Below, one piece after another: positions 1-64,000 of a stretch of DNA of 64,000 nt (the stretch's first letter is position 1; each line of letters opens with the position of its first letter). Source of the DNA: Halorientalis sp. LT38 (lineage in GTDB: Archaea > Halobacteriota > Halobacteria > Halobacteriales > Haloarculaceae); contig NZ_JAYEZN010000001.1 of NCBI RefSeq assembly GCF_037031225.1, forward strand, positions 1,488,001 through 1,552,000. The letters run 5' to 3'. The notes under the pieces were generated by a model that saw only the letters and a program-made list of their open reading frames with translations, was not told where the DNA came from and searched no databases. The translations under genes were made by a program, and so were the position numbers.

Positions 1-2
1 GT

Positions 3-170
3 CACCGCGTCCAGCAATCGGGCGAGGAGGAGGCCTGCGTCGCCTGCGGCTCCAGTTCCCTGACCGAGGACTGGGCGGGCTACGTGATCATATCTCACCC
101 GGAGGACAGCGAGATCGCGGCGGAGATGCAGGTCGAAGAGCCTGGCAAATACGCGCTGAAGGTCCGCTGA
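3..170 (+). CDS. spt4: Transcription elongation factor Spt4 (RpoE''), 3' part
   Basis: This is the C-terminal 55 residues of a protein whose start lies before the window. It carries a CVACGSSSLTEDWAGY stretch, the second zinc-ribbon half and conserved core of archaeal Spt4, and ends in GKYALKVR as the family does. Spt4 pairs with the NGN domain of Spt5 and keeps RNA polymerase processive. The next gene begins one base after this stop codon, so the two are probably co-transcribed. The first CxxC knuckle lies outside the window. Confidence 0.9.
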   Translation, partial: HRVQQSGEEEACVACGSSSLTEDWAGYVIISHPEDSEIAAEMQVEEPGKYALKVR

Positions 171-171
171 C

Positions 172-744
172 GTGCCAGACGACACAGACTCCACCGACGT
201 GGTCGTCAGCCTGCAGCAGGAACTGCGCGGCGAACTCAAAGAGCCGATGGGCGCGGTCTACACCGAGACCGACGCCCTGCTGTCGGCCGCCGAGCCGCCG
301 ATCGTGGCGGTCGGCGACATGGTCACCTACCACCTGATCGAGGCCGGGCGTACCCCCGACGTGGCGCTGATCGACGGCCTGACGAAGCGATCCGCCATCG
401 ACGACCACGTCCGAGAGGCCATCGAATCGGGCGTGTTCGACCGCGAAGTCACGGTCTCGAACCCCGCGGCGGGGCTGAGCGCGGCGCTGCTCTCGGCGCT
501 CGCAGACGCCCTCGACGCCGCGGCGGAGGGCGAGACGACGGTGCTCGTCGTCGACGGCGAGGAGGACCTGGCGACGCTGCCGGCCGTCGCGGCCGCACCG
601 ACGGGCGCGAGCGTCGTCTACGGCCAGCCAGACGAGGGGATGGTGCTGGTCGACTGCGACGAGGAGATCAAAGCGCGAGTTTCGGACCTGTTCGACCGGA
701 TGGACGGCGACGCGGACCGGCTGCGGGCGTTGCTCGAGCGCTGA
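172..744 (+). CDS. GTP-dependent dephospho-CoA kinase (DUF359)
   Basis: The protein has 190 residues and a GTG start one base after the spt4 stop. The segments [13 protein letters not shown] (around residue 43) and [12 protein letters not shown] (around 62), and the later [16 protein letters not shown], are typical of DUF359. This archaeal family phosphorylates dephospho-CoA with GTP, the last step of coenzyme A synthesis, and is unrelated to bacterial CoaE. The spt4-DPCK-rps24e order is common in archaea. Length matches the family. Confidence 0.92.
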
Positions 745-807
745 GGGCGACGGCCACCGGCGGATCGGGCGCGGCGGGCGCGTGCCGGGACGCGGTACGC
801 CCTTCGA

Positions 808-818
808 AATCCTTTTAC
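808..818 (+). promoter_or_regulatory. TATA-like promoter of rps24e
   Basis: An AAT-CCTTTTAC element lies about 32-40 bp before the rps24e ATG in an otherwise GC-rich gap. The spacing predicts a short 5' leader. No TSS data are available. Confidence 0.45.
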
Positions 819-849
819 TCGCTTCGCGGGGACGTACGACCAACGAACC

Positions 850-1170
850 ATGGAGATCGACATCATCGAGGAGACCGAGAACCCGATGTTACACCGGACC
901 GACGTCCGGTTTCAGGTCGTCCACGAGGACGCGACACCGTCGCGACTGTCCGTGCGAGACAGTCTCGCCGCCAAACTGAACAAGGACGCCGAAGAGGTCG
1001 TCGTCCACGAACTCGACACCAAGTACGGGATGCGCAAGACCGTCGGCTACGCGAAGGTCTACGAGAGCCCCGAGTTCGCCGCGGACGTCGAGCAGGACCA
1101 CATGCTCTCCCGGAACAAGATCGCCGCCGACGGCGAGGCCGAGGCCGAAGAGGAGGCCGAGGAGGCATAA
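850..1170 (+). CDS. rps24e: 30S ribosomal protein S24e
   Basis: The protein has 106 residues. The N-terminal [19 protein letters not shown] and the central [21 protein letters not shown] are hallmark S24e segments. The last 15 residues are almost all Glu and Ala, a usual haloarchaeal acidic tail. The protein belongs to the small ribosomal subunit. Its stop codon overlaps the rps27ae start by one base (TAATG), which suggests translational coupling. Confidence 0.95.
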
Positions 1171-1304
1171 TGGCCCGCAACGAGCTCTACAACGACGACG
1201 GCACGACCGACAAGGAGACGTGCCCGCGCTGTGGCGACTCCTTCCTCGCGGACCACGGCGACCGGCTCCACTGCGGTCGGTGTAGCTACACCGAGTGGCA
1301 GTAG
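1170..1304 (+). CDS. rps27ae: 30S ribosomal protein S27ae
   Basis: This is a 44-residue protein beginning [13 protein letters not shown]. It has a C4 zinc ribbon, CPRCGDSF at residues 18-25 and CGRC at 35-38, and ends SYTEWQ, which is characteristic of archaeal S27ae. Its ATG shares a base with the rps24e stop codon. It is one of the shortest ribosomal proteins and easy to overlook. Confidence 0.95.
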
Positions 1305-1415
1305 GGCGATGGGCCGGACACCGGGCGAACGGCACGGTGCCGTGAGCGCAGTCCGGCAGTGGATCCAGCCCACGCGTTCGGAGACCGCGAGTGCCAACGC
1401 GGCTCGCAGGGAGCC

Positions 1416-3065
1416 GTGAGCGATCGAACCCGCGTTCTCGGCATCGAGGGCACCGCCTGGGCGGCCAGTGCGGCCGTCTACGACGTCGCGTCCGACGCGG
1501 TCGCCATCGAGACCGAGGCCTACCAGCCCGACAGCGGCGGCATTCACCCGCGCGAGGCCGCCGAGCACATGGGCGAGCACGTCCCCCAGGTCGTCGAGTC
1601 GGCACTCTCGACGGCCCGCGAGTGGGCGCGTGAGGACCCAGACACGGACCTCGACGGTGGGGACCCGCCGGTCGACTGCGTCGCGTTCTCCCGCGGCCCG
1701 GGACTGGGGCCGTGCCTGCGCATCGTCGCGACGGCGGCCCGCGCGGTCGCCCAGCGACTCGACGTGCCCCTGGTGGGCGTCAACCACATGGTGGCTCACC
1801 TGGAGATCGGCCGCCACCGCTCGGGCCTGGACTCGCCGATCTGTCTCAACGCCAGCGGCGCGAACGCGCACGTCCTGGCCTACCGGAACGGTCGCTACCG
1901 CGTGCTCGGCGAGACGATGGATACGGGCGTGGGCAACGCCATCGACAAGTTCACGCGCCACCTGGACTGGTCCCACCCGGGTGGCCCGAAGGTCGAGGAG
2001 GCGGCCAGAGACGGCGCGTACCACGAACTGTCCTACGTCGTCAAGGGGATGGACTTCTCCTTCTCGGGGATCATGAGCGCGGCCAAGGCGGCCGTGGACG
2101 AGGGCGTCCACGTCGAGGACGTCTGTCACGGCCTGCAGGAGCACGTCTTCGCGATGCTGACGGAGGTCAGCGAGCGGGCGCTTTCCCTGACCGGGAGCGA
2201 CGAACTCGTGCTGGGCGGGGGCGTCGGCCAGAACGCCCGCCTCCGGGAGATGCTCGGGGCAATGTGCGAGCAGCGCGGGGCGACCTTTTTCGCGCCCGAA
2301 CCGCGCTTCCTGCGCGACAACGCCGGCATGATCGCCGTCCTCGGCGCGAAGATGTACGCGGCCGGCGACACGATCCCGATCGCGGAGTCGGGCATCGACG
2401 CCGACTTCCGGCCGGATCAGGTCGATGTCACCTGGCGCGGGCGGGCGTCGGACGCGGGGGCCGTCACGGACGACGACGACCGGCTCAAGGGCGCGGAAGC
2501 GACGGTCGAGATCGACGGCGACCGCGTGATCAAACACCGGGTGCCGCGCAGCTATCGCCATCCGGACCTCGACGAGCGGTTGCGGGTCGAGCGCACCCGC
2601 GAGGAGGCCCGGCTCACCGTCGAGGCGCGCCGTCACGGCGTTCCCACGCCGGTTCTGCTGGACGTGGATCCGTGGGACACCCGGCTGGTCTTCGAATACG
2701 TCGGCGACGCCGACCTGCGCGAGCGCCTGACCGAGTCGAACGTGCGGGACGTGGGCCGGCACCTGGCGACGATCCACGAGGCGGGGTTCGTCCACGGCGA
2801 TCCGACGACCCGAAACGTTCGAGTTTCCGTCGAAGGAAAGAGTGGCGAGGGCCGCACCTACCTCATCGACTTCGGCCTGGGCTACTACACGGACGATCGC
2901 GAGGACCACGCGATGGACCTGCACGTCCTCTCCCAGTCGCTGGCGGGGACGAGCGACGACGCAGCGGCCCTCCTATCGGCCGCCGAGACGGCTTACGCTT
3001 CGGAGGGCGACGAGCGGGTGCTCGATCACCTGCGGGAGATCGAGGGGCGCGGGCGGTACCAGTAG
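1416..3065 (+). CDS. Fused Kae1-Bud32 (KEOPS t6A synthase and kinase)
   Basis: The protein has 549 residues from the GTG at 1416. An upstream in-frame ATG at 1359 would add 19 residues with no family match. Residues 1 to about 325 are the Kae1/TsaD fold, with the metal-binding HxxxH (NHMVAHLE, around 123). Residues about 340-549 are the Bud32 RIO-like kinase, with HGDPTTRN around 459 and the metal-binding DFG around 484. KEOPS makes N6-threonylcarbamoyladenosine at A37 of ANN-decoding tRNAs. Fusion of the two subunits is known in several archaea, including haloarchaea. The gene lies about 110 bp after rps27ae. Confidence 0.93.
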   Translation: MSDRTRVLGIEGTAWAASAAVYDVASDAVAIETEAYQPDSGGIHPREAAEHMGEHVPQVVESALSTAREWAREDPDTDLDGGDPPVDCVAFSRGPGLGPCLRIVATAARAVAQRLDVPLVGVNHMVAHLEIGRHRSGLDSPICLNASGANAHVLAYRNGRYRVLGETMDTGVGNAIDKFTRHLDWSHPGGPKVEEAARDGAYHELSYVVKGMDFSFSGIMSAAKAAVDEGVHVEDVCHGLQEHVFAMLTEVSERALSLTGSDELVLGGGVGQNARLREMLGAMCEQRGATFFAPEPRFLRDNAGMIAVLGAKMYAAGDTIPIAESGIDADFRPDQVDVTWRGRASDAGAVTDDDDRLKGAEATVEIDGDRVIKHRVPRSYRHPDLDERLRVERTREEARLTVEARRHGVPTPVLLDVDPWDTRLVFEYVGDADLRERLTESNVRDVGRHLATIHEAGFVHGDPTTRNVRVSVEGKSGEGRTYLIDFGLGYYTDDREDHAMDLHVLSQSLAGTSDDAAALLSAAETAYASEGDERVLDHLREIEGRGRYQ

Positions 3066-3512
3066 CTATCGTGCTGTCTCCGCCTCCGTGTGCCGGTCGT
3101 AATAGTCCGCCACGAACGCGACGAAGGCGAGCTTCGCAGTCATCGCGCCGGCGGTCGCCAGCGTCGTCCGGACGGGCTGGCGGCGGACGGCCGCGCGGAG
3201 CGCGTACAGCGTGAGGAGGGCGTTGGCGACGTTGAGCAACTGGATCGGGTGGCGCCAGGTCCCGCGGTCGAGCCAGAGCCGTTCGCCGTAGACGACGCGG
3301 GTCATCCAGGCGTCGTCGGACTCCGGGGGCGAGAACAGGACGGGATTGATCGCGACGAAGGCCAGCGTCGCGACCAGTAGCCGGCGGTCGCGGCGGTAGA
3401 TCGCCACCATGAGGAGCGGGAGCGTGGCGAGGCGCGACCACCCGCTCTTCGGGTTGGCGTGGCGCTCCCAGACGGCCGCCCGGAGCGCGGCGAGGCTGGA
3501 TCGATCGGTCAT
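3066..3512 (-). CDS. DUF6653-type membrane protein
   Basis: The predicted protein has 148 residues and begins MTDRSSLAALRAAVWERHANPKSG. It has several hydrophobic segments (LATLPLLMVAIY, LLVATLAFVAINPVLF, and two near the C-terminus). Haloarchaeal proteins with an N-terminal WERHANPxSGWxR motif are grouped as DUF6653; that name is from memory. Function is unknown. It abuts the end of kae1-bud32 convergently with no gap. An upstream in-frame start at 3731 would overlap the next gene and is rejected. Confidence 0.7.
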   Translation of the reverse strand: MTDRSSLAALRAAVWERHANPKSGWSRLATLPLLMVAIYRRDRRLLVATLAFVAINPVLFSPPESDDAWMTRVVYGERLWLDRGTWRHPIQLLNVANALLTLYALRAAVRRQPVRTTLATAGAMTAKLAFVAFVADYYDRHTEAETAR

Positions 3513-3600
3513 GCAGGAACGAGGGGTGGGGCGGGCATAAACGCGGAGGGGCCCGGTCGGCAGGACAAACGTCTTAACGCGGCCTGTCGAAACACCGTGT

Positions 3601-3873
3601 ATGGCTGACAAGCCCGAGTCAGGTGAGATCTTCGGGGTACCGTACAACTTCGAGCGGCCGAGCATCAAGCGGCTTCTCTCCTCGTACTGGCGTCCGGACG
3701 AGGGGATGCTCGTCGAGAAGCCCTTCGGCATCGGCTACACGCTGAACCTCGCCAACTGGCGCTCGTGGGTCGTGCTGGCCGTCGCCGGCCTCCTATTCTA
3801 CCAGAGCCGCAACGCCGACGACGAGGAGACCGGCGCGGACGACGACGAACCGGTCGAGGTCATCGTCGACTGA
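3601..3873 (+). CDS. DUF5808-type small membrane protein
   Basis: This is a 90-residue protein with a soluble N-terminus (IFGVPYNFERPSIKRLLSSYW), a GMLVEKPFGIGYTLNLANW motif, one transmembrane segment (WVVLAVAGLLFY, around 57-68) and an acidic C-terminal tail. The pattern fits haloarchaeal DUF5808, of unknown function. A TCTTAAC TATA-like element lies about 25-30 bp before the ATG, so the transcript may be leaderless. Confidence 0.78.
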   Translation: MADKPESGEIFGVPYNFERPSIKRLLSSYWRPDEGMLVEKPFGIGYTLNLANWRSWVVLAVAGLLFYQSRNADDEETGADDDEPVEVIVD

Positions 3874-3914
3874 CGACCGACGGCCCTTTTGTCACCCGCC
3901 GCCGACCGGCGGGT

Positions 3915-4565
3915 ATGCTCCGGTTCGTGACGACCAACGAGGGGAAGGTGCGAGAAGCCCGCGAGTATCTCGGCGCGGACGCGGTCGAACAGCTGAATTT
4001 CGACTACACGGAGATTCAGGCCGACGACCTCGCAACCGTCGCCGCCCACGGCGCGCGTGAGGCCTATCGGCACGCGAACGAGCCAGTGCTGGTCGACGAC
4101 GCCGGCCTGTTCGTCGACGCCTTCGACGGCTTTCCCGGCCCCTACTCCTCGTACGTCGAGGACACGGTCGGCGTCGAGCGGGTCTGGCGACTCACCAGCG
4201 AAGAGGACGACCGCTCGGCCGCGTTCAGGACGGTGCTGGCCTACTGCGACGGCGAGGGGTTCGACGCCTCGCCCGACCCGGTCGATACCGGCGACGAGCG
4301 TCGCGGGCAGGACCAGGCCGCCGACGAGCGCGGGGCAGCCACGACGGACGACCAGGTCGCGGCGGGCGACCTCCCGGTGAAGATCTTCGAAGGGTACGTC
4401 CCCGGCGAGATCGTCGCGCCGCGGGGCGACGGCGGGTTCGGGTACGACCCGATCTTCGAGCACGACGACCGGACGTTCGCGGAGATGAGCGCCGCGGAGA
4501 AGAACGCGGTCTCCCACCGCGGGCGGGCGCTGGCGAAGTTTGGGGAGTGGTATACCGAGCGATAG
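3915..4565 (+). CDS. Non-canonical purine NTP pyrophosphatase (RdgB/HAM1 family)
   Basis: The protein has 216 residues. FVTTNEGKVREAREYL at the N-terminus, VDDAGLFVDAFDGFPGPYSSYV (around 57-78) and GGFGYDPIFEHDDRTFAEM near the C-terminus are the RdgB/HAM1 substrate and metal motifs. The family hydrolyses dITP, XTP and related bases to keep them out of DNA and RNA. About 38 residues rich in Asp, Ala, Gly and Arg (around 117-155) are inserted between the two halves. The last residues and stop codon lie within a hairpin element at 4551-4574. Confidence 0.9.
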   Translation: MLRFVTTNEGKVREAREYLGADAVEQLNFDYTEIQADDLATVAAHGAREAYRHANEPVLVDDAGLFVDAFDGFPGPYSSYVEDTVGVERVWRLTSEEDDRSAAFRTVLAYCDGEGFDASPDPVDTGDERRGQDQAADERGAATTDDQVAAGDLPVKIFEGYVPGEIVAPRGDGGFGYDPIFEHDDRTFAEMSAAEKNAVSHRGRALAKFGEWYTER

Positions 4566-4574
4566 CGAGGTATA
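4551..4574. repeat. Hairpin element A: TATACC / GGTATA arms
   Basis: Perfect 6-bp arms enclose GAGCGATAGCGA. Inside the arms, tandem GA/GA mismatches flank a GC/GC pair and a GATA loop. The element contains the stop codon of the NTP pyrophosphatase gene. Confidence 0.6.
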
Positions 4575-4662
4575 GCAGACCAGTCGCAGTCCGGGAGCGC
4601 AGCGACAGCGAGCACCCCGAACCGTCTGGGCGTGGTACCAGGAACGTTAGTAGCTGGGACAT

Positions 4663-4683
4663 CGGGAGAACTCCGTTCTCCCG
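4663..4683. repeat. Perfect 9-bp inverted repeat, 3-base loop
   Basis: CGGGAGAAC and GTTCTCCCG flank TCC. A stable hairpin is predicted on either strand. No poly-T follows, so simple archaeal termination is not obvious. Confidence 0.65.
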
Positions 4684-4686
4684 GAA

Positions 4687-4712
4687 GTTTGCCGAGCGCT
4701 AGCGAGGCAAAC
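4687..4712. repeat. Hairpin element B: GTTTGCC / GGCAAAC arms
   Basis: Perfect 7-bp arms enclose GAGCGCTAGCGA, which has the same internal pattern as element A (GAGCG-N-TAGCGA) although the outer arm sequence differs. The conserved core with changed but complementary arms suggests selection for structure or a shared origin. Confidence 0.62.
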
Positions 4713-4743
4713 GTCGAAAGACGCACCGACCGGGTGTTTCGAC
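4713..4743. repeat. Hairpin: GTCGAAA / TTTCGAC with inner CACC / GGTG
   Basis: A perfect 7-bp outer stem and a 4-bp inner stem are separated by a one-sided GACG bulge. It directly follows element B, so four hairpin-forming elements fall within about 190 bp upstream of the DUF389-type gene. Confidence 0.55.
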
Positions 4744-4801
4744 AGCCCAATACCCCGCATCCTCGCAATTGTTTCAACCGACACGGCCGTAGTTGTTCGA
4801 T

Positions 4802-5446
4802 GTGTGTCCCCGAATCTCCCTCAGCGACAAGTGCGAGAATCTCTACGAACAGGTCGGCCTCGATACGTCGTATCTCGTTTTGATGTCGATGTCCGGTGTG
4901 CTCGCTGGCGTGGCTCTCCTCACAAACTCGATTCCGATCCTCATCGGCGCGATGGTCGTTGCCCCGGCATTGACGCCGTTGGAACTCGTTTCCGCTGGAA
5001 TTGCTGCCAAGCGGTTGGATCGAGCCAGATTCGGGGCCATGGTCGCGTTCGGCGGTCTGTTGGCTGCGACTGTCGGGGCGATGGTAACGACGGTGATACT
5101 GAACGTGACGGGAGTTCTCCCAGCTGCGGAGAACCTCATCGAGAAACCACTACTCGAGGAACGCATTACGGCCGGCTGGTACAGCGTCATTGCTGCTGCC
5201 GCGGCGGGTATCGCGGCGGGGATAGCGACCGACGAAGAACGGACGGACACGCTCGTCGGCGTCGTCGCTGCCCTCGCTCTCGTCCCGGCCGCAGCTGCTG
5301 GGGGAATAACGTTACTGTCACGAGCGCCTGCCGCGGCCAGTGGGGGCCTCCTCTTACTCGTCGTAAATGCAGGCATGGTCGTGATAACCGGGACGCTAAC
5401 ACTCTGGCTCCACACTCGTGGCGATAGTGAAGCGCGAACAGACTAA
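4802..5446 (+). CDS. DUF389-type integral membrane protein (short form)
   Basis: The GTG at 4802 gives 214 residues; a TTG at 4793 is the alternative. After a short soluble stretch come about six hydrophobic segments, including VLMSMSGVLAGVALLTNS and IPILIGAMVVAPALTPLEL. The motif IGAMVVAPALxPLE is the DUF389 (TIGR00341-like) signature. Many family members carry an extra N-terminal domain of 100 or more residues, absent here. Function is unknown; some relatives are suspected transporters. The gene and its upstream spacer are less GC-rich than their neighbours and use codons such as CTC/ACG less uniformly, which suggests transfer or relaxed constraint. Confidence 0.7.
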   Translation: MCPRISLSDKCENLYEQVGLDTSYLVLMSMSGVLAGVALLTNSIPILIGAMVVAPALTPLELVSAGIAAKRLDRARFGAMVAFGGLLAATVGAMVTTVILNVTGVLPAAENLIEKPLLEERITAGWYSVIAAAAAGIAAGIATDEERTDTLVGVVAALALVPAAAAGGITLLSRAPAAASGGLLLLVVNAGMVVITGTLTLWLHTRGDSEARTD

Positions 5447-5547
5447 TACGGCATACCGTGCCTATCGCCTGTTTCGCTCGTCCATGCCGAGTCGAACGTA
5501 CTCCTTGCGACACTCATCCGCTGTACCGAGCGAATCGGGAACGGACA

Positions 5548-6021
5548 CTACGCCCGCGGGTCCCGGTCCGGTCCGTGGTACTCGCCGCCGACGACGACCT
5601 CGTACATCGATTCGGGGTCGAACAGCGAGACGAACGCGCGGGGCTCGCGGACGCTCACGTCGACGTGTTTTCGGAGGGCGGCCCCGGCCCGTGCTGACTG
5701 GAGGTCCTCGTCGAAGGTGAGCAGGTGCGGGGCGTCGCCGTTGTACGCCGAGGCGAGCGCTGGGTGGTCGCCCGCGGGATGTTCGACGGGGGCGCGTAGA
5801 TCCTCGATCTTCTCGCGCCAGTCTGCCGCGAGGTCGGCGTCGGCGCAGTCGGTAATCACGGCCTCGGCGTCGTCGAGCAGCGCGTCGCTGGCGACCAGCG
5901 TCACCCAGTCGTGCGCGCGGGCGATGTCGAGGGCCTCGCGGGCGGGCCCCCCGACGAGCAGGTCGGCGGCCAGGACGTCCGCGTCGGCGACGAAGCGAGC
6001 GGGATCGGGCGCGTCAGTCAT
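5548..6021 (-). CDS. PIN-domain-like protein
   Basis: The protein has 157 residues. The N-terminal FVADADVLAADLL provides the first acidic residue of a PIN fold, and HLLTFDEDLQSA (around 97-108) looks like the later PIN acidic motif, as in haloarchaeal PIN-like families (possibly DUF7384; the name is from memory). PIN proteins are metal-dependent RNases, often VapC-type toxins. It overlaps by 8 bp a tiny upstream ORF ending at 6014. That arrangement resembles a toxin-antitoxin pair, but activity is not shown by sequence alone. Confidence 0.68.
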   Translation of the reverse strand: MTDAPDPARFVADADVLAADLLVGGPAREALDIARAHDWVTLVASDALLDDAEAVITDCADADLAADWREKIEDLRAPVEHPAGDHPALASAYNGDAPHLLTFDEDLQSARAGAALRKHVDVSVREPRAFVSLFDPESMYEVVVGGEYHGPDRDPRA

Positions 6022-6112
6022 GCTCCTCTCGCCTGCGTGCCAGGCGCTCGCGGATGGTCGACAGGTCGACCTCGTACTCGTCGGCGCGCGCGAACAGCTC
6101 CGCCCAGGTCAT
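6014..6112 (-). CDS. 32-residue protein upstream of PIN-like gene
   Basis: An ATG-initiated ORF encodes MTWAELFARADEYEVDLS followed by an Arg/Glu-rich helix ending REEHD. It overlaps the PIN-like gene start by 8 bp, so the two are probably translationally coupled. The sequence looks like a single amphipathic helix-turn-helix-sized unit, not random shadow sequence, and the overlap favours a real gene. By position it could be an antitoxin or folding partner of the PIN protein; this is inference. It was too short for standard gene calling. Confidence 0.6.
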   Translation of the reverse strand: MTWAELFARADEYEVDLSTIRERLARRREEHD

Positions 6113-6149
6113 AGCCCGAGTGGGTGCGGGAGGGTCGAAAAGCCTGCGT

Positions 6150-7331
6150 TCACGCGGTCCGGGAGTTGCCGTCGGCGCGGCGCTCGCGGACGAGCCAGTA
6201 CGTGAGGCCGAGGAGGAAGGCGACGCCGACGTTCGCGACGAGCGCGAGCAGGCCCATGGCGCCGACGAGGGGGAGGTGGTCGGTGTCCAGCGCGACGCGG
6301 CCGAGCTGGGCCGCCACGGCGGCGAGTAACACGCCCAGCAACGCCAATGGGAAGGCGAGCCAGAGGCCGGCCACCAGCGCGCCGGCGAGGTACAGGACGC
6401 CGAGCACGACGTTGGCGGTCCCCGTCCGCGCCCCGAAGGCGTACTTCCCGGCGAGGCCGCCGCTGCCGTGACACATCGGCAGGCCGCCCAGCGGGACCGC
6501 GGCGAGGGACATCCCGCCCATGCTCCGGGCGAGGCGGTCGGGCGAAACCTCTCGGTCGAACAGGTCGTCGCAGAGCAGCGAGGTGGCGACGGCGGCGTTG
6601 CCGACCGTCATCGCCAGCTGGGCCAGGGTGCCTTCGAGGGCAGCACCGGAGAGGGTAGGACCGCCGCTCGGGAACGCCGCGAGGGCGGGCAGTGCTGGGG
6701 CGGGGACGCCCGAGAGCAGGGCGGTCCACAGCGTCCCCAGCGCGAGGACGACCAGGGCGGCGGCCCGCGGGAAGCCGGCGAGGGCGACGCCACCGGCGAC
6801 GCAGACGCCGAGGACGGCGATTTGGGGGTCACCCAGCGCGAGGTCGAGGCCCGCCTCGACGAGCAACAGGGCGACGGCGAACTGGACGCCGCGGACGACC
6901 GGCCGGCCGATCACGCGCTGGAGGCGGCCAAGGGCACCCGTCGCACCCATGACCAGCAGGACGCCGCCGGCGAGCAGGCCGGCGGCGACGAGTTCGGCGT
7001 AGGAGAGCGCGCCGGCGATGGCCAGCCCCGCGAGGGCCTTCATCGGCTCGACCGACAGCGGCAGGTCGTAGCGAAGGCCCCACAGGATCTGGAAGCCGCC
7101 GAAGCCGACGAGGACGTGCGCCAGCGACGCGGGCGTCAGCGCGCCCAGGGCGACCACGAGGGGTAGCACCGTAACCGAATCCCCTAACGCACCCGTCAGG
7201 TCACCGACCGCGAAGGGAAGGCGCTCGTCGACGCGTTCCAGGTTGGAGACGGCCACACGTGATTTCCGACCCGCCACCGTATCAACGTTGCCTGAAACCC
7301 CTCTCGGTTTCGTTGGGGGCCTCTCCGTCAC
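6150..7331 (-). CDS. Putative sulfate/molybdate transporter (MOT1-like, SulP-related)
   Basis: The protein has 393 residues with about ten to twelve hydrophobic segments. PFAVGDLTGALGDSVTVLPLVVAL at the N-terminus and the internal repeat PMCHGSGGLAGKYAFGARTG are the two signature blocks of the MFS_MOT1 molybdate transporter family. It likely imports oxyanions across the cell membrane. The start is uncertain: downstream GTG codons (for example at V of SRVAVSNLERV) would match shorter homologues. A TACTTAAAATC TATA-like element lies around 7441-7452 on this strand. Confidence 0.82.
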   Translation of the reverse strand: MTERPPTKPRGVSGNVDTVAGRKSRVAVSNLERVDERLPFAVGDLTGALGDSVTVLPLVVALGALTPASLAHVLVGFGGFQILWGLRYDLPLSVEPMKALAGLAIAGALSYAELVAAGLLAGGVLLVMGATGALGRLQRVIGRPVVRGVQFAVALLLVEAGLDLALGDPQIAVLGVCVAGGVALAGFPRAAALVVLALGTLWTALLSGVPAPALPALAAFPSGGPTLSGAALEGTLAQLAMTVGNAAVATSLLCDDLFDREVSPDRLARSMGGMSLAAVPLGGLPMCHGSGGLAGKYAFGARTGTANVVLGVLYLAGALVAGLWLAFPLALLGVLLAAVAAQLGRVALDTDHLPLVGAMGLLALVANVGVAFLLGLTYWLVRERRADGNSRTA

Positions 7332-7573
7332 GGCAGGTGGCTAGCGCCCGGGCTGACGGGGGGACTCGGCGACGGCCACGATGGACGTCGATCGCCTCGC
7401 CCTCCGTCGATTTCTTTGGAGTGTGACGGATGTCTGACGCGATTTTAAGTACTTCCCTCCCGACGTGAAAAATACGGGCGCGACGAGGCGGTCACAGTCT
7501 CCCATCCTATCGCGCGCCCGGACACCGTTGACCCCACCCCACTCCTTTCGGGCCGAACTCGAGAAGCGACGGC

Positions 7574-8236
7574 TCAGGCACTCTCTCCGCGCAGTTGCTG
7601 GCGAACGGCGGCCAGCGAGTCCGGGTGAGAGATAATCGAGATGCTGTCGCCGGCCTGGACCTCCGTCTGCGGAAGCGGGATCGTCATGGGTTCGTTCGCG
7701 CGGCCGTGGGCGTAGAGGCGCGCGTCGGCGGGGAGTTCGATCGCCACGACGCGCTCGCCGATGGCGGGCGAATCTGACGGAATCTGGATGGTGGCCGCGG
7801 ACAACTGTTCGGTGATGTCGGCGAGGACGTTGAAGTCACCGCCCAGCAGCGCGGTCTTCGCGCCGGCGGCGCCGAGTCGCTCGGGATAGATTATCTCGTC
7901 GACGTCCTCGGCGTACTTCTCGTAGATCTCCTCGCGGTAGTCCTCGTCGATTCTCAATACTGTTCGACAGCCGTGGTGTTTCCCGACCATGCAGGCCGCG
8001 AAGTTCGTATTGAGATCGCCCGTCAGGGCGGCGACGGCGTCGGCCTCGTCGATCCCGGCCGCCTCCAGCACGTCCTCCTGGGCCCCGTCGCCCTCGACCG
8101 CGGCGAACTCCTCTTTCTCGGCGCGCGCAATCTTGTCGTGGTCGTTCTCGACGATGACGACGTCGTGGCCCTCCGACTGGAGGTTCCGTGCGGTGCGCAT
8201 CCCGACGCGACCGAACCCGACGATGACGAACTTCAT
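7574..8236 (-). CDS. TrkA-family NAD-binding potassium channel/transport regulator
   Basis: The protein has 220 residues from the ATG at 8236. Residues 1-120 form an RCK_N Rossmann domain with GFGRVGMRTA and the acidic VIVEND ending strand 2. Residues about 140-220 form an RCK_C (TrkA_C) domain. The upstream in-frame start at 8278 would add a stretch without family similarity. Such proteins bind NAD(H) and gate TrkH-type or channel partners at the membrane. No trkH gene is in the window. Confidence 0.88.
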   Translation of the reverse strand: MKFVIVGFGRVGMRTARNLQSEGHDVVIVENDHDKIARAEKEEFAAVEGDGAQEDVLEAAGIDEADAVAALTGDLNTNFAACMVGKHHGCRTVLRIDEDYREEIYEKYAEDVDEIIYPERLGAAGAKTALLGGDFNVLADITEQLSAATIQIPSDSPAIGERVVAIELPADARLYAHGRANEPMTIPLPQTEVQAGDSISIISHPDSLAAVRQQLRGESA

Positions 8237-8341
8237 GGGTGTGTGGTATGCCACCACGGGTAAAAACGCTACCCCCACTGTCGGTCGCGGGTGCCGCGGC
8301 TGGGCGGGACGGGGCGAAAAGAAAAGCGTGTGCGTGCGGCC

Positions 8342-9652
8342 TCAGTTCCCGACGTCCATCGCGCGGTCGACGACGTCCTCGCCGTAGAGGTCGGCCAGGT
8401 CGTCGTGCTGGTCCGGACGGTTCTCGTAGACGTCCTGGAACAGCGTGATGGGGGTCTGGAGGGCCTGGTAGGTCGCCTCGTCCCACATGCGGTCCTTGGC
8501 GACGTCGACCTCGACGCCGTCGATGCTGACGGTGGCCGACTGGGTCATCGCGATGGCGCCCTTGCCGGCTTCCTTGGCGGCCTCGAACTCCTCCATGGAG
8601 TCGACGATGTCGTTGAGGCTCGGGACGTAGTCGAGCAGGTCGAGCAGTTCCTCGGTGAGTTCGTCCTCGGTGAGCTCGTACTCGTCACCGCCGACCTCGA
8701 GTTCGTAGCCGTCGCCCTCTTCCTCGAGTTCGATGCGCTCGCCGCTGTAGACCTCGACGCCGTCCTGGCTCTCGAGTTCGACGGTCCGGCCGTCGGCGTC
8801 GATGATCCAGTAGCCCTCCTCGGGCGGGAGCGGGCTCTTGTTGGCCTCGACGACCTGGCCGGGGGTCAGCGACCAGATGCCGAGCTGGCCCTTGGCCTGG
8901 TTTTCGGTCATGCGCTCGTGGTAGCCCTCGACGTCGCGGATGTCGTCGTAGGGGCCGTCGACCGCGATGAGGCCGTTGGCGCTGGCGCCGCGGGAGGTGT
9001 TGTGGCGCAGTTCGGGCCAGGCGGGCAGGCCGCCGGTCGGCGTGATCGCGCGCATGTCCTTGGTGTAGTCGACCTCGCCGTCGACCAGCAGGAACATCCG
9101 CTGGAGGTTGTTGGTCGGCTTGCCCATCTCGTCGCGGAGCTTGCTCATCGCGAGCTCTGCGGCGCCGCTCTCGATGATGACGGACATCTTGAGGCTGCCT
9201 TCCTCGAGCCCGTGCTCGTTCTCGATGATGGTGAAGAACTCGTCGGCCTTCTTCCAGTCGTCGACGTCGCCGACCTCGGGGATGACGAAGCCGTCGATGT
9301 TCTCGATGGCTCCGTTGTCGGGGTCGGCCATCTCGAGCATGCGCTGGAAGCCCTGGTAGCGCGTGGTGGGGCTGTCGCGGTGCCAGACGACGCGGGGGTG
9401 GATCTCGCCGGGGAAGTCGGCGCCGTCCGCCGAGACCACGTCGATGATGTTCTGGGCGCCCTCGTCGCGCATGTTCGGCGCGGTGGCGTCCTCGTTGTCG
9501 GGCACCCAGACGTCGGGGGCCTGCATCCCGCGGAGCTGGATGGACTTTTTCAGCATCTTCGCGGAGTCGTCCTCGCCCTCGACCGCCGTCGGCGTGGTGA
9601 AGAACGTCCGCACGAACTTCCGCTCGTGTGTACGCTTGTCGATTGCAGTCAT
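8342..9652 (-). CDS. aceB: Malate synthase, haloarchaeal type
   Basis: The protein has 436 residues from the ATG at 9652; a GTG three codons upstream is possible. It matches the distinctive short haloarchaeal malate synthase: RKFVRTFFTTPTAVEGEDD, the VPDNEDATAPNMRDEGAQN region and the long acidic insertion. It condenses glyoxylate with acetyl-CoA to malate, the second step of the glyoxylate bypass. aceA lies 1.8 kb upstream on the same strand with two regulators between. A CTTTAAGA TATA-like element and a GGAGT-CT-ACTCC palindrome (9666-9677) precede the start. Confidence 0.93.
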   Translation of the reverse strand: MTAIDKRTHERKFVRTFFTTPTAVEGEDDSAKMLKKSIQLRGMQAPDVWVPDNEDATAPNMRDEGAQNIIDVVSADGADFPGEIHPRVVWHRDSPTTRYQGFQRMLEMADPDNGAIENIDGFVIPEVGDVDDWKKADEFFTIIENEHGLEEGSLKMSVIIESGAAELAMSKLRDEMGKPTNNLQRMFLLVDGEVDYTKDMRAITPTGGLPAWPELRHNTSRGASANGLIAVDGPYDDIRDVEGYHERMTENQAKGQLGIWSLTPGQVVEANKSPLPPEEGYWIIDADGRTVELESQDGVEVYSGERIELEEEGDGYELEVGGDEYELTEDELTEELLDLLDYVPSLNDIVDSMEEFEAAKEAGKGAIAMTQSATVSIDGVEVDVAKDRMWDEATYQALQTPITLFQDVYENRPDQHDDLADLYGEDVVDRAMDVGN

Positions 9653-9788
9653 CTCTGTCACTCGTGGAGTCTACTCCGCGACTCTTAAAGCTGGCCGAAT
9701 CGAGTCGAGAGCGGGTCTGCCCGGGCGGTTCCGAACGCGCGGCCGCGAGTTGTTTTCGGGCTACTCGGCGGTGGAAGCAGGCAGGCCG

Positions 9789-10145
9789 TCAGTCCGCCCC
9801 GGCCTGCTCGACTGCGTGCAGAAACCGTTCGATCCGTTCGTCCCCGCGGTACAGGACCATCGACCGATCCGCGTCGTACTCGAGGACCCCCTCGGCCTCG
9901 AGCTTCGGCAGGTGGACGTGGTGGAGTTCCGTGACGATCGACTCGTGATCGACCGCGCCCACTCGCTTAGACACGATCTGATCCGTCAGCACGCCCAGCG
10001 GGAGCCTGTCGTCCCCGGTCTCGGCCAGGGTCGACAGGAGCAGTCGTCGATTCCGATGGGCCAACAGCTCGAAACACGCGTCGAGCGTCGAGTCACCGAG
10101 CGCGTCGGCCGAGGCGACGTCGCGATCCGAACCTGAGGGAGTCAT
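9789..10145 (-). CDS. Winged-helix regulator of the DUF7344 type
   Basis: This is a 118-residue protein. After a variable N-terminus, DACFELLAHRNRRLLLSTLAE and the later ELHHVHLPKLEAEGVLEYDADRSMV match the haloarchaeal DUF7344 winged HTH domain found in many small DNA-binding proteins. It presumably regulates transcription. It sits between aceB and aceA. A copy of the CCWTGGTATRCSAGG motif lies 47-61 bp before its ATG, which fits autoregulation or shared control. Confidence 0.8.
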   Translation of the reverse strand: MTPSGSDRDVASADALGDSTLDACFELLAHRNRRLLLSTLAETGDDRLPLGVLTDQIVSKRVGAVDHESIVTELHHVHLPKLEAEGVLEYDADRSMVLYRGDERIERFLHAVEQAGAD

Positions 10146-10191
10146 GGCTGAGCTATAGTGATACACGACAGTCTTGCAGATGTATCTCATG

Positions 10192-10206
10192 CCTCGTATA
10201 CCATGG
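10192..10206 (-). promoter_or_regulatory. GTATAC-centred operator-like motif, copy 1
   Basis: On the minus strand this reads CCATGGTATACGAGG. It lies just upstream of the DUF7344 gene, about 47 bp before the ATG, next to a possible GAGATACAT TATA element. It matches copies 2 and 3 at 13 of 15 positions each. Confidence 0.55.
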
Positions 10207-10237
10207 TCGGCGTAACCAGGTGGCGGCGCGACCCCGA

Positions 10238-10894
10238 TCAGGACTCTTCGTCTTTCACGAGGAGGGAGTGATCGACGAGGTTCACGATGGCCCGCCGGAG
10301 CCGCTCGGTCACGGCCTGATCGGAGATGCCGAGCTTGTCGGCGAGTTCGACGGTCGTGCAATTGCGCGGGATGTCGTAGTACCCCGTCTCGACGGCGAGC
10401 GTCAGCGCCTCGCGCTGGGTCGGCGTCAGCCCGAACCACGGGCCGGCATCGGGTTTGGTCGGGTTGTACACCCGGGCTACCTGGTGGTGGATTCTCGCGT
10501 CCTCGAGTGCCGTCTGGAACGCGGACAGCTGTTCGTGGCTGGGAAAGCGCAACTCGAACTGCCAGGCGTCGGTGTGGCCCGTCGCGGCCAGGACGTGGCC
10601 GCCGTTGTCGGTGATGGCGCCGAAAAAGCGGTCGGTGCCGACGTCCCAGTCGATCGCGTAGAGGATCCGGTCCTCGAAGACGTCGATCTCGGTGATCTCC
10701 TCGACCGAGCCGTGCTCCTGAATGCTGGTCTCGAACGACTCGCGGTCAGAGTTGAACACCCAGAACAGCGGGACGGCGCGTTCACCTGCCGGTACCATCG
10801 TTTCCACCTCGATCCGCGTACCCGGGACGAGATCGAGGATACGACCGAGCTCGAAATCACTCGCAACGACTTCTATCTCCACGATGACACTCAT
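10238..10894 (-). CDS. Bacterio-opsin-activator-type HTH regulator (HTH_10)
   Basis: The protein has 218 residues from the ATG at 10894; an in-frame start at 10933 is less likely because family members begin near MSVIVE. The N-terminal half is a sensor-like beta domain. The C-terminal third, LTPTQREALTLAVETGYYDIPRN followed by VELADKLGISDQAVTERLRRA, is the bat-type HTH_10 domain. It probably binds DNA in response to an unknown signal. It lies between aceB and aceA, which makes these genes plausible but unproven targets. Confidence 0.88.
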   Translation of the reverse strand: MSVIVEIEVVASDFELGRILDLVPGTRIEVETMVPAGERAVPLFWVFNSDRESFETSIQEHGSVEEITEIDVFEDRILYAIDWDVGTDRFFGAITDNGGHVLAATGHTDAWQFELRFPSHEQLSAFQTALEDARIHHQVARVYNPTKPDAGPWFGLTPTQREALTLAVETGYYDIPRNCTTVELADKLGISDQAVTERLRRAIVNLVDHSLLVKDEES

Positions 10895-10942
10895 GAACCG
10901 GTCAGTGTCCTGTGATTCTTGTTCGGGGGTCAAATGTGGCTG

Positions 10943-10957
10943 CCTTGGTATGCGAGG
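10943..10957 (+). promoter_or_regulatory. GTATAC-centred operator-like motif, copy 2
   Basis: The plus strand reads CCTTGGTATGCGAGG, 49-63 bp before the bat-type gene start. A T9 tract (10987-10995; AAATTAAAAAAAAA on the gene strand) lies further upstream and may be that gene's TATA region, placing this motif near the transcription start. Confidence 0.55.
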
Positions 10958-11044
10958 CTACACGCCCCAGACGTAAGCAATTGCGGTTTTTTTTTAATTT
11001 ATCCGATACGAATGCGTAGACGGCGGCCGGATTGGCGTGCAACA

Positions 11045-11059
11045 CCTGGTATACCAAGG
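11045..11059 (-). promoter_or_regulatory. GTATAC-centred operator-like motif, copy 3
   Basis: The minus strand reads CCTTGGTATACCAGG, and GGTATACC at its centre is a perfect palindrome. It lies about 12 bp upstream of a TTATTAAG TATA-like box, the position expected for an activator or repressor acting on the downstream plus-strand gene. Confidence 0.55.
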
Positions 11060-11068
11060 TAATAGGTG

Positions 11069-11080
11069 GGTTATTAAGTC
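11069..11080 (+). promoter_or_regulatory. TATA-like box for the 11188 gene
   Basis: GGTTATTAAGTC is an AT-rich element in a GC-rich region, directly downstream of motif copy 3. The predicted start near 11105 leaves an 80-base leader to the ATG at 11188. Confidence 0.4.
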
Positions 11081-11187
11081 GGGGCCCCATATGATTGGGC
11101 ACGGAGAGAGTACACTGCCAGGGACCTCACGCGGGACGGCCGGGGGCACCGGTTCTGCGGAAGTCACTGCATACCCGTGAGACCACA

Positions 11188-11370
11188 ATGGAAGACATCG
11201 ATCTGGACGTAACCGACGACGAGACGTTCGAGACGGTACTCGGGCAGTTGCTGCACGCGGCACACGAGAACGACGTGGACGTGACCGGCGGGTGGGACGT
11301 CGACGGCGCGGACGGCCACCCCGACTGGGACGTCGTGGTGACGGTCGTGGAGCGCGCCAGCGACGACTAG
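11188..11370 (+). CDS. Small acidic protein, unknown function
   Basis: This is a 60-residue, very acidic protein: MEDIDLDVTDDETFETVLGQ, a helix with a His-Asn-Asp segment, then WDVDGADGHPDWDVVVTVVE. The PDWxVVV beta strand and size resemble small haloarchaeal proteins of unknown function; no named family is assigned. It is the only plus-strand gene between aceB and aceA and lies downstream of motif copy 3, so it may share regulation with the adjacent regulators. Confidence 0.6.
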   Translation: MEDIDLDVTDDETFETVLGQLLHAAHENDVDVTGGWDVDGADGHPDWDVVVTVVERASDD

Positions 11371-11500
11371 CGAACGCTTCTCGACGCGGTGACCCGAACT
11401 CGACGGCGAGCGACGGCGCCGTCGCTGTGAGACGTCGCCGGCGAAAGAAATGGTCGGTAGTCACCCGTAGACGCGCGAGGCGCGTCGTTCGACGGGCCGA

Positions 11501-12571
11501 TCAGTCGTCGTCGTTCTCGCTGGAGAGGACCGCGTCGCCTTCGTCGGTGAAGCCGGCGGACTCCTCCTGACGCTGAGCGGCCTCGGGGTCGAACTGCGCC
11601 TCGATGTTCTGGAAGCGCGGGACGAAGGAGAGCTGGTGGTGGCTCTCGGTCTCGTGGCCCAGGTAGCGACCTTCGAGGTCCCACTGGGCTTCCTCGTCGT
11701 TCTCCGCGATGTTGACCATGTCCTCGTAGACCGCGTGTGCGCCCGAGTGCAGGGCGTACAGGGTGATGAACTGGTACTTGTAGCCCAGATCGCCCAGTTC
11801 CTGGAACGTGAGCGGGTCTTCTTCCTCGCTCCACGCGAAGGAGCTGGAGTAGTTGAAGGCCAGCTTCAGGTCGGGGTGGGTCTCGTGGATGGTCTCGGCG
11901 TAGTTGACGGCGTCCTCGCGGGACGGGTCGGGCATCTCGGGCCAGACCAGGTCGACGCCGGCGTCGGCGTACATCCGACCGCGCTCGAGGTGCTCCTCCC
12001 AGTCACCGTTGGAGGAACCGTAGGCGTCGGTCCGGGCGATGATGATCGTGTCCTCGTCCTGCTTCGCGTCGACGGCGGCCTCGAAGCGGGCCTTGGCGTC
12101 TTCGCGGGAGACGATCTTCTTGCCGGCGATGTGACCGCAGCGCTTGGGCGTCGTCTGGTCCTCGATGTGGACCGCGGCGACGCCGACCTTCTCGTACTCG
12201 CGGACGGCGCGGCGGACGTTGTGGATGCCACCGTAGCCGGTGTCACAGTCCGCGATGACGGGCAGCTCCGTCGCTTCGACGATGCGCTTTGCGTTCTCGA
12301 CCATCTCGCGCATGTCGACCATCTCGAGGTCCGGGAAGCCGAACTGGCCGAGGACCGTCGAGTAACCCGACATGTACGCGGCGTCGAGGCCGGCCATCTC
12401 GGCGAGGCGGGCGTCGAGCGCGTGGTAGATACCGGGCGCGAAGACGTAGTCCTGGTTGTTCAGCTGGTCGCGCAGTTCGCGGGCCGACTCGTTGTCGACG
12501 TCGCGGAGGAACGGTTCTGTACTTCGAACGCTGCTCGCAACGGGGTCCTCCCCGTCTGAATCGTGTGCCAT
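11501..12571 (-). CDS. aceA: Isocitrate lyase
   Basis: The protein has 356 residues. [28 protein letters not shown] (metal-binding Asp residues), [14 protein letters not shown] (catalytic Cys around residue 144) and FNYSSSFAW are isocitrate lyase motifs. It cleaves isocitrate to glyoxylate and succinate, the first step of the glyoxylate bypass, needed for growth on acetate or fatty acids. That fits the beta-oxidation cluster later in the window. A GATAAACC box (12603-12610) lies about 32-39 bp upstream of the ATG, predicting a short leader. Confidence 0.94.
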
Positions 12572-13060
12572 GGTTATTGCGTGTAGGTCCTCCGGAAGAA
12601 TCGGTTTATCTCTGTCGAATCGATCCGCGGACGACGGGACCCGAGCGCCGTCCGGTGATCGTGCGGGTGAGTCGCGAGACCGGTCCGGTGCCGTCGCAGA
12701 CGCGACCGAATGTGCCCACTCCCGGGGCCCGCGGTCGAACGATTCGACCGCTGACCCCACGTGCCGAGGCCGACTGCCGATCTATTGCTGCGACGGTTCG
12801 TGTCCGGGAACATATGGAACTCCACCCGCGAGTCGCGGTGTCTGTTCGTACGCACTCCACACGAGGATACATCAGCAGAAAAATGTTATGTTCTATAATG
12901 TTAAAACTCTTTAATCGCCTTCCGTGACCTAGAGCGAACTAACCGATATAAGGGATTGTGGTTCTCTAGCACGGGAATCCGGAAGCGCCACGGCTCGTCG
13001 AATTGATCATCGGACCGAGACACACGGCCGTCGCTCGGGGGTGTGGCGTCGAAGTAGAAA

Positions 13061-13091
13061 GGGGGGTGGGGGATCGGTGGGGGGTGGGGGT
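13061..13091 (+). other. G-quadruplex-like G-run
   Basis: Four runs of five or six G are separated by T, ATCGGT and T. The plus strand satisfies a strong G4 consensus. It lies about 160 bp past the 3' end of the PIN-ATPase gene. Confidence 0.6.
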
Positions 13092-13108
13092 GGCACCGTG
13101 TTGGTGCC
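13092..13108. repeat. Small hairpin next to the G-run
   Basis: GGCACC and GGTGCC form a perfect 6-bp stem with a GTGTT loop, immediately adjacent to the G-run. On the minus strand it is followed within the same spacer by C-rich sequence; a terminator role is possible. Confidence 0.45.
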
Positions 13109-13222
13109 TACTACCGGTTTGGCGCGGATGGGTAAAATACCTTGCGGCCGATTATCAGATTTGAAACGATAGGGCGGCGAACAGTCGCCTCGAGCGATCG
13201 TTCCACGCCGGAGATCGCCCGA

Positions 13223-13257
13223 GGGCTACCGGATCAGGGTTGGGCTACCGAATCAGG
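13223..13257. repeat. Tandem 16-bp direct repeat at the 3' end of the PIN-ATPase gene
   Basis: GGGCTACCGGATCAGG and GGGCTACCGAATCAGG are 19 bp apart with one mismatch. The second copy contains the TGA stop codon of the minus-strand gene. Confidence 0.6.
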
Positions 13258-15121
13258 AAGGGACTACTGTGATCGTCTTCCCGCGGTCGATCGCCTGCTC
13301 GAGTTCCTCCGCGATCGCACTGCCACGGGACACCTGAATCTCCCCGCCCCGCGAGACCGTCGCGGTGAACAGATACTCCCCGTCGGCCTGGACCTCGACG
13401 GTCTCGCCGGCGTGGCCCTCCATCGGGACGACGACGTGCCGGGAGGTGACTTCCGGCGTGACGATCTGGCCGGCCTGCCCGCCGCTGGCACCGCCGGCGG
13501 CCGCGCCGCCGCCGCTTCCACCGCCGGGTTTCTCCGAGAGGGTCCGCACGTCGATGTCGATGCCCAGGCGGTTCTCGACCTCGGAGATGCGTCCGCCGCC
13601 CTTCCCGATGACCTGCGAGATGTCGTCGTCCTCGACCCAGACGACGGCGGTGTTGGGCCCGCGCAACTCGACCTCGACGTGGCCGTGGGCGATCGACCGG
13701 ATCTCGCGTTCGACCTCCTGTTTGGCGATGCGGTCCACGCCCGAGTCGCGGCCCGCGCCGTCGCCGTCCTCGCCGAGTTCGACCGTGACGACCTGCCGGT
13801 TGAAGGTGTAGATCTCGAACTCGGCCTCGCCGGTCTCGAAGTCCCGGATCACGATGACCGGCCGGGCGAGGTCCTCCTCCATCAGCCCCTCGGGAACCTT
13901 GACCTCCGTCGTCACGTCGTAGACCGTCTCGACCCGACCTTCCTCGATGTACACGACGGTGTCGACGACCTGGGGGATCATTCCCAGCTCCACGCGGCCG
14001 ACCAGCCGCTGGAGCGAGTCGATCGCCCGGTTGGCGTGGACGACGCCGATCATGCCCACGCCCGCCAGGCGCATGTCCGCGAACACCTCGAAGTCGTCGG
14101 TCTTCCGGACCTCGTCGTAGATGGTGTAGTCCGGGCGGACCATCAGCAGCGAGTCGGCGGTCTTGGCCATCTCGCCGCCCAGTTCCGTGTACTGGGTGAT
14201 GTTCGGCCCGACCTGCAGGTCCCGCGGTTTCTCCATCGTCTTGACCGCGAAGTCGGCGTCGGCCAGGAACTCGGCGACGGCCTGCGCGAAGGTCGACTTC
14301 CCGGCGCCGGGCGCACCGGAGATCAGCACGCCGCGCTGGTGATCGGTGAGTCGGTCGCGGAGTTCGTCGGCGAACTCGTAGTCGTCGAGGTCCGTCTTGA
14401 CGATGGGCCGGACGACGGTGATCTCGTGACCGTCGGCGAAGGGCGGGCTGGCGATGGCGATCCGCATGTCCCGGAACTGGACGATGGTCATCCCGGGTTC
14501 GTCGAGTTCGATGAACCCGTCCGGGCTTGCACGAGCGCTGTTGACGATCTCCTGGCTCCACTCCTTGAGCTGGGACTCGGTCGAGGCCTCCTCGCGGATC
14601 TCCTCGTAGTGCATCTCGCCGAGTTCGCCCCGTTTGGCCATCGGCGCCACGCCCGTCTTCAGGTGGAGACTCATGGTCGTGTCGTCGAGGAACCGCTCGA
14701 TCGAGAGGTTCTCGACGGCGGTCTCCTCGACGACCGGCTCGACGTACTCCACGTCGATCCCTTTCGCCGTGGCGACCTCGCTCTGGACGATGTCGGAGGT
14801 AAACAGGGTCGCGTCGCGGTCGGCCGCGGTGTCCCGGATCAGGGCGTCGATCTCGCCCTCGCCGGCGTCGCGCTTCTCGACCGCGTCGGGCCGGCGCCCG
14901 ACGTACTCGAGGTCGATCTCGCCCTCGTCGGCGAGGTCCGCGAGCGCCTGGAGTTCCGAGAGGCCGTCCCAGCCGCTGTCCCGGCCCTCGTTGGCCTGTG
15001 ACTCCAGTTCGCCCACGACCGCTTCCGGCACGTAGATGGTCGCGCCGGCGAACTCGCCGGCGGCGACGTGTTCGGACACGCGGCCGTCGATGACGACGCT
15101 GGTGTCCGGTACGACGTTCAT
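13253..15121 (-). CDS. PIN-domain / PilT-like ATPase with KH domain (PINA family)
   Basis: The protein has 622 residues from the ATG at 15121. Order: N-terminal PIN domain ([15 protein letters not shown]; later [11 protein letters not shown]), AAA/PilT-type ATPase with Walker [10 protein letters not shown] around 273, and a KH-like domain ([22 protein letters not shown], around 500-520) followed by a Gly/Ala linker and a TRAM-like C-terminus. Crenarchaeal PINA is a hexameric ATPase that promotes Holliday-junction migration; archaeal homologues are thought to act in DNA repair or RNA metabolism. The gene stands alone here. Confidence 0.9.
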
Positions 15122-15248
15122 ACCTGTATTAGGAGCCGGTCGCCCCATAAGGGTCGTGATGCCGTCGCCCGCCCGAACCGCGCCCGGCGAAGCGACCGGA
15201 CACCACGCCGCAGATACACTGACCCGCCAGGCGACCGAATCCCGTCCC

Positions 15249-15524
15249 GTGCTCGAACTCTACCAGGCCGAGGAGTGCCCCCACTCGGCTGCCGTCCGCG
15301 AGACGTTGACCGACCTCGGCCTCTCGTACGTCGCCCACAACCCCCGCCGCATCGGCGACGACCCCGAGGTACTGAACGAGGGGAGCCACACCGAGCTCCA
15401 GGCCATCGGCGGCGAGGACCAGATCCCGTTCCTGGTCGACCACACGAAGCGGAAGACGCTGTACGAGAGCGACCGGATCGACGAGTACCTCCGCGAACAG
15501 TACGGCTCCGCGGGCGGCGAGTGA
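15249..15524 (+). CDS. Glutaredoxin-like / GST N-terminal domain protein
   Basis: The GTG at 15249 gives 91 residues starting at the first beta strand (VLELYQAEECPHSAAVRETL). An ATG at 15159 would add 30 residues unlike the family. The thioredoxin-fold motif is CPHS, a single-Cys form, and DQIPFLVD supplies the conserved cis-Pro. It is probably a small redox or thiol-handling protein in the cytoplasm; the substrate is unknown. Confidence 0.75.
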   Translation: MLELYQAEECPHSAAVRETLTDLGLSYVAHNPRRIGDDPEVLNEGSHTELQAIGGEDQIPFLVDHTKRKTLYESDRIDEYLREQYGSAGGE

Positions 15525-15551
15525 TCGACTCGCGACCGACCAGGCGGAGCC

Positions 15552-16559
15552 CTAGATCTCCTCGATCTCGAAGTCGGCGGCGTACCAGTCCAGCGCGAGG
15601 ACGACGACGGCCCCGACGACCGCGACGCCGGCGAAGGTCAGCAACACGTCGGTCGAGAAGCCCACTTCGGTGCGGACCTCGACGACCGGCGCGCGGAGCG
15701 CGCCCACGACCAGCGCGACGAGGAAGGAAAGCGTCACCTCGCGGTTGCGGTCCAGCGCGTACCGCACGAGCCGGGAGATCGTGAACAGACCGACCAGCCC
15801 ACCGCCGACGAAGGTCAGGACGACGGTGCCCGGACTCACCAGCGAGTCCAGCGACCCCCCACTGACGAGCCCGGCCAGTCGGTCGACGAACACGGAGAGC
15901 GTCTCGGACAGCCGGGTGTACTGCCCCAGGATCACGAGCAACAGCGATCCCGAGATGCCGGGGAGGATCATCGCGCTGACGGCGACCATCCCGGCGAGGA
16001 ACACGATCGCCAGCCCACCGCCGACGAGCGTCTCGATCTCCCCGGAGAGCAGGAAGGCGGCGGTAAACCCGACGACGGCGGCGGCGACCGCCTCAGCGCT
16101 CTGGATCGAGATGGCGCGCAGCAGGACGACCGCCGAGGCGGCGATGAGGCCGAAGAAGAAACCGAAGAGCAGGACCGGCGCCTCCTGATTCAGGACGTGG
16201 ACCGCCCGCGTCACGACGACGACGGCGGTGAGGATCCCGGTGAGCAAGATGAGCAGGAACCAGCCGTCCACCTCGTCGAAGACGGCCTCGGCCGAGCGGA
16301 CCGAAACGCCGCCGTCGAGCGGCGTGAGCGCTTTCAGGAAGGCGAGCACCTGGCCCGGCGTGACGGCCGTGACCGCGGAGATGAGCCGCTCGTAGATCCC
16401 GGCGATCAGGGCGATGGTGCCCCCGGAGACCCCCGGGACGGCGTCGGCGCTGCCCATGAAGAGGCCGATCAGGAAGGTCGAGGCCCACTCGCGTAGCGGC
16501 GGGACTGAGCCCCCGAGCGTCGGTCGCTCCTCGGTCGCGTGGTCCGGCGGTGACGGCAT
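15552..16559 (-). CDS. DUF368 membrane protein (PopT-type polyprenyl-phosphate transporter family)
   Basis: The protein has 335 residues with about eight to ten hydrophobic segments. FLIGLFMGSADAVPGVSGGTIALIAGIYERLI near the N-terminus and SAMILPGISGSLLLVILGQY in the middle are the paired DUF368 repeat motifs. Bacterial DUF368 proteins were recently shown to recycle undecaprenyl phosphate; in haloarchaea the dolichyl-phosphate carriers used for glycosylation would be the analogous cargo, which is inference. Confidence 0.88.
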   Translation of the reverse strand: MPSPPDHATEERPTLGGSVPPLREWASTFLIGLFMGSADAVPGVSGGTIALIAGIYERLISAVTAVTPGQVLAFLKALTPLDGGVSVRSAEAVFDEVDGWFLLILLTGILTAVVVVTRAVHVLNQEAPVLLFGFFFGLIAASAVVLLRAISIQSAEAVAAAVVGFTAAFLLSGEIETLVGGGLAIVFLAGMVAVSAMILPGISGSLLLVILGQYTRLSETLSVFVDRLAGLVSGGSLDSLVSPGTVVLTFVGGGLVGLFTISRLVRYALDRNREVTLSFLVALVVGALRAPVVEVRTEVGFSTDVLLTFAGVAVVGAVVVLALDWYAADFEIEEI

Positions 16560-16659
16560 TCACTCGGAGTATCACGAACTCGGTGAAGTCTCTTGGGAAA
16601 CGCGACGGACCCGGGGGCCTCGCCGTGGACTTTTGCCCCGCCCGGCCCCACCGCGGGGT

Positions 16660-17757
16660 ATGGACGCGAACGAGCTGACGCGCGAACTGGTGGCCATCCC
16701 CAGCCACGACTCGGAGGCCGCCGCCGGCGACCGGATCGAGCGGTGGCTCCGCGAGCACACCGACGCCGCCGTGACCCGGGACGACGCCGGCGAGGACGAG
16801 GGAAGGGGCGGGAACGTATTCGCCCGAAAGGGCGAGGGAGAGACGACGCTCGCTCTCGTGGGGCATCACGACGTGGTGCCGCCGGACGAGTCACAGGTCG
16901 ACGAGGACGGCGCGTACGTGATCGAGGAACGCGACGGGCGCATCTACGGCCGCGGCACCGCCGACATGAAGGGCGCGCTCGCGGCCGCGATGGTCGCTTT
17001 CGCCGAGTGCGATCCGGCCGGCGAACTCGTCTTCGCCTCCTTCGTCGGCGAGGAGGTCGGCGGCGTCGGCGCGCAGGCAGCGATCGACGACGGGTTCGCG
17101 CCGGACTACGCAGTCGTGACCGAGGGCTCGACGGGCTACTCGGCGCCGGGGGTCACCGACGTCGCGGTCGCGCACAAGGGCCGGCGCGGCAGCACGATCA
17201 CCGCCCGCGGCGAGGCGGCCCACGCCAGCGAGGTCGAGCAGGGCGAGAACGCCATCTACCGCGCGACCGACGCGGTCGAAGTGATCCGGGACCTCGATTT
17301 CCCCGCCACGTCGGTCCTCGGACACGAAATGGAGGGGTCGGTCGCCGTCACCGAGATCGAGGGCGGCTCGGCCATGAACGTGCTCCCCGAGCGCTGTACC
17401 CTCACGGTGGACGAACGCACCGTTCCCGGCGAGCGCGCGCCCCTCGACCGCGTCGAGGAGATCGAGGGGGTCGCGTGGACGGTCGATCAGGACCTCCCGC
17501 CGATGGCCTGCGGGGACGCCGACTTCGCCGATGCCGTCCTCGACGCCGCCGACGCAGCGCAGGAGGGTGCCCCCGAACACGTCGTCAAACCCCACGCGAC
17601 GGACGCCGGCTGGCTCACCGAGGCGGGGACCGACTGCGTGATCTGTGGCATCGCCGAACCGGGCGAGGCCCACACCGCAACGGAGAGCGCGTCGCTGGAC
17701 GTCATCGAGCGGTGTGCCCGGACCTATCGCGATCTGGCCGAATCCTTCTCCGGATAG
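16660..17757 (+). CDS. M20 family metallopeptidase (ArgE/DapE-type deacylase)
   Basis: The protein has 365 residues from the ATG at 16660. Motifs: ALVGHHDVVPPDE (first metal His and catalytic Asp), YGRGTADMKGALAAAM (bridging Asp), SFVGEEVGG (catalytic Glu-Glu), a dimerisation domain with HASEVEQGENAI, and a C-terminal GEAHTATESASLD. The family hydrolyses N-acyl amino acids or peptides with two zinc or cobalt ions. Whether the substrate is N-acetylornithine, succinyl-diaminopimelate or another cannot be told. Confidence 0.85.
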   Translation: MDANELTRELVAIPSHDSEAAAGDRIERWLREHTDAAVTRDDAGEDEGRGGNVFARKGEGETTLALVGHHDVVPPDESQVDEDGAYVIEERDGRIYGRGTADMKGALAAAMVAFAECDPAGELVFASFVGEEVGGVGAQAAIDDGFAPDYAVVTEGSTGYSAPGVTDVAVAHKGRRGSTITARGEAAHASEVEQGENAIYRATDAVEVIRDLDFPATSVLGHEMEGSVAVTEIEGGSAMNVLPERCTLTVDERTVPGERAPLDRVEEIEGVAWTVDQDLPPMACGDADFADAVLDAADAAQEGAPEHVVKPHATDAGWLTEAGTDCVICGIAEPGEAHTATESASLDVIERCARTYRDLAESFSG

Positions 17758-17792
17758 AAAGCACTTACCGGCCGCCGCTGAAGTCGGTCTCG

Positions 17793-18395
17793 ATGACACG
17801 ACGGAGGGCCCTCCTCGGGGCGCTGGCGCTCGCCAGCGTCGGCACACTCGCCGGCTGTGCCGGCGACTCGACTGGCCGAGGCGAGGACACGCCGACGGCC
17901 GGGACGAACAGGCGGGAACGTGGCGCGGCCGACCCGGTTTCGGCCAGTCGGACCTACGACCGGAGCCGGTACGCCTTTCTCGACGACAGGCACGCGGTCC
18001 GGTACGCCGCGACCGGGAGCGCCGAGACGCCGATCCCGACCGGGACGCCGGAGTATCCCGAGCAGTACGCGACCAGTCCGTTCGAGGAGTGGGGAAGGAC
18101 GAACACGGCCAGCGTCGCAGCCGACCGGGTCGGGACCGTGCTGGAAGATCGGGGATTCGGGTCGGTCTCGGTCGGGTACACGCTGGACCACGACGAGTAC
18201 GGCTTCGCGGCGAACGTCGATCTGACGACCACGCTCGCCCGGGACGGCCGCGTCCTGTCGACGCCCGAACCGGACTTCGATCCGGTCGTCGAGGCCACAC
18301 CTCGCTCCGTCGACGTGACTGTCCGTCTGGCCGATCAGGAGTACTCGCGGTCGGTCCCGGTGTGGGTCGCAGAGACGACCGAGCAGGAGCAGTGA
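17793..18395 (+). CDS. Secreted Tat-type lipoprotein, unknown function
   Basis: The protein has 200 residues. The N-terminus MTRRRALLGALALASVGTL followed by AGC is a twin-arginine signal with a lipobox, so the mature protein probably starts at Cys22 and is lipid-anchored outside the cell. A Thr/Gly-rich linker precedes an otherwise unrecognised domain rich in Tyr, Asp and Val strands. It ends one base before the convergent cheC gene. Confidence 0.72.
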   Translation: MTRRRALLGALALASVGTLAGCAGDSTGRGEDTPTAGTNRRERGAADPVSASRTYDRSRYAFLDDRHAVRYAATGSAETPIPTGTPEYPEQYATSPFEEWGRTNTASVAADRVGTVLEDRGFGSVSVGYTLDHDEYGFAANVDLTTTLARDGRVLSTPEPDFDPVVEATPRSVDVTVRLADQEYSRSVPVWVAETTEQEQ

Positions 18396-19667
18396 TCAGA
18401 ACAGGTCGTCCGGATCGGCGTCGGTCTGGTCCTTGCGCTCGACGGCGAGGGCCTCCAGGGCCGCGCCGAGGTCGGCCTCGTCGGGCAGGGCGTGGATCTC
18501 GCAGGAGAAGGCGACGTCCTCGGTCCGGAGCGTCGATTCGATGGTAAATGCATGGGTCTGGAACGGGCCCAGTTGCTCGGTGACGAGTTCGAGCACGGCG
18601 GCGTTCACGTCGCCGACGTACTCGGGCGGAGTGTGCTCGACGCCGGTCTCGAGGACGTTCGCCCAGCCGTCGATGAACCCGCTGGTCATCACGTTGCCGA
18701 GTTCCTCGATGGCGCTCTCGTGCATGTCGGTGAAGCCGTCGCCGTCGGGCTCGATGGGCAACATCGCCTCGGCGATGTTCGTGGCCGACGCCCTGTCGAA
18801 GAGGACGATCAGCGAGCCGCTCGGCGTCCCCTCGAACGCGACGGTCGTGCCGACGTAGTCGCCGTCGCCCAGCTGGGCGGCGACGTCGTCGACGGGCGTG
18901 AAGGCGATGCCGGCCAGCTCAGTTTCGGTCTCGACGCCGGTCATCTCCGTCACGCGCTCGGCCGCGGCCGCGGAGCCCTCCTTGGTCAGGTCGCTGAACA
19001 CCGAGAGCTTCTCGAGGGGGATCGAGTCGGTCCCCTCCTCGATGCCGAAGAGGCCGTCCTCGTCCGGGTCGAAAGCGTCGGCCGGTTCCTCGGCCTCGTC
19101 CGCGTCGGTCTCGGCGAAGACGGGGTCCAGTGCCGCGCGGTCGGGTGCGAGGTAGACGTCGATTCGGCCCGCAGCGTCCCGCCAGGTGATCGAACTGTGG
19201 AAGACGAGCGCGCTGTCGGTCTCCGGCCCCGTCGGGTCGAGCTGCAGCGCGTCGGCGTCGGGGTCGTCGAGGTAGGTCGGGGCGGTCATCTCCAGCCCGG
19301 TCCCGAGGTGGTCGCCCCAGTCGGTCGTGAACGCGCCCATCAGGATGTTGGCCGTCTCTTTGAGCGCGGCGGAGCCCATGCCGTCCTCGGCGCCGCCGAC
19401 CAGCGCGTCGACGACGGCCTCGGTCGCCGGCCGGTCGAACAGCAGGAGTGCGGTCCCGGACAGCGTCCCGGCGATGTCGAACCGGACGACCTCGTAGCCG
19501 CCGGTCTCGATCCGCTCGACCACGTCCTCGCGGTCGACGAGCAGGATCCGCGTCGACCCGATCGCGGTGCTGGCGCCGGTCAGGTCCGCCAGCGCACGGT
19601 TCGCCCGCTCCGTGCCGTCCCGCGCGAGCAGGTTCAACGCCTCGAGCGAGTCCATGTCGACGTACAT
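18396..19667 (-). CDS. CheC-type chemotaxis phosphatase, two CheC domains
   Basis: The protein has 423 residues from the ATG at 19667 (MYVDMDSLEALNLLARDG). It contains two CheC/CheX folds: residues about 10-200 with KETANILMGAF and about 230-420 with EELGNVMTSGF. Both keep the Glu-x-x-Asn pair that hydrolyses CheY-P. The linker between is highly acidic. CheC tunes archaellum motor signalling together with CheD and CheY; none of those genes is in the window, so this is an isolated copy. Confidence 0.88.
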   Translation of the reverse strand: MYVDMDSLEALNLLARDGTERANRALADLTGASTAIGSTRILLVDREDVVERIETGGYEVVRFDIAGTLSGTALLLFDRPATEAVVDALVGGAEDGMGSAALKETANILMGAFTTDWGDHLGTGLEMTAPTYLDDPDADALQLDPTGPETDSALVFHSSITWRDAAGRIDVYLAPDRAALDPVFAETDADEAEEPADAFDPDEDGLFGIEEGTDSIPLEKLSVFSDLTKEGSAAAAERVTEMTGVETETELAGIAFTPVDDVAAQLGDGDYVGTTVAFEGTPSGSLIVLFDRASATNIAEAMLPIEPDGDGFTDMHESAIEELGNVMTSGFIDGWANVLETGVEHTPPEYVGDVNAAVLELVTEQLGPFQTHAFTIESTLRTEDVAFSCEIHALPDEADLGAALEALAVERKDQTDADPDDLF

Positions 19668-19843
19668 CTGTTGGGTCACCCGCCGCGGTCCCGCGCCGTC
19701 GCGTCGACGCGAGCGTGGAAGGGATGTCACCATATCTCACGACAGGTGTGGAATAGCTGTTTCCCCGCTATTATCAACGCTGGGACTGGCGGGACACTGC
19801 CGGTGAACCAACCCCTTTTGTCCGGGCAGCCGAAGGGTCGGCC

Positions 19844-21346
19844 ATGGCAACCGACGACGCCGGGGAATCCCCAGTCTACGAGTCGTTCCAGGACCACGTT
19901 CGCCGGATGACGAACGTCGGGAACGCGGCTGGAGTCCTCGGCTGGGACCAGCAGGTGATGATGCCCGAAGGGGGGACGCCCGCCCGCTCCCAGCAGACGG
20001 CCGCGCTCTCGGCGCTGCACCACGAACTGCTCACCGACGACGCGCTCGCGGAGTCCCTCGATTCACTCGACGGCACCGACCTCGACGCCGAGCAGGCCGC
20101 AGTCGTCCGCGAAGTCCGCCGGGAACACGAGCGGGCGACCCGGGTCGACGGCGACCTGATCGAGGAGATTTCGGAGACGACCTCGAACGCCCTCCCGACG
20201 TGGGAGCAGGCGAAAGGCGAGGACGACTGGGACGAGTTCGCGCCGACGCTCGAACGGATCGTCGAACTCAAGCGCGAACACGCCGCCCAGATCGACCCCG
20301 ACCGGGACCCCTACGAGGTGCTGTTCGAGGAGTACGAGCCCTACCTGGGGATCGACACCGCCGAGCGGATCCTCGAGCGACTCCGGGAGGAGCTGGTCCC
20401 GCTGATCGACGCGATCGACGACAGCGACGTCGACCTCGCCGATCCCTTCGAAGGGACCTACGACGAAACGCGCCAGGAGGAACTCGTCCGCGACGCACTG
20501 GATACGCTGGGGTACGACTGGGACCGCGGTCGCCTCGACACCGCCGCCCACCCATTCTCAATGGGCAACCAGTTCGACGCCCGCGTCACGACGCGGTTCA
20601 AGCCCGACGATCCCCTCGACGCGCTCGGGTCGACCATCCACGAGTTCGGCCACGCCACCTACACCCTCGGCCTCCCGCAGGAGCACTACGGGTCGCCGCT
20701 GGGGCAGTCCCGTGACCTCTCGGTACACGAGTCCCAGTCCCGGCTCTGGGAGAACCACGTCGGCCGGTCGCGGCCCTTCTGGGACCTCTTCGCGCCGACG
20801 GTCAACGACCACCTCGGGACGGACGTGGCCCCCCGGGACCTCTACGAGGCCGCGAACCGGATCTACCCGGACAACCTCATCCGGGTCGAGGCGGACGAAC
20901 TCACCTACCACCTCCACATCATCCTCCGGTTCGAGATCGAACGCGACCTCGTCCGCGGCGACCTGGCGGTCGACGAGATCCCGCAGGTCTGGAACGACAA
21001 GATGGAGGAGTACCTCGGCGTCCGGCCCGACACCGACGCGGAGGGCTGTCTGCAGGACATCCACTGGACCCACGGCAACTTCGGCTACTTCCCTACCTAC
21101 TCGCTGGGGAGCGTGCTCGCGGCGCAACTGTTCGCGGCGGCCGAGGACGACCTCGGAAGTCTCGACGAGGAGATCCGAGACGGCGAGTTCGACCGCCTGC
21201 ACGACTGGCTGACCGAGAACGTCCACCGCCACGGCTGCCGGTACACCACCGACGACCTGATCGAGGCGGCCACCGGCGAGGCGTTCACCGCCGACTACTT
21301 CCTCGACTACGCCCGCGGGAAGTTCGGCGACCTGTACGACCTCTAG
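19844..21346 (+). CDS. M32 family carboxypeptidase
   Basis: The protein has 500 residues. STIHEFGHATY (HExxH-type zinc site, around 265-275), HESQSRLWENHVGRS (third zinc ligand Glu) and IRVEADELTYHLHIILRFEIE are the M32 signature blocks. The enzyme removes C-terminal amino acids from peptides in the cytoplasm and requires zinc or cobalt. It is divergent from cheC, with a shared 180-bp promoter region containing the AT-rich GCTATTATCAAC. Confidence 0.93.
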   Translation: MATDDAGESPVYESFQDHVRRMTNVGNAAGVLGWDQQVMMPEGGTPARSQQTAALSALHHELLTDDALAESLDSLDGTDLDAEQAAVVREVRREHERATRVDGDLIEEISETTSNALPTWEQAKGEDDWDEFAPTLERIVELKREHAAQIDPDRDPYEVLFEEYEPYLGIDTAERILERLREELVPLIDAIDDSDVDLADPFEGTYDETRQEELVRDALDTLGYDWDRGRLDTAAHPFSMGNQFDARVTTRFKPDDPLDALGSTIHEFGHATYTLGLPQEHYGSPLGQSRDLSVHESQSRLWENHVGRSRPFWDLFAPTVNDHLGTDVAPRDLYEAANRIYPDNLIRVEADELTYHLHIILRFEIERDLVRGDLAVDEIPQVWNDKMEEYLGVRPDTDAEGCLQDIHWTHGNFGYFPTYSLGSVLAAQLFAAAEDDLGSLDEEIRDGEFDRLHDWLTENVHRHGCRYTTDDLIEAATGEAFTADYFLDYARGKFGDLYDL

Positions 21347-21390
21347 CGCCGGGCCGTACGCTTAACCCTCGCGGCCGCCTACGCGGGGCC

Positions 21391-22227
21391 ATGAGCGACC
21401 TCAATCTGGACCCCACGCAACTGGACCGGTACTCCCGGCACATCATCATGGACGGCATCGGGCCGGCCGGGCAGAAGGCCCTGCTCGACGCCGACGTGCT
21501 GGTGCTCGGGGCCGGCGGCCTCGGCTCGCCGATCATCCAGTACCTCGCGGCCGCGGGCGTGGGCCGACTGGGCATCGCCGACGACGACGTGGTGGAACGG
21601 AGCAACCTCCAGCGCCAGATCGTCCACGCCGACGCGGACGTGGGCCGCCCGAAGGCCGAGAGCGCCGCCGAGTTCGTCGCGGATCTCAACCCCGACGTGA
21701 CGGTCGACGTCCACGAGCTCCGGGTCACGGCCGAGAACGTCGACGACCTCATCGCGGACTACGACTTCGTGGTCGACGGCAGCGACAACTTCGAGACGCG
21801 CTTTCTCGTCAACGACGCCTGCACGCTCGCGGGCGTCCCCTTCTCCCACGGCGCCATCTACCGCTTCGAGGGCCAGGTGACCTCCTTCACCCAGGGCCGG
21901 CCCTGCTATCGCTGTCTGTTCCCCGAGGCCCCGCCGGCCGGCGAGATCCCGGACTGCTCGGAGGCCGGCGTGCTGGGCGTCCTCCCCGGCACCGTGGGCT
22001 GCATCCAGGCGACTGAAACCGTGAAGTGGATCCTGCAGGACGCCGGCGTCGCCCCGGAGGCCGAACTGCTCGACGGCCGGATGATCTTCTACGACGCGAT
22101 GGACATGACCTTCGAGGAGATCCCGGTCGAACCGAACCCGGAGTGCCCGGTCTGCGGAGAGGAGCCCGCCATCTCCTCGGTCGCGGACGTCGAATACGTC
22201 GAGACCTGCGCAATCGGCGCTGACTGA
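21391..22227 (+). CDS. ubaA: E1-like SAMP/sulfur-carrier activating enzyme
   Basis: The protein has 278 residues. VLVLGAGGLGSPIIQYLAAAG is the adenylation-domain Rossmann motif, RSNLQRQIVH a ThiF/MoeB motif, CYRCLF and CPVCG form the zinc site, and the predicted active-site Cys lies at about 189 in DCSEAGVLGVLPG. UbaA adenylates the C-terminal Gly of SAMPs, serving protein sampylation, tRNA thiolation and molybdopterin synthesis. A JAMM protease, the class that removes SAMPs, lies 0.5 kb away. Confidence 0.92.
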   Translation: MSDLNLDPTQLDRYSRHIIMDGIGPAGQKALLDADVLVLGAGGLGSPIIQYLAAAGVGRLGIADDDVVERSNLQRQIVHADADVGRPKAESAAEFVADLNPDVTVDVHELRVTAENVDDLIADYDFVVDGSDNFETRFLVNDACTLAGVPFSHGAIYRFEGQVTSFTQGRPCYRCLFPEAPPAGEIPDCSEAGVLGVLPGTVGCIQATETVKWILQDAGVAPEAELLDGRMIFYDAMDMTFEEIPVEPNPECPVCGEEPAISSVADVEYVETCAIGAD

Positions 22228-22292
22228 CCGCGCGGCCGGCCGGCACAGCCCCCGTCGCGACCGAGTGGTTTTCATTTTCGATAATTTGGCGC

Positions 22293-22302
22293 GTATATTT
22301 AT
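22293..22302 (+). promoter_or_regulatory. TATA box before the small membrane protein gene
   Basis: GTATATTTATGG stands out in GC-rich sequence 45-54 bp before the ATG at 22347. A second AT-rich block, CATTTTCGATAATTTGG, lies just upstream. Confidence 0.5.
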
Positions 22303-22346
22303 GGTGGATTTTCGACAAGCAGTAGGGACACAGGTCGATCGTCCCG

Positions 22347-22715
22347 ATGTCGATATCATCACCCGAAACCAGACTGCCCGCGCTCGGCCTCCGCAAGCCC
22401 GACTACGTCGAGTCGGTGTTCGCGCTGGTGTTCGTCTGGGGCTTCGGCGACGCCGTCTCGACGCTGATCGCGCTCACCTTCACCGGCGACGTGGGGATGG
22501 AGGCCAACCCGCTCGTGCGGCGGCTGCTGGCCCACGAGCCCATGCTCCTGCTCGTCATGAAGGGGGCCGTCGCACTCGTCGTCGGCGTCACCCTCCTGAC
22601 TTACCGCGACACCGTCGAACGCGTGCCCCTCTGGCGGCCCTGGTTGCTCTCGGTCACCTGCGTCGGGACCTTCATCGTCGTCTCCAACGTCTACGTCGGC
22701 CTCACCGCGATCTGA
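22347..22715 (+). CDS. Small integral membrane protein (DUF5658-like)
   Basis: The protein has 122 residues with three or four hydrophobic helices. The first, VFALVFVWGFGDAVSTLIALTF, carries the DxxST motif, followed by GMEANPLVRRLL, a pattern seen in small haloarchaeal DUF5658 membrane proteins. Function is unknown. The 3' end overlaps the convergent JAMM gene by 14 bp. Confidence 0.68.
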   Translation: MSISSPETRLPALGLRKPDYVESVFALVFVWGFGDAVSTLIALTFTGDVGMEANPLVRRLLAHEPMLLLVMKGAVALVVGVTLLTYRDTVERVPLWRPWLLSVTCVGTFIVVSNVYVGLTAI

Positions 22716-23163
22716 TCCCGAGGGGTTCGGCTGCGAATTCTTCCCCCGTCCAGCGCCAGCATCCGACGTACGGCTCGGTTCCGTCGAGGGAGACGATCAG
22801 GTAGTGATAGCCCGGCCAGGTCGCCTGCCGCTCGTCGGTCGCGCTCGGCTTTGGCGGTCCATTCGGATGCGAGTGGGCGAAGCCGACGACGTCCCGTCCC
22901 GCGTCCTCGATGGCCTGCATGTGGGCGAGTTGCTCCTCCGGGTCGAGTTCGTAGGCCCGTGTCGGGTCGGCCGCAACGTTCTCGGCCCGGCGATACCGGT
23001 CTGCCAGTGCGCTCACGGCTCGTGCCTCACCGTTCGCGGTCGCCGAGTCCTCCCGGTGGTCGGACTCGCTCCGCCCACCGAGCACGCCACAGACTTCCTC
23101 GGGGGCGCCTTCGCGGGCGTAGGCGATCAGGTCGTCGTACACCTCGCGAGTCAGCGCGAACAT
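22702..23163 (-). CDS. JAMM/MPN+ metalloprotease (candidate desampylase)
   Basis: The protein has 153 residues. It has the full JAMM zinc motif: the catalytic Glu in EEVCGVLGG (around 22) and HSHPNGPPKPSATD (around 97-110). Haloarchaeal JAMM proteins such as HvJAMM1 cleave isopeptide-linked SAMPs from target proteins. Convergent placement next to ubaA suggests a SAMP conjugation and deconjugation neighbourhood, although MPN+ proteins can have other substrates. It follows the BtuF-like gene by one base and is probably in its operon. Confidence 0.85.
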   Translation of the reverse strand: MFALTREVYDDLIAYAREGAPEEVCGVLGGRSESDHREDSATANGEARAVSALADRYRRAENVAADPTRAYELDPEEQLAHMQAIEDAGRDVVGFAHSHPNGPPKPSATDERQATWPGYHYLIVSLDGTEPYVGCWRWTGEEFAAEPLGIRSR

Positions 23164-23164
23164 C

Positions 23165-24076
23165 TCAGGCGAGCGCGCCCGGGAACGGGCGGACCACGTC
23201 GCTCGGCGGGACGTCGAACAGGTCCGGGTGACAGAGCGCGGCCAGGTGCTCGAGTGTGTCGACCAGCCGCGGCCCCGGCCGGTTGACGTAGTGGTGGCCG
23301 TCCATCGCGAAGACCCGGCCCGCCTGGACCGCGGTCAGGTCCGCCCAGCCCTCCCGGTCGGTCAAGTCCGCGCGGTTCCGCTCGGTCTGGTCCAGTCCGA
23401 ACCCACAGGGCGCGGCCACCAGCACCTCGGGATCGTACTCGCTGACCTCCGCGAACTCCCGCGGTTCCGAGCGCGCGCCGGGGTCGGCCATCCCGTACTC
23501 CCCGCCGGCGGCCGCGACCATCTCGGGGATCCAGTGGCCGGCGACCATCACGGGATCGAGCCAGTCGAGCACCGCCACCCGCGGGCGTTCCTCTGCCGCC
23601 GCGACCCTCCGCTCGACGGCCGTGACGCGCTCGCGCAGGTCGGCGACCAGTTCGGCCGCTCGCTCGGCCTCGCCCACCGCGTCCCCGATCCGGCGGATAT
23701 CGGCGAACACGTCGTCGAGACTGTGGGGATCGGTCGTCAACACTACGGCGTCCAGATCGAGGCGCTCGACGGCGTCGCGGACGAGGACCTCGTCGACCGC
23801 GCAGACGTCGCAGATCCCCTGCGAGACGATCAGGTCCGGGTCCAGTCGTTCGAGCGTCTCGTCGTCGATCTCGTAGACGCCGCCGTCCTCGTCGGCGGTC
23901 GCGACCTGTTCGTTTATCTCCCGGCTGCTGGCCTCGGGGTCGACGCGCGAACGATTGACGGCGGGGACCTGGGCGGCTTCGGGCGGGTAGTCGCACTCGT
24001 GGGAGACGCCGACTGGCTCGAGCCCCAGCGCGTAGACGATCTCGGTCGCGGAGGGAAGCAGGGAGACGATGCGCAT
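23165..24076 (-). CDS. BtuF-like cobalamin-binding protein, cytosolic form
   Basis: The protein has 303 residues and starts directly with RIVSLLPSATEIVYALGLEPVGVSHECDYP, the BtuF/TroA helical-backbone fold, with no signal peptide. DPDLIVSQGICDVCAV and GHWIPEMVAAAGG are typical of the cobalamin-binding-like subgroup. The missing signal peptide argues against a periplasmic-type receptor; such proteins may bind corrinoids in the cytoplasm. No btuCD genes are nearby. The next gene starts one base after its stop. Confidence 0.82.
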   Translation of the reverse strand: MRIVSLLPSATEIVYALGLEPVGVSHECDYPPEAAQVPAVNRSRVDPEASSREINEQVATADEDGGVYEIDDETLERLDPDLIVSQGICDVCAVDEVLVRDAVERLDLDAVVLTTDPHSLDDVFADIRRIGDAVGEAERAAELVADLRERVTAVERRVAAAEERPRVAVLDWLDPVMVAGHWIPEMVAAAGGEYGMADPGARSEPREFAEVSEYDPEVLVAAPCGFGLDQTERNRADLTDREGWADLTAVQAGRVFAMDGHHYVNRPGPRLVDTLEHLAALCHPDLFDVPPSDVVRPFPGALA

Positions 24077-24105
24077 GCTCGGTCATGGACCGCCGACCCC
24101 AAAAA

Positions 24106-24708
24106 TCAGAGGTCCCGCGGCTTGTCCAGATCCACGTCCGTCTCCCCGGCGAGGCCGACGACCCACTCGAGGGGGACGAGTTTCGTCCGTCCGCCCACAT
24201 CCAGCCGGACCTTGTCCGGCTCGTTCTCGCGGTGCTGGTGCTCGATCGGCGGCGCTTCCGCCACGAGGCCCTCGGTGGTGTGGCCGTACACCGAGCTGTC
24301 CGGGCCACCCTCGTAGTAGATCAGGTGGTCGCCCTCGACGTATCGGGAGGGAGCCGGGGATCCCTGCCCGGGTTCGCGGGCCGTCGCCACGGACCGCTCC
24401 TCGGGGTCGACCAGCAGCGCATCCCCACCCGCACCCTCGAATTCGCCGGCCCGTCGCGCCAGTCGCTCCTCGACGACCGCGAACCCCAGTACCTCGTCGA
24501 CCTCGCGCGCGGCCTCCCAGTCCGCGAGCGTCGTCGACAGCGCCTCGACCGAGATCTCGGCTCTGCCCGTCGCCTCGAGCGTCGTCCGCTCGACGTACCG
24601 GTCCCCGGCCACAGTTTCGTACTCGACGACGAGGCGAAAGTCGACCTGTTCGTTTTCAGATACAACCTCGACGTCGAACTCTCGGCCCGCGATCGAAACC
24701 TTGCTCAT
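24106..24708 (-). CDS. Hypothetical protein
   Basis: The protein has 200 residues starting MSKVSIAGREFDVEVVSENEQ. It is soluble and acidic, with a beta-rich N-terminal half and a central helix (LADWEAAREVDEVLGF). No family was recognised. It is transcribed divergently from the 24812 gene and shares an AT-rich promoter with an inverted repeat at 24762-24776. Confidence 0.65.
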   Translation of the reverse strand: MSKVSIAGREFDVEVVSENEQVDFRLVVEYETVAGDRYVERTTLEATGRAEISVEALSTTLADWEAAREVDEVLGFAVVEERLARRAGEFEGAGGDALLVDPEERSVATAREPGQGSPAPSRYVEGDHLIYYEGGPDSSVYGHTTEGLVAEAPPIEHQHRENEPDKVRLDVGGRTKLVPLEWVVGLAGETDVDLDKPRDL

Positions 24709-24761
24709 CTGGGTTCACTCTACCGCTCTACACGTTATTCGTTCTCTTTATTATGTTTCCG

Positions 24762-24776
24762 GGTTCTATCAGAACC
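24762..24776. promoter_or_regulatory. Inverted repeat in a divergent promoter
   Basis: GGTTCTATCAGAACC has perfect 6-bp arms and an ATC centre. It is 9 bp from the AT-rich CTTTATTATG (24747-24756), which may serve as TATA region for one or both divergent genes. The form and position suit a dimeric repressor site. Confidence 0.45.
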
Positions 24777-24811
24777 GTGGATACAAGAGCCAGGAGCGGG
24801 GAGGAAAACCG

Positions 24812-25414
24812 ATGACGGCGACCGAGTCCGGGACCTATCGCGTCTACGGGATCGACGACGGCGAGGGGCGACTGCGCCTCGTCGAGCGGGGCACCGAGGA
24901 GCCGACCGTCGTTCGCGCCGACGGGTACGACGAACCGCTCGCCGGCGCGATCGCGGACCTCCGCCCCGGCCACCTCGTCGACGCGACGCTCGACTGGGGG
25001 ACGGAACCGCCGACGCTCACGGACCTGACCGTCCGGACGGAGACGCTGCTGTTCGCGGCCGACGGGACACCGGACATCTTCGAGCGGGCCCAGGACACCT
25101 TCGAGCAGGCCCGGATAGAGGAGATGCCGATCTACCCGACGACGACCCACGACACGGACGGCGAGCCCAACGGCGTCCTCTACACCGTCGCGAAGCAGGC
25201 CGGCGAGCGAGACCTGTTCGCCGAGTTCTGCGACGGCCGCAAGACCATCGAGCCGATGCTCGGGAAGCTCCAGGAGGGCGGCGCCGACCCGCCCTACGAG
25301 GTGTTCTGTCTCCGGCCGGCGACCGAGCCGTTCTTCGTGATCTACATCGCGCTGGACGCCGGCGGCCTGCTCGCCGAGACGCTCCACGACGAGTACGACC
25401 CGGCGCCGCCCTGA
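24812..25414 (+). CDS. DUF6663-like haloarchaeal protein
   Basis: The protein has 200 residues from the ATG at 24812, preceded by a strong GGGGAGGA ribosome binding site that decides this start over the upstream in-frame start at 24701. It begins MTATESGTYRVYGIDDG and has a central DIFERAQDTFEQARIEEMPIYPT helix. Haloarchaeal proteins of this form are grouped as DUF6663 (name from memory). Soluble, function unknown. The next gene follows after 40 bp. Confidence 0.68.
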   Translation: MTATESGTYRVYGIDDGEGRLRLVERGTEEPTVVRADGYDEPLAGAIADLRPGHLVDATLDWGTEPPTLTDLTVRTETLLFAADGTPDIFERAQDTFEQARIEEMPIYPTTTHDTDGEPNGVLYTVAKQAGERDLFAEFCDGRKTIEPMLGKLQEGGADPPYEVFCLRPATEPFFVIYIALDAGGLLAETLHDEYDPAPP

Positions 25415-25454
25415 GCCCCAAAGACCCAAGCCGCGCTCGCCCCTACCCGTGGGC

Positions 25455-25823
25455 ATGTCCGCTCCCGAGGACGTCTACGAGCGCATCGAGAACCGCCTCG
25501 TGAGCCACGGGCTCTACGTGACCGACCTCGAACGGGGCGAAGAGGCCCTCGAGGTCACCTACGAGACGGTCCACGTCGACGCGGATGCGGAGGCGCCCGG
25601 CGTCCCCGACCGGGACATCGGCCGCCTCTGTAACGTCCTCCGGGAGTTCCGCGAGGAGGGCTGGGACCCGGTCGACCTCCGGGCCGTCGCCACCACGCTG
25701 GAGGGGGAGCGGCTGGGAACCTGGCGGGCCGAGGCGGCGTGGTTCCGTGAACTCGGCCGCGACGACATCACCGAGACGGAGTTCTCCCAGCGGGTGCTCG
25801 AGACGGTCGAGACGCCTCCGTAG
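25455..25823 (+). CDS. Hypothetical haloarchaeal protein
   Basis: The protein has 122 residues from the ATG at 25455; a GTG two codons earlier is possible. It is acidic and mostly helical, with PEDVYERIENRLVSHGLYVTDLE and a LGTWRAEAAWFREL segment. No family was recognised. It probably shares a transcript with the DUF6663-like gene and the thioesterase downstream, given gaps of 40 and 62 bp. Confidence 0.65.
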   Translation: MSAPEDVYERIENRLVSHGLYVTDLERGEEALEVTYETVHVDADAEAPGVPDRDIGRLCNVLREFREEGWDPVDLRAVATTLEGERLGTWRAEAAWFRELGRDDITETEFSQRVLETVETPP

Positions 25824-25885
25824 ATTGCGGCAGGACCGGCAGGCCACCGGCACGGTTAACTGCCGGGCACGCGCCGCTCACTCGC

Positions 25886-26323
25886 ATGGACCTACCCGTC
25901 GTCTGGGAGAACCGCGTGCGCTTCGAGGAGACGGACCTGCAGGGCGTCGTCTTCTACGGCAACTACGTCACGTTCCAGGACGAGACCTTCTCCGCCTTCC
26001 TCCGTGCGGTCGGCTACAGCTACAAGGACGTCGAATCGGCCGGCTGGGACGTCCACGTCGTCAACGTCGACATGGACTACCGCGGCCAGGCCGGCTTCGC
26101 CGACGAACTGGTCCACGGCTACCGGATCGAGCGCATCGGCGAGTCGAGCATGACCGGCGAGTACGTCGCCCGCCGGGCCGAGGACGACGAACTGCTCGCC
26201 GAGGGCTCGGTCACCCACGTCGCCGTCGACGGCGAGACCGGCGAGCCCCGCCGCATCCCCGACGACTTCCGCGAGGCCATCGCCCAGTTCCAGGACCGAC
26301 CGCCCGAACAGCCCGGCGACTGA
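25886..26323 (+). CDS. Acyl-CoA thioesterase (4HBT hot-dog fold)
   Basis: The protein has 145 residues. RVRFEETDLQGVVFYGNYVTFQDETF (residues 10-35) is the 4-hydroxybenzoyl-CoA thioesterase signature, with the catalytic Asp in ETDLQGVVF. The size fits a single hot-dog domain that works as a tetramer. It hydrolyses acyl-CoA esters; the chain type is unknown. Confidence 0.85.
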   Translation: MDLPVVWENRVRFEETDLQGVVFYGNYVTFQDETFSAFLRAVGYSYKDVESAGWDVHVVNVDMDYRGQAGFADELVHGYRIERIGESSMTGEYVARRAEDDELLAEGSVTHVAVDGETGEPRRIPDDFREAIAQFQDRPPEQPGD

Positions 26324-26338
26324 ACGGCCGCCGAGCGG

Positions 26339-26968
26339 TCAGCAGACCGGTTTCGGGTCGATCCCCATCTCTTCCAGCCGCTCGGCGTAGTCGTCGTAGG
26401 CGGCGGCCACGGCGTCCGTCGCCGTATCCATCGCTCGCTCCCAGTCCGCGTCGCCCTCGCAAAGTTCGTCCAGCAGGTCGAGTCCAGTCTCCAGTCGGTC
26501 CTCCGTCGCGGTCCGGACCTCACGGATCAGATTCGCCCGGCGCTCGTCGGCCTCGTTGACGAAGAAGTTGACCGCCTGGAGCAGCGTCCGGTCGAGCACC
26601 AGCGAGGCCCCGACGAGGCCGGCCGCCGCCCGCGCCACGTCGTCGTCCTGCCCGCCGACTCCGGTTTCGAGGTCGTCGGCAGTCTCGGCGGCGTCCTCGC
26701 TTCGGCCCGCCTGCAGGCGCTCGACGTGCGTGCCGGCGGTCTCTGCGGCCGCCCGGAACGCGTCCGCCGCCGCCTCGTCCGCTGCCGCCTCGGCCCACCG
26801 CTCGAACGTCTCCCGGTGGTATCGTTCGGTCGCGGCCAGCACGCCCAGCACGGTGTCGGCGTCGAGGTCGGCCCCCGTCGCGGCCAGCAGCGCCTTGTCA
26901 GAGCCGAGTCGTTCGAGCGCCGTGCGCTCGTCCTCGCGGACGCGTTCGAGAAACGCCTGTCCGTCCAT
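26339..26968 (-). CDS. Ferritin-like / rubrerythrin-type helical protein
   Basis: The protein has 209 residues from the ATG at 26968. It is almost all helical. The first half resembles a rubrerythrin-type bundle (FLERVREDERTALERLGSDKALLAATG), with an ExxH motif in TERYHRETFERW; the second half has a long helix LDRTLLQAVNFFVNEADERR and ends KPVC. Only one of the two expected iron-binding ExxH motifs is clear (AAETAGTHVE is a weak second), so metal binding is uncertain. A similar haloarchaeal family is annotated as rubrerythrin-like. Confidence 0.6.
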   Translation of the reverse strand: MDGQAFLERVREDERTALERLGSDKALLAATGADLDADTVLGVLAATERYHRETFERWAEAAADEAAADAFRAAAETAGTHVERLQAGRSEDAAETADDLETGVGGQDDDVARAAAGLVGASLVLDRTLLQAVNFFVNEADERRANLIREVRTATEDRLETGLDLLDELCEGDADWERAMDTATDAVAAAYDDYAERLEEMGIDPKPVC

Positions 26969-27077
26969 GATCCCATCCTTGGCGGGCAGGTGGCTTAGTT
27001 TCCGGGGCGTCGGGAGCGGGTCGATCGCCCTGGCTCGCGTCGGGTCGTTTATTCGCCGCCGCGGCCTATCGGGGCCC

Positions 27078-28256
27078 ATGAGCGACTATCCCGATCCGGA
27101 TGTGGCCGTCGACGCCCGGTCGCCGGCGTGGCTGGCCGACCGGCTCGCCGCCGGTGAGCCCGTCAGGCTACTCGACGTGCGCAACCGCGACGAGTTCGAG
27201 GCGTGGCGGATCTCCGGCCCCTCGGTCGCGGCCACCCTCGTCCCGTACATGCAGTGGCTCCAGGCGGAGGTGCAGGGTTCGGTCGCGGACCGCGCCGCAG
27301 AAGTCGACGGCGAGGGCCCCATCACCGTCGTCTGCGGGGAGGGCGAGGCCAGCGCCTACGTCGCGGGGCTGCTCACCGAGGCCGGCATCGAGGCCCACAA
27401 CCTCGCGGAGGGGATGACCGGCTGGGCGCGGGTCGCCCGGACGGTCGACATTCCCTGCGACGCCGCCACCGTCGTCCAGTTCCAGCGTCCCGCCAGCGGC
27501 TGTCTCTCCTACCTCGTCGTCTCCGGCGACGAGGCCGCCGTGATCGATCCCCTCAGAGCGTTCACCGAACGCTACGTCGACGCTGCCACGGAGCGCGGCG
27601 CCGAGATCACGACCGTCGTCGACACGCACGTCCACGCCGACCACGTCAGCGGCCTCCGAGACCTCGCCGCCGAGACCGACGCCCGTGCGTTCATGCCCCG
27701 ACTGAGCGTCCAGCGCGGCGTCGACTACGACGTGGCGACGATCATCGACGGCGAGGAGATCGCAGTCGGCGACGCTTCGCTCCGGGCAGTCCACCTCCCC
27801 GGCCACACGACCGGGATGACCGCCTTTGCGGTGGGGGACGTGCTCCTGACCGGCGACAGCCTGTTCGTCGAATCGGTTGCGCGCCCGGACCTCCAGCGCG
27901 GCGAGGGCGGCGCGGAGGCGCTCGCGACCCAGCTTCACGAGTCGCTGACCGCGCGGCTGGCCGACTTCGACGAGGATACGCTCGTGGCGCCCGGCCACTA
28001 CAGCGAGGCCGCCACGCCCGACGACGACGGCAGCTACGTCGCGCGACTCGGCGAGTTACGCGACCGGCTGCCAGTCTTCGAGATGGACAGGGCGGAATTT
28101 ACCGCCCGCATCCTCCGGGACATGCCGCCGCAACCGGACAACTACGAGCGCATCGTCGCCGCCAACCTCGGGCTGGAGGACCTGGACGACGAGGCCGCTT
28201 TCGAGGTCGAACTTGGCCCGAACAACTGCGCCGCCGGCCCGTCGCTTGGGGAGTAG
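27078..28256 (+). CDS. Rhodanese-MBL fusion, persulfide-dioxygenase-like
   Basis: The protein has 392 residues from the ATG at 27078; upstream in-frame sequence overlaps the neighbouring gene and is rejected. Residues 1 to about 120 are a rhodanese domain with VRLLDVRNRDEFEAW and the Cys loop VVCGEGEAS. Residues about 135-350 are a metallo-beta-lactamase fold with THVHADHVSG, HLPGHTTGM, LLTGDSLF and VAPGHY supplying the metal ligands. ETHE1-type enzymes oxidise glutathione persulfide or an equivalent thiol persulfide; rhodaneses move the sulfane sulfur. In well-known bacterial fusions rhodanese is C-terminal, here it is N-terminal. Confidence 0.85.
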   Translation: MSDYPDPDVAVDARSPAWLADRLAAGEPVRLLDVRNRDEFEAWRISGPSVAATLVPYMQWLQAEVQGSVADRAAEVDGEGPITVVCGEGEASAYVAGLLTEAGIEAHNLAEGMTGWARVARTVDIPCDAATVVQFQRPASGCLSYLVVSGDEAAVIDPLRAFTERYVDAATERGAEITTVVDTHVHADHVSGLRDLAAETDARAFMPRLSVQRGVDYDVATIIDGEEIAVGDASLRAVHLPGHTTGMTAFAVGDVLLTGDSLFVESVARPDLQRGEGGAEALATQLHESLTARLADFDEDTLVAPGHYSEAATPDDDGSYVARLGELRDRLPVFEMDRAEFTARILRDMPPQPDNYERIVAANLGLEDLDDEAAFEVELGPNNCAAGPSLGE

Positions 28257-28266
28257 TCGTCCGTTT

Positions 28267-28314
28267 CGTTTCCAGCTAGTGATGAAAACTGAATTCGAGC
28301 TAACGCTGGAAACG
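28267..28314. promoter_or_regulatory. 10-bp inverted repeat upstream of SDR gene
   Basis: CGTTTCCAGC and GCTGGAAACG are perfect complements 28 bp apart in a small AT-rich gap, 60-107 bp before the SDR ATG. It could be a two-site operator or a long-loop terminator of the upstream gene. Confidence 0.45.
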
Positions 28315-28373
28315 CGAAGCGACGCACCGCAAATTCTGGTAGATTTATGATGGTGGCGGGAATCGGTCGGGCC

Positions 28374-29147
28374 ATGCGACTGGAAGACAAGACGGTGTTC
28401 ATCACCGGTGCCGGGTCGGGCATCGGCCAGGCCGCCTCGCTGCGCTGTGCGGAGGAGGGGGCGTACGTGATCGCCACGGACATCGACGAGGAGAGCGCCG
28501 AGGAGACGGCCGAAAAAGTCGAAACACTCGACACCGGCGGGGCCGAGGCCCACCGCGTCGACGTGACCCAGGCCGACGAGTTCCACGCGGCCGTCGAGGC
28601 CGTCCACGAGGAGCACGGCCTGGACGTCATGGTCAACAACGCCGGGACGGGCCACCCGCCCGCGGTGATGGAGGACATCAACGAGTCGATGCGCGATTTC
28701 GTCATCGACGTGAACCTCAAGGGGGTCTGGAACGGCTGTCACGCCGCGCTCCCGCTCATGAAGGAGCAGGGCTCGGGCGCCATCGTCAACGTCGGCTCGC
28801 TGGCCTCCGTCTTCGGCCTGCCGCGCAACGCCGCCTACTCGATGACGAAGGGCGCGGTGCTGAACTTCACCCGCGCCGTCGCCGCCGAGGCCGGTCGCGA
28901 CGGCGTCCGGGCCAACACGGTCTGTCCCGGCTTCACCGACACGCCGCTGGTCGAGCAGATGCTCGCCACCTCGGACGATCCCGAGGCCGCCCGCGAGCGG
29001 ATGGAGGACGGCTACCCGCTCGGTCGCCTCGGCGAGCCCGAGGAGATCGCCGACGCCATCCTCTTCCTGGCCTCCGACGAGGCCTCCTGGATCACCGGCG
29101 AGGGCCTGATCGTCGACGGCGGCTACCGGGCCTCCGGCGGCGGATAA
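28374..29147 (+). CDS. Short-chain dehydrogenase/reductase (FabG-like)
   Basis: The protein has 257 residues from the ATG at 28374, preceding MRLEDKTVFITGAGSGIG; an upstream ATG at 28347 adds nine unlikely residues. The NAD(P) motif TGAGSGIG, MVNNAG, the catalytic Ser in VGSLAS and YSMTKG complete the classical SDR active site. It is closely related in sequence to the SDR at 37281 (shared VNLKGVWNGC-type and NFTR segments). The substrate is unknown, possibly a hydroxyacyl-CoA or sugar alcohol. Confidence 0.85.
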   Translation: MRLEDKTVFITGAGSGIGQAASLRCAEEGAYVIATDIDEESAEETAEKVETLDTGGAEAHRVDVTQADEFHAAVEAVHEEHGLDVMVNNAGTGHPPAVMEDINESMRDFVIDVNLKGVWNGCHAALPLMKEQGSGAIVNVGSLASVFGLPRNAAYSMTKGAVLNFTRAVAAEAGRDGVRANTVCPGFTDTPLVEQMLATSDDPEAARERMEDGYPLGRLGEPEEIADAILFLASDEASWITGEGLIVDGGYRASGGG

Positions 29148-29199
29148 CGCCGTCCCGCGGACCGACGCATCGGCTTCGAAACGATCGGGGGTGAACACG

Positions 29200-29805
29200 A
29201 TGTCCGTAACGATAGCAGACGCCGTCTTCGCATCGGGGGTGATCGCGACGCTCGCGCTGCTCGCGTGCGTCGTCGTGAGTATCGTCTGGCCGGAGCGCCG
29301 CTACTGGCCGCCAGCCGAACGGAACTGGAAGTACTGGAGCCACTGGACGATCGACGCGGTCTCGAAGCTGAGCCTGCCGGCCCTCGCGTGGCTCGACCGG
29401 GGGACCAGCGTGCTCCCGCGGCCGACGTCGCTCGTCCTCGGCGGCCTCCTCACGCTCGTCGGGGTCGCCGTCGCCGTCGCGGTCGAGCGCGACCTCGGGC
29501 AAGCGGAGTCGATGGGGCTGGAAGGGACGCTGACGACCGACGGACTCTACCGCTACTCGCGCAACCCGCAGTACGTCGGGCTGATCGCGGCGACCGTCGG
29601 CATTCCGCTGCTCGCGAACTCCCGGCTCGCGCTGGGGCTCGGGGCGGTGATCCTCGTCCACTGGCTCGTCCTGCCGCTGGCCGAGGAGCCGTGGCTGGCC
29701 GACCGGTACGGCGAGGCTTACGAACGGTACCGCGCCTCTGTCCCCCGCTTCGTCGGGCCGACGACGCTCTCGCGACTCTGGGCGGACGTCATCGGCCAGG
29801 ACTGA
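29200..29805 (+). CDS. Membrane methyltransferase, PEMT/ICMT-like
   Basis: The protein has 201 residues. The ATG at 29200 is chosen because GGGGGTGA sits at the ribosome-binding distance; a GTG lies three codons earlier. It has about four membrane helices, with the family motif TDGLYRYSRNPQYVGL (around 125-140) and a C-terminal EEPWLADRYGEAYERYRASVPRF. These proteins bind S-adenosylmethionine and methylate lipids or prenylated thiols in the membrane. The actual acceptor is unknown. Confidence 0.8.
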   Translation: MSVTIADAVFASGVIATLALLACVVVSIVWPERRYWPPAERNWKYWSHWTIDAVSKLSLPALAWLDRGTSVLPRPTSLVLGGLLTLVGVAVAVAVERDLGQAESMGLEGTLTTDGLYRYSRNPQYVGLIAATVGIPLLANSRLALGLGAVILVHWLVLPLAEEPWLADRYGEAYERYRASVPRFVGPTTLSRLWADVIGQD

Positions 29806-29823
29806 CGGAGTGAGTGGTCCGGC

Positions 29824-31182
29824 TCACGCCCGTTGGCCGTCCGGGTCGAACTCCTCGCCGAAGACGAGGAAGACGCCGGTGCCGACCAGTCCGATCACCG
29901 TCGCGACGCCGAAGGCCACCTCTGGCGAGGCGGCGTCGTAGAGGGTGCCGCCGACGAGCGCGCTCGGGACGACGAGGACGTTCCGCAGGAGGTAGTACGC
30001 GCCCGTCACCCGGCCGCCCGCGCCCCGTTCTGCGGGGCCGACGATCAGCGCCTTGTGGGCAGGCAAGCCGGCGAACCGGAGTCCGGAGAAGGCAAAGAGG
30101 AGGCCGACGATCCAGGGGTCGGCGGGCGCGGAGATCAACAGGATCGGGAAGAGGGCGTACACCGCGAAGCCCAGCGCGACGACCGGCTTCAGGCCGACTC
30201 GGTCGGCCAGCCGGGACATGGGGACCATCGAGAGCAGGGCGACGACCATCTCGACGGCCAGGAGGACGCCGAACAGGGCGTCCGGCGAGAGGTAGCCGAT
30301 CACGGGGAGCGTGGCGTCGACGGCCAGGAACTCCGTGACGACGATGACGAAGAAGACGTAGACCATCCCGTTGGCGAAGCGCACGAGCGTGTCGCCGGCC
30401 AGAAGCGGCGGGAGTTCCGGCGGCATCGACCGCAGGTCCTCGCGGATCGCCGAAATGCCTTCGAAGGACTTGCCGAGCGTGTCCTCGCTCGAGTCGTAGA
30501 GGCGGTGCTGGGCGACGGTGGCGACGAGTCCGAACGCGGCCGCGACGGCCAGGACGGCCCTGAATCCGAGGTCGAACCCGAAGACGGCGATCAGACTCGC
30601 GGCTAGCAGCGGGCCGACGAGGAAGGCCAGTCGGCGGACCGTCTCGGTGCTGGCGAACCCCGTGGCCAGCCGGTCCGGGGGGACGGCCTGCTTGACGACG
30701 GCGAAGGTGGCGCCCAGCCCGAAGGACTTCCAGGCCTGGGCGAGAAAGAGGCCGAGGAAGATGCCGACGGGCAGGACGACCGCCGCCGAGTCGGCGACGG
30801 GAACGAAAGAGAGATCCAGAGTGACGACGCCGAACAGCGGGGCGGCCAGCCACACCAGGAATCCCACGGTGGACGCGAGTCCGAAGGCGGTGAGCGCGAC
30901 CCGCGACCCCACTCGGTCGGAGAACGCCCCGCCCGGGTAGGGGTAGACGGCGCTGATGAGGTTCCCCACCGTCCCGTAGAGGCCGATAGCCAGCCCGCCG
31001 GCGCCGAGCAGGCTCATGTACCGCGGGACGTACCGGCCGGTCATCTGAAAGCCGAGGCTGAAGGCGAACATCGCCACCGAGAGGACCAGCACGTCCCGTT
31101 CGAGCGCGAAGAAGGCCCGGAGCGTCGCGATCGGCCCCGTCCCGTCCTCCGCGACGCGCGAGTCGGCGGTGGAGTCGGCCAT
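29824..31182 (-). CDS. MFS transporter
   Basis: The protein has 452 residues with about twelve hydrophobic segments. The first half has LYGTVGNLISAVYPYPGGAFSDRVGSR, an MFS loop 2-3 motif, and the second half SRLADRVGLKPV in the equivalent place. A soluble loop of about 50 residues (SSEDTLGKSFEGISAIREDL) separates the halves. The substrate cannot be predicted; related haloarchaeal genes are annotated as drug or sugar exporters. Confidence 0.82.
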   Translation of the reverse strand: MADSTADSRVAEDGTGPIATLRAFFALERDVLVLSVAMFAFSLGFQMTGRYVPRYMSLLGAGGLAIGLYGTVGNLISAVYPYPGGAFSDRVGSRVALTAFGLASTVGFLVWLAAPLFGVVTLDLSFVPVADSAAVVLPVGIFLGLFLAQAWKSFGLGATFAVVKQAVPPDRLATGFASTETVRRLAFLVGPLLAASLIAVFGFDLGFRAVLAVAAAFGLVATVAQHRLYDSSEDTLGKSFEGISAIREDLRSMPPELPPLLAGDTLVRFANGMVYVFFVIVVTEFLAVDATLPVIGYLSPDALFGVLLAVEMVVALLSMVPMSRLADRVGLKPVVALGFAVYALFPILLISAPADPWIVGLLFAFSGLRFAGLPAHKALIVGPAERGAGGRVTGAYYLLRNVLVVPSALVGGTLYDAASPEVAFGVATVIGLVGTGVFLVFGEEFDPDGQRA

Positions 31183-31293
31183 GCGCGCGCTTCGTCCGGG
31201 TCCGGCATAAATCGGGATCCCGAGCGCTCCCGGGCGAAACAGTGACGTGGAAAATCGACCTGCGGCGTCGGTCGCGGGGAGTCGGCGCTCGCC

Positions 31294-32511
31294 TCAGTTG
31301 CGCCGCCCGAGTACGAGGGCGACCAGCAGCGCGGCCACGAGGGCGGCGACGGGCGTGAAGCCCGGACCGATCCCGCTCGAGGTGGTGGTTTCCTCGGCCT
31401 CGGTCGTCGGGGCCTCGGTCGTGTCGTTCCCGTCCGAGCCGGGGGAAACGCCCTCGATGGTGACGCTGCCCTGCCGGTCGTCCGATTCGACCTCGACGAC
31501 GTGGTCGCCGGGGCTCTCGACGAGGAACGTGAGTTCGCCGTCGCCGTCGGTCTCGCCGACGGACTCTCCGTCGACGGTGACGGTCGCTCCCTCGACGACC
31601 TCGCCGTACTCGTTGGTGACGGCGATGCTGGCGTTCTCGTTCACCACGACCTGGCGGTTCGCGGGATCGACGTTGAGGGTCCTCACCCGCTGGATGGAGG
31701 TCTCGAGCGTGGTCGAGGTCTCACGGACGCGGAGCGTCTTGGTCACTTCCTCGTAGCCGTCCTTGGTGATCGTCACGTCGTAGTTCGAGTTGACGGGGAC
31801 GCTCGTCGTCACCTGTCCGCTGCTCAGGGTCTGGAGCGTGTTGCCCAGTCCGGGGATCGAGACCGTCGCGCCCGGGACCGGCTGTGACGGGGACGTGTAA
31901 TCGTCGCGCACCTCGAACGTCACGGTGACCGCGTCCTCCTCGATGCGCGTCTTGAACGTGTTGTCGCCCGTCACCTCGACGTCCGTCTGGTTTCGCTTGT
32001 AGCCCTGTTTGTGCACTCGCAGGGTGTAGTCGCCCTGTTCGATGGTATCGGACTGGAAGATCCCGTCGCCGTTGGTCCGGCCGTCCACGACCGGGTCGCG
32101 GTTGCCGTCGTGGAGCATCCGAACGATGGCGTTGCTGACCCGGTTCCCGTCCAGGTCGCGCACCTCGACGGTCGCCGTCCCCTTCTCCGCGACGGTGATC
32201 GTCTCGGACCCGGCGCTCGCGTCGTCGACCGCGTAGGGCCGGTTGCGGACGTAGTCGTCGTGCGCGACGTCGATCTCGACGTCGGCGCCGCGGGGCACGT
32301 CGATCAGGGCCTGTCCGTTCGACCGCGTCGTCTCCGTCTGGTTCCCGCCGTCCCAGCTCGCCGTCAGCGTCGCCGAGCCGACCGGGTCGCCGTCCCGGTC
32401 CTCGACGGTGACGGTGAGCGTGACCAGATCGCTCTGTGTCGCGCCGGCCGCCGGGACGACGACCGAGCACGCGACGAGAGCTGTCATCAGCAGTACCAGT
32501 GTACGTCTCAT
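31294..32511 (-). CDS. PGF-CTERM surface protein with carboxypeptidase-regulatory-like repeats
   Basis: The protein has 405 residues. A Sec signal peptide (VLLMTALVACSVVVPAAGATQ) is followed by four or five beta-sandwich repeats of about 75 residues that contain GxPVxxAxV-type strands, as in carboxypeptidase regulatory domains. A Thr/Glu-rich linker leads to GPGFTPVAALVAALLVALVLGRR: the PGF motif, a membrane helix and basic tail that archaeosortase A cleaves before lipid attachment. The mature protein would be anchored at the cell surface. Its role, such as adhesion or envelope structure, is unknown. Confidence 0.82.
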   Translation of the reverse strand: MRRTLVLLMTALVACSVVVPAAGATQSDLVTLTVTVEDRDGDPVGSATLTASWDGGNQTETTRSNGQALIDVPRGADVEIDVAHDDYVRNRPYAVDDASAGSETITVAEKGTATVEVRDLDGNRVSNAIVRMLHDGNRDPVVDGRTNGDGIFQSDTIEQGDYTLRVHKQGYKRNQTDVEVTGDNTFKTRIEEDAVTVTFEVRDDYTSPSQPVPGATVSIPGLGNTLQTLSSGQVTTSVPVNSNYDVTITKDGYEEVTKTLRVRETSTTLETSIQRVRTLNVDPANRQVVVNENASIAVTNEYGEVVEGATVTVDGESVGETDGDGELTFLVESPGDHVVEVESDDRQGSVTIEGVSPGSDGNDTTEAPTTEAEETTTSSGIGPGFTPVAALVAALLVALVLGRRN

Positions 32512-32636
32512 ATGCAGACCTCTCGGAAGGCTTCCATTTACGTCTGTCGGCTGGTGTCAAATCCGTGGCACGGCCCGCCGTTCCGGGCCGCGCCAGCGCC
32601 CGAGCCTCCCCGTCGAGGGCGCCCCACGCCGGCGGT

Positions 32637-33608
32637 TTATCGGAGCGGACCGCCGCTGCTTCCGGGGGAGTCCCCGGTCAGGTCGCCGACGACCTGTTCG
32701 ACCTCGGACGGGTCGATCGTCGGGACGGGTCCGTAGACCGTCCGCGACAGCGCGGCGGCGGCGACCCCGTGCGAGAGCGCGGCGCCGATCGCGTCGCCGG
32801 CCAGTCGCCGACCCAGGAACGCGCCGACGAAAGCGTCGTGCTGGCCCGTCACGTCCACGGCGTCGGTCGCGACCGCGTCCTGTTCGTGGATGGTCGCGTC
32901 GTGCCAGACCAGTGCGCCGTGTTCGCCGCGGGTCATCACGACCGTCTCGAAGTCGCCCTCGTTGGCCAGCTGGTGGGCGATCTCGGCCGGCTTGCCGGTC
33001 TGTTTCAGCACGCGCTGGGCCTCGTCGACGTTCGTCACGAACACGTCGACCGCCGGGAACAGTCCCGAGACGGTCTCCCTCGCCTCCTCGGCCGACCACT
33101 GTCCGGGGCGGTAGTCCAGGCCCAGGACGGACGTGCCGCTCGTCGCGCGAAGGACCGCCTCGGTCGTCTCGACCACGGTGTCCGAGAGCGCGAGCGTCTC
33201 GCCGCTGGCGAAGACCGCTTCGGCGTTCTGGACGGTGTCCATCGGCAGCCCGCCCGGCTCGGCCGTCCCGATGGCCGTCCCGTCGCGATCGTCGACGGTG
33301 ACACTCTCTCGTGGCTCGACCCCGTGCTCGTAGAAGGTCAGTCCCTGCCGGCTCTCGTCGGCGTCGGCCCACGTCACCTCGGTCGAGAGACCGTGGCCGC
33401 GCAGTTCCGAGACGGCGCGCCGCCCCAGCGGCGTGTCAGCGAGTTTCGAAACCCAGGTCGCGTCGGTGCCGAGCCGGCTCGCCGTCACCGCGACGTTGCT
33501 CGCCGCACCGGTCGTCCAGACGTCGAACCGCTCCGTCGTCTCCAGGCGCGCCGTTTGCGGCGGCGACAGCCTGAGTACCGCCTCCCCGAACGTCACCAGC
33601 TGTGTCAT
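32637..33608 (-). CDS. PfkB-family sugar kinase, KDG-kinase-like
   Basis: The protein has 323 residues. TFGEAVLRLSPP at the N-terminus, TGAASNVAVTASRLG (around 33-47) and the C-terminal substrate/ATP region mark a ribokinase-fold enzyme, most like haloarchaeal 2-keto-3-deoxygluconate kinases of the semi-phosphorylated Entner-Doudoroff path. The usual anion-hole motif GAGD is TGQHDAF here; the catalytic Asp is kept. A TATA box GTATAATTC (33632-33640) lies about 24 bp from the ATG, implying a leaderless transcript. Fructokinase is an alternative function. Confidence 0.78.
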   Translation of the reverse strand: MTQLVTFGEAVLRLSPPQTARLETTERFDVWTTGAASNVAVTASRLGTDATWVSKLADTPLGRRAVSELRGHGLSTEVTWADADESRQGLTFYEHGVEPRESVTVDDRDGTAIGTAEPGGLPMDTVQNAEAVFASGETLALSDTVVETTEAVLRATSGTSVLGLDYRPGQWSAEEARETVSGLFPAVDVFVTNVDEAQRVLKQTGKPAEIAHQLANEGDFETVVMTRGEHGALVWHDATIHEQDAVATDAVDVTGQHDAFVGAFLGRRLAGDAIGAALSHGVAAAALSRTVYGPVPTIDPSEVEQVVGDLTGDSPGSSGGPLR

Positions 33609-33631
33609 GTATCGAACGTGAACGCCGAGGG

Positions 33632-33640
33632 GTATAATTC
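33632..33640 (-). promoter_or_regulatory. TATA box of the PfkB-type kinase
   Basis: GGTATAATTC (GAATTATACC on the gene strand) ends about 24 bp before the kinase ATG, the spacing of a leaderless haloarchaeal transcript. Confidence 0.5.
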
Positions 33641-33705
33641 GTGTGGTACGTTCTCATGCCGATATCCGGCGACGGGCCGCCGAGCCGGCCGAGCGCCCTC
33701 GCCGG

Positions 33706-35832
33706 TTACTCCCGGCCGCCGTGGCCGGGATAGTCCCGCTCGAAACGGTCCTCGATCTCCCCGTGGTCGAAGGCGATGACGACCGGGCGACCGTGCGGAC
33801 AGGCCCAGGGGTTCTCGCAGTCGTCGAGGGCGTCGAGCAGCGACACGACCGACCCCTCCGTCAGCGACGTGTTGCCGGTGATCGAGGGGTAGCAGGCCAG
33901 GTCGGCCAGCAGGCCGTCGGCCGCCGCGTCGACGGTCTCGGCCGCCGCGGCCTCCCCCGTGACGAACGCCGAGAGGACCTCCCGGATCAGTTCCGGGCCG
34001 GCCGTCTGCGCCACCAGCTCCGGAACGGTCCGCACCTCCACGCTCCTGTCTGTTACTCGCTCTGCCCGGAACCCTAGCCGCGCCAGCGCGTCAGTGTACT
34101 CCTCGAAGAGTTCGGCCTCGCGGGCCGTCAGCGACAGTTCGACGGGGTCGGCCAGCGCCTGGCTCGTCGCCCCGTCGGCGAAGCGCTCGCGCAGGCGCTC
34201 GTAGTTGACCCGCTCGTCGGCCGCGTGCTGGTCGATCAGGACGAGCCCGTCGTCGGTCTCGGCGACGAGGTAGGTCTCGCGGTACTGTCCGAGCACCCGC
34301 ATGGCCGGCAGGCGGTCGAACGTCTCGCGCTCGCCGGTGGCCGGCGCGTCGTCGCCCAGCCGGGCCTGCTCGGTCCCCGGCCGGAACCGACCCCCGCGGT
34401 CGTGGGGGTCCGACGTGTCCGAGGCGGGGCGATCCGTACCGATGCCGGTACCGGAGCCAGCAGGGCGGTCGGCCGACTCGACGCCACCGTCGCTCCCGGT
34501 CGGGATTCCATCGACATCGGACGCAGAGCCAGCGGTCCCTGCCGTGCCGGCTCCGTCCGACTCGTCCGCCGGATCGGCGTCCCGCACGTCGTCCGGGCCG
34601 ATCGGCGATCGTTCCCGGGTCGGTGGCTGGGCCGGCGGTTCGCCGCCGCTGTCGGCACCGGCGGCGGTTCCGTCGCCGTCGCCCTCGGGCTCCCCTGCCG
34701 GATCGCCGGCCCGTTCGGGACTGATCTCGGTCTGGTCGGGCGCCGACCGTCCACGGGGGGCCGACGAGCGGAGCAGGCCCTCTCTGAGGAGTGCTTCCTC
34801 GACGGCGGCCTCGACCTGCTCGGCGACGCCCTCGGCGTCCGCGAAGCGCACCTCCATCTTCCGGGGGTGGACGTTCACGTCCACCGTGTCGGCCGGCAGC
34901 GAGAGGTCGAGGACGGCGAAGGGGTAGCGGTCGGGCGCCAGCTGGTTGCCGTAGGCCGAGACCACGGCGTCCCGGACGGTCGACGAGCGGACGTACCGGC
35001 CGTTGACGTAGGTCGCGACGTACTCCCGGCTGGCCCGGTTGGTTTCGGGGTGGCTCACCAGCCCCTCGACCGCGTCGAGGGGGCCGTCGGGGAGCGAGTC
35101 GGTTTCGCCGTCTCCCACGGCGTCCCCAGCGGCGTCCGCGTCGGCCGCCACGTCGACCATGCCCTGGGCCACTTCGCGGCCGTAGACGGCCATGACGGCG
35201 CTCCGGAGGTTCCCGTCGCCGGTCGTCGCGAACGTCTCCCGACCGTCGTGTTCGAGCGAGACGGCCACGTCCGGTTCGGCCAGCGCGTAACTCGTGACGA
35301 CCGTGTTGACGTGGGCGAACTCCGTCCCGTCCTGCTTGAGGTACTTCCGGCGCGCCGGGACGTTGTAGAACAGGTCCTCGATCTCGATGGTCGTCCCCTC
35401 GGGACAGCCCGTCGGTTCGACGGTCGTCACTTCGCCGCCCTCGACTCGGAGTTTGGTCCCCTGCGCAGCGCCACGCGGGCGCGTCTCGATCGTGAGTCGC
35501 GAGACCGCGCCGATGGCGTGCAGGGCTTCGCCGCGGAAGCCGAGGGTCGCGACGCCCGCTTCGAGGTCCGCGATGTCGCGGATCTTCGAGGTCGTGTGTT
35601 CCTCGACGGCTTTCCGCACCTCGCCCTCGGTCATGCCGATCCCGTCGTCGCTGACGCGGATGCCGTCCTTGCCCCCCGACTCGACGGACACGGCGATCCG
35701 GTTCGCGTCGGCGTCGAGACTGTTCTCGACGAGTTCCTTCACCACGGAGGCCGGGCGCTCGACGACCTCGCCGGCCGCGATACGCTCGACGGTCTTCCCG
35801 TCGAGTTCCCGGATCGACCCGTCCTCGCTCAT
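33706..35832 (-). CDS. mutL: DNA mismatch repair protein MutL
   Basis: The protein has 708 residues. The GHKL ATPase domain occupies about 1-340: IAAGEVVERPASVVKELVENSLDA, DDGIGM, TSKI and GFRGEAL. A 150-residue acidic, Ser/Pro/Gly-rich linker follows. The C-terminal endonuclease domain has the DQHAADERVNYE metal motif (around 532) and a CPHGRP motif (around 677). MutL links MutS mismatch recognition to strand nicking. No mutS gene lies within the window on either side, whereas in many haloarchaea mutS and mutL are adjacent. Confidence 0.95.
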   Translation of the reverse strand: MSEDGSIRELDGKTVERIAAGEVVERPASVVKELVENSLDADANRIAVSVESGGKDGIRVSDDGIGMTEGEVRKAVEEHTTSKIRDIADLEAGVATLGFRGEALHAIGAVSRLTIETRPRGAAQGTKLRVEGGEVTTVEPTGCPEGTTIEIEDLFYNVPARRKYLKQDGTEFAHVNTVVTSYALAEPDVAVSLEHDGRETFATTGDGNLRSAVMAVYGREVAQGMVDVAADADAAGDAVGDGETDSLPDGPLDAVEGLVSHPETNRASREYVATYVNGRYVRSSTVRDAVVSAYGNQLAPDRYPFAVLDLSLPADTVDVNVHPRKMEVRFADAEGVAEQVEAAVEEALLREGLLRSSAPRGRSAPDQTEISPERAGDPAGEPEGDGDGTAAGADSGGEPPAQPPTRERSPIGPDDVRDADPADESDGAGTAGTAGSASDVDGIPTGSDGGVESADRPAGSGTGIGTDRPASDTSDPHDRGGRFRPGTEQARLGDDAPATGERETFDRLPAMRVLGQYRETYLVAETDDGLVLIDQHAADERVNYERLRERFADGATSQALADPVELSLTAREAELFEEYTDALARLGFRAERVTDRSVEVRTVPELVAQTAGPELIREVLSAFVTGEAAAAETVDAAADGLLADLACYPSITGNTSLTEGSVVSLLDALDDCENPWACPHGRPVVIAFDHGEIEDRFERDYPGHGGRE

Positions 35833-35927
35833 TGCTCTCGACTGATCGTCTCAACCACTTGAGTATGCCGGCAGCGAGCCCGACCGAGCAGCGCGAGGGA
35901 GGGCTCGAGGCGCGGGGCCGATCGCGT

Positions 35928-37148
35928 TCAGACGTCCCGCAGCGCCGCGCCGGCGACGACGCCGACGACGCCGGCGCCCGCGAGCGCGCCCAGGCCGGGG
36001 ACGTACGACCCGGTCAGGTCGTAGAGCGTCCCAACCAATACCGGCCCGAGGAAGCCACCGATCTCGCCGACCGCGAACACCAGCCCGATGGCGACGCCGG
36101 TCAGTTCGGGACCGATCCCCTCCAGATCCGGCGGGATCGCGCGGATCAGTGGCGACAGCCCGCCGACGCCGAGGCCGGCCATCACGATGCCCAGCGCGGC
36201 GATCGCGGTCGCCCCGCCCGCGATGACACCGCCGACCCCGACGGCGCCGAGGGCACCACAGCCGACCAGCGCCGCCCGCCGCGCGTCGACGCGGTCGGCG
36301 AGCACCGGGATCGAGAGGACGCCGAGGACCTTCGCGCCGACCAACAGCGTCGTGGTCTGGCCCGCCCGATCCGCCGACAGCCCGCGCGATTCGAGGACCG
36401 TCGGGAGCCACCCCTGCATCCCGTGGACCAGCGCGAGGTAGACCACGCCCAGCACCACCATCAGCCGGAGGTCCCGGTGAGCGAACACCCGGCGCAGATC
36501 CCCGGCGACCGACGTAGACCCCCGTTCTGCGTCCGCGTCTGCGGTGGGTTCGCGCCGGCTCCCGGCGAGGGGAACCAGCCGAACGATCGCCAGCCAGACG
36601 ACGGCGTAGCCGACCGCCGCGAGCCCGCTGTAGAGAAAGAGGGGGCGCCACCCACCGAGAGCCGGGCCGATCACCGGTCGGCCGACGCCGAAGGCGCCGG
36701 CCGTCCCGACGGCCGCGCCGACCATGTACAGCGAGGAGGGCAGCCCCGTCTCCGCGGGCGGGAAGAGCACGGAGACGAGTTTGGGGAGGCCGAACGTGAT
36801 CGCGGTCGCGCCGACGCCGAGCGCGAGCGTCGCTGCGAGCAGGCCCGGGAAGCCAGCGGCGACCGAGCGGGCGATCTGCGATAGGCCGACCACGCCGAGT
36901 CCGATCGCGAGGCTGCGGGTCGGTCCGATCCGGTCGACCGCCAGCCCCGAGAACAGGGCGATCGGGATGTAGGTGAACGGAACCGCCCCGGCGAGGAGGC
37001 CGGCCTGGGTCCCGGTGAGACCGGCGTCGGCGATGATCGTCGAGAGGTACGCCGGCAGGCTGAACCACGCGAACGTGAGGCAGGTGTAACACAGCGAGCC
37101 GGCGACGACCAGGCCGTAGCGTCGCATCGAGACCGACCGTGCGCTCAT
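35928..37148 (-). CDS. MFS transporter (CynX/NimT-like)
   Basis: The protein has 406 residues with twelve predicted helices. The first loop 2-3, SGLAVDRIGPTRSL, and the matching PVLADRVDARRAALVGCG in the second half are MFS motifs; a soluble loop around 205-235 separates the halves. The substrate is unknown. It follows mutL by about 95 bp on the same strand, and lies divergent to the SDR pair at 37281. Confidence 0.82.
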   Translation of the reverse strand: MSARSVSMRRYGLVVAGSLCYTCLTFAWFSLPAYLSTIIADAGLTGTQAGLLAGAVPFTYIPIALFSGLAVDRIGPTRSLAIGLGVVGLSQIARSVAAGFPGLLAATLALGVGATAITFGLPKLVSVLFPPAETGLPSSLYMVGAAVGTAGAFGVGRPVIGPALGGWRPLFLYSGLAAVGYAVVWLAIVRLVPLAGSRREPTADADAERGSTSVAGDLRRVFAHRDLRLMVVLGVVYLALVHGMQGWLPTVLESRGLSADRAGQTTTLLVGAKVLGVLSIPVLADRVDARRAALVGCGALGAVGVGGVIAGGATAIAALGIVMAGLGVGGLSPLIRAIPPDLEGIGPELTGVAIGLVFAVGEIGGFLGPVLVGTLYDLTGSYVPGLGALAGAGVVGVVAGAALRDV

Positions 37149-37280
37149 TCGACGGATGCTGGAGTCGCCGATACAAAGGGCCGTCTATTCGTCGGCGGCG
37201 AGTCGGGGCGACCGCCAAGCCCACCGCGTCCGTTCGCCACCGCCCCCGCCGCTTAAGCCCCCGCCGCCTGCAGCGTGAGT

Positions 37281-38039
37281 ATGCGACTCGAGGGCAAGAC
37301 GGCGTTTATCACTGGCGCGGGATCGGGCCTCGGCCGGGCCGCCGCCGAGCGGTTCGCGAAAGAGGGCGCGACCATCGTCGCGGCCGACGTGGACGCCGAG
37401 GGCCTCGCGGGGACGGTCGAACGCGTCGAGGCACAGAGCGGCGAGATCGCGACGCACGAACTAGACGTGCGGGACGGCGAGGCCTTCCGGGCGGGAGTCG
37501 ACGCCGCGGCCGAGGAGTTCGGCCTCGATATCCTGCTGAACAACGCGGGCGTCAGCCACCACCGGATGGACTTCGAATCGGTGAGCGACGACGAGCGGGA
37601 CCGCGTCATCGACGTGAACGTAAAGGGCGTCTGGAACGGCTGTCAGGCCGTCCTCCCCCACTTCGAGGAACAGGGATCGGGCGCCATCGTAAACACGGCG
37701 TCGCTCGCGGGCGTCATCGGCGCGCCGCAGCTATCGGCCTACTCGCTCTCGAAGGGCGCCGTGGTCAACTTCACCCGAACGCTGGCCGCAGAGGCCGGCC
37801 CCGACGGCGTCCGCGTCAACGCCGTCTGTCCCGGCGTCACCGACACGCCGATGCCCAGGGAGGGCCAGACCGACGAGGAGTGGGCCAAGCGCAAAGAAGA
37901 GATGTCCCGGCACTATCCGCTCAAGCGACTGGGCGAACCGGAGGACGTCGTCAACGCGATGCTGTTTCTGGCCTCGGACGAGGCCGACTGGATCACCGGC
38001 CAGGCGCTGGTGATCGACGGCGGCTTCTCCTGTACCTGA
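37281..38039 (+). CDS. Short-chain dehydrogenase/reductase (FabG-like)
   Basis: The protein has 252 residues from the ATG at 37281; a GTG two codons earlier is possible. TGAGSGLG, LLNNAG, NTASLAG and YSLSKG form the cofactor and active sites; GGFSCT is the C-terminus. It shares long near-identical blocks with the SDR at 28374, so the two are paralogues. The next SDR begins 60 bp downstream, so the pair is probably one operon. Confidence 0.85.
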   Translation: MRLEGKTAFITGAGSGLGRAAAERFAKEGATIVAADVDAEGLAGTVERVEAQSGEIATHELDVRDGEAFRAGVDAAAEEFGLDILLNNAGVSHHRMDFESVSDDERDRVIDVNVKGVWNGCQAVLPHFEEQGSGAIVNTASLAGVIGAPQLSAYSLSKGAVVNFTRTLAAEAGPDGVRVNAVCPGVTDTPMPREGQTDEEWAKRKEEMSRHYPLKRLGEPEDVVNAMLFLASDEADWITGQALVIDGGFSCT

Positions 38040-38099
38040 CGGGCGGAGGCCACCGACCCCACCGATAGAATCTTCCCGCTCGCGGCCGCCCATCCGTCG

Positions 38100-38897
38100 A
38101 TGCACGAACCAGACTTCGGCGTGGCGGGCGAGACCGCCATCGTCACCGGTGCGAGTCAGGGAATCGGGCGCTCCATCGCGGAGACGCTCGCGGCCAGCGG
38201 CGCGAACGTGGGCATCTGCTCGCGGGAGATGGACCGGGTCGGCCCGGTCGCCGAGGCGATCAACGAGAGCGAGGCCGAGGGCGAGGCCCTTGCCGTCGAG
38301 TGCAACGTCCGCGAGCGCGAGCAGATGGAGGCGTTCGTCGAGGAGGTCGTCGACGAGTTCGGCGGCCTCGATATCATGGTCAACAACGCCGGCGGGGAGT
38401 TCGTGGCGGCCTTCGAGGACATCTCGGCGAACGGCTTCGACGCCATCCTCGATCTGAACGTGATGGGAACGGTCCACGGGATGCAGGTGGCCGGCGACGT
38501 CATGCGCGAGCAGGGCGGTGGCCGGATCGTCAACATGGCGAGCGTCAACGGCCAGCACCCAGCGCCGGGCGAGAGCCACTACGGGACCGCGAAGGCGGGG
38601 ATCATCCGGCTGACCGAGACCGTCGCGACCGAGTGGGCCGAGGACGGCATACGGGTCAACTGCGTCGCGCCGGGCCTGATCCAGACGCCGGGCGTGGCCG
38701 AGACGCTGGGCATCGACAGCGAGGACATGCCCCCGCGCGAGCAGGTCGACCGTCGGATCGGCCACGGCGAGGACATCGCGGACGTGGTCCAGTTCCTCGT
38801 CTCCCCGGCCGCGGCGTTCATGACCGGCGAGACGGTGACGGTCAAGGGCGTCCCCCGACCCGGGAACTCGATGGAGCACGACCTCGGACTGCAGTGA
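38100..38897 (+). CDS. Short-chain dehydrogenase/reductase, divergent subgroup
   Basis: The protein has 265 residues starting MHEPDFGVAGETAIVTGASQGIG. It has IMVNNAGGEF, NMASVNGQ and the catalytic HYGTAKAG (Tyr-x-x-x-Lys). It differs from the preceding SDR in both cofactor-loop and C-terminal sequence, and resembles dienoyl-CoA reductase-like or 3-oxoacyl reductase SDRs. Probably co-transcribed with the SDR at 37281. Substrate unknown. Confidence 0.83.
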   Translation: MHEPDFGVAGETAIVTGASQGIGRSIAETLAASGANVGICSREMDRVGPVAEAINESEAEGEALAVECNVREREQMEAFVEEVVDEFGGLDIMVNNAGGEFVAAFEDISANGFDAILDLNVMGTVHGMQVAGDVMREQGGGRIVNMASVNGQHPAPGESHYGTAKAGIIRLTETVATEWAEDGIRVNCVAPGLIQTPGVAETLGIDSEDMPPREQVDRRIGHGEDIADVVQFLVSPAAAFMTGETVTVKGVPRPGNSMEHDLGLQ

Positions 38898-38909
38898 CGG
38901 GCGGGGGAC

Positions 38910-40781
38910 TCACTCCCCGGGCGTCACGATCGGGTCGCCCAGGCGAACGCCCATCGGTTCCGGGCCGGGGATCTCCCGGCCCTCGGCGTAGGCCACGTAC
39001 AGGGCGCTGTTGACGATCCCGACGTGGCTGAACGCCTGCGGGTGGTTCCCGAGGTAGTGACCGCCCGCGACGTCGAGTTCCTCGGCGACGAGATCGAGGG
39101 GGGCGACGTACTCGAGCAGCGCCTCGAACCGCTCGCGGGCCTCGGCGACCCGACCCGAGAGCGCCAGGACGTCGATCAGCCAGCACGAACAGAGGACGAA
39201 CGCCCCCTCGGTGCCGGGTAATCCGTCCTCTCCGTCGTAGCGCCGGACGAGCACGTCGTCCTCGACCAGCCGGGACTCGATCGTCTCGACGGTGCCCCGG
39301 ATCCGGTCGTCGCCGAACGGGAGGAAGCCGACCATCGGGAGCAGGAGGGCTGTCGCGTCCAGCGTCTCGGACCCGTAGGACTGGACGAACGCGTCCAGGT
39401 CCGTGTCGTAGCCCTTCTCGAGGACGGCCGCCCTGATTCGCTCGCGGGCCTCGCGCCAGGTCTCGACTGGCGCGTCGAGGTCCCCCGCGTCGGCGATGGC
39501 GAGGGCCCGGTCCAGGGCGACCCAGCACAGCACCTTCGAGTAGACGAAGTGCTCCGGCCCGCTGCGGACCTCCCAGATCCCGGCGTCCGGTTCGTCCCAC
39601 ACCGAGACGACGTGGTCGACGATGCCCCGGAGCACCGCCCAGTCGTCGGGGGTGATCTCCCGGCCGAAGGAGTGCATGTCGTCGGCCGCGAGCAAGAGCT
39701 CCCCGTAGATGTCGAGCTGGGTCTGTTCGGCGGCGCCGTTGCCGATCCGGACGGGGCTGGACTGGCGGTAGCCAGCCAGGTGATCGAGTTCCCGCTCCTC
39801 GAGATCGTCGTCGCCGTGGAGGCCGTAGAGCGGCCGGATCTCGCCCGGTCGATCCGCGTGACAGAGGTCCAGGAACCAGTCGAAGTAGTCGACCGCCTCG
39901 GCGACGTGGCCGAGGTTCATCAGCGCCTGAATCGTGAACCCGGCGTCGCGCAGCCAGTTGTAGCGGTAGTCCCAGTTCCGTACCCCACCGACGTCTTCGG
40001 GAAGGGAGGTGGTCGGCGCGGCGGCGATGGCCCCCGACTCGGCGTGGGTGAGGAGTTTCAGGACCAGGCCAGACCGGACGACGAGGTCGTGCCAGGGGCC
40101 GTCGAAGGCGCAGTCGCCTCCCACGCCGTCGCAGTCGTGGACCCAGTCCTTCCAGAAGGCGATCGTGTCGGCGAGCGCCGCCTCGGGGTCGGTCGCCGCG
40201 TCCTCCGCCCCCGTACAGCGCAGCATGAACCAGACGGTATCGCCCGCGTCGAGCGAGAGGGTGCCGGTCGCCCGGCCGTCCTGTATTCGGAGGTCGACGG
40301 GGCTCTCGAGGAGCGTCTGCTCGTCCCCGCCGGCGGCGTGGACGCCCTCGTCGGTCGCGGTCATCGTCGTCGCCCCGCGCCCGTAGTCGAACTGCGGGTC
40401 GTACTCGACGGCGAGGTCGACGGTCCCGTCCGAGCAGGCGACCTTCCTGTAGAGGACCTTCTTGGGGTGATCGACGCGGCCGGCCGGCGGGAGGAAGTCC
40501 GTCACCGTCGCGGTCCCCGCGTCCGTCTCGAAGGCCGTCTCGAGGACGTTGGTCCGCCCGACGTAGGACTGGCGTCCGTCGGCGGAGGCAGCGGGGGCGA
40601 TCCGGAAGCGGCCCCCGCGCTCGGCGTCCAGAATCGCGCCGAGGATGCTCGGCGACTCGAGATGGGGGAAGGGAAACCAGTCGATCGAGCCGTCGGGGGC
40701 GACCAGCGCGCACGTCTCGAGGTTGCCGATCACGCCGTAGTCCTCGATCGGGGTGTAGCCGGCGTCAGCCACCGGGCTCAC
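38910..40781 (-). CDS. GH15 family glycoside hydrolase (glucoamylase/trehalase-like)
   Basis: The protein has 623 residues. The N-terminal beta domain begins PIEDYGVIGNLETCALVAPDGSIDWFPFPH, the usual GH15 opening, and the (alpha/alpha)6 barrel carries GGVRNWDYRYNWLRDAGFTIQALM. Archaeal GH15 enzymes release glucose from starch-type glucans or split trehalose. No signal peptide is seen, so the protein is probably cytoplasmic. It ends 12 bp from the convergent SDR gene. Confidence 0.9.
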   Translation of the reverse strand: MSPVADAGYTPIEDYGVIGNLETCALVAPDGSIDWFPFPHLESPSILGAILDAERGGRFRIAPAASADGRQSYVGRTNVLETAFETDAGTATVTDFLPPAGRVDHPKKVLYRKVACSDGTVDLAVEYDPQFDYGRGATTMTATDEGVHAAGGDEQTLLESPVDLRIQDGRATGTLSLDAGDTVWFMLRCTGAEDAATDPEAALADTIAFWKDWVHDCDGVGGDCAFDGPWHDLVVRSGLVLKLLTHAESGAIAAAPTTSLPEDVGGVRNWDYRYNWLRDAGFTIQALMNLGHVAEAVDYFDWFLDLCHADRPGEIRPLYGLHGDDDLEERELDHLAGYRQSSPVRIGNGAAEQTQLDIYGELLLAADDMHSFGREITPDDWAVLRGIVDHVVSVWDEPDAGIWEVRSGPEHFVYSKVLCWVALDRALAIADAGDLDAPVETWREARERIRAAVLEKGYDTDLDAFVQSYGSETLDATALLLPMVGFLPFGDDRIRGTVETIESRLVEDDVLVRRYDGEDGLPGTEGAFVLCSCWLIDVLALSGRVAEARERFEALLEYVAPLDLVAEELDVAGGHYLGNHPQAFSHVGIVNSALYVAYAEGREIPGPEPMGVRLGDPIVTPGE

Positions 40782-40943
40782 CTCCCGTACCTGGGGTTTG
40801 GTCCGAGGGGGTCACGGCGGCGGTCGGCCGGGGTGGGGGCGACGTTGGGTGCACGACTAGACCGTCGGGACGACGGCGGAAAAATCGCCGGCCCGGAGCC
40901 ACCCACAGGCCAAAGACGCTGGACGTGGTACGGTGACCCTCCT

Positions 40944-42332
40944 ATGCCCGAGTTCGACCTCATCGTCCTCGGCGGCGGGACGGGCAACCTGGTAGCGTCG
41001 GCGGCCGCCGAAGACGGCCTCGACGTCGCGCTCGTCGAACGCGACCGACTCGGCGGAACCTGCCTCAACCGCGGGTGCAACCCCTCGAAACAGCTCATCC
41101 ACCGCGCGAACGTCGCGGAGACGGTCCGGACGGCCGGGTCGGTCGGCGTCGAGGCCACACTCGAATCCATCGACTTCGAGCGGATCGTCGACGACGTGCG
41201 CGAGGAGATCGACGCCGACGCCGAGGCGAAGGCCGCGGCCGCCCGCGAGCACGACCGCGTCACATTCTACCAGGGCGAGGGCCGGTTCGTCGACGAGCGG
41301 ACAGTCGTGGTCGGAGACGAGGACGGCGAGACGGAGCGACTCACCGCCGAGACGGTCGTCCTGGCCGGAGGGTCAAGGCCGGTGGTCCCGGACGCCATCG
41401 CCGGGACCGAGGAGACCGCGTTCCTGACCAGCGACGAGGCCCTCTGGCTCTCCGAGCGACCGGATCGGCTCGTGATCGTCGGCGGCGGGTACGTCGCGGT
41501 CGAACTGGCGCACTTCTTCGGGGAGATGGGCGCCGACGTGACCATCGTCGGTCACGGCGCGGTCCTCCTCGATCGCGAGGACGCCGACGTGGCCGAGCGG
41601 CTCACCGAGGCCTACCGGGAGCGACACGACCTCCGTCTGGGCTACACCGTGACCGAGATCGCCGGGGACGGGACGGACAAGCGGGTCACCGCCGAGGACG
41701 CGGACGGCGCGGAGATCGAGGTCACTGGCGACCGCATCCTGTTGGCGACGGGACGCCGGCCCAACACCGAGAGCTGGAACGTCTCCGCCGCCGGCATCGA
41801 GACTGACGAGGAGGGGTTCGTCGAGACCGACGAGTACCTCCGGACCTCCGCCGAGGGCGTCTACGCCATCGGCGACATCGCGGGCAACTACATGTTCAAA
41901 CACTCGGGGGACAAGGAGGCGGAGTACGCCGTCGAGAACGCCGTCAGAGGGCGCGGGGAACCGGTCGAGTACCCCGGAATGGCCCACGCCGTGTTCGGCT
42001 CGCCGGAGGTGGCCGGCCTCGGGGCGACCGAGGACGACCTCGACGGCGACTACGAGATCGGGAGGTGTCGGTACGACGAGACCGCGCTCGGGTCGGCACT
42101 GGACGACCACGGCGGGTTCGCGAAGGCACTCGTCGCCCCAGACGGGGCGGTGCTGGGCTGTCACGTCGTCGGCCCGGAGGCGTCGACGATGATCCACGAG
42201 GTGAGTACGGCGGTCGCCGCGGGCGCGGACGCGTCGACGATCGCCGAGACGATCCACGTCCACCCCGCGATCTCCGAGGTCGTCCAGGGGGCGTTCCGCG
42301 ACGTCCGGGACGTCGCTCCCACTGGGTTCTGA
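40944..42332 (+). CDS. Flavoprotein disulfide reductase (dihydrolipoamide dehydrogenase-like)
   Basis: The protein has 462 residues from the ATG at 40944. FAD motif DLIVLGGGTGNLVASAAA, redox CLNRGC (in GGTCLNRGCNPSK), a second Rossmann motif LVIVGGGYVAVELAHFF, a YAIGDIAGNYMFKHSGD block and the C-terminal HPAISE His-Glu pair are all present. It reduces a disulfide with NAD(P)H. No 2-oxoacid dehydrogenase genes lie nearby, so a thiol-specific reductase (for example bis-gamma-glutamylcystine reductase) is an alternative to lipoamide dehydrogenase. The Azf-like NAD(P) enzyme follows after 74 bp. Confidence 0.85.
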   Translation: MPEFDLIVLGGGTGNLVASAAAEDGLDVALVERDRLGGTCLNRGCNPSKQLIHRANVAETVRTAGSVGVEATLESIDFERIVDDVREEIDADAEAKAAAAREHDRVTFYQGEGRFVDERTVVVGDEDGETERLTAETVVLAGGSRPVVPDAIAGTEETAFLTSDEALWLSERPDRLVIVGGGYVAVELAHFFGEMGADVTIVGHGAVLLDREDADVAERLTEAYRERHDLRLGYTVTEIAGDGTDKRVTAEDADGAEIEVTGDRILLATGRRPNTESWNVSAAGIETDEEGFVETDEYLRTSAEGVYAIGDIAGNYMFKHSGDKEAEYAVENAVRGRGEPVEYPGMAHAVFGSPEVAGLGATEDDLDGDYEIGRCRYDETALGSALDDHGGFAKALVAPDGAVLGCHVVGPEASTMIHEVSTAVAAGADASTIAETIHVHPAISEVVQGAFRDVRDVAPTGF

Positions 42333-42406
42333 GCCTCGCCGTGGGTCCCGTGTCGGGAAGCCGAGGGAACCAACCGTTACCTGCCTCGCGGCCCAGCGTT
42401 CAGGGG

Positions 42407-43180
42407 ATGACCCGGATCGCACTCACCGGTGCCGGGGGGAACGTCGGTCGGGAGTTGCTCGACGCGTTCGACGGCGACGACGAGGTGCGCGCGTTCACCC
42501 ACTCAGCGCACGACGACATCGACAGCGAACGCCTGGACGTCACCGACCCCGACGACGTGGCCGCGAAACTCGACGCCGTGGACGTGGTGATCCACCTCGC
42601 CGGCGCGTCCTCGCCAGGCGCCGACTGGGAGACGGTCACGGAGACGAACCTCCACGGGACCAAACACGTCTGCGACGCGGCCGTCGAGAACGGGATCGAC
42701 CGGGTGGTCTTCGCCTCCTCGAACCACGCCGTCGGCACGTACAACGCGGTGGACGAGGACCCCGAACGGATGACGACCGGCTACGCCCAGACGGTCGACG
42801 CCGAGGCGCCGACGCGGCCGGACTCCTACTACGGCGTGAGCAAAGCCGCCTGCGAGGGGCTGACGACGTTCTACGCCGACGTGCAGGACCTCGAAGTCGT
42901 CAACCTCCGCATCGGCTGGTACATGAGCGAGGACGATCTGGAGACGGAGGCCCGGGCGGCCGACGATCAGGGGAAGCGACGGTTCGTGCGGGCGCTCTGG
43001 CTCAGCCCCCGGGACTGCCGCGACGTCCACCGGCAGGCGGCGACGGCCGACCTCCCCGAGAACCCGATCACCGTGAACGCGGTCTCGCGCAACACCGACC
43101 GGTTCCACTCCATCACCGAGACGATGCGGCTGCTGGGGTACCGGCCGCGGGACGACGCTGCGGACGTGCTCGACGACTGA
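42407..43180 (+). CDS. NAD-dependent epimerase/SDR, Azf (glucose-6-phosphate dehydrogenase)-like
   Basis: The protein has 257 residues. The opening LTGAGGNVGRELLDAF, VIHLAGASSPGADWETV, FASSNHAVGTYN and the catalytic YYGVSKAACE closely follow the haloarchaeal Azf glucose-6-phosphate dehydrogenase (extended SDR), including the ALWLSPRDC segment. Azf oxidises glucose 6-phosphate with NAD and begins the oxidative pentose phosphate path. It could be a paralogue with another sugar substrate. Confidence 0.78.
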   Translation: MTRIALTGAGGNVGRELLDAFDGDDEVRAFTHSAHDDIDSERLDVTDPDDVAAKLDAVDVVIHLAGASSPGADWETVTETNLHGTKHVCDAAVENGIDRVVFASSNHAVGTYNAVDEDPERMTTGYAQTVDAEAPTRPDSYYGVSKAACEGLTTFYADVQDLEVVNLRIGWYMSEDDLETEARAADDQGKRRFVRALWLSPRDCRDVHRQAATADLPENPITVNAVSRNTDRFHSITETMRLLGYRPRDDAADVLDD

Positions 43181-43252
43181 CCCGCTCGTCGCGCTGGCGA
43201 CCCGGCGAAGCGGGCTAGAGCTAAACCGTTTCCCGTCGTCGTGTGGCCCACG

Positions 43253-44110
43253 ATGTTCGATCGGATCCTCGTCCCCACCGACCGCAGCGACCCGGCCCGG
43301 CGGGCGCTCGAACACGCGGCCGACCTCGCCAACCGGTACGAGGCGACCGTCTACGTACTCCACGTCGTCGACGCGCGGGAACTCGACGACGACCAGGAGG
43401 TCGACGACCGCAAACGGGCGTCCCGCGCGGAGACCGACGATTCCCTCGAAGGCATCGAGTTCGAAGAGGTCCCGAAGACGGCGATCCGGGCCGGCGTCCC
43501 CAGCGAGGAGATCCTGGCGTTCGCCGACGAGTCCGGGAGCGACGTGATCGTGATGGGGACCCACGGGCGGACGGGACTGCGCCGGTACCTGCTCGGCAGC
43601 GTCGCCGAGAAGGTCGTCCGGCTGTCGGACGTGCCGGTCCTCACTGTCCACCCGACCGACGACGACGTCGGGTCGATCCCCTACGAGCGGATCCTCGTGC
43701 CCACCGACGGGAGCGAGGGGTCCGAAGCGGCGATCGCGGCCGCCACGGACCTCGCGACGCACTACGGGGCGACGCTGCACGGGCTGTCGGTCGTCGACAC
43801 GACCGTGATGGCGCCCGAGATCCAGTTCGATCGGATCGCCGACGAGCTCCATGTCCGCGCCAGCGACGCGGTCGAGCGCGTCGCGACCGCGGCCGCCGAG
43901 TCCGGCGTCGAGGGCACGGAGACCGCCGTCATGGAGGGACGCCCCTACGATGCCATCCGGACCTACGCCGACGAGAACGAGATCGACCTCGTCGTCATGG
44001 GGACCCACGGTCGGAGCGGTATCGACCGCTACCTGCTCGGCAGCGTCGCCGAGAAGGTCGTCCGAACGTCCACCGTCCCGGTCCTGACCGTCCGGATGTC
44101 CGGCGAGTGA
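43253..44110 (+). CDS. Universal stress protein with two UspA domains
   Basis: The protein has 285 residues from the ATG at 43253. Each half has the Usp opening (ILVPTDRSDPARRALEHA; ILVPTDGSEGSEAAIAAA) and the ATP loop VMGTHGRTGLRRYLLGSVAEKV, nearly repeated in the second half as VMGTHGRSGIDRYLLGSVAEKV. Internal duplication is clear. These cytoplasmic proteins bind ATP or AMP and support stress survival; the target is unknown. Confidence 0.92.
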   Translation: MFDRILVPTDRSDPARRALEHAADLANRYEATVYVLHVVDARELDDDQEVDDRKRASRAETDDSLEGIEFEEVPKTAIRAGVPSEEILAFADESGSDVIVMGTHGRTGLRRYLLGSVAEKVVRLSDVPVLTVHPTDDDVGSIPYERILVPTDGSEGSEAAIAAATDLATHYGATLHGLSVVDTTVMAPEIQFDRIADELHVRASDAVERVATAAAESGVEGTETAVMEGRPYDAIRTYADENEIDLVVMGTHGRSGIDRYLLGSVAEKVVRTSTVPVLTVRMSGE

Positions 44111-44168
44111 GCGCCGAGTCGGTACTCGTTCCCCCCATTTATCAATCTCACAGGATTGTAACGTATCA

Positions 44169-44183
44169 GGTACGTCGCGTACC
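44169..44183. repeat. Perfect 6-bp hairpin
   Basis: GGTACG and CGTACC flank TCG, 60 bp after the stop of the stress-protein gene. Could be part of that gene's 3' end. Confidence 0.4.
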
Positions 44184-44477
44184 GACTTCCCGGCCGCCGT
44201 TCGAGTAGGGTAGCGTCTGTCACGACCCGAGTTACGTCGAATAGGGACGTCAGAGCGCATTTCTCCGGCACACATCGCGTCCGTCGGGCTCGTTCGACCC
44301 TCGATCACAGTTCCGGCGTGAACCGATCGGAGAGAGTACTCTCAACCGCAATTTGGGGCGAGTTATCGGCTGTTGCACCGATCACGGGATCCAGAAACCG
44401 AGTGGACGGCGGCAAACGGGGTTCGAACGACAGGAAGTCGGTAGTTTTCCGATTCGGTGCTCGATATGAAACGATGA

Positions 44478-44524
44478 GGTGGGTGGTCGGGTGGGTCGGG
44501 TGGGTCCGGTGAGTGGGGTGGGTC
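44478..44524 (+). repeat. G-rich imperfect tandem repeat (GGGTGGGTC units)
   Basis: About five 9-10-base units of GGGTGGGTC type are seen with variation. The region lies immediately past the 3' end of the minus-strand SMC-related gene, so that gene's transcript would end in C-rich sequence. Confidence 0.5.
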
Positions 44525-44531
44525 GGCCCGC

Positions 44532-46361
44532 TCAGGACATCGAGACGGCTTCGTAGTCCAGGTGCTGGGCGACCTCCGGGTGGATGGCCGCCAGCAGGAC
44601 GTCGGTCCGGTCGGCGAAGTACTCGACGAGGCGCTCGGTCCGCGTCGCGTCGAAGACGCCGAGGGAGTCCAAGAGCAGGATAGGGGCGACCTCGTCCACG
44701 TCGTAGACCAGGTAGCCGGCGAGGCCGAGGACGATGCCGATCACCTCGCGTTCGCTCTCTGCGAGGTGGTCGATCGCGTCCTCGCGGACGACGCCGTCGA
44801 CCTCGCGGGCGATGACGACCTCGAAGTCGCCGTCGAGGCGGACGCGCTCGATCCGGTCGAACCCGAGCGCGTCGATCAACTCGTCCATCGTCTCGTTGAA
44901 CACCGTCCGCAGCTCCGCCTCCCGGTTCTCGATCCGTTCCGTGAGCGCCTGAATATCCTCGGTCAGTTGCTCGATCTCGTTTGCCTTCCGCTCGCGCTCC
45001 TCGCGGTCGGCTTCGAGGTCGTCGATCGCGTCGCCGAGCCGCTCAACCTCCCGGCGGAGCGTCTGGAGCTCCAGCCGGACCTCCTCGATGTCGGTCGCCA
45101 CGTCCGAGCGCGACTCGGCGCGCTCGCTCTCCTGGTCGGCGATCTCCCGCTCGACGCGTTCGAGTTCCGCTTCGACGCGCTCGTACTCCTCGCGTTTCTG
45201 TTCGAGGGAGTCCCGACGCTGCTGGAGCCGCCCCTCGACGTCGTTCAGCTCGGCTTCGAGGTCCCGGACGCGACGCTTCGCGTCTTCGGCCGCCTCGATG
45301 TCGCGTTCCAGTTCCGAGAGCTGCGGTTCGCGCTCGCGTTTGCGCTCCTTGTCCGCGGCGATCAGCTCCTGGAGTTCCTCGACGGTGTCTTCGAAGTCAC
45401 CCCGGGGCGCCGCGTTGCCGCAGGCCCAGCAGGAGAGTTCGTCGTCCATCAGCCCCGGGTCGTAGCCCAGGCTGCCGGCGAACTCCGAGTCGAGCAGTTC
45501 GCGGTTGGCCGACAGCACCGACTGCAAGACGTCGATCCGGTCCGTGATCTCCGCGAGTTCCGCCCGGACCGACTCGCGCTCGCTTTTGAGGCGCTCGACG
45601 TCGACCGCCTCGACCGCCGACTCCGCGTCGGCCAGCTCCTCGGCGACGGTCGCCCGCCGCTCGGCCAGTCGCTCGATGGTCGACTCCAGTTCCTCGATCC
45701 CGTCGCCGTAGGTCCCCCGCTCGGCCCGCAGGTCGGTCCGCTCCTCCCGGAGCTCGTCGAGCCGCTCGTCGCCGGTCTCGGTCTCCTCCTGCTGGGCGTA
45801 CAGGTCGTCGAGTTCGGCCTCGAGAGTCTCGATCCGCTCGCGGACGTCCGCGCGCTCGGCGGTTTGTTCCTCGAGGCGCTCGTCGACGTTCGCGAGCGCT
45901 TCGATCTCGCTTCGCAGTTCGCGCTTGCGCTCGAGTTTCCGTGCGCGCTCGGCTTCCAGCGCCTCGACGTCGATCGGTTCCTTCAGCAGCGACTCGACGT
46001 CCTCGCCGCGTTCGACGGCGCCACGAAGTGGGTTCGAGCCGAGCAGACACGCGAACCGACGCACCAGCAGGGCGTCCTCGGGATCGGTCACCCAGCCGTC
46101 GCCCTCGATCTCGTAGCCCGCGCCGTTGCGCCGCGCCTCGCGGCTGACCGTCCGGTCGCCGACTTCGAGGCGGACGCCGGCCCGATCCGCGCCGCTTCGC
46201 ATCGGTAACTCGTCGATCCCGAGTGCGAACTGGACGCTCCGGAGCAGCGAGGTCTTGTTCGAGGCGTTGCGGCCGACGATCAGCGTCGTCCCGTCGTCGA
46301 AGTCGTACTCCTCGGACTCGATCCCGCCGACGTTCTCGACCGCCAGCCGGACGTCACTCAT
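44532..46361 (-). CDS. Archaea-specific SMC-related protein (Sph/ASRP type)
   Basis: The protein has 609 residues. The head begins with Walker A GRNASNKTSLL (around 29-39). Two long coiled coils (around 120-290 and 330-510) flank a hinge-like CWACGN site (a lone CxxC zinc-hook-like motif, around 315). The C-terminal head carries ABC-type sequence ending ILLLDSLGVFDATRTERL (Walker B and D-loop). This is the haloarchaeal ASRP/Sph group, linked to chromosome organisation or cell-shape determination. A related H. volcanii gene neighbours rdfA; no rdfA is recognised here. Confidence 0.85.
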   Translation of the reverse strand: MSDVRLAVENVGGIESEEYDFDDGTTLIVGRNASNKTSLLRSVQFALGIDELPMRSGADRAGVRLEVGDRTVSREARRNGAGYEIEGDGWVTDPEDALLVRRFACLLGSNPLRGAVERGEDVESLLKEPIDVEALEAERARKLERKRELRSEIEALANVDERLEEQTAERADVRERIETLEAELDDLYAQQEETETGDERLDELREERTDLRAERGTYGDGIEELESTIERLAERRATVAEELADAESAVEAVDVERLKSERESVRAELAEITDRIDVLQSVLSANRELLDSEFAGSLGYDPGLMDDELSCWACGNAAPRGDFEDTVEELQELIAADKERKREREPQLSELERDIEAAEDAKRRVRDLEAELNDVEGRLQQRRDSLEQKREEYERVEAELERVEREIADQESERAESRSDVATDIEEVRLELQTLRREVERLGDAIDDLEADREERERKANEIEQLTEDIQALTERIENREAELRTVFNETMDELIDALGFDRIERVRLDGDFEVVIAREVDGVVREDAIDHLAESEREVIGIVLGLAGYLVYDVDEVAPILLLDSLGVFDATRTERLVEYFADRTDVLLAAIHPEVAQHLDYEAVSMS

Positions 46362-46476
46362 CGGTCGAGGAGTGCCACGCGCCGGGGTCGCTCCCGGCCG
46401 ATCGCGGCCGGATCCCTCGCTCTCGCGATACTATCGGTCCACTCATTGACAGTCCGTTCGACGGAGACGGAGATAT

Positions 46477-46599
46477 ATGCGTTGGTTCACTCGACTGTTG
46501 CCACCGTCTGGGGGATCGGCATTCGGACACAGCGAGGACGAGGAAATCGAGGGCGGGAACGGCGGAGAGAGAAACGGCGGGGGCGAGGCGTCGGGCTAG
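46477..46599 (+). CDS. Possible 40-residue small protein
   Basis: An ATG ORF begins MRWFTRLLPPSGGSAFGHSED, then has an acidic and Gly-rich tail with two NGG motifs. It starts with an amphipathic, basic N-terminus and ends 2 bp inside the convergent Lrp-type gene. A GATACTATCGG element around 46428-46438 could be a promoter, and GATATATG surrounds the ATG. Could be a real haloarchaeal micro-protein, but no family is recognised. Confidence 0.3.
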   Translation: MRWFTRLLPPSGGSAFGHSEDEEIEGGNGGERNGGGEASG

Positions 46600-47075
46600 T
46601 CGCGCTGGCCGGCCGAGAGGTAATCGTCGACGTTCGTGTGGCGGCTCGTCTCCGTGGAGTGGTCGACCGACTCGACGATTTCGAGTTCGGTGACCGCGGT
46701 CACGAGTTCGTCGACGCGGGAGTTCGTGGCTGCGGACGCGACCGCGTAAACGTCGTAGGTGCCGACGCCCCGGGTGACGAGCCAGAACGGCATCTCGGAG
46801 ATCTCCTCGAGCGCGGTGGCCTTCGCGTCGGGATCGTCGGTCACCCTGATCGCCAGCCGGACGATCTCCCACTCGTGTTCGTCGGGCTCGAGCAGGAAGA
46901 AGATCGACGTCCGATCGAGCAGTTTGGAGACGCGGTGTCGCACCCCCTCGCTGGACATCTCGTGGCCCTCCGCCGCCAGTTGCTCGGCGATGTCCGAGTA
47001 CGGCGTCCGGGGGCCGTTCGCGAGGGCTTTCAGGATGATCCGATCGACCTCGTCGGCGTCCGGTTGGAGTGACAT
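46596..47075 (-). CDS. Lrp/AsnC-family transcription regulator
   Basis: The protein has 159 residues from the ATG at 47075. The N-terminal winged HTH (DEVDRIILKALANGPRTPYSDIAEQLAAEG, then SEGVRHRVSKLLDRTSI) is followed by an Lrp-type ligand/oligomer domain (LVTRGVGTYDVYAVASAATNSRVDELVTAV). It lies divergent to the CoA-transferase operon with a 125-bp gap, so it could control that operon; this is position-based inference. Confidence 0.85.
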   Translation of the reverse strand: MSLQPDADEVDRIILKALANGPRTPYSDIAEQLAAEGHEMSSEGVRHRVSKLLDRTSIFFLLEPDEHEWEIVRLAIRVTDDPDAKATALEEISEMPFWLVTRGVGTYDVYAVASAATNSRVDELVTAVTELEIVESVDHSTETSRHTNVDDYLSAGQRD

Positions 47076-47199
47076 ACCCTGACAAGCGGGACCGTGCCCC
47101 ATCGACCTTTCGGTCACGGGCGCAACGTCGCCGTCGCGGAGGCGGCGGGGGGTTTCCGTCCCCACAACAGTCATTACCGGATGCGGCAAAATCGAGGCA

Positions 47200-48072
47200 A
47201 TGGCTGTCTCGACGATGTCGGAAGCGATGCGGACGGTCGGCGACGGGGACGTGGTGTACGTCGGCGGCTTCGGGTTCGCCCAGCCGTTCGCCGCCGTCCA
47301 CGAACTGATTCGACGGGAGCCGGCGGATCTGCACGTGATCCGCTCCTCCGGCGGCGTGTTGCTCGATCAACTGATCGGCGCCGGCTGCGTCTCGGCGGCT
47401 ACCATCGCCCACTGCTGGAACGCGGTCGGCCCGGCCCCGACGAGCGCGTTCCGCCGAGCGGCCGAGGACGGCGTCCCCAGACCCATCGAGATCGAAGAAC
47501 ACGGGCTCGGCAACCTCGTCCTGCGCCTGTTCGCCGGCGCTCGCCGCCTCCCCTTCGTCCCCGCCGGCCCGGTCGAGGGGACCGGCCAGTTCGAGCACCA
47601 GACCTTCGAGGGCAAATTCACCGAAGTTTCCTTCGACGGCGACACCCACTACGTGATGGAGCCGCTGACCCCGGACGTCGGCGTGCTCCACGTCCCGCGA
47701 GCGGACGAGCGGGGCAACGCCCAGCTGACGGGCGCCCGCGCCGAGATCAAACACGGCGCGATGGCGTCGGAGACGCTCGTCGTCACGGCGGAAGAGATCG
47801 TACCCTCCGAGGAGATCCAGGACACGCCCGACCAGACGATCCTCCCGGGGTTCATGGTCGACCACGTGGTCGAATCGCCCGGCGGCGCCCACCCGTCGGG
47901 CGTCCACGGGCGCTATCCGCGCGACATCGACTACCTCGAACACTACGGCGAGGTGACCGACTCACGGGAGGGCTTCGAGGCCTACCTCGACGACTGGGTG
48001 TACGGCGTCGGCGACCGCGAGGAGTACCTCGCCGCCGTTCGCGACAGCGGGTTCGCGGAGGTGGCCCCGTGA
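47200..48072 (+). CDS. CoA-transferase, alpha subunit (glutaconate-type)
   Basis: The protein has 290 residues; an internal ATG at 47215 is a possible start. The opening MRTVGDGDVVYVGGFGFAQPFAAVHELIRR carries the GG(F) CoA-binding loop of class I CoA-transferase A subunits, and HVPRADERGNAQL and VVESPGGAHPSG are conserved subunit-A segments. With the overlapping B subunit it moves CoA between carboxylic acids. The nearest known relatives by sequence form are glutaconate CoA-transferase and IpdA of the steroid catabolic path. Confidence 0.87.
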   Translation: MAVSTMSEAMRTVGDGDVVYVGGFGFAQPFAAVHELIRREPADLHVIRSSGGVLLDQLIGAGCVSAATIAHCWNAVGPAPTSAFRRAAEDGVPRPIEIEEHGLGNLVLRLFAGARRLPFVPAGPVEGTGQFEHQTFEGKFTEVSFDGDTHYVMEPLTPDVGVLHVPRADERGNAQLTGARAEIKHGAMASETLVVTAEEIVPSEEIQDTPDQTILPGFMVDHVVESPGGAHPSGVHGRYPRDIDYLEHYGEVTDSREGFEAYLDDWVYGVGDREEYLAAVRDSGFAEVAP

Positions 48073-48860
48073 GCGACGCCGCACCGACCCGCCGGGAGCA
48101 GTTGCTGTTCACGGCGGCCCAGGAGTTCGAGGACGAGCGGACGGTCTTCACCGGCTTTCACTGGCCGGTCGTCGCCGCGCGAGTGGCGCGCAAACTCCAC
48201 GCACCCGACCTGACCTCCGTCTTCGAGGCCGGCATCGTCTACCGCGGCACCTCCGAGACGCTGCCGACCAGCACGACCGAGATCAACGCCTTCGACGGCA
48301 ACACGGACATGTACGGCAACTCGCTGGACACGCTGCACACCTTCCTCAAGTCCGGCCAGCTCGACCGGGCGGCCATCGACGTCTCGAACGTCGACCGCTT
48401 CGGCAACGTCAACACGACAGTGGTTGGGGAGTACGACGACCCGGCGGTTCGGCTGCCGGGCCCGGGCGGCGCGAACGACATCGCGACCCACACCGAGGAC
48501 CTGACGCTGATCTGTGGCTCGGCCGACCCCGAGCGATACCAGGACCGGGTGTCCTACGTCTCCAGCCCCGGCCACATCGACGGCGACGGCTCGCGGGAGG
48601 CCGCCGGCTTCGAGCCCGGAACTGGGCCGTCGAAACTCGTCACGCCGCTGGGGACCTTCCGGTTCGACGAGACGGGACGCGCCCGCCTCGCCAGACTCGC
48701 CCCGGGTGCGAGCGTCGACGACGTCCGCGAGATGACCGGCTGGGAGATCGAGGGCGGCGACTACGACACCGCCCCGGAGCCGGATGCGGACCAGCTGGCC
48801 GTCGTCCGCGAGGTCCTCGCGGAGGCCGCGGACCGCAACTACGCGGCGATCCGCCCCTGA
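48069..48860 (+). CDS. CoA-transferase, beta subunit (glutaconate-type)
   Basis: The protein has 263 residues with a GTG start that overlaps the alpha-subunit stop by 4 bp. SVFEAGIVYRG places a Glu at residue 53, matching the position of the catalytic Glu of glutaconate CoA-transferase B (near residue 54). NVDRFGNVNTTVVGEY, GTFRFDETG and APGASVDDVREMTGWEI follow GctB/IpdB. Because the Glu is retained, the canonical CoA-transfer mechanism is likely, in contrast to IpdB hydrolases. Confidence 0.87.
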   Translation: MSDAAPTRREQLLFTAAQEFEDERTVFTGFHWPVVAARVARKLHAPDLTSVFEAGIVYRGTSETLPTSTTEINAFDGNTDMYGNSLDTLHTFLKSGQLDRAAIDVSNVDRFGNVNTTVVGEYDDPAVRLPGPGGANDIATHTEDLTLICGSADPERYQDRVSYVSSPGHIDGDGSREAAGFEPGTGPSKLVTPLGTFRFDETGRARLARLAPGASVDDVREMTGWEIEGGDYDTAPEPDADQLAVVREVLAEAADRNYAAIRP

Positions 48861-48939
48861 CCGTCCCGTCCCCGGCGTGCCGTCCGTTCCGGAGCCGGGA
48901 GTGCTTTAATCCTCCCGGCCCAACCGTTCGTGTGAGCCA

Positions 48940-49911
48940 ATGGCACATGTAACGCGCAGGGAGCTCTCTCTCCCGCGATACCGGATACCGACGGGCGCCA
49001 TCCGCGACCAGTGGGGCGGCGGTGCCAGCGGAGTACAGGAAAAAACAGTGCAGGCGAAAGACGACGATCCGACGACGCTCGCGACGCGGGCTGGGCTGGC
49101 CGCGCTGGACGGGCGGACCGACGTCGACGCCGTCTTCTTCGCCACGACCACCGCGGCCTACGAGTACGGGTCGGTGACGCCCTTCCTCGCGGAGTCGCTC
49201 GGCCTCGACGACGACACCTACGTCCAGGCGTTCGGCGAGTCCTCGCGGGCGGGCACCGCCGCACTCCGGGCCGCCCACGACGCCGTGGCCGGCGGACGGG
49301 AAGCGGTCCTGGTCCTGGCCGCAGAGGCACCCTCGCCGCGCCCGCGAAGCGACCGCGAGACGGTCGCAGGCGCCGGCGCGTCGGCGGTCCTCGTGGAAGC
49401 CGACGGTGACGGCCTCGAACGCGTCGCGACCGGTTCCTGTGCCCGCCCGCTCCTCGACGAGTGGGAGGCGCCGGGCGGCGAGACGCGACAGACGGCGGAC
49501 GACCGCTTCGCCCGCGACAAGGGCTACGTCGAGACGACCGAGCAGGCCGTCGACCGCGCGCTCGACGCCGCCGGATGGGCCGCCGACGACCTCGGCGCGC
49601 TCGTCCTGCCCCACCCGAACGGCAAGTTCGCCGGCCGACTCGCCGGTGCCGTCGGCGTCGGCGAGGGCGTCCTGGCGACGCCGGCCTTCGGCCGGGAGTA
49701 CGGAGACCTCGGTGCGGCGAGCACCGCGGGCTCGCTGGCACTGGCCGACCTCGCAGCGGGGGACCGCCTCGTCGTCGCCGGCTACGGCGCCGGGACCGCC
49801 GACGCGCTGGCCTACGAGGTCTCGGAACCGCCGGCGGCCGCCTCGGTCGACGGCGAGACGGTCGAACTCGACTACGTCGATTACCTCGAACACGCAGATC
49901 AACTGGAGTGA
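48940..49911 (+). CDS. HMG-CoA synthase-like protein with Ser at the catalytic Cys position
   Basis: The protein has 323 residues of thiolase fold, closest in form to archaeal HMG-CoA synthase. The active-site segment usually reads ACKAGTAAL; here it is ESSRAGTAAL, so Ser102 replaces the nucleophilic Cys. The later His segment LPHPNGKFAGRL is kept. It starts a tight HMGS-like / DUF35 / thiolase operon; archaeal HMGS, DUF35 and acetoacetyl-CoA thiolase form one complex. A changed or structural role is likely, not mevalonate synthesis. Confidence 0.8.
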   Translation: MAHVTRRELSLPRYRIPTGAIRDQWGGGASGVQEKTVQAKDDDPTTLATRAGLAALDGRTDVDAVFFATTTAAYEYGSVTPFLAESLGLDDDTYVQAFGESSRAGTAALRAAHDAVAGGREAVLVLAAEAPSPRPRSDRETVAGAGASAVLVEADGDGLERVATGSCARPLLDEWEAPGGETRQTADDRFARDKGYVETTEQAVDRALDAAGWAADDLGALVLPHPNGKFAGRLAGAVGVGEGVLATPAFGREYGDLGAASTAGSLALADLAAGDRLVVAGYGAGTADALAYEVSEPPAAASVDGETVELDYVDYLEHADQLE

Positions 49912-49917
49912 CAACAG

Positions 49918-50316
49918 ATGCACACGACAATGCGGCAGTTCCGCGACAGGGCGACCAAGTACGGCCTGGAGCGGGCCGAGTGTACAGACTGCGGCCGGAT
50001 GAACGACCCCAGCGCCGAGCTGTGTTACCACTGCGGCGGCGACGCCTTCGAGGACGTGACCCTCTCGCGACGCGGCGAGGTCAAGACCTACGTCGTCCAG
50101 CACATCCTCCCGGAGACCTTCGACACGCCGCTGCCCATCGCCATCGTCGAGACGCCGGAGGGCGGGAAGGTGCTCGGGATGTTCACCGAGGTCGACGACC
50201 CCCACGCGATCGAGATGGGCGAGCAGGTGACGATCGAGTTGAAGCGGTTCGACCGCCAGGACGGGCAGGTGCTCTACGAGCCCAAGTTCCGCCGCGAGGG
50301 AGGTGAGACCGCGTGA
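49918..50316 (+). CDS. Zn-ribbon OB-fold protein (DUF35)
   Basis: The protein has 132 residues. The N-terminal rubredoxin-like ribbon has CTDCGRMN (residues 22-25) and CYHCGG (around 36-39); the OB-fold follows with VVQHILPETFDTPLPIAIVE. DUF35 proteins act as CoA-channelling scaffolds for thiolase-fold enzymes (acetoacetyl-CoA thiolase/HMGS, or steroid aldolases). Start is 6 bp after the HMGS-like stop and the end overlaps the thiolase GTG start by 4 bp, so coupling is strong. Confidence 0.9.
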   Translation: MHTTMRQFRDRATKYGLERAECTDCGRMNDPSAELCYHCGGDAFEDVTLSRRGEVKTYVVQHILPETFDTPLPIAIVETPEGGKVLGMFTEVDDPHAIEMGEQVTIELKRFDRQDGQVLYEPKFRREGGETA

Positions 50317-51476
50317 GCCGCGACGTCGCCGTCGTCGGCGCGGGGATGATCCCCTTCGGCGAGCGCTTCGAGATGGGCTACTACGACATGATGGGGCGGG
50401 CCTACGCCAACGCCAAGGACGACGTCGCCCACGGGATCGACAACGACGACGTCGACGCCGCGTGGCTCGGCACCGCCTACGGGACGCTCTCGAACGACGC
50501 CGAGATCGTCTCCGGCGCGCGCCTGAGCGAGGCGACCGGCCTCCAGGGCGTGCCGATCACGCGCGTCGAGAACGCCTGCGCCACCGGCAGCGACGCGGTG
50601 CGCAACGCCGCCGCAGCGGTCCAGGCCGGCCAGGCCGACGTCGCCGTCGTCGTCGGGGGCGAGAAGATGCGGGACAAGCCCACCGACGAGTTCATGAAGA
50701 CGGTGACGAACCGGCCGACGACCCGCGGGATGACCGCGCCGGCCTTCTTCGCCATGTACGCCCAGCGGCACATGCAGGAGTACGGCACCACCCGCGAGCA
50801 GATGGCCGAGGTGGCCGTCAAGAACCACCACAACGGGACCCTCTGTGAGTACTCGCACTTCGACTTCGAGGTCGACGCCGAGTCCGTCCTGGAGGCGCCC
50901 TACGTTTCCTACCCCTTCGGCCTCTACGACTGCTCGCCCCAGACCGACGGCGCGGCGTGTCTCGTCCTCGCGAGCGAGGACGTCGCCGACTCCTACGCCG
51001 ACGAACCCGTCTGGATCCGCGGGACCGGCAACAGCACAGTCCCATACGACATGACCAAGCGCGACGACTACCTGGAGGCCGACCCGACCGTCGCGGCCGC
51101 CAGCCAGGCCTACGAGATGGCCGACCTCGGCCCCGACGACGTGGACGTCGTCGAGCAGCACGACTGTTTCACCTTCACCGAGTTGCTCAACATGGAGGAT
51201 CTCGGCTTCTGCGAGAAGGGCGAGGGCGGCCCGTTCGTCGCGAGCGGCGCGACCCGTCTCGACGGCGAACTGCCCGTCAACCCCTCCGGCGGCCTGAAGG
51301 CCAAGGGCCACCCGATCGGCGCGACCGGCGTCGCCCAGATCTGCGAACTCGTCTGGCAACTGCGCGGCGAGTGCGGCGAGCGCCAGGTCGACGACCCGGA
51401 CGTCGGCCTCCAGCACAACCTCGCCGGCTCGCTGGCCGTGAGCAACGTCACCGTCGTCTCGACCGAGCAGCACTGA
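50313..51476 (+). CDS. Thiolase family protein
   Basis: The protein has 387 residues with a GTG start. The nucleophilic Cys lies at residue 89 in ENACATGSDAV, EQHDCFTFTELL supplies a catalytic His, and GGLKAKGHPIGATG the second His. This is the SCP2/acetyl-CoA acetyltransferase-like group that pairs with DUF35. It probably cleaves a 3-oxoacyl-CoA or related beta-keto thioester. A T6 run (51490-51495) after the stop suits termination of the five-gene transcript. Confidence 0.9.
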   Translation: MSRDVAVVGAGMIPFGERFEMGYYDMMGRAYANAKDDVAHGIDNDDVDAAWLGTAYGTLSNDAEIVSGARLSEATGLQGVPITRVENACATGSDAVRNAAAAVQAGQADVAVVVGGEKMRDKPTDEFMKTVTNRPTTRGMTAPAFFAMYAQRHMQEYGTTREQMAEVAVKNHHNGTLCEYSHFDFEVDAESVLEAPYVSYPFGLYDCSPQTDGAACLVLASEDVADSYADEPVWIRGTGNSTVPYDMTKRDDYLEADPTVAAASQAYEMADLGPDDVDVVEQHDCFTFTELLNMEDLGFCEKGEGGPFVASGATRLDGELPVNPSGGLKAKGHPIGATGVAQICELVWQLRGECGERQVDDPDVGLQHNLAGSLAVSNVTVVSTEQH

Positions 51477-51485
51477 CGCCGTCTC

Positions 51486-51497
51486 CCCCTTTTTTCC
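51486..51497 (+). terminator. Possible T-tract terminator after the thiolase
   Basis: CCCCCTTTTTTCC begins 10 bp past the thiolase stop. Archaeal transcription often ends at such T runs. No hairpin precedes it. Confidence 0.45.
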
Positions 51498-51568
51498 GAG
51501 TGCCGGGACACCCCGGTGTTGCGGCGGTGCGCAGACTGAAGTGCCGCGCGTCCGTCCTCTCGACAGAG

Positions 51569-52348
51569 ATGTACGAGGACGTACGCTACGAGACCGACGA
51601 GGGCACCGCGACCATCACCATCGACCGCCCGGACGTGCTCAACGCCTTCCGGGAGCAGACGATCCTGGAGCTCAACGCCGCGATCCGGGACGCTCGCGAG
51701 GACGACGGCGTCTACGCCATCGTCCTGACCGGGGCCGAGGGGAGCTTCTGCGCCGGCGCCGATACGACGGACATGCCCGCCTGGGACGAACAGGCCAAAG
51801 AGGACTACGCCGGCTACCTCTGGGGCGTCCAGAACGTCGTCCGACAGCTCCGCGCGTCGTCGAAACCCTCCATCGCCGCCGTCGACGGCCCCGCGGTCGG
51901 CGCCGGCTGTGACTTCGGGCTGGCCTGCGACATGCGCGTCGTCGGCCCGGACGCCTTCTTCCGCGAGGGGTTCGTCCGCGTCGGCCTGATCCCCGGCGAC
52001 GGCGGCGCGTGGCTGCTCCCCCGCCTGATCGGCGAGAGCGCCGCCAAGCAGTACCTCCTGACCGGCCGCGACATCGAACCCGAGGACGCCGTCGACCTCG
52101 GCCTCGCCGTCGAGGAGGCCGAGGACCCCCTCGAGGCCGCCCACGACCTGGCCGACGAACTCCTGGGCCTGCCCGCGACCGCCGTCCAGCGGACGAACGA
52201 CCTGGTCGACTCCGAGCAGGGCTTCGAGGACTACTGCGAGCGAGCCATCGAGTACCAGTGGGACTGCGTCAACGACCCCGAACACCACGAGGCCGTCGCC
52301 GCCTTCAACGAGAAACGCGAGCCGTCATACGATCGGGACTACAGCTAG
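51569..52348 (+). CDS. Enoyl-CoA hydratase/isomerase family protein
   Basis: The protein has 259 residues from the ATG at 51569. TITIDRPDVLNAF, GSFCAGADTTDM (oxyanion loop 1), AVDGPAVGAGCDFGLACDMRV (loop 2) and REGFVRVGLIPGDGGAWLLPRLIG are crotonase signature blocks. The catalytic Glu pair of hydratases is only partly clear (EGF at about 131 and D at about 139), so hydratase, isomerase or hydrolase activity is possible. It fits the beta-oxidation-like cluster. Confidence 0.87.
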   Translation: MYEDVRYETDEGTATITIDRPDVLNAFREQTILELNAAIRDAREDDGVYAIVLTGAEGSFCAGADTTDMPAWDEQAKEDYAGYLWGVQNVVRQLRASSKPSIAAVDGPAVGAGCDFGLACDMRVVGPDAFFREGFVRVGLIPGDGGAWLLPRLIGESAAKQYLLTGRDIEPEDAVDLGLAVEEAEDPLEAAHDLADELLGLPATAVQRTNDLVDSEQGFEDYCERAIEYQWDCVNDPEHHEAVAAFNEKREPSYDRDYS

Positions 52349-52375
52349 GAAGAAGAGGACGAAACGGTCGGCCGC

Positions 52376-53509
52376 TCAGACCAGGTCCGGAATCCCGTTC
52401 TTCTTGAGTTCCGCGGCGATCTGGTTCTTCTGGATCTCGTCGGTGCCAGCGGCCAGTCGGCGGCCACGGGCGCGGCGGTAGAGGTTCTCCAGCGGGTGGC
52501 CCTGCTGGTAGCCGTTCGCGCCGAAGATCTGGAGCGACTCGCTGGTGACCTCCTCGACGGTCTCGGAGGCGAGGAGTTTGGCGAGCGAGGCGTCCAGCCG
52601 GTCGGGGATGCGACCCTGCTGTTCGGCGTTGACGGCCGCCCGGTAGGTCAGCGCCCGCGCGGACTCCAGTTGCTTTGCCATGTCGGCGAGTTTCCACTCG
52701 ATCCCCTGGAAGTCCCCGATGGGCTGGTCGAACTGCTCGCGCTGCTGGGCGTAATCGAGGGCCTTGTCCAGCGCACACCGGCTCCAGGCGTTCGCGACCG
52801 TCGCGCTCCCGAGTCGTTCCCAGTTGAGCGCCTTCAACTGCTGTTTGAACCCTTCCTTCCCACGGGTGACGACGTTCGCCTCGGGGACGGTCACGTCCTC
52901 CATCCGGAAGTGGGTCTGCTCGTGACCGGCCATGTTCGTGTAGTGCTGTTCGATCTCGACGCCGTCCCAGTCGAACTCGACGAGGACCGAGCCCAGGCCC
53001 TCGGGGAACTGCGTCCAGACGAGCGCGGCGCTCGCGGCCTTGACGTGGCTGACCCAGATCTTCTCGCCGTTGAGGATCAGATCGCCGTCGTCTTCGGTGA
53101 CCTCGGTGCGCATCGACCCGACGTCCGACCCGGATTCGGGCTCGGAGATGGCGATACAGATGGCGTCCTCGCCGGCAGTCACAGGGGGAAGGTACTGCTC
53201 TTTGGCCTCGTCGGTTCCGAACATCTCGATGGCGCGGGGCGCGACCATCTGCTGGTTGTAGAGGAACTCGGCGGTGTCGGGGCAGACCCGACCGACCGCC
53301 TCGATGCTGAGCATGGCGTCGAGTTCGCCCATCCCGCCGCCGCCGTACTCCTCGGCGATGTTGATCCCGAGGAAGCCGCGATCGGCGAGCAGTTCGACGT
53401 TGGGCCAGGGCGCTTCGTGCCACGAGAACGCGTCCGCGGCGAACTCGGCCTCGGCCAGATCGGCGAGCGACGACACCAGCATCTCCTGTTCCGCAGAGAG
53501 CGAGAGCAT
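52376..53509 (-). CDS. Acyl-CoA dehydrogenase
   Basis: The protein has 377 residues from the ATG at 53509. The opening LSAEQEMLVSSLADLAEAEF, ISEPESGSD (FAD-binding loop), GANGYQQGHPLENLYRRARGRRLAAGTDEIQKNQIA (C-terminal FAD/CoA block) are those of the acyl-CoA dehydrogenase family. It catalyses FAD-dependent 2,3-desaturation of an acyl-CoA, electrons going to ETF. The catalytic Glu position in this subfamily is not obvious from sequence. It is divergent from the next acyl-CoA dehydrogenase; a GTTTACGG box 24-31 bp upstream suggests a leaderless message. Confidence 0.9.
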   Translation of the reverse strand: MLSLSAEQEMLVSSLADLAEAEFAADAFSWHEAPWPNVELLADRGFLGINIAEEYGGGGMGELDAMLSIEAVGRVCPDTAEFLYNQQMVAPRAIEMFGTDEAKEQYLPPVTAGEDAICIAISEPESGSDVGSMRTEVTEDDGDLILNGEKIWVSHVKAASAALVWTQFPEGLGSVLVEFDWDGVEIEQHYTNMAGHEQTHFRMEDVTVPEANVVTRGKEGFKQQLKALNWERLGSATVANAWSRCALDKALDYAQQREQFDQPIGDFQGIEWKLADMAKQLESARALTYRAAVNAEQQGRIPDRLDASLAKLLASETVEEVTSESLQIFGANGYQQGHPLENLYRRARGRRLAAGTDEIQKNQIAAELKKNGIPDLV

Positions 53510-53688
53510 ACCCCAGATTGGGGGAACTGGACCGTAAACCTTCCCCGGCCGGAAAGCCGGCGGGCGATCACCGGGTGATCGCGTGGTCCGAACGACCGAT
53601 CTCCGGTCGGCAGCTGACTGGCCTCTACCGCTCGTTTTCGGTGTCCTCCGTGATCTCCGAGACGGCCGGACGGGTGCCGTGGTACGAA

Positions 53689-53695
53689 CTTTTAT
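53689..53695 (+). promoter_or_regulatory. TATA-like box of the second acyl-CoA dehydrogenase
   Basis: CTTTTAT lies about 26 bp before the ATG at 53721, giving a leaderless transcript. A mirror GTAAACC (53533-53539) serves the divergent gene. Confidence 0.5.
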
Positions 53696-53720
53696 CTCCG
53701 CACCGACGGACCCTCGGGGT

Positions 53721-54890
53721 ATGACGGTCAATCTGTCCGACGAGGAGCGCACACTCCGCGACCGCACGCGGGCGTTCGGGGAGGAGCACGTGAAGCCGGT
53801 CGCGATGGACCACGTCGAGTCCGGCGAGTGGCCCTGGGAGGTCTACCGGAAGGCCGCCGACGAGGGACTCATCGGCCTGCCCTTCGAGGAGGAGTACGGC
53901 GGCCAGGACGCCTCGCTCGTCGAGCAGTGTCTCGTGGCACAGGAGTTCTGCCGCGCGGACTCCTCGGTCGGCATCGCCCTCCACGGCTCGATGACGGGCT
54001 GTCACGCCATGTCCGCGCTGGGCACCCACGAGCAGAAAGAACGCTGGCTCGAACCGGTCACCCGCGGCGAGATGACGACGGCCATCGGTCTGACCGAACC
54101 CGACTCCGGGTCGGCGCTGGCCGAGACGACGACGACGGCCGAGAAAGACGGCGACGAGTACGTCATCAACGGCCAGAAAGACTGGATCGCAAACGGCGTC
54201 AGCGGTGACTGGGTCGCGACGCTCTGTCGCACCGACCCGAACCCGGAGAAACCCCACCGCGGGCTGAGCCTGATCGTCGTCCCGACGGACGCCGACGGCT
54301 ACGAGGCCGAAGAGCGGGAGAAGCTCGGACTGGACGCCGCCGAACACGCCCGCATGACCTACGACGACGTGCGCGTCCCCCAGGAGAACCTGCTCGGCGA
54401 GGAGGAGGGCAAGGGGTTCTACCACGCGCTCGACTGGCTCGAACACGGCCGGGTCGACATCGCCGCCGCCCACCTCGGGATGGCCGAGGGGGCCTTCGAC
54501 CGCGCGCTGGCCAGGGCCAAGGACCGCGAACAGGGCGGGCAGCGCATCGGCGACTACCAGGGGATGCGCTGGAAACTGGCGGACATGCGAAAGCAGATCG
54601 AGGTGGCCAACTCGCAGGTCTACCGCGCGGCGCGGGCCATCGACGAGTCCGAGGCCGGCGGCGAGGTCGAGGAGAGCCTGATCGAGCAGGCCAGCATCGC
54701 CAAGCTCTACGCCACGGAGATCGCCTGCGACGTCGCCGAGGAGGCCGTCCAGATCTTCGGCGGGGCCGGCTACGGCACCGACGAGGTGGTCGAACACTTC
54801 TACCGCGACGTGAAGGCCGGCACCATCTACGAGGGTACGAGCGAGATCCAGCGCAACACGATCGGGAAGGTGCTCTTCGATGAGCTCTGA
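53721..54890 (+). CDS. Acyl-CoA dehydrogenase
   Basis: The protein has 389 residues from the ATG at 53721. LTEPDSGSAL (FAD loop), KDWIANG, QIFGGAGYGTDEVVEHFYRDVKAGTIYEGTSEIQRNTIGK (C-terminal signature) and the putative catalytic Glu in YEGTSE are present. It is a regular short/medium-chain-type dehydrogenase. It overlaps the following LLM oxidoreductase gene by 11 bp, so the two are translationally coupled. Confidence 0.92.
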   Translation: MTVNLSDEERTLRDRTRAFGEEHVKPVAMDHVESGEWPWEVYRKAADEGLIGLPFEEEYGGQDASLVEQCLVAQEFCRADSSVGIALHGSMTGCHAMSALGTHEQKERWLEPVTRGEMTTAIGLTEPDSGSALAETTTTAEKDGDEYVINGQKDWIANGVSGDWVATLCRTDPNPEKPHRGLSLIVVPTDADGYEAEEREKLGLDAAEHARMTYDDVRVPQENLLGEEEGKGFYHALDWLEHGRVDIAAAHLGMAEGAFDRALARAKDREQGGQRIGDYQGMRWKLADMRKQIEVANSQVYRAARAIDESEAGGEVEESLIEQASIAKLYATEIACDVAEEAVQIFGGAGYGTDEVVEHFYRDVKAGTIYEGTSEIQRNTIGKVLFDEL

Positions 54891-55806
54891 GATCGACTTC
54901 GGCGTCATGCTGTCGACGTTCGGGGATCACGCCACCCCGGAGGCGTTCCGCCGGGTCGCCACGACCGCCGAGGACGCCGGCTTCGACTCCGTGTGGGCGG
55001 GCGACCACATCTCGTTCCCGGCGGAGATCCCCGACGAGTACCCCTTCTCGCCCAGCGGCGAGTCGCCCTTCCACGTCACGCAGGACACCTACGACGTCTT
55101 CGGCGTCCTCTCGCACCTGGCGGGGGTCACCGACTCCGTCGACCTGGGGACCAACACCTGCATCGTCCCCTACCGCCACCCGGTCGTCCTGGCTCGCAAC
55201 GCCCTGACCGTCGAGGCGCTGTCCGACGGCCGCTTCGACTTCGGCGTCGCACCGGGCTGGATGGAGACGGAGTTCGAGGTGCTCGACGTCCCCTTCGAGG
55301 AGCGAGGCAGCCGGACCGACGAGTTCCTCGAGATCTTCACCCGCGCCTGTGAGGAGGGGCAACTCTCCTTCGACGGCCCCCACCACTCCTTCCAGGAGAC
55401 CGGCTTCTACCCGACGCCCGAGGACGACGGGCCGACCATCTGGCTGGGCGGGAAATCGGGCGCGTCCTTCCGGCGGACGGCCCAGTTCGGCGACGGCTGG
55501 ACCATCTTCTGGGACCGACCCGACGACATCGCCAAAGGGAGAGAACGGCTCATGAACGCCTGGACCGACTTCGAGCGCGAGGGCGAGCCCGAAGTGGCGG
55601 TCATCCGAGCCACCGAAGTCGGCCAGGACACAGAGCGCGACTCGGAGAAACCGCTGGTGGGCGAGCCAGCGGAGATCGCCGCCGACGTCGAGGAGTACGT
55701 CGACGCCGGAACCACCCGGATCGTGATCGACTTCTACACGACCGACATCGACGAACAGGTCGAACAGGTCGAGCGGTTCGCCGACGGCGTCGTCGACGCC
55801 TTCTGA
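54880..55806 (+). CDS. LLM-class flavin-dependent oxidoreductase
   Basis: The protein has 308 residues. It has a luciferase-like TIM barrel: VATTAEDAGFDSVWAGDHI, NTCIVPYRHPVVLARNALTVEALSDGRFDFGVAPGW and PTIWLGGKSG. Such enzymes use F420H2 or FMNH2 for oxidation or reduction of organic substrates. The coupling to an acyl-CoA dehydrogenase and the lack of a known LLM role in beta-oxidation make the reaction unclear; a monooxygenase or reductase of the substrate ring or chain is possible. Confidence 0.86.
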   Translation: MSSEIDFGVMLSTFGDHATPEAFRRVATTAEDAGFDSVWAGDHISFPAEIPDEYPFSPSGESPFHVTQDTYDVFGVLSHLAGVTDSVDLGTNTCIVPYRHPVVLARNALTVEALSDGRFDFGVAPGWMETEFEVLDVPFEERGSRTDEFLEIFTRACEEGQLSFDGPHHSFQETGFYPTPEDDGPTIWLGGKSGASFRRTAQFGDGWTIFWDRPDDIAKGRERLMNAWTDFEREGEPEVAVIRATEVGQDTERDSEKPLVGEPAEIAADVEEYVDAGTTRIVIDFYTTDIDEQVEQVERFADGVVDAF

Positions 55807-55942
55807 GCGGGCGAACGTCCGATTCGCCGGGCGTCGACTCCCGAACCTGTTCGGCCCCGTGGTACGCCCGGCAATTTTTGCGTTTCCCGTCGAATTTCCG
55901 GGCGAGAAGGGCTCTCCACCGTGTAGTTGCAGTGGTGCATAC

Positions 55943-55950
55943 CTTTAAAT
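55943..55950 (+). promoter_or_regulatory. TATA box of the ABC substrate-binding protein gene
   Basis: CTTTAAAT lies about 24 bp before the ATG at 55974. It is the strongest AT signal in the gap after the LLM gene and implies an independent, leaderless transporter transcript. Confidence 0.55.
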
Positions 55951-55973
55951 CGGTTATGAGCCTATGATGGCGC

Positions 55974-57203
55974 ATGTCATCCCATAGACGCAGAGACGTG
56001 CTGAAGGGCGCCGGCGTTGTCGGTGTTGGAGCGATGACCAGTCTGGCAGGGTGTAGCGGGAATCAGGGCAACGGCGGCGGCGGTGGCGACACGATCAGCG
56101 TCGGGCACCTCGCCGCGCTGTCCGGACCGTTCGCGACGATCGGTGAGCCGTCACGGGACGGGGCCGACCTCGCGGCGAAGCAGATCAACGAGTCCGACAG
56201 CGACATCGAGATCGAGATGACCCACGCCGACACGCAGAGTTCACCGGAGACGGGCGTCACGCGGGCCCGGGAACTCGTCCAGCAGGAGGACATCGACGTC
56301 CTGATGGGCTTCGGGAGCAGTTCGGTGGCCAAGGCCGTCTCCGAGTTCGCCAACACGCAGGACACCCTCATGGTGGCGACCATCGCGCAGACGCCGGACA
56401 TCACCACGGGCGACTGCAACCGGGTCACCTTCCGGACGGCGTCGAACCTGGACCAGCTGACGACCGCGCTGGCCCAGACGACGAACGAGTTGTCCGACGG
56501 GACGACCGTGGCCGGCATCCTGCCGGACTACACGTTCGGCAAGCAGACCTGGGAGGTCTACCGGTCGGCGATGGAGGATTCGGGCGCCGAGATCGTCAAC
56601 GAGACGTTCCCGGCCTTCGGGAAGGGCGACTACCAGAACGAGATCCAGGAGACGCTCAACGCAGAGCCGGACATCGTCTACACGTCGATGTGGGCCGGCG
56701 ACCTGATCACGTTCATCCAGCAGGCCGACGGGTTCGACTTCTTCGAACAGATCCCCGACTTCGTCGCGGGCAGCGGGGCCATCACTGACGTCTCGATCAG
56801 CATGGGCGCGGACATGAAGGAGATGATCTCCGTCGACCGGTACTTCTTCCAGTATCCCGACACCCAACTGAACAAAGACTTCGTGCAGGCCTGGCGCGAC
56901 GAGTACGACGAGCTCCCGGTCAACGTCGGCCAGGAGACCTACGCCGGCGTCTACGGCGTCCTCGAGGCCGCGAACGAAAGCGGCGGGACGAGCACCGACG
57001 ACCTCGTCAGCGGGCTGGAGGGACTCGAGTGGGACGCCCCCGAGGGGACCAAGAAGATGCGCGCCGCCGATCACCAGGTCATCGACGACAGCATCTGGAC
57101 GGGCCGCGTCGGTCCGGTCGACGATCTGGACTTCTACGGCTTCACCGAGATGGTTCCCGTCGACGGCCAGAGCGTTACGCCCGAACCGAACTGCGACCTC
57201 TGA
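55974..57203 (+). CDS. ABC transporter substrate-binding lipoprotein (LivJ-like)
   Basis: The protein has 409 residues. The twin-arginine signal RRRDVLKGAGVVGVGAMTS ends in the lipobox LAGC, so it is a Tat-exported lipoprotein. A Gly-rich linker precedes a periplasmic-binding fold type I domain (GHLAALSGPFATIGEPSRDGADLAAKQIN; ADTQSSPETGVTRARELVQQEDIDVLMG), as in branched-chain amino acid or aromatic-acid receptors. It supplies cargo to the permeases that follow. Confidence 0.9.
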   Translation: MSSHRRRDVLKGAGVVGVGAMTSLAGCSGNQGNGGGGGDTISVGHLAALSGPFATIGEPSRDGADLAAKQINESDSDIEIEMTHADTQSSPETGVTRARELVQQEDIDVLMGFGSSSVAKAVSEFANTQDTLMVATIAQTPDITTGDCNRVTFRTASNLDQLTTALAQTTNELSDGTTVAGILPDYTFGKQTWEVYRSAMEDSGAEIVNETFPAFGKGDYQNEIQETLNAEPDIVYTSMWAGDLITFIQQADGFDFFEQIPDFVAGSGAITDVSISMGADMKEMISVDRYFFQYPDTQLNKDFVQAWRDEYDELPVNVGQETYAGVYGVLEAANESGGTSTDDLVSGLEGLEWDAPEGTKKMRAADHQVIDDSIWTGRVGPVDDLDFYGFTEMVPVDGQSVTPEPNCDL

Positions 57204-57260
57204 TCCCGGCGACCGCCGCCGACGGCACCAACCACCCTATTTCAGTATGAAACCGACACC

Positions 57261-58157
57261 ATGGTAGCCCTCGATAGTATCGCATTGGCAATCATCAGCG
57301 GCATCGCCAACGGGATGTTGCTGTTTCTGGCGGCCGTCGGCCTGACGCTCATCTTCGGCGTCCTCGACGTGTTGAACTTCGCGCACGGGTCGCTGTACAT
57401 GCTCGGGGCGTACTTCACGTACTTCCTGGTGAGTGCGAACGGCGTCCTCGCCGGGATTCCCGGCGCCTTCTGGCTCGCCCTGCTCATCGCACCGATGCTG
57501 GTCGCGCTGGTCGGCGTCGTGATGGAGCGGTTCGTCATCCGGCCGGTGTACGACCAGGACCACGAGTTCCAGTTGCTGCTCACCTTCGGGCTCGTTCTGA
57601 TCATCGACAACGGGGCGCGCATCCTCTGGGGCACGAACTTCCGCTCCGTGAACCCCCCGGAACTGCTGCGCTTCCAGATCGAACTGTTCGGCAGCGGCTA
57701 CCCGTTCTACAACATCTTCCTCATCATCGTGGGCGCGATCGCGGCGCTCGTGATGTGGCTGGTGTTCGAGCGCACCCGCGTCGGGAAGATCGTCCGCGCG
57801 TCCTCGCAGGACCGCGGGATCGCGAACGCGCTGGGCGTGAACGTGCCCCTCGTGTTCACCGGCACCTTCCTCGTCGGGAGCCTGCTCGCAGGCCTCGGCG
57901 GCGCGCTCGCGGCGCCGTACCAGTCGATCCAGCCGACCCTCGGTGAGAGCATCATCATCGAGTCGTTCATCATCGTCGTGATCGGCGGCCTGGGCTCCTT
58001 TAGCGGGGCGTTCGTCGGGGCGCTACTGATCGGCGTCGTCAACTCGCTGGCCTTCCTCTATCTCCCCTCGCTGCAGCCGATCATCCCGTTCGTCCTCGTC
58101 GCGATCGTCCTGCTGACGAGGCCCGCGGGCCTGTTCGGGAAGGAGGTGGCCGCATGA
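57261..58157 (+). CDS. Branched-chain amino acid-type ABC permease LivH
   Basis: The protein has 298 residues with about eight membrane helices. IISGIANGMLLFLAAVGLTLIFGVLDVLNFAHGSLYMLG is the LivH opening, and FERTRVGKIVRASSQDRGIANALGVN the EAA-like cytoplasmic loop that meets the ATPase. Stop and livM start overlap by 4 bp (ATGA). It is one half of the membrane channel. Confidence 0.92.
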   Translation: MVALDSIALAIISGIANGMLLFLAAVGLTLIFGVLDVLNFAHGSLYMLGAYFTYFLVSANGVLAGIPGAFWLALLIAPMLVALVGVVMERFVIRPVYDQDHEFQLLLTFGLVLIIDNGARILWGTNFRSVNPPELLRFQIELFGSGYPFYNIFLIIVGAIAALVMWLVFERTRVGKIVRASSQDRGIANALGVNVPLVFTGTFLVGSLLAGLGGALAAPYQSIQPTLGESIIIESFIIVVIGGLGSFSGAFVGALLIGVVNSLAFLYLPSLQPIIPFVLVAIVLLTRPAGLFGKEVAA

Positions 58158-59212
58158 ACGCACTCGACCGCCTCACCGACTCGCGCACCGCCTCGATCGG
58201 CCTGGTCGCCGGGCTGGTCATGCTCGTGCTTCCCTTCACCGGGCTCCTCTCCGAGTTCTACCTCGGCCTCGTCATCTCGGCGATGGTCCTGGCGCTGTTC
58301 GCGATGAGCTTCAACCTGCTCTTTGGCTACACCGGGATGCTGTCCTTCGGTCACGCCGCGTACTTCGGGACTGGTGCATACGTGCTCGCGCTGGCGCTCG
58401 ACGGCGAACTGGGCTTCATACCGGGCGTCTTCGAGTCGTTCGTGCCGGCGCTGGTGCTCGCCGTCCTCGCGTCGGGCGTCGTGGCACTCGTGATCGGGTT
58501 CCTCTGCGTCCAGCGGGGCGACATCTACTTCGCCATCCTGACGCTGGCGCTGAGTATGATGCTCTACGAGACGGTGTTCACCTGGAACGACGTCACCGGC
58601 GGCTCCGACGGACTCACGGTCCTGGTCGCACCGATCGAACTCGCCGGGTTCTCCGTCAACCTGGTCGACACCGGGACGTTCTACTTCCTGACGCTGGCCC
58701 TGCTGGCCGGCTCCATCGTCCTGCTCTGGCGGCTGGTCAACTCGCCGTACGGCGAGTTGCTCCTCTCGATCCGCGAGAACCCCGAACGCGCGACGATGAT
58801 CGGTATTCCGGTCAAGCGCTACCAGCTGTCGTCCTTCGTCATCGCGGGGCTCTTCGCCGGCCTCGCGGGAACCCTGTTCGCCGTGCGGACGTTCATCGTG
58901 ACGCCACACACCCTGCACTGGTCGATGAGCGCCGAACCGGTGATGATGACGCTGCTGGGCGGCCCCAGCGCGTTCGTCGGCCCGATCATCGGCGCGGTGA
59001 TGTTCGTCGGCCTCGAACAGGCGCTCTCGAACATCACCGAACACTGGCAGTTCGGGCTCGGACTGCTGATCGTCCCCATCGTCCTCTTCTTCCCCAACGG
59101 CCTCGTCGGGATCCTGCGGGGCGACAGCGGTGGGACCGTCAGCGTCCGTGAGTCCATCGCCGGACTGCTGGGGCGGGAGTCCCCGACCACGGAGGAGGAT
59201 GCCCATGAGTGA
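58154..59212 (+). CDS. Branched-chain amino acid-type ABC permease LivM
   Basis: The protein has 352 residues with about ten helices. FNLLFGYTGMLSFGHAAYFGTGAYVLAL and the loop SPYGELLLSIRENPERATMIGIPVKRYQL are LivM features. Overlaps livH (4 bp) and the LivG ATPase (8 bp). It is the second channel half. Confidence 0.92.
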   Translation: MNALDRLTDSRTASIGLVAGLVMLVLPFTGLLSEFYLGLVISAMVLALFAMSFNLLFGYTGMLSFGHAAYFGTGAYVLALALDGELGFIPGVFESFVPALVLAVLASGVVALVIGFLCVQRGDIYFAILTLALSMMLYETVFTWNDVTGGSDGLTVLVAPIELAGFSVNLVDTGTFYFLTLALLAGSIVLLWRLVNSPYGELLLSIRENPERATMIGIPVKRYQLSSFVIAGLFAGLAGTLFAVRTFIVTPHTLHWSMSAEPVMMTLLGGPSAFVGPIIGAVMFVGLEQALSNITEHWQFGLGLLIVPIVLFFPNGLVGILRGDSGGTVSVRESIAGLLGRESPTTEEDAHE

Positions 59213-59954
59213 GCCACTGCTCGAACTCGACGGTCTGACGAAACGCTTCGGTGAACTGACCGCGGTCGACGACGTGACCCGGTCGGTCGACGCCGACGAC
59301 CTGACGGCCCTGATCGGGCCGAACGGCGCCGGCAAGACCACCATGTACAACCTCATGACCGGGACCCTCTCGCCGACGAGCGGCACGGTCCGGTTCATGG
59401 GCGAGGACGTGACCGGCCTCGAACCGCACGAGCGCGTCCAGCGCGGCCTGGGCCGCTCCTACCAGGTGACGAACGTCTTCGAGGGGCTGAGCGTCCGTCG
59501 CAACATCCGCGCGCCGATCATCGCGCGGTCGAACCAGCGCTGGAACCTGCTCGGGTCCACCACCGAGGAGATCGAGTCCGAGACCGACCGGGTGCTCGAC
59601 CTGGTCGGCCTGGGCGACATCGAGAACGCAGAGTGCGCGGCGCTGTCCTATGGGGACAAGCGCCGCGTCGAGATCGGCGTCGCGCTGGCGACCGATCCCA
59701 ACCTCATCCTGCTCGACGAGCCGACGGCGGGGATGAACCCCACCGAGACCGAGAAGATGGTCGAGCTGATCGAGGAGCTCAACGAGGAGACGAACCGATC
59801 CTTCTTCATGACCGAACACGACATCGACATCATCTTCTCGATCGCGACGCGGATCCTCGTCCTCGACCGCGGCGCGATCATCGCTGACGGCACCCCGGAG
59901 GACATCCGGCAGAACGAGCGCGTGCAGAGCGCCTACCTCGGAGGTGAAGCATGA
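59205..59954 (+). CDS. ABC transporter ATP-binding protein LivG
   Basis: The ATG at 59205 gives 249 residues, with GGAGGAGG as ribosome binding site; an upstream ATG at 59199 adds two residues. Walker A is GPNGAGKTT (around 37-45), the signature is LSYGDKRR, Walker B LILLDEPTAGMNP, and the switch is EHD. GRSYQVTNVFEGLSVRRNI is typical of LivG. It overlaps LivF by 4 bp. Confidence 0.92.
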   Translation: MSEPLLELDGLTKRFGELTAVDDVTRSVDADDLTALIGPNGAGKTTMYNLMTGTLSPTSGTVRFMGEDVTGLEPHERVQRGLGRSYQVTNVFEGLSVRRNIRAPIIARSNQRWNLLGSTTEEIESETDRVLDLVGLGDIENAECAALSYGDKRRVEIGVALATDPNLILLDEPTAGMNPTETEKMVELIEELNEETNRSFFMTEHDIDIIFSIATRILVLDRGAIIADGTPEDIRQNERVQSAYLGGEA

Positions 59955-60667
59955 GCATCCTCACTGTCGACGACATCCACACGTACTACGGGCAGAGCCA
60001 CGTGCTCCACGGCGTCTCGCTCGACGTCGCGGAGGGCGAGAGCGTCGCCCTGCTCGGCCGGAACGGCGCCGGCAAGACCACCACGCTGCGGAGCATCATC
60101 GGGATGACCCCGCCCCGCGAGGGGCGCATCGAGTTCAAGGGCGAACGGGTCGACGGCATGGAGCCGTACCAGATCGCCCGCCGCGGCATCGGGCTGGTGC
60201 CCGAGGAGCGCCGCGTGTTTCCCGAACTCTCCGTCGACGACAACATCGAGGTCGTGATGGCCAAAGGGGGCGAGTGGGACCGCGAGCGCGTCTACGACGT
60301 GTTCCCGGCGCTACGGGAGCACCGAACGCAACTCGCCGGCCAGCTCAGCGGTGGCCAGCAGCAGATGCTCACCATCGCCCGCGCACTGGTGACCGACCCC
60401 GATCTCCTCCTGCTGGACGAACCCAGCGAGGGGCTGGCGCCGAACATCGTCGCCGACCTGAAGTCGCTGCTCGAGGACGTGCTCGACACCGGGATCACGG
60501 TGCTGTTGACCGAACAGAACACGGAGTTCGCCTTCGACCTGGCCGAGCGAGCCTACATCCTCAGCAAGGGCGAGGTCACGTGGGAAGGCGACGTCGAGAC
60601 GCTGCAGGAGAGCGAGGACGTCATCAGCAAGTACCTCTCGGTCGCGGCCGTCGGCGTCGACGACTAG
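59951..60667 (+). CDS. ABC transporter ATP-binding protein LivF
   Basis: The protein has 238 residues. Walker A GRNGAGKTT, signature LSGGQQQM, Walker B LLLLDEPSEGLAP and GIGLVPEERRVFPELSVDDNI are LivF hallmarks. It pairs with LivG to power the importer. The convergent acyl-CoA synthetase begins on the next base after its stop, so operon transcription ends here. Confidence 0.92.
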   Translation: MSILTVDDIHTYYGQSHVLHGVSLDVAEGESVALLGRNGAGKTTTLRSIIGMTPPREGRIEFKGERVDGMEPYQIARRGIGLVPEERRVFPELSVDDNIEVVMAKGGEWDRERVYDVFPALREHRTQLAGQLSGGQQQMLTIARALVTDPDLLLLDEPSEGLAPNIVADLKSLLEDVLDTGITVLLTEQNTEFAFDLAERAYILSKGEVTWEGDVETLQESEDVISKYLSVAAVGVDD

Positions 60668-62332
60668 CTACTCGCCGGCCTGGATCCCGTGCCGCAGCGG
60701 CTCGGGAACCAGTTCCTTTTTGAGCACTTTGCCGCCGGGATTCTTCGGCAGGTCGTCGACGATCCGGAACACCTCCGGGATCTTGTAGTCGGCGAGGCGC
60801 GTCCGGGCGTGCTCGACCAGTTCCTCCTCGGTGAGGCGTTCGCCCGGCTTCGGGACGACCGCGGCCAGCACCCGCTCGCCCAGCACTTCGTCGGGGAAGC
60901 CCGTCACGGAGCACTCGAGGACTTTCTCGTGGCCCGTCAGCACCTCCTCGACGTCGAGGACGTAGATGTTCTCGCCGCCGCGGACGATCTTGTCTCTACT
61001 TCTGCCCTTGAGGGAGACGAACCCGTCGGGGTCGATCGTCGCGAGGTCGCCCGTGTAGTGCCAGCCGTCGGCGAAGGCCTCGGCGGTCGCCTCGGGGCGG
61101 TTGCGGTAGCCGTCGACGACGATGGGGCCGCGGATGGCCAGTTCGCCCACCTCGTCGGGGCCCAGCGGTTCGCGCTCGTCGTCGACGACGGCGAGTTCTA
61201 TCGGCGGCGCCGGGAGGCCGATCGTCGAGGCGTAGTCGTCGGAGTACTCGTCGGGGCACATGGTGACGAGGCCGGCGGTGGTCTCGGTCGTCCCGTAGGC
61301 GTCACAGAGGGCGGCCTCGGGGAAAAAGTCGCGGAGCCGGCGGACGTTCTCCTCGGGCATCGGCGCGCCGCCGTAGGCGGCGGTCTGCAGCGAGGAGAGG
61401 TCGTACTCGCCGGGTTCGGTCCGCTTCATCGCGAGAACATAGGTCGTCGGCACTGTGAGCGTGAACTCGATGTCCTGGGTCTCGACGGTCGACAGGAAGG
61501 TCTCCGGGCCCGCGCCGTCGAGGACGACGGTGGTCCCGGTGGCCGCGAGGGTGTGCAACACGTTCGAGACGAGTCCGGCCCCGTGGAACAGGGGGACCAG
61601 CACGAGCGTCCGCAGGCCCTCGCTGGTGTCGAAGGAGACGTGGTAGTTGATCGCCCCGTTGACGAGGTTCCGGTGGGAGACGAGACACCCCTTGGGCTGG
61701 CCGGTCGTCCCGGACGTGTACATGATCGTGCAGGTCTCGCCCTCGTCGGGGTCGGCCCGCGGCGGGTCGGCGCCCGTCTCGAACAGCGACTCGTAGGACT
61801 GGCCGGGGCCGTCGGCCGGCGCGTCGACGACGTAGTACGACGACGGATCGGGGTCGTAGTCGGCGTCGTCGACGTTCTCGGCCAGCTCGCGCTCGGTGAT
61901 CAGGACCGCCGGGTCCGCGTCCGCGAGCAGCGGCGAGAGCTCCCGCGAGGAGACGCGGGTGTTGATCGGCGCGACCGTCGCGCCGAGGCGGGCGCAGGCG
62001 AAGAACGTCTCGACGAACGCGGGGCGATTGCTCAGCAGCGCGCTCACGATGTCCCCCTCGCCGACGCCGTCGGCGGCGAGGCCGGCGGCGAGTCGGTCGA
62101 CGCGGTCGTCGAACTCGCGGTAGGTGTCGGTGCGGTCGTACTCCGGGTAGACGAACGCCTCGCGGTCGGGGGCGCGGTCGAGCGCCGCGTCGAACAGCGC
62201 CGGGACGTTCGCCGGCCGGTCGGGGTAGGCGAGGGCCCCGTCGGCCTCGCGTTCGAGGCCGAAGGCGTCGGGGTCGTGGTGGACGATGCCGTCGGTCCAG
62301 CTGATGGTGCTGGTGTCGTATCCCTGTTTCAT
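60668..62332 (-). CDS. Acyl-CoA synthetase (AMP-forming)
   Basis: The protein has 554 residues. The P-loop motif TIMYTSGTTGQPKGCLVSH (around 212-230), CDAYGTTETTAG, WHYTGDLATID and the C-terminal catalytic Lys in PKNPGGKVLKKEL define an ANL-superfamily ligase. It activates a carboxylic acid with ATP and CoA. Located beside an importer, it is the likely first step after uptake. Chain or ring specificity is not evident. Confidence 0.9.
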   Translation of the reverse strand: MKQGYDTSTISWTDGIVHHDPDAFGLEREADGALAYPDRPANVPALFDAALDRAPDREAFVYPEYDRTDTYREFDDRVDRLAAGLAADGVGEGDIVSALLSNRPAFVETFFACARLGATVAPINTRVSSRELSPLLADADPAVLITERELAENVDDADYDPDPSSYYVVDAPADGPGQSYESLFETGADPPRADPDEGETCTIMYTSGTTGQPKGCLVSHRNLVNGAINYHVSFDTSEGLRTLVLVPLFHGAGLVSNVLHTLAATGTTVVLDGAGPETFLSTVETQDIEFTLTVPTTYVLAMKRTEPGEYDLSSLQTAAYGGAPMPEENVRRLRDFFPEAALCDAYGTTETTAGLVTMCPDEYSDDYASTIGLPAPPIELAVVDDEREPLGPDEVGELAIRGPIVVDGYRNRPEATAEAFADGWHYTGDLATIDPDGFVSLKGRSRDKIVRGGENIYVLDVEEVLTGHEKVLECSVTGFPDEVLGERVLAAVVPKPGERLTEEELVEHARTRLADYKIPEVFRIVDDLPKNPGGKVLKKELVPEPLRHGIQAGE

Positions 62333-62369
62333 GGTTCGCTCTAAATCGCGTGTGCCGCCTGCATAACGG

Positions 62370-63377
62370 TTACTCCGCCTCGGGTGGCAGCGCCTCGAGG
62401 GTGGACTCGAACATCTCGTCGGTCGCCCCCTGCGGGAAGGAGATCAGGGCGGTGTCGACGACGCCGTCGATCAGGTCGCCGACCCGCTCGCGGGCGTGCT
62501 CGGGGGTGCCGGCGATGCCGAGCGCGTCCTGCAGTTCCGGGGTGACGGCCTCGGCCGCGCCGGCCTTGTCGCCGCCGCGCCAGGCGTCCTGGATGGCTTC
62601 GGCCGTCTCGGGGAAGCCGTGGTCGGCGACGACGCCGTTGTAGTAGTCGGTCGACCCGACGTAGTAGGCGACGTGTCGGGCGAGGATCTCGCGGGCCTCG
62701 TCGGGGTCGTCGCTGACCGCCGTCGGGACCGACGCCGAGACGTGGAGGTCGCGGTCGGTGTTCGCCCGGTCGCGCGCCTCGTCGATGGCGTCCTCGATCG
62801 CCGGCAGCGGCATGAGGTGGGGGAGGAGGCCGTCGGCGTAGTCGATCGTCATGGCGATGTTGGTGGTGCCGAGCGCCGCGTTGAGGACGGGCACCTCCTG
62901 GCCGTCGGCGTGGTTGAGGGCGAACCCGCTCAGGTCGAAGATCTCGCCGTCGTAGTCGATGCGCTCGCCCGAGAGCGCCAGGTCGAGGATCTCGATGGTC
63001 TCGCGGATGCGGCGCAGCGGCCGCTCGAACTCCTGGCCGTGGTAGTTCTCGACGACCAGGGGTGTGCTCGACCCGATGCCGAGCAGGAACTGGCCGTCGG
63101 TGGCCTCGTGGAGCGAGAGGGCGTTGCCCGCCAGCGCCATCGGACTGCGCGAGAAGGCGTTGGCGATGCAGGTCCCGAGGGCGCAGTCGGTCCGCTCGGC
63201 GATGCGGGCGAGCAGCGGGAAGGGGCCGTACCCCCAGCCCTCGCCGACCCAGACGGAGTCGAAGCCGCTGTCTTCGGCCTCGGCGGCGTAGTCGACGAGC
63301 CAGTCGCCCGCCTTGTCGGCGTATTCAGGCAGCACGATACCCGTGCGTGGATAGTCGAAGGTTGTGTCCGTTGTCAT
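62370..63377 (-). CDS. LLM-class flavin-dependent oxidoreductase
   Basis: The protein has 335 residues. LVDYAAEAEDSGFDSVWVGEGWGYGPFPLLARIAERT, NAFSRSPMALAGNALSLHEATDGQFLLGIGSS and the C-terminal GTPEHARERVGDLIDGVVD are luciferase-like features, resembling F420-dependent methylene-tetrahydromethanopterin reductase relatives. It lies in an apparent operon with two acyl-CoA synthetases (gaps of 37 and 3 bp), which makes a role in the same degradative path likely. Confidence 0.86.
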   Translation of the reverse strand: MTTDTTFDYPRTGIVLPEYADKAGDWLVDYAAEAEDSGFDSVWVGEGWGYGPFPLLARIAERTDCALGTCIANAFSRSPMALAGNALSLHEATDGQFLLGIGSSTPLVVENYHGQEFERPLRRIRETIEILDLALSGERIDYDGEIFDLSGFALNHADGQEVPVLNAALGTTNIAMTIDYADGLLPHLMPLPAIEDAIDEARDRANTDRDLHVSASVPTAVSDDPDEAREILARHVAYYVGSTDYYNGVVADHGFPETAEAIQDAWRGGDKAGAAEAVTPELQDALGIAGTPEHARERVGDLIDGVVDTALISFPQGATDEMFESTLEALPPEAE

Positions 63378-63380
63378 TGG

Positions 63381-64000
63381 TCAGTCCTGGACCGCCTCGC
63401 GGAGGTCCTGTCGCGAGATCTTCCCGCTGTTTGTCTGTGGCAGTTCGTCGCGGAACTCGTACCGGCGCGGGCGCTTGAAGTCCTCGATGGCCGACGACGA
63501 CTGGAAGTACTCGTCCAGAACGTCCGCGTCGAGGTCGCCGTCGCTCGGGACGACGAACGCGGTGACGACCTGGCCCCACTCGGCGTCGGGGGCCCCGACG
63601 ACCGCGCCGGTCTGCACGTCGGGGTGTTCGTGGAGGACGTCCTCGACCTCGGCGGGGTAGATGTTCTCCCCGCCGCTGATGATCATGTTGTCCTTCCGGT
63701 CGACGAAGTAGAGGAACCCCTCCTCGCCGCGACGGCCGAGGTCGCCGGTCCGGTACCAGCCGTCGACGATGGCCGCCTCGGTCTTTTCGGGGTCCTTGTA
63801 GTAGTCGATCATGCAGGTGGGCGTCTTGGCCAGTATCTCCCCTTCCTCGCCCTGCGGGACGACGTTCGTCGGCTGTGGGTCCTCGGGATCGACGAGGCGG
63901 ACCTCGGCGTTTGGCACCGCGCGGCCGATGCTCCCCAGGTGGTCGTCGTGGTACTCGGGGTGGAGGAAGGCCGCGAAGATGATCTCGGTCGAGCCGTAGG
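63381..64000 (-). CDS. Acyl-CoA synthetase (AMP-forming), C-terminal part
   Basis: The gene runs off the window. In the visible 206 residues, YGSTEIIFAAF continues into WYRTGDLGRRGEEGFLYFVDRKDNMIISGGENIYPAEVEDVL and ends with the catalytic Lys region QTNSGKISRQDL, all ANL-ligase motifs. The visible start at 63917 is only an internal Met; the reading frame is open to the window edge. Stop is 3 bp from the LLM gene ATG, so they are coupled. Confidence 0.9.
   Translation of the reverse strand, partial: YGSTEIIFAAFLHPEYHDDHLGSIGRAVPNAEVRLVDPEDPQPTNVVPQGEEGEILAKTPTCMIDYYKDPEKTEAAIVDGWYRTGDLGRRGEEGFLYFVDRKDNMIISGGENIYPAEVEDVLHEHPDVQTGAVVGAPDAEWGQVVTAFVVPSDGDLDADVLDEYFQSSSAIEDFKRPRRYEFRDELPQTNSGKISRQDLREAVQD

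Follow-up and report, generated by a model that had tools for sequence, protein, structure and literature searches.

What does an HMG-CoA synthase (HMGS)-like protein do when Ser stands in place of the catalytic Cys? The question is raised by three adjacent genes, encoding proteins of the HMGS-like, DUF35 and thiolase types, in a stretch of 64,000 nucleotides (the window) from the haloarchaeon Halorientalis sp. LT38, whose genome measures 3.58 Mb (Table 1). A gap of 6 bp separates the first two genes, and the GTG start of the thiolase at 50313 overlaps the DUF35 gene by 4 bp; this close packing was correctly described in a preliminary description of the locus. Three neighbouring genes of these types are also what a three-component thiolase complex calls for. 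The same description held that such a complex had been repurposed for catabolism, with an HMGS-like subunit that is either structural or acts as a retro-aldolase or hydrolase.

Table 1. Features of the triad and its neighbourhood, with positions in the window.
Feature	Position	Strand	Basis or remark
CoA-transferase alpha subunit, GctA-like	47200..48072	+	82% in G004
CoA-transferase beta subunit, GctB-like	48048..48860	+	EAG where GctB has ESG; 89% in G004
HMGS-like subunit without HMGS catalytic residues	48940..49911	+	323 aa; alignments, AlphaFold2 model
Ser102 codon TCG at the HMGS nucleophile position	49243..49245	+	GCC (Ala) in the G004 orthologue
DUF35 subunit (zinc ribbon and OB-fold)	49918..50316	+	CTDCG...CYHCG zinc ribbon; Pfam PF01796
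SCP2-type thiolase: Cys89, His283 (HDCF), His333 (GHP)	50313..51476	+	Pfam thiolase families, conserved active-site columns
Enoyl-CoA hydratase/isomerase family protein	51569..52348	+	Syntenic in G004
Acyl-CoA dehydrogenase	52376..53767	-	Listed ORF; true start probably further downstream
Acyl-CoA dehydrogenase	53583..54890	+	Listed ORF; true start probably further downstream
F420-dependent luciferase-like oxidoreductase	54880..55806	+	TIGR03619
ABC transporter: substrate-binding protein, two permease-like and two ATPase-like ORFs	55974..60667	+	Pfam for the first; last four read from sequence and synteny
Acyl-CoA synthetase-like (AMP-forming) ORF	60668..62332	-	Sequence reading; syntenic in G004

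Residues at the HMGS active-site positions

As a reference for the active site we used residues 13-314 of the Methanothermococcus HMGS (6esq), where the catalytic positions were computed as Glu82, Cys114 and His238; the first two agree with the published numbering (PMC6392133). In all alignments made, Ser102, within the motif QAFGES-S102-RAGTAAL, falls on Cys114, as had been proposed from the segment ESSRAGTAAL, and no other Cys aligns at this position. The Glu82 column is occupied by Thr70. The segment LPHPNGKF, in which the catalytic His was thought to be kept, is in register with FHQPNGKF of 6esq. This places Pro224 at the His238 position (deposited numbering), and His225 comes one residue late, opposite Gln239. 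Judged by these alignments all three HMGS catalytic residues are replaced, not only the Cys. Against the archaeal HMGS equivalog of NCBIfam (NF003274) the protein scores 109.5 bits, below the cut-off of 244, and its sole Pfam match falls under the cut-off of that family. The host genome carries a separate, mevalonate-type HMGS with Glu, Cys and His intact (C1:2949991-2951241).

A search of 146 genomes of the host's family returned a sole close relative of the HMGS-like protein, which is 80% identical and comes from a member of the same genus (G004). The neighbourhoods match from an SMC-like gene through the CoA ligase. This orthologue has Ala at position 102 and Thr at position 224. The HMGS-like protein is the least conserved of the triad, the DUF35 protein and the thiolase being 85% and 91% identical to their G004 counterparts. 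Its gene also has the highest dN/dS among those for which the ratio was computed, 0.22, which still means purifying selection. This value, and relatives that also lack the Cys, led us to reject a pseudogene or sequencing error for this gene. An error in the Ser102 codon in particular can be ruled out as the cause, because the entire clade described below has no Cys at the nucleophile position.

A clade of non-catalytic HMGS-like proteins

Our first family set contained 70 aligned sequences, 15 of them canonical HMGS (the archaeal type and the host's own mevalonate HMGS). Glu, Cys and His are all kept in the 15 canonical rows (15 of 15) and all three are absent from the others (55 of 55), which take in the triad subunit, haloarchaeal HMGS-DUF35 fusions, PhlA and relatives. 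In a maximum-likelihood tree the catalytic and non-catalytic sets lie on the two sides of a single branch (support 100/95), which amounts to one change. The triad subunit and its orthologue share a long branch that the tree does not place precisely, and MucA (9vbo) and the host's own HMGS are also long branches of unsure placement. In its loss of the three residues, and in grouping apart from catalytic HMGS, the triad subunit is like PhlA.

A second set of 79 ORFs was drawn from named genomes, among them many haloarchaea, Carboxydothermus, Dehalococcoidia and other Chloroflexota, Acetothermia, Thermodesulfobacteriota and Actinomycetota. The nucleophile column of these relatives holds Thr (62), Leu (10), Ile (3), Ala (2) or Cys (2, both canonical), and none of the 79 has Ser. 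Across the clade as a whole the residue ranges over Ser, Ala, Thr, Leu, Ile, Arg, Gln and others. Because the syntenic orthologue has Ala, and 77 of the 79 relatives have Thr, Leu, Ile or Ala, we read Ser102 as one of the forms that a dead site takes across a large clade and not as a new nucleophile. Nor does the same Ser recur in other triads that adjoin CoA-transferases: the only other GctA/GctB-like pair lies at L083 (Natronococcus pandeyae), where the subunit has Thr. Real as the finding is, the preliminary description stressed the wrong feature: Ser in place of Cys is a single trace of an HMGS site that has been taken apart completely, in accessory subunits that form an old and widely distributed clade.

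Most of the 79 relatives bear a zinc-ribbon tail, making them natural HMGS-DUF35 fusions, and 74 have a thiolase on the same strand no more than 400 bp away; several of the remainder are cut by contig ends. On both counts the HMGS-like part appears tied to the complex, and gene adjacency together with the fusions gives indirect support to a physical assembly. That said, members of the clade need not be equally inert, because 11 of the 79 retain the catalytic His without Glu and Cys, both of which are replaced by Thr or Ala. This subset is possibly in a state of partial function. The loci concerned are haloarchaeal (L124, L129-L130, L132-L135, L137-L138 and L141), with one from Carboxydothermus (L139).

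Related complexes vary in composition and setting. The host genome itself has a second one (G000:C1:80654-84567; L046:5655-9568), with consecutive genes for a thiolase, an HMGS-DUF35 fusion with Thr at the nucleophile position, and a 3-hydroxyacyl-CoA dehydrogenase. On plasmid pHME505 of Haloferax mediterranei (L162:4004-6594) a thiolase accompanies an HMGS-DUF35 fusion annotated as a 'zinc ribbon domain-containing protein', and the pair, WP_004060772/WP_004060773, adjoins paaK, 3-hydroxyacyl-CoA dehydrogenase and enoyl-CoA hydratase genes in a phenylacetate-type cluster. A Natrinema halophilum plasmid (L163:6620-9167) has a triad of an unfused HMGS-like 'hypothetical protein', an OB-fold protein and a thiolase, lying among acyl-CoA dehydrogenases and an F420 oxidoreductase. 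This thiolase is 54.6% identical to that of our triad, and its HMGS-like partner has, by pairwise alignment, Gln at the nucleophile position; in plasmid triads this residue is Gln or Pro. Finally, a bacterial metagenome-assembled genome of Acetothermia (L146:5935-8509) contains an unfused triad with a thiolase 51% identical to ours.

PhlA already provides an example of a dead HMGS-like subunit in a complex of this kind, and only bacterial acyltransferase relatives have been studied. In the literature searched, with partial coverage, we found no published description of the wider family, whose breadth looks undescribed. It is tempting to go further, and we do so tentatively, regarding the idea as more doubtful than not. 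The family could be a broad, undescribed class of three-component CoA thiolases, found in haloarchaea and several bacterial phyla, in which HMGS turned early into a non-catalytic subunit. The pocket left empty, which like that of PhlABC would adjoin the thiolase site without a break, would then have become a chamber where bulky beta-ketoacyl-CoA chains are taken up or channelled.

The partner proteins, the predicted fold and the gene neighbourhood

The thiolase does keep Cys89 and both His motifs, as the preliminary description had stated. Cys89, His283 and Cys285 of HDCF and His333 of GHP are the residues of an SCP2-type CoA thiolase, and Cys89, His283 and His333 are kept in all partner-thiolase rows in which the column is filled. 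Pfam and NCBIfam place it clearly in thiolase families, and its closest solved relative is the thiolase of 6esq (6esq_A, E 4.4e-72). The DUF35 protein is clearly assigned to the DUF35/ChsH2 OB-fold families by Pfam and NCBIfam (38.8 bits against PF01796, cut-off 27.1) and also has a weak NCBIfam match to BbsA of benzoylsuccinyl-CoA thiolase.

An AlphaFold2 model of the HMGS-like protein, built from 44 sequences, has a pLDDT of 91.2 and a pTM of 0.91, and predicts a fold of the HMGS/KAS III superfamily. Its best structural matches are 9skh_A (Z 39.3), 6esq_I (Z 39.1; rmsd 2.6 over 313 residues) and PhlA (Z 38.9), which differ by less than 1 and are thus tied. MucABC (Z 36.6) and free-standing HMGS (Z no higher than 36.3, the best of these tied with MucABC) rank lower. 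The top matches of the model are HMGS-like subunits of thiolase/DUF35 complexes; the shared fold shows no function.

What surrounds the triad indicates the breakdown of an imported acid via its acyl-CoA. The ABC transporter has the gene pattern of branched-chain amino-acid transporters. A 3-hydroxyacyl-CoA dehydrogenase, which plain beta-oxidation gene order would predict, was not found among the examined neighbours. As for the CoA-transferase pair, an IpdAB-like ring hydrolase is not favoured; the closest solved relative is a glutaconate CoA-transferase, and the Glu of its beta subunit is matched by the EAG of the GctB-like protein.

Proposed role of the subunits and alternative readings

The triad is best compared with the 6esq complex, which has the same three subunit types and shares the Cys and His residues of the thiolase. 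However, 6esq retains all three HMGS catalytic residues and makes HMG-CoA, whereas the triad subunit has lost them and sits in a catabolic context. On the non-catalytic side of the tree it is accompanied by the HMGS-like subunits of the Friedel-Crafts acyltransferases PhlABC and CsATase (5M3K, 5MG5 and 9SKH; Z 38.9-39.3). In the acylase PhlABC only PhlC contacts the substrate and carries out catalysis; PhlA, with Gly115 for the Cys and Cys83 for the Glu, does not participate in acyl transfer but is thought, like PhlB, to be required for the complex to assemble, and a continuous cavity is lined by the three subunits (PMC6392133). PhlABC acylates phenols without CoA in antibiotic biosynthesis, whereas the triad thiolase keeps its CoA-thiolase motifs within an acyl-CoA catabolic cluster, and this gene context argues against CoA-independent C-acylation of phenols. 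The HMGS-like subunit of MucABC (9VBO/9VBT, Streptococcus macacae) also lacks Cys, Glu and His, but this complex, with a proposed role in tetramate acetylation in a natural-product pathway (PMC10161427), is very distant and on a long branch.

Other relatives do without an HMGS-like part. The two-component enzymes BktB and PhaA of Haloferax mediterranei work with a thiolase and an essential OB-domain subunit (PMC7137286); no HMGS-like subunit has been described for them, and their thiolase is of the Ser-His-His type where the triad has Cys. The idea that BktB-beta is an HMGS-DUF35 fusion found no support: in the H. mediterranei pair nearest to the host's Ser-type thiolase, probably bktB, the product of the second gene is only about 120 aa long. 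Similarly, Sal, Ltp2 and the benzoylsuccinyl-CoA thiolase BbsAB combine a thiolase-fold enzyme with a DUF35 domain in catabolism, and differ from the triad in having no HMGS-like subunit.

We consider it very probable that the triad is one three-component CoA thiolase in an acyl-CoA catabolic cluster, with the HMGS-like protein as an accessory subunit without HMGS catalysis. The thiolase would perform the chemistry with Cys89, His283 and His333, and the DUF35 protein would act as a bridge. By analogy with 6esq and PhlABC, the HMGS-like subunit most likely keeps the complex together and forms a wall of a shared CoA/acyl cavity beside the thiolase site. The reaction is likely to be thiolytic cleavage of a beta-ketoacyl-CoA derived from an imported carboxylic acid, because the cluster has a transporter, a CoA ligase, a CoA-transferase, acyl-CoA dehydrogenases and an enoyl-CoA hydratase. 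Against this explanation, the need for an HMGS-like part is not obvious, since two-component thiolase-DUF35 enzymes work without one.

Could the complex instead run in the condensing direction, as a beta-ketothiolase or C-acyltransferase? Acetyl-CoA condensation by the 6esq thiolase, the acyltransferase activity of PhlABC and the biosynthetic role of the haloarchaeal BktB/PhaA enzymes would favour it. We nevertheless find this unlikely, as the transporter, CoA ligase, acyl-CoA dehydrogenases and enoyl-CoA hydratase adjoining the triad are conserved in G004, and the host homologue of the H. mediterranei pair of thiolase and short OB-protein is a different gene pair (L004). Another reading is that the complex acts as a retro-aldolase of the Sal or Ltp2 type, cleaving the 3-hydroxyacyl-CoA that the acyl-CoA dehydrogenases and enoyl-CoA hydratase next to it would supply, with no dehydrogenase step. 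Steroid side-chain catabolism offers examples of DUF35-thiolase aldolases (PMC12329534), and it would fit that no 3-hydroxyacyl-CoA dehydrogenase was identified beside the triad. Several homologous complexes do adjoin such a dehydrogenase, however, and the motifs speak against an aldolase: Sal has YDCY with Gly at the thiolase Cys position and Ltp2 has YDHF (PMC12329534), whereas the triad thiolase has HDCF and Cys89 and shares its active-site columns with the 6esq thiolase. We rejected the thiolase as an aldolase on these motifs, and hold the retro-aldolase reading as a whole to be highly improbable.

It seems least credible, with hardly any chance of being correct, that the HMGS-like subunit is a hydrolase or acyltransferase of changed specificity with Ser102 (or Ser101) as its nucleophile. 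In favour of this, the chemistry of Ser allows an ester intermediate, most relatives share Ser101, and the gene is under purifying selection. But residue 102 is Ala in the orthologue from the same neighbourhood and Thr, Leu, Ile, Ala, Gln or Pro elsewhere, and the Glu and His partners are all gone. Furthermore, in CsATase, where Cys88 of PhlC is the catalytic residue, the C88S variant is inactive (PMC12955522), so Ser is a poor stand-in within the fold family. What survives of the preliminary reading is a complex of the thiolase/HMGS/DUF35 type, located in a catabolic cluster, whose HMGS-like subunit is structural and does not condense. The retro-aldolase or hydrolase role offered for that subunit is not supported, given the replacement of Glu, Cys and His, the free variation at the nucleophile position and the SCP2-type motif and Cys of the thiolase.

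A three-component thiolase with a non-catalytic HMGS-like subunit is a simpler and broader idea than an HMGS repurposed by a Cys-to-Ser change: the clade lacks the HMGS site, is locked to a working thiolase and is often fused to DUF35. The role of the dead subunit is testable in genetically workable haloarchaea, e.g. Haloferax mediterranei, which has a fused homologue. Annotation pipelines misname members of the clade or miss them, as with the Natrinema 'hypothetical protein', and both affect reconstructions of the mevalonate and the fatty- and aromatic-acid pathways. A likely trap for HMG-CoA synthase annotation is the Carboxydothermus islandicus protein (L139:6001-6954), which reaches 332.7 bits against NF003274, above the cut-off, though its Glu and Cys are both replaced by Thr.

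A minor observation concerns Ser101 (codon 49240-49242), directly before the nucleophile position. It is Ser in 69 of the 79 relatives although the nucleophile residue varies, which may reflect some local function of the HMGS-like protein; capping the N-terminus of the following helix would be our guess.
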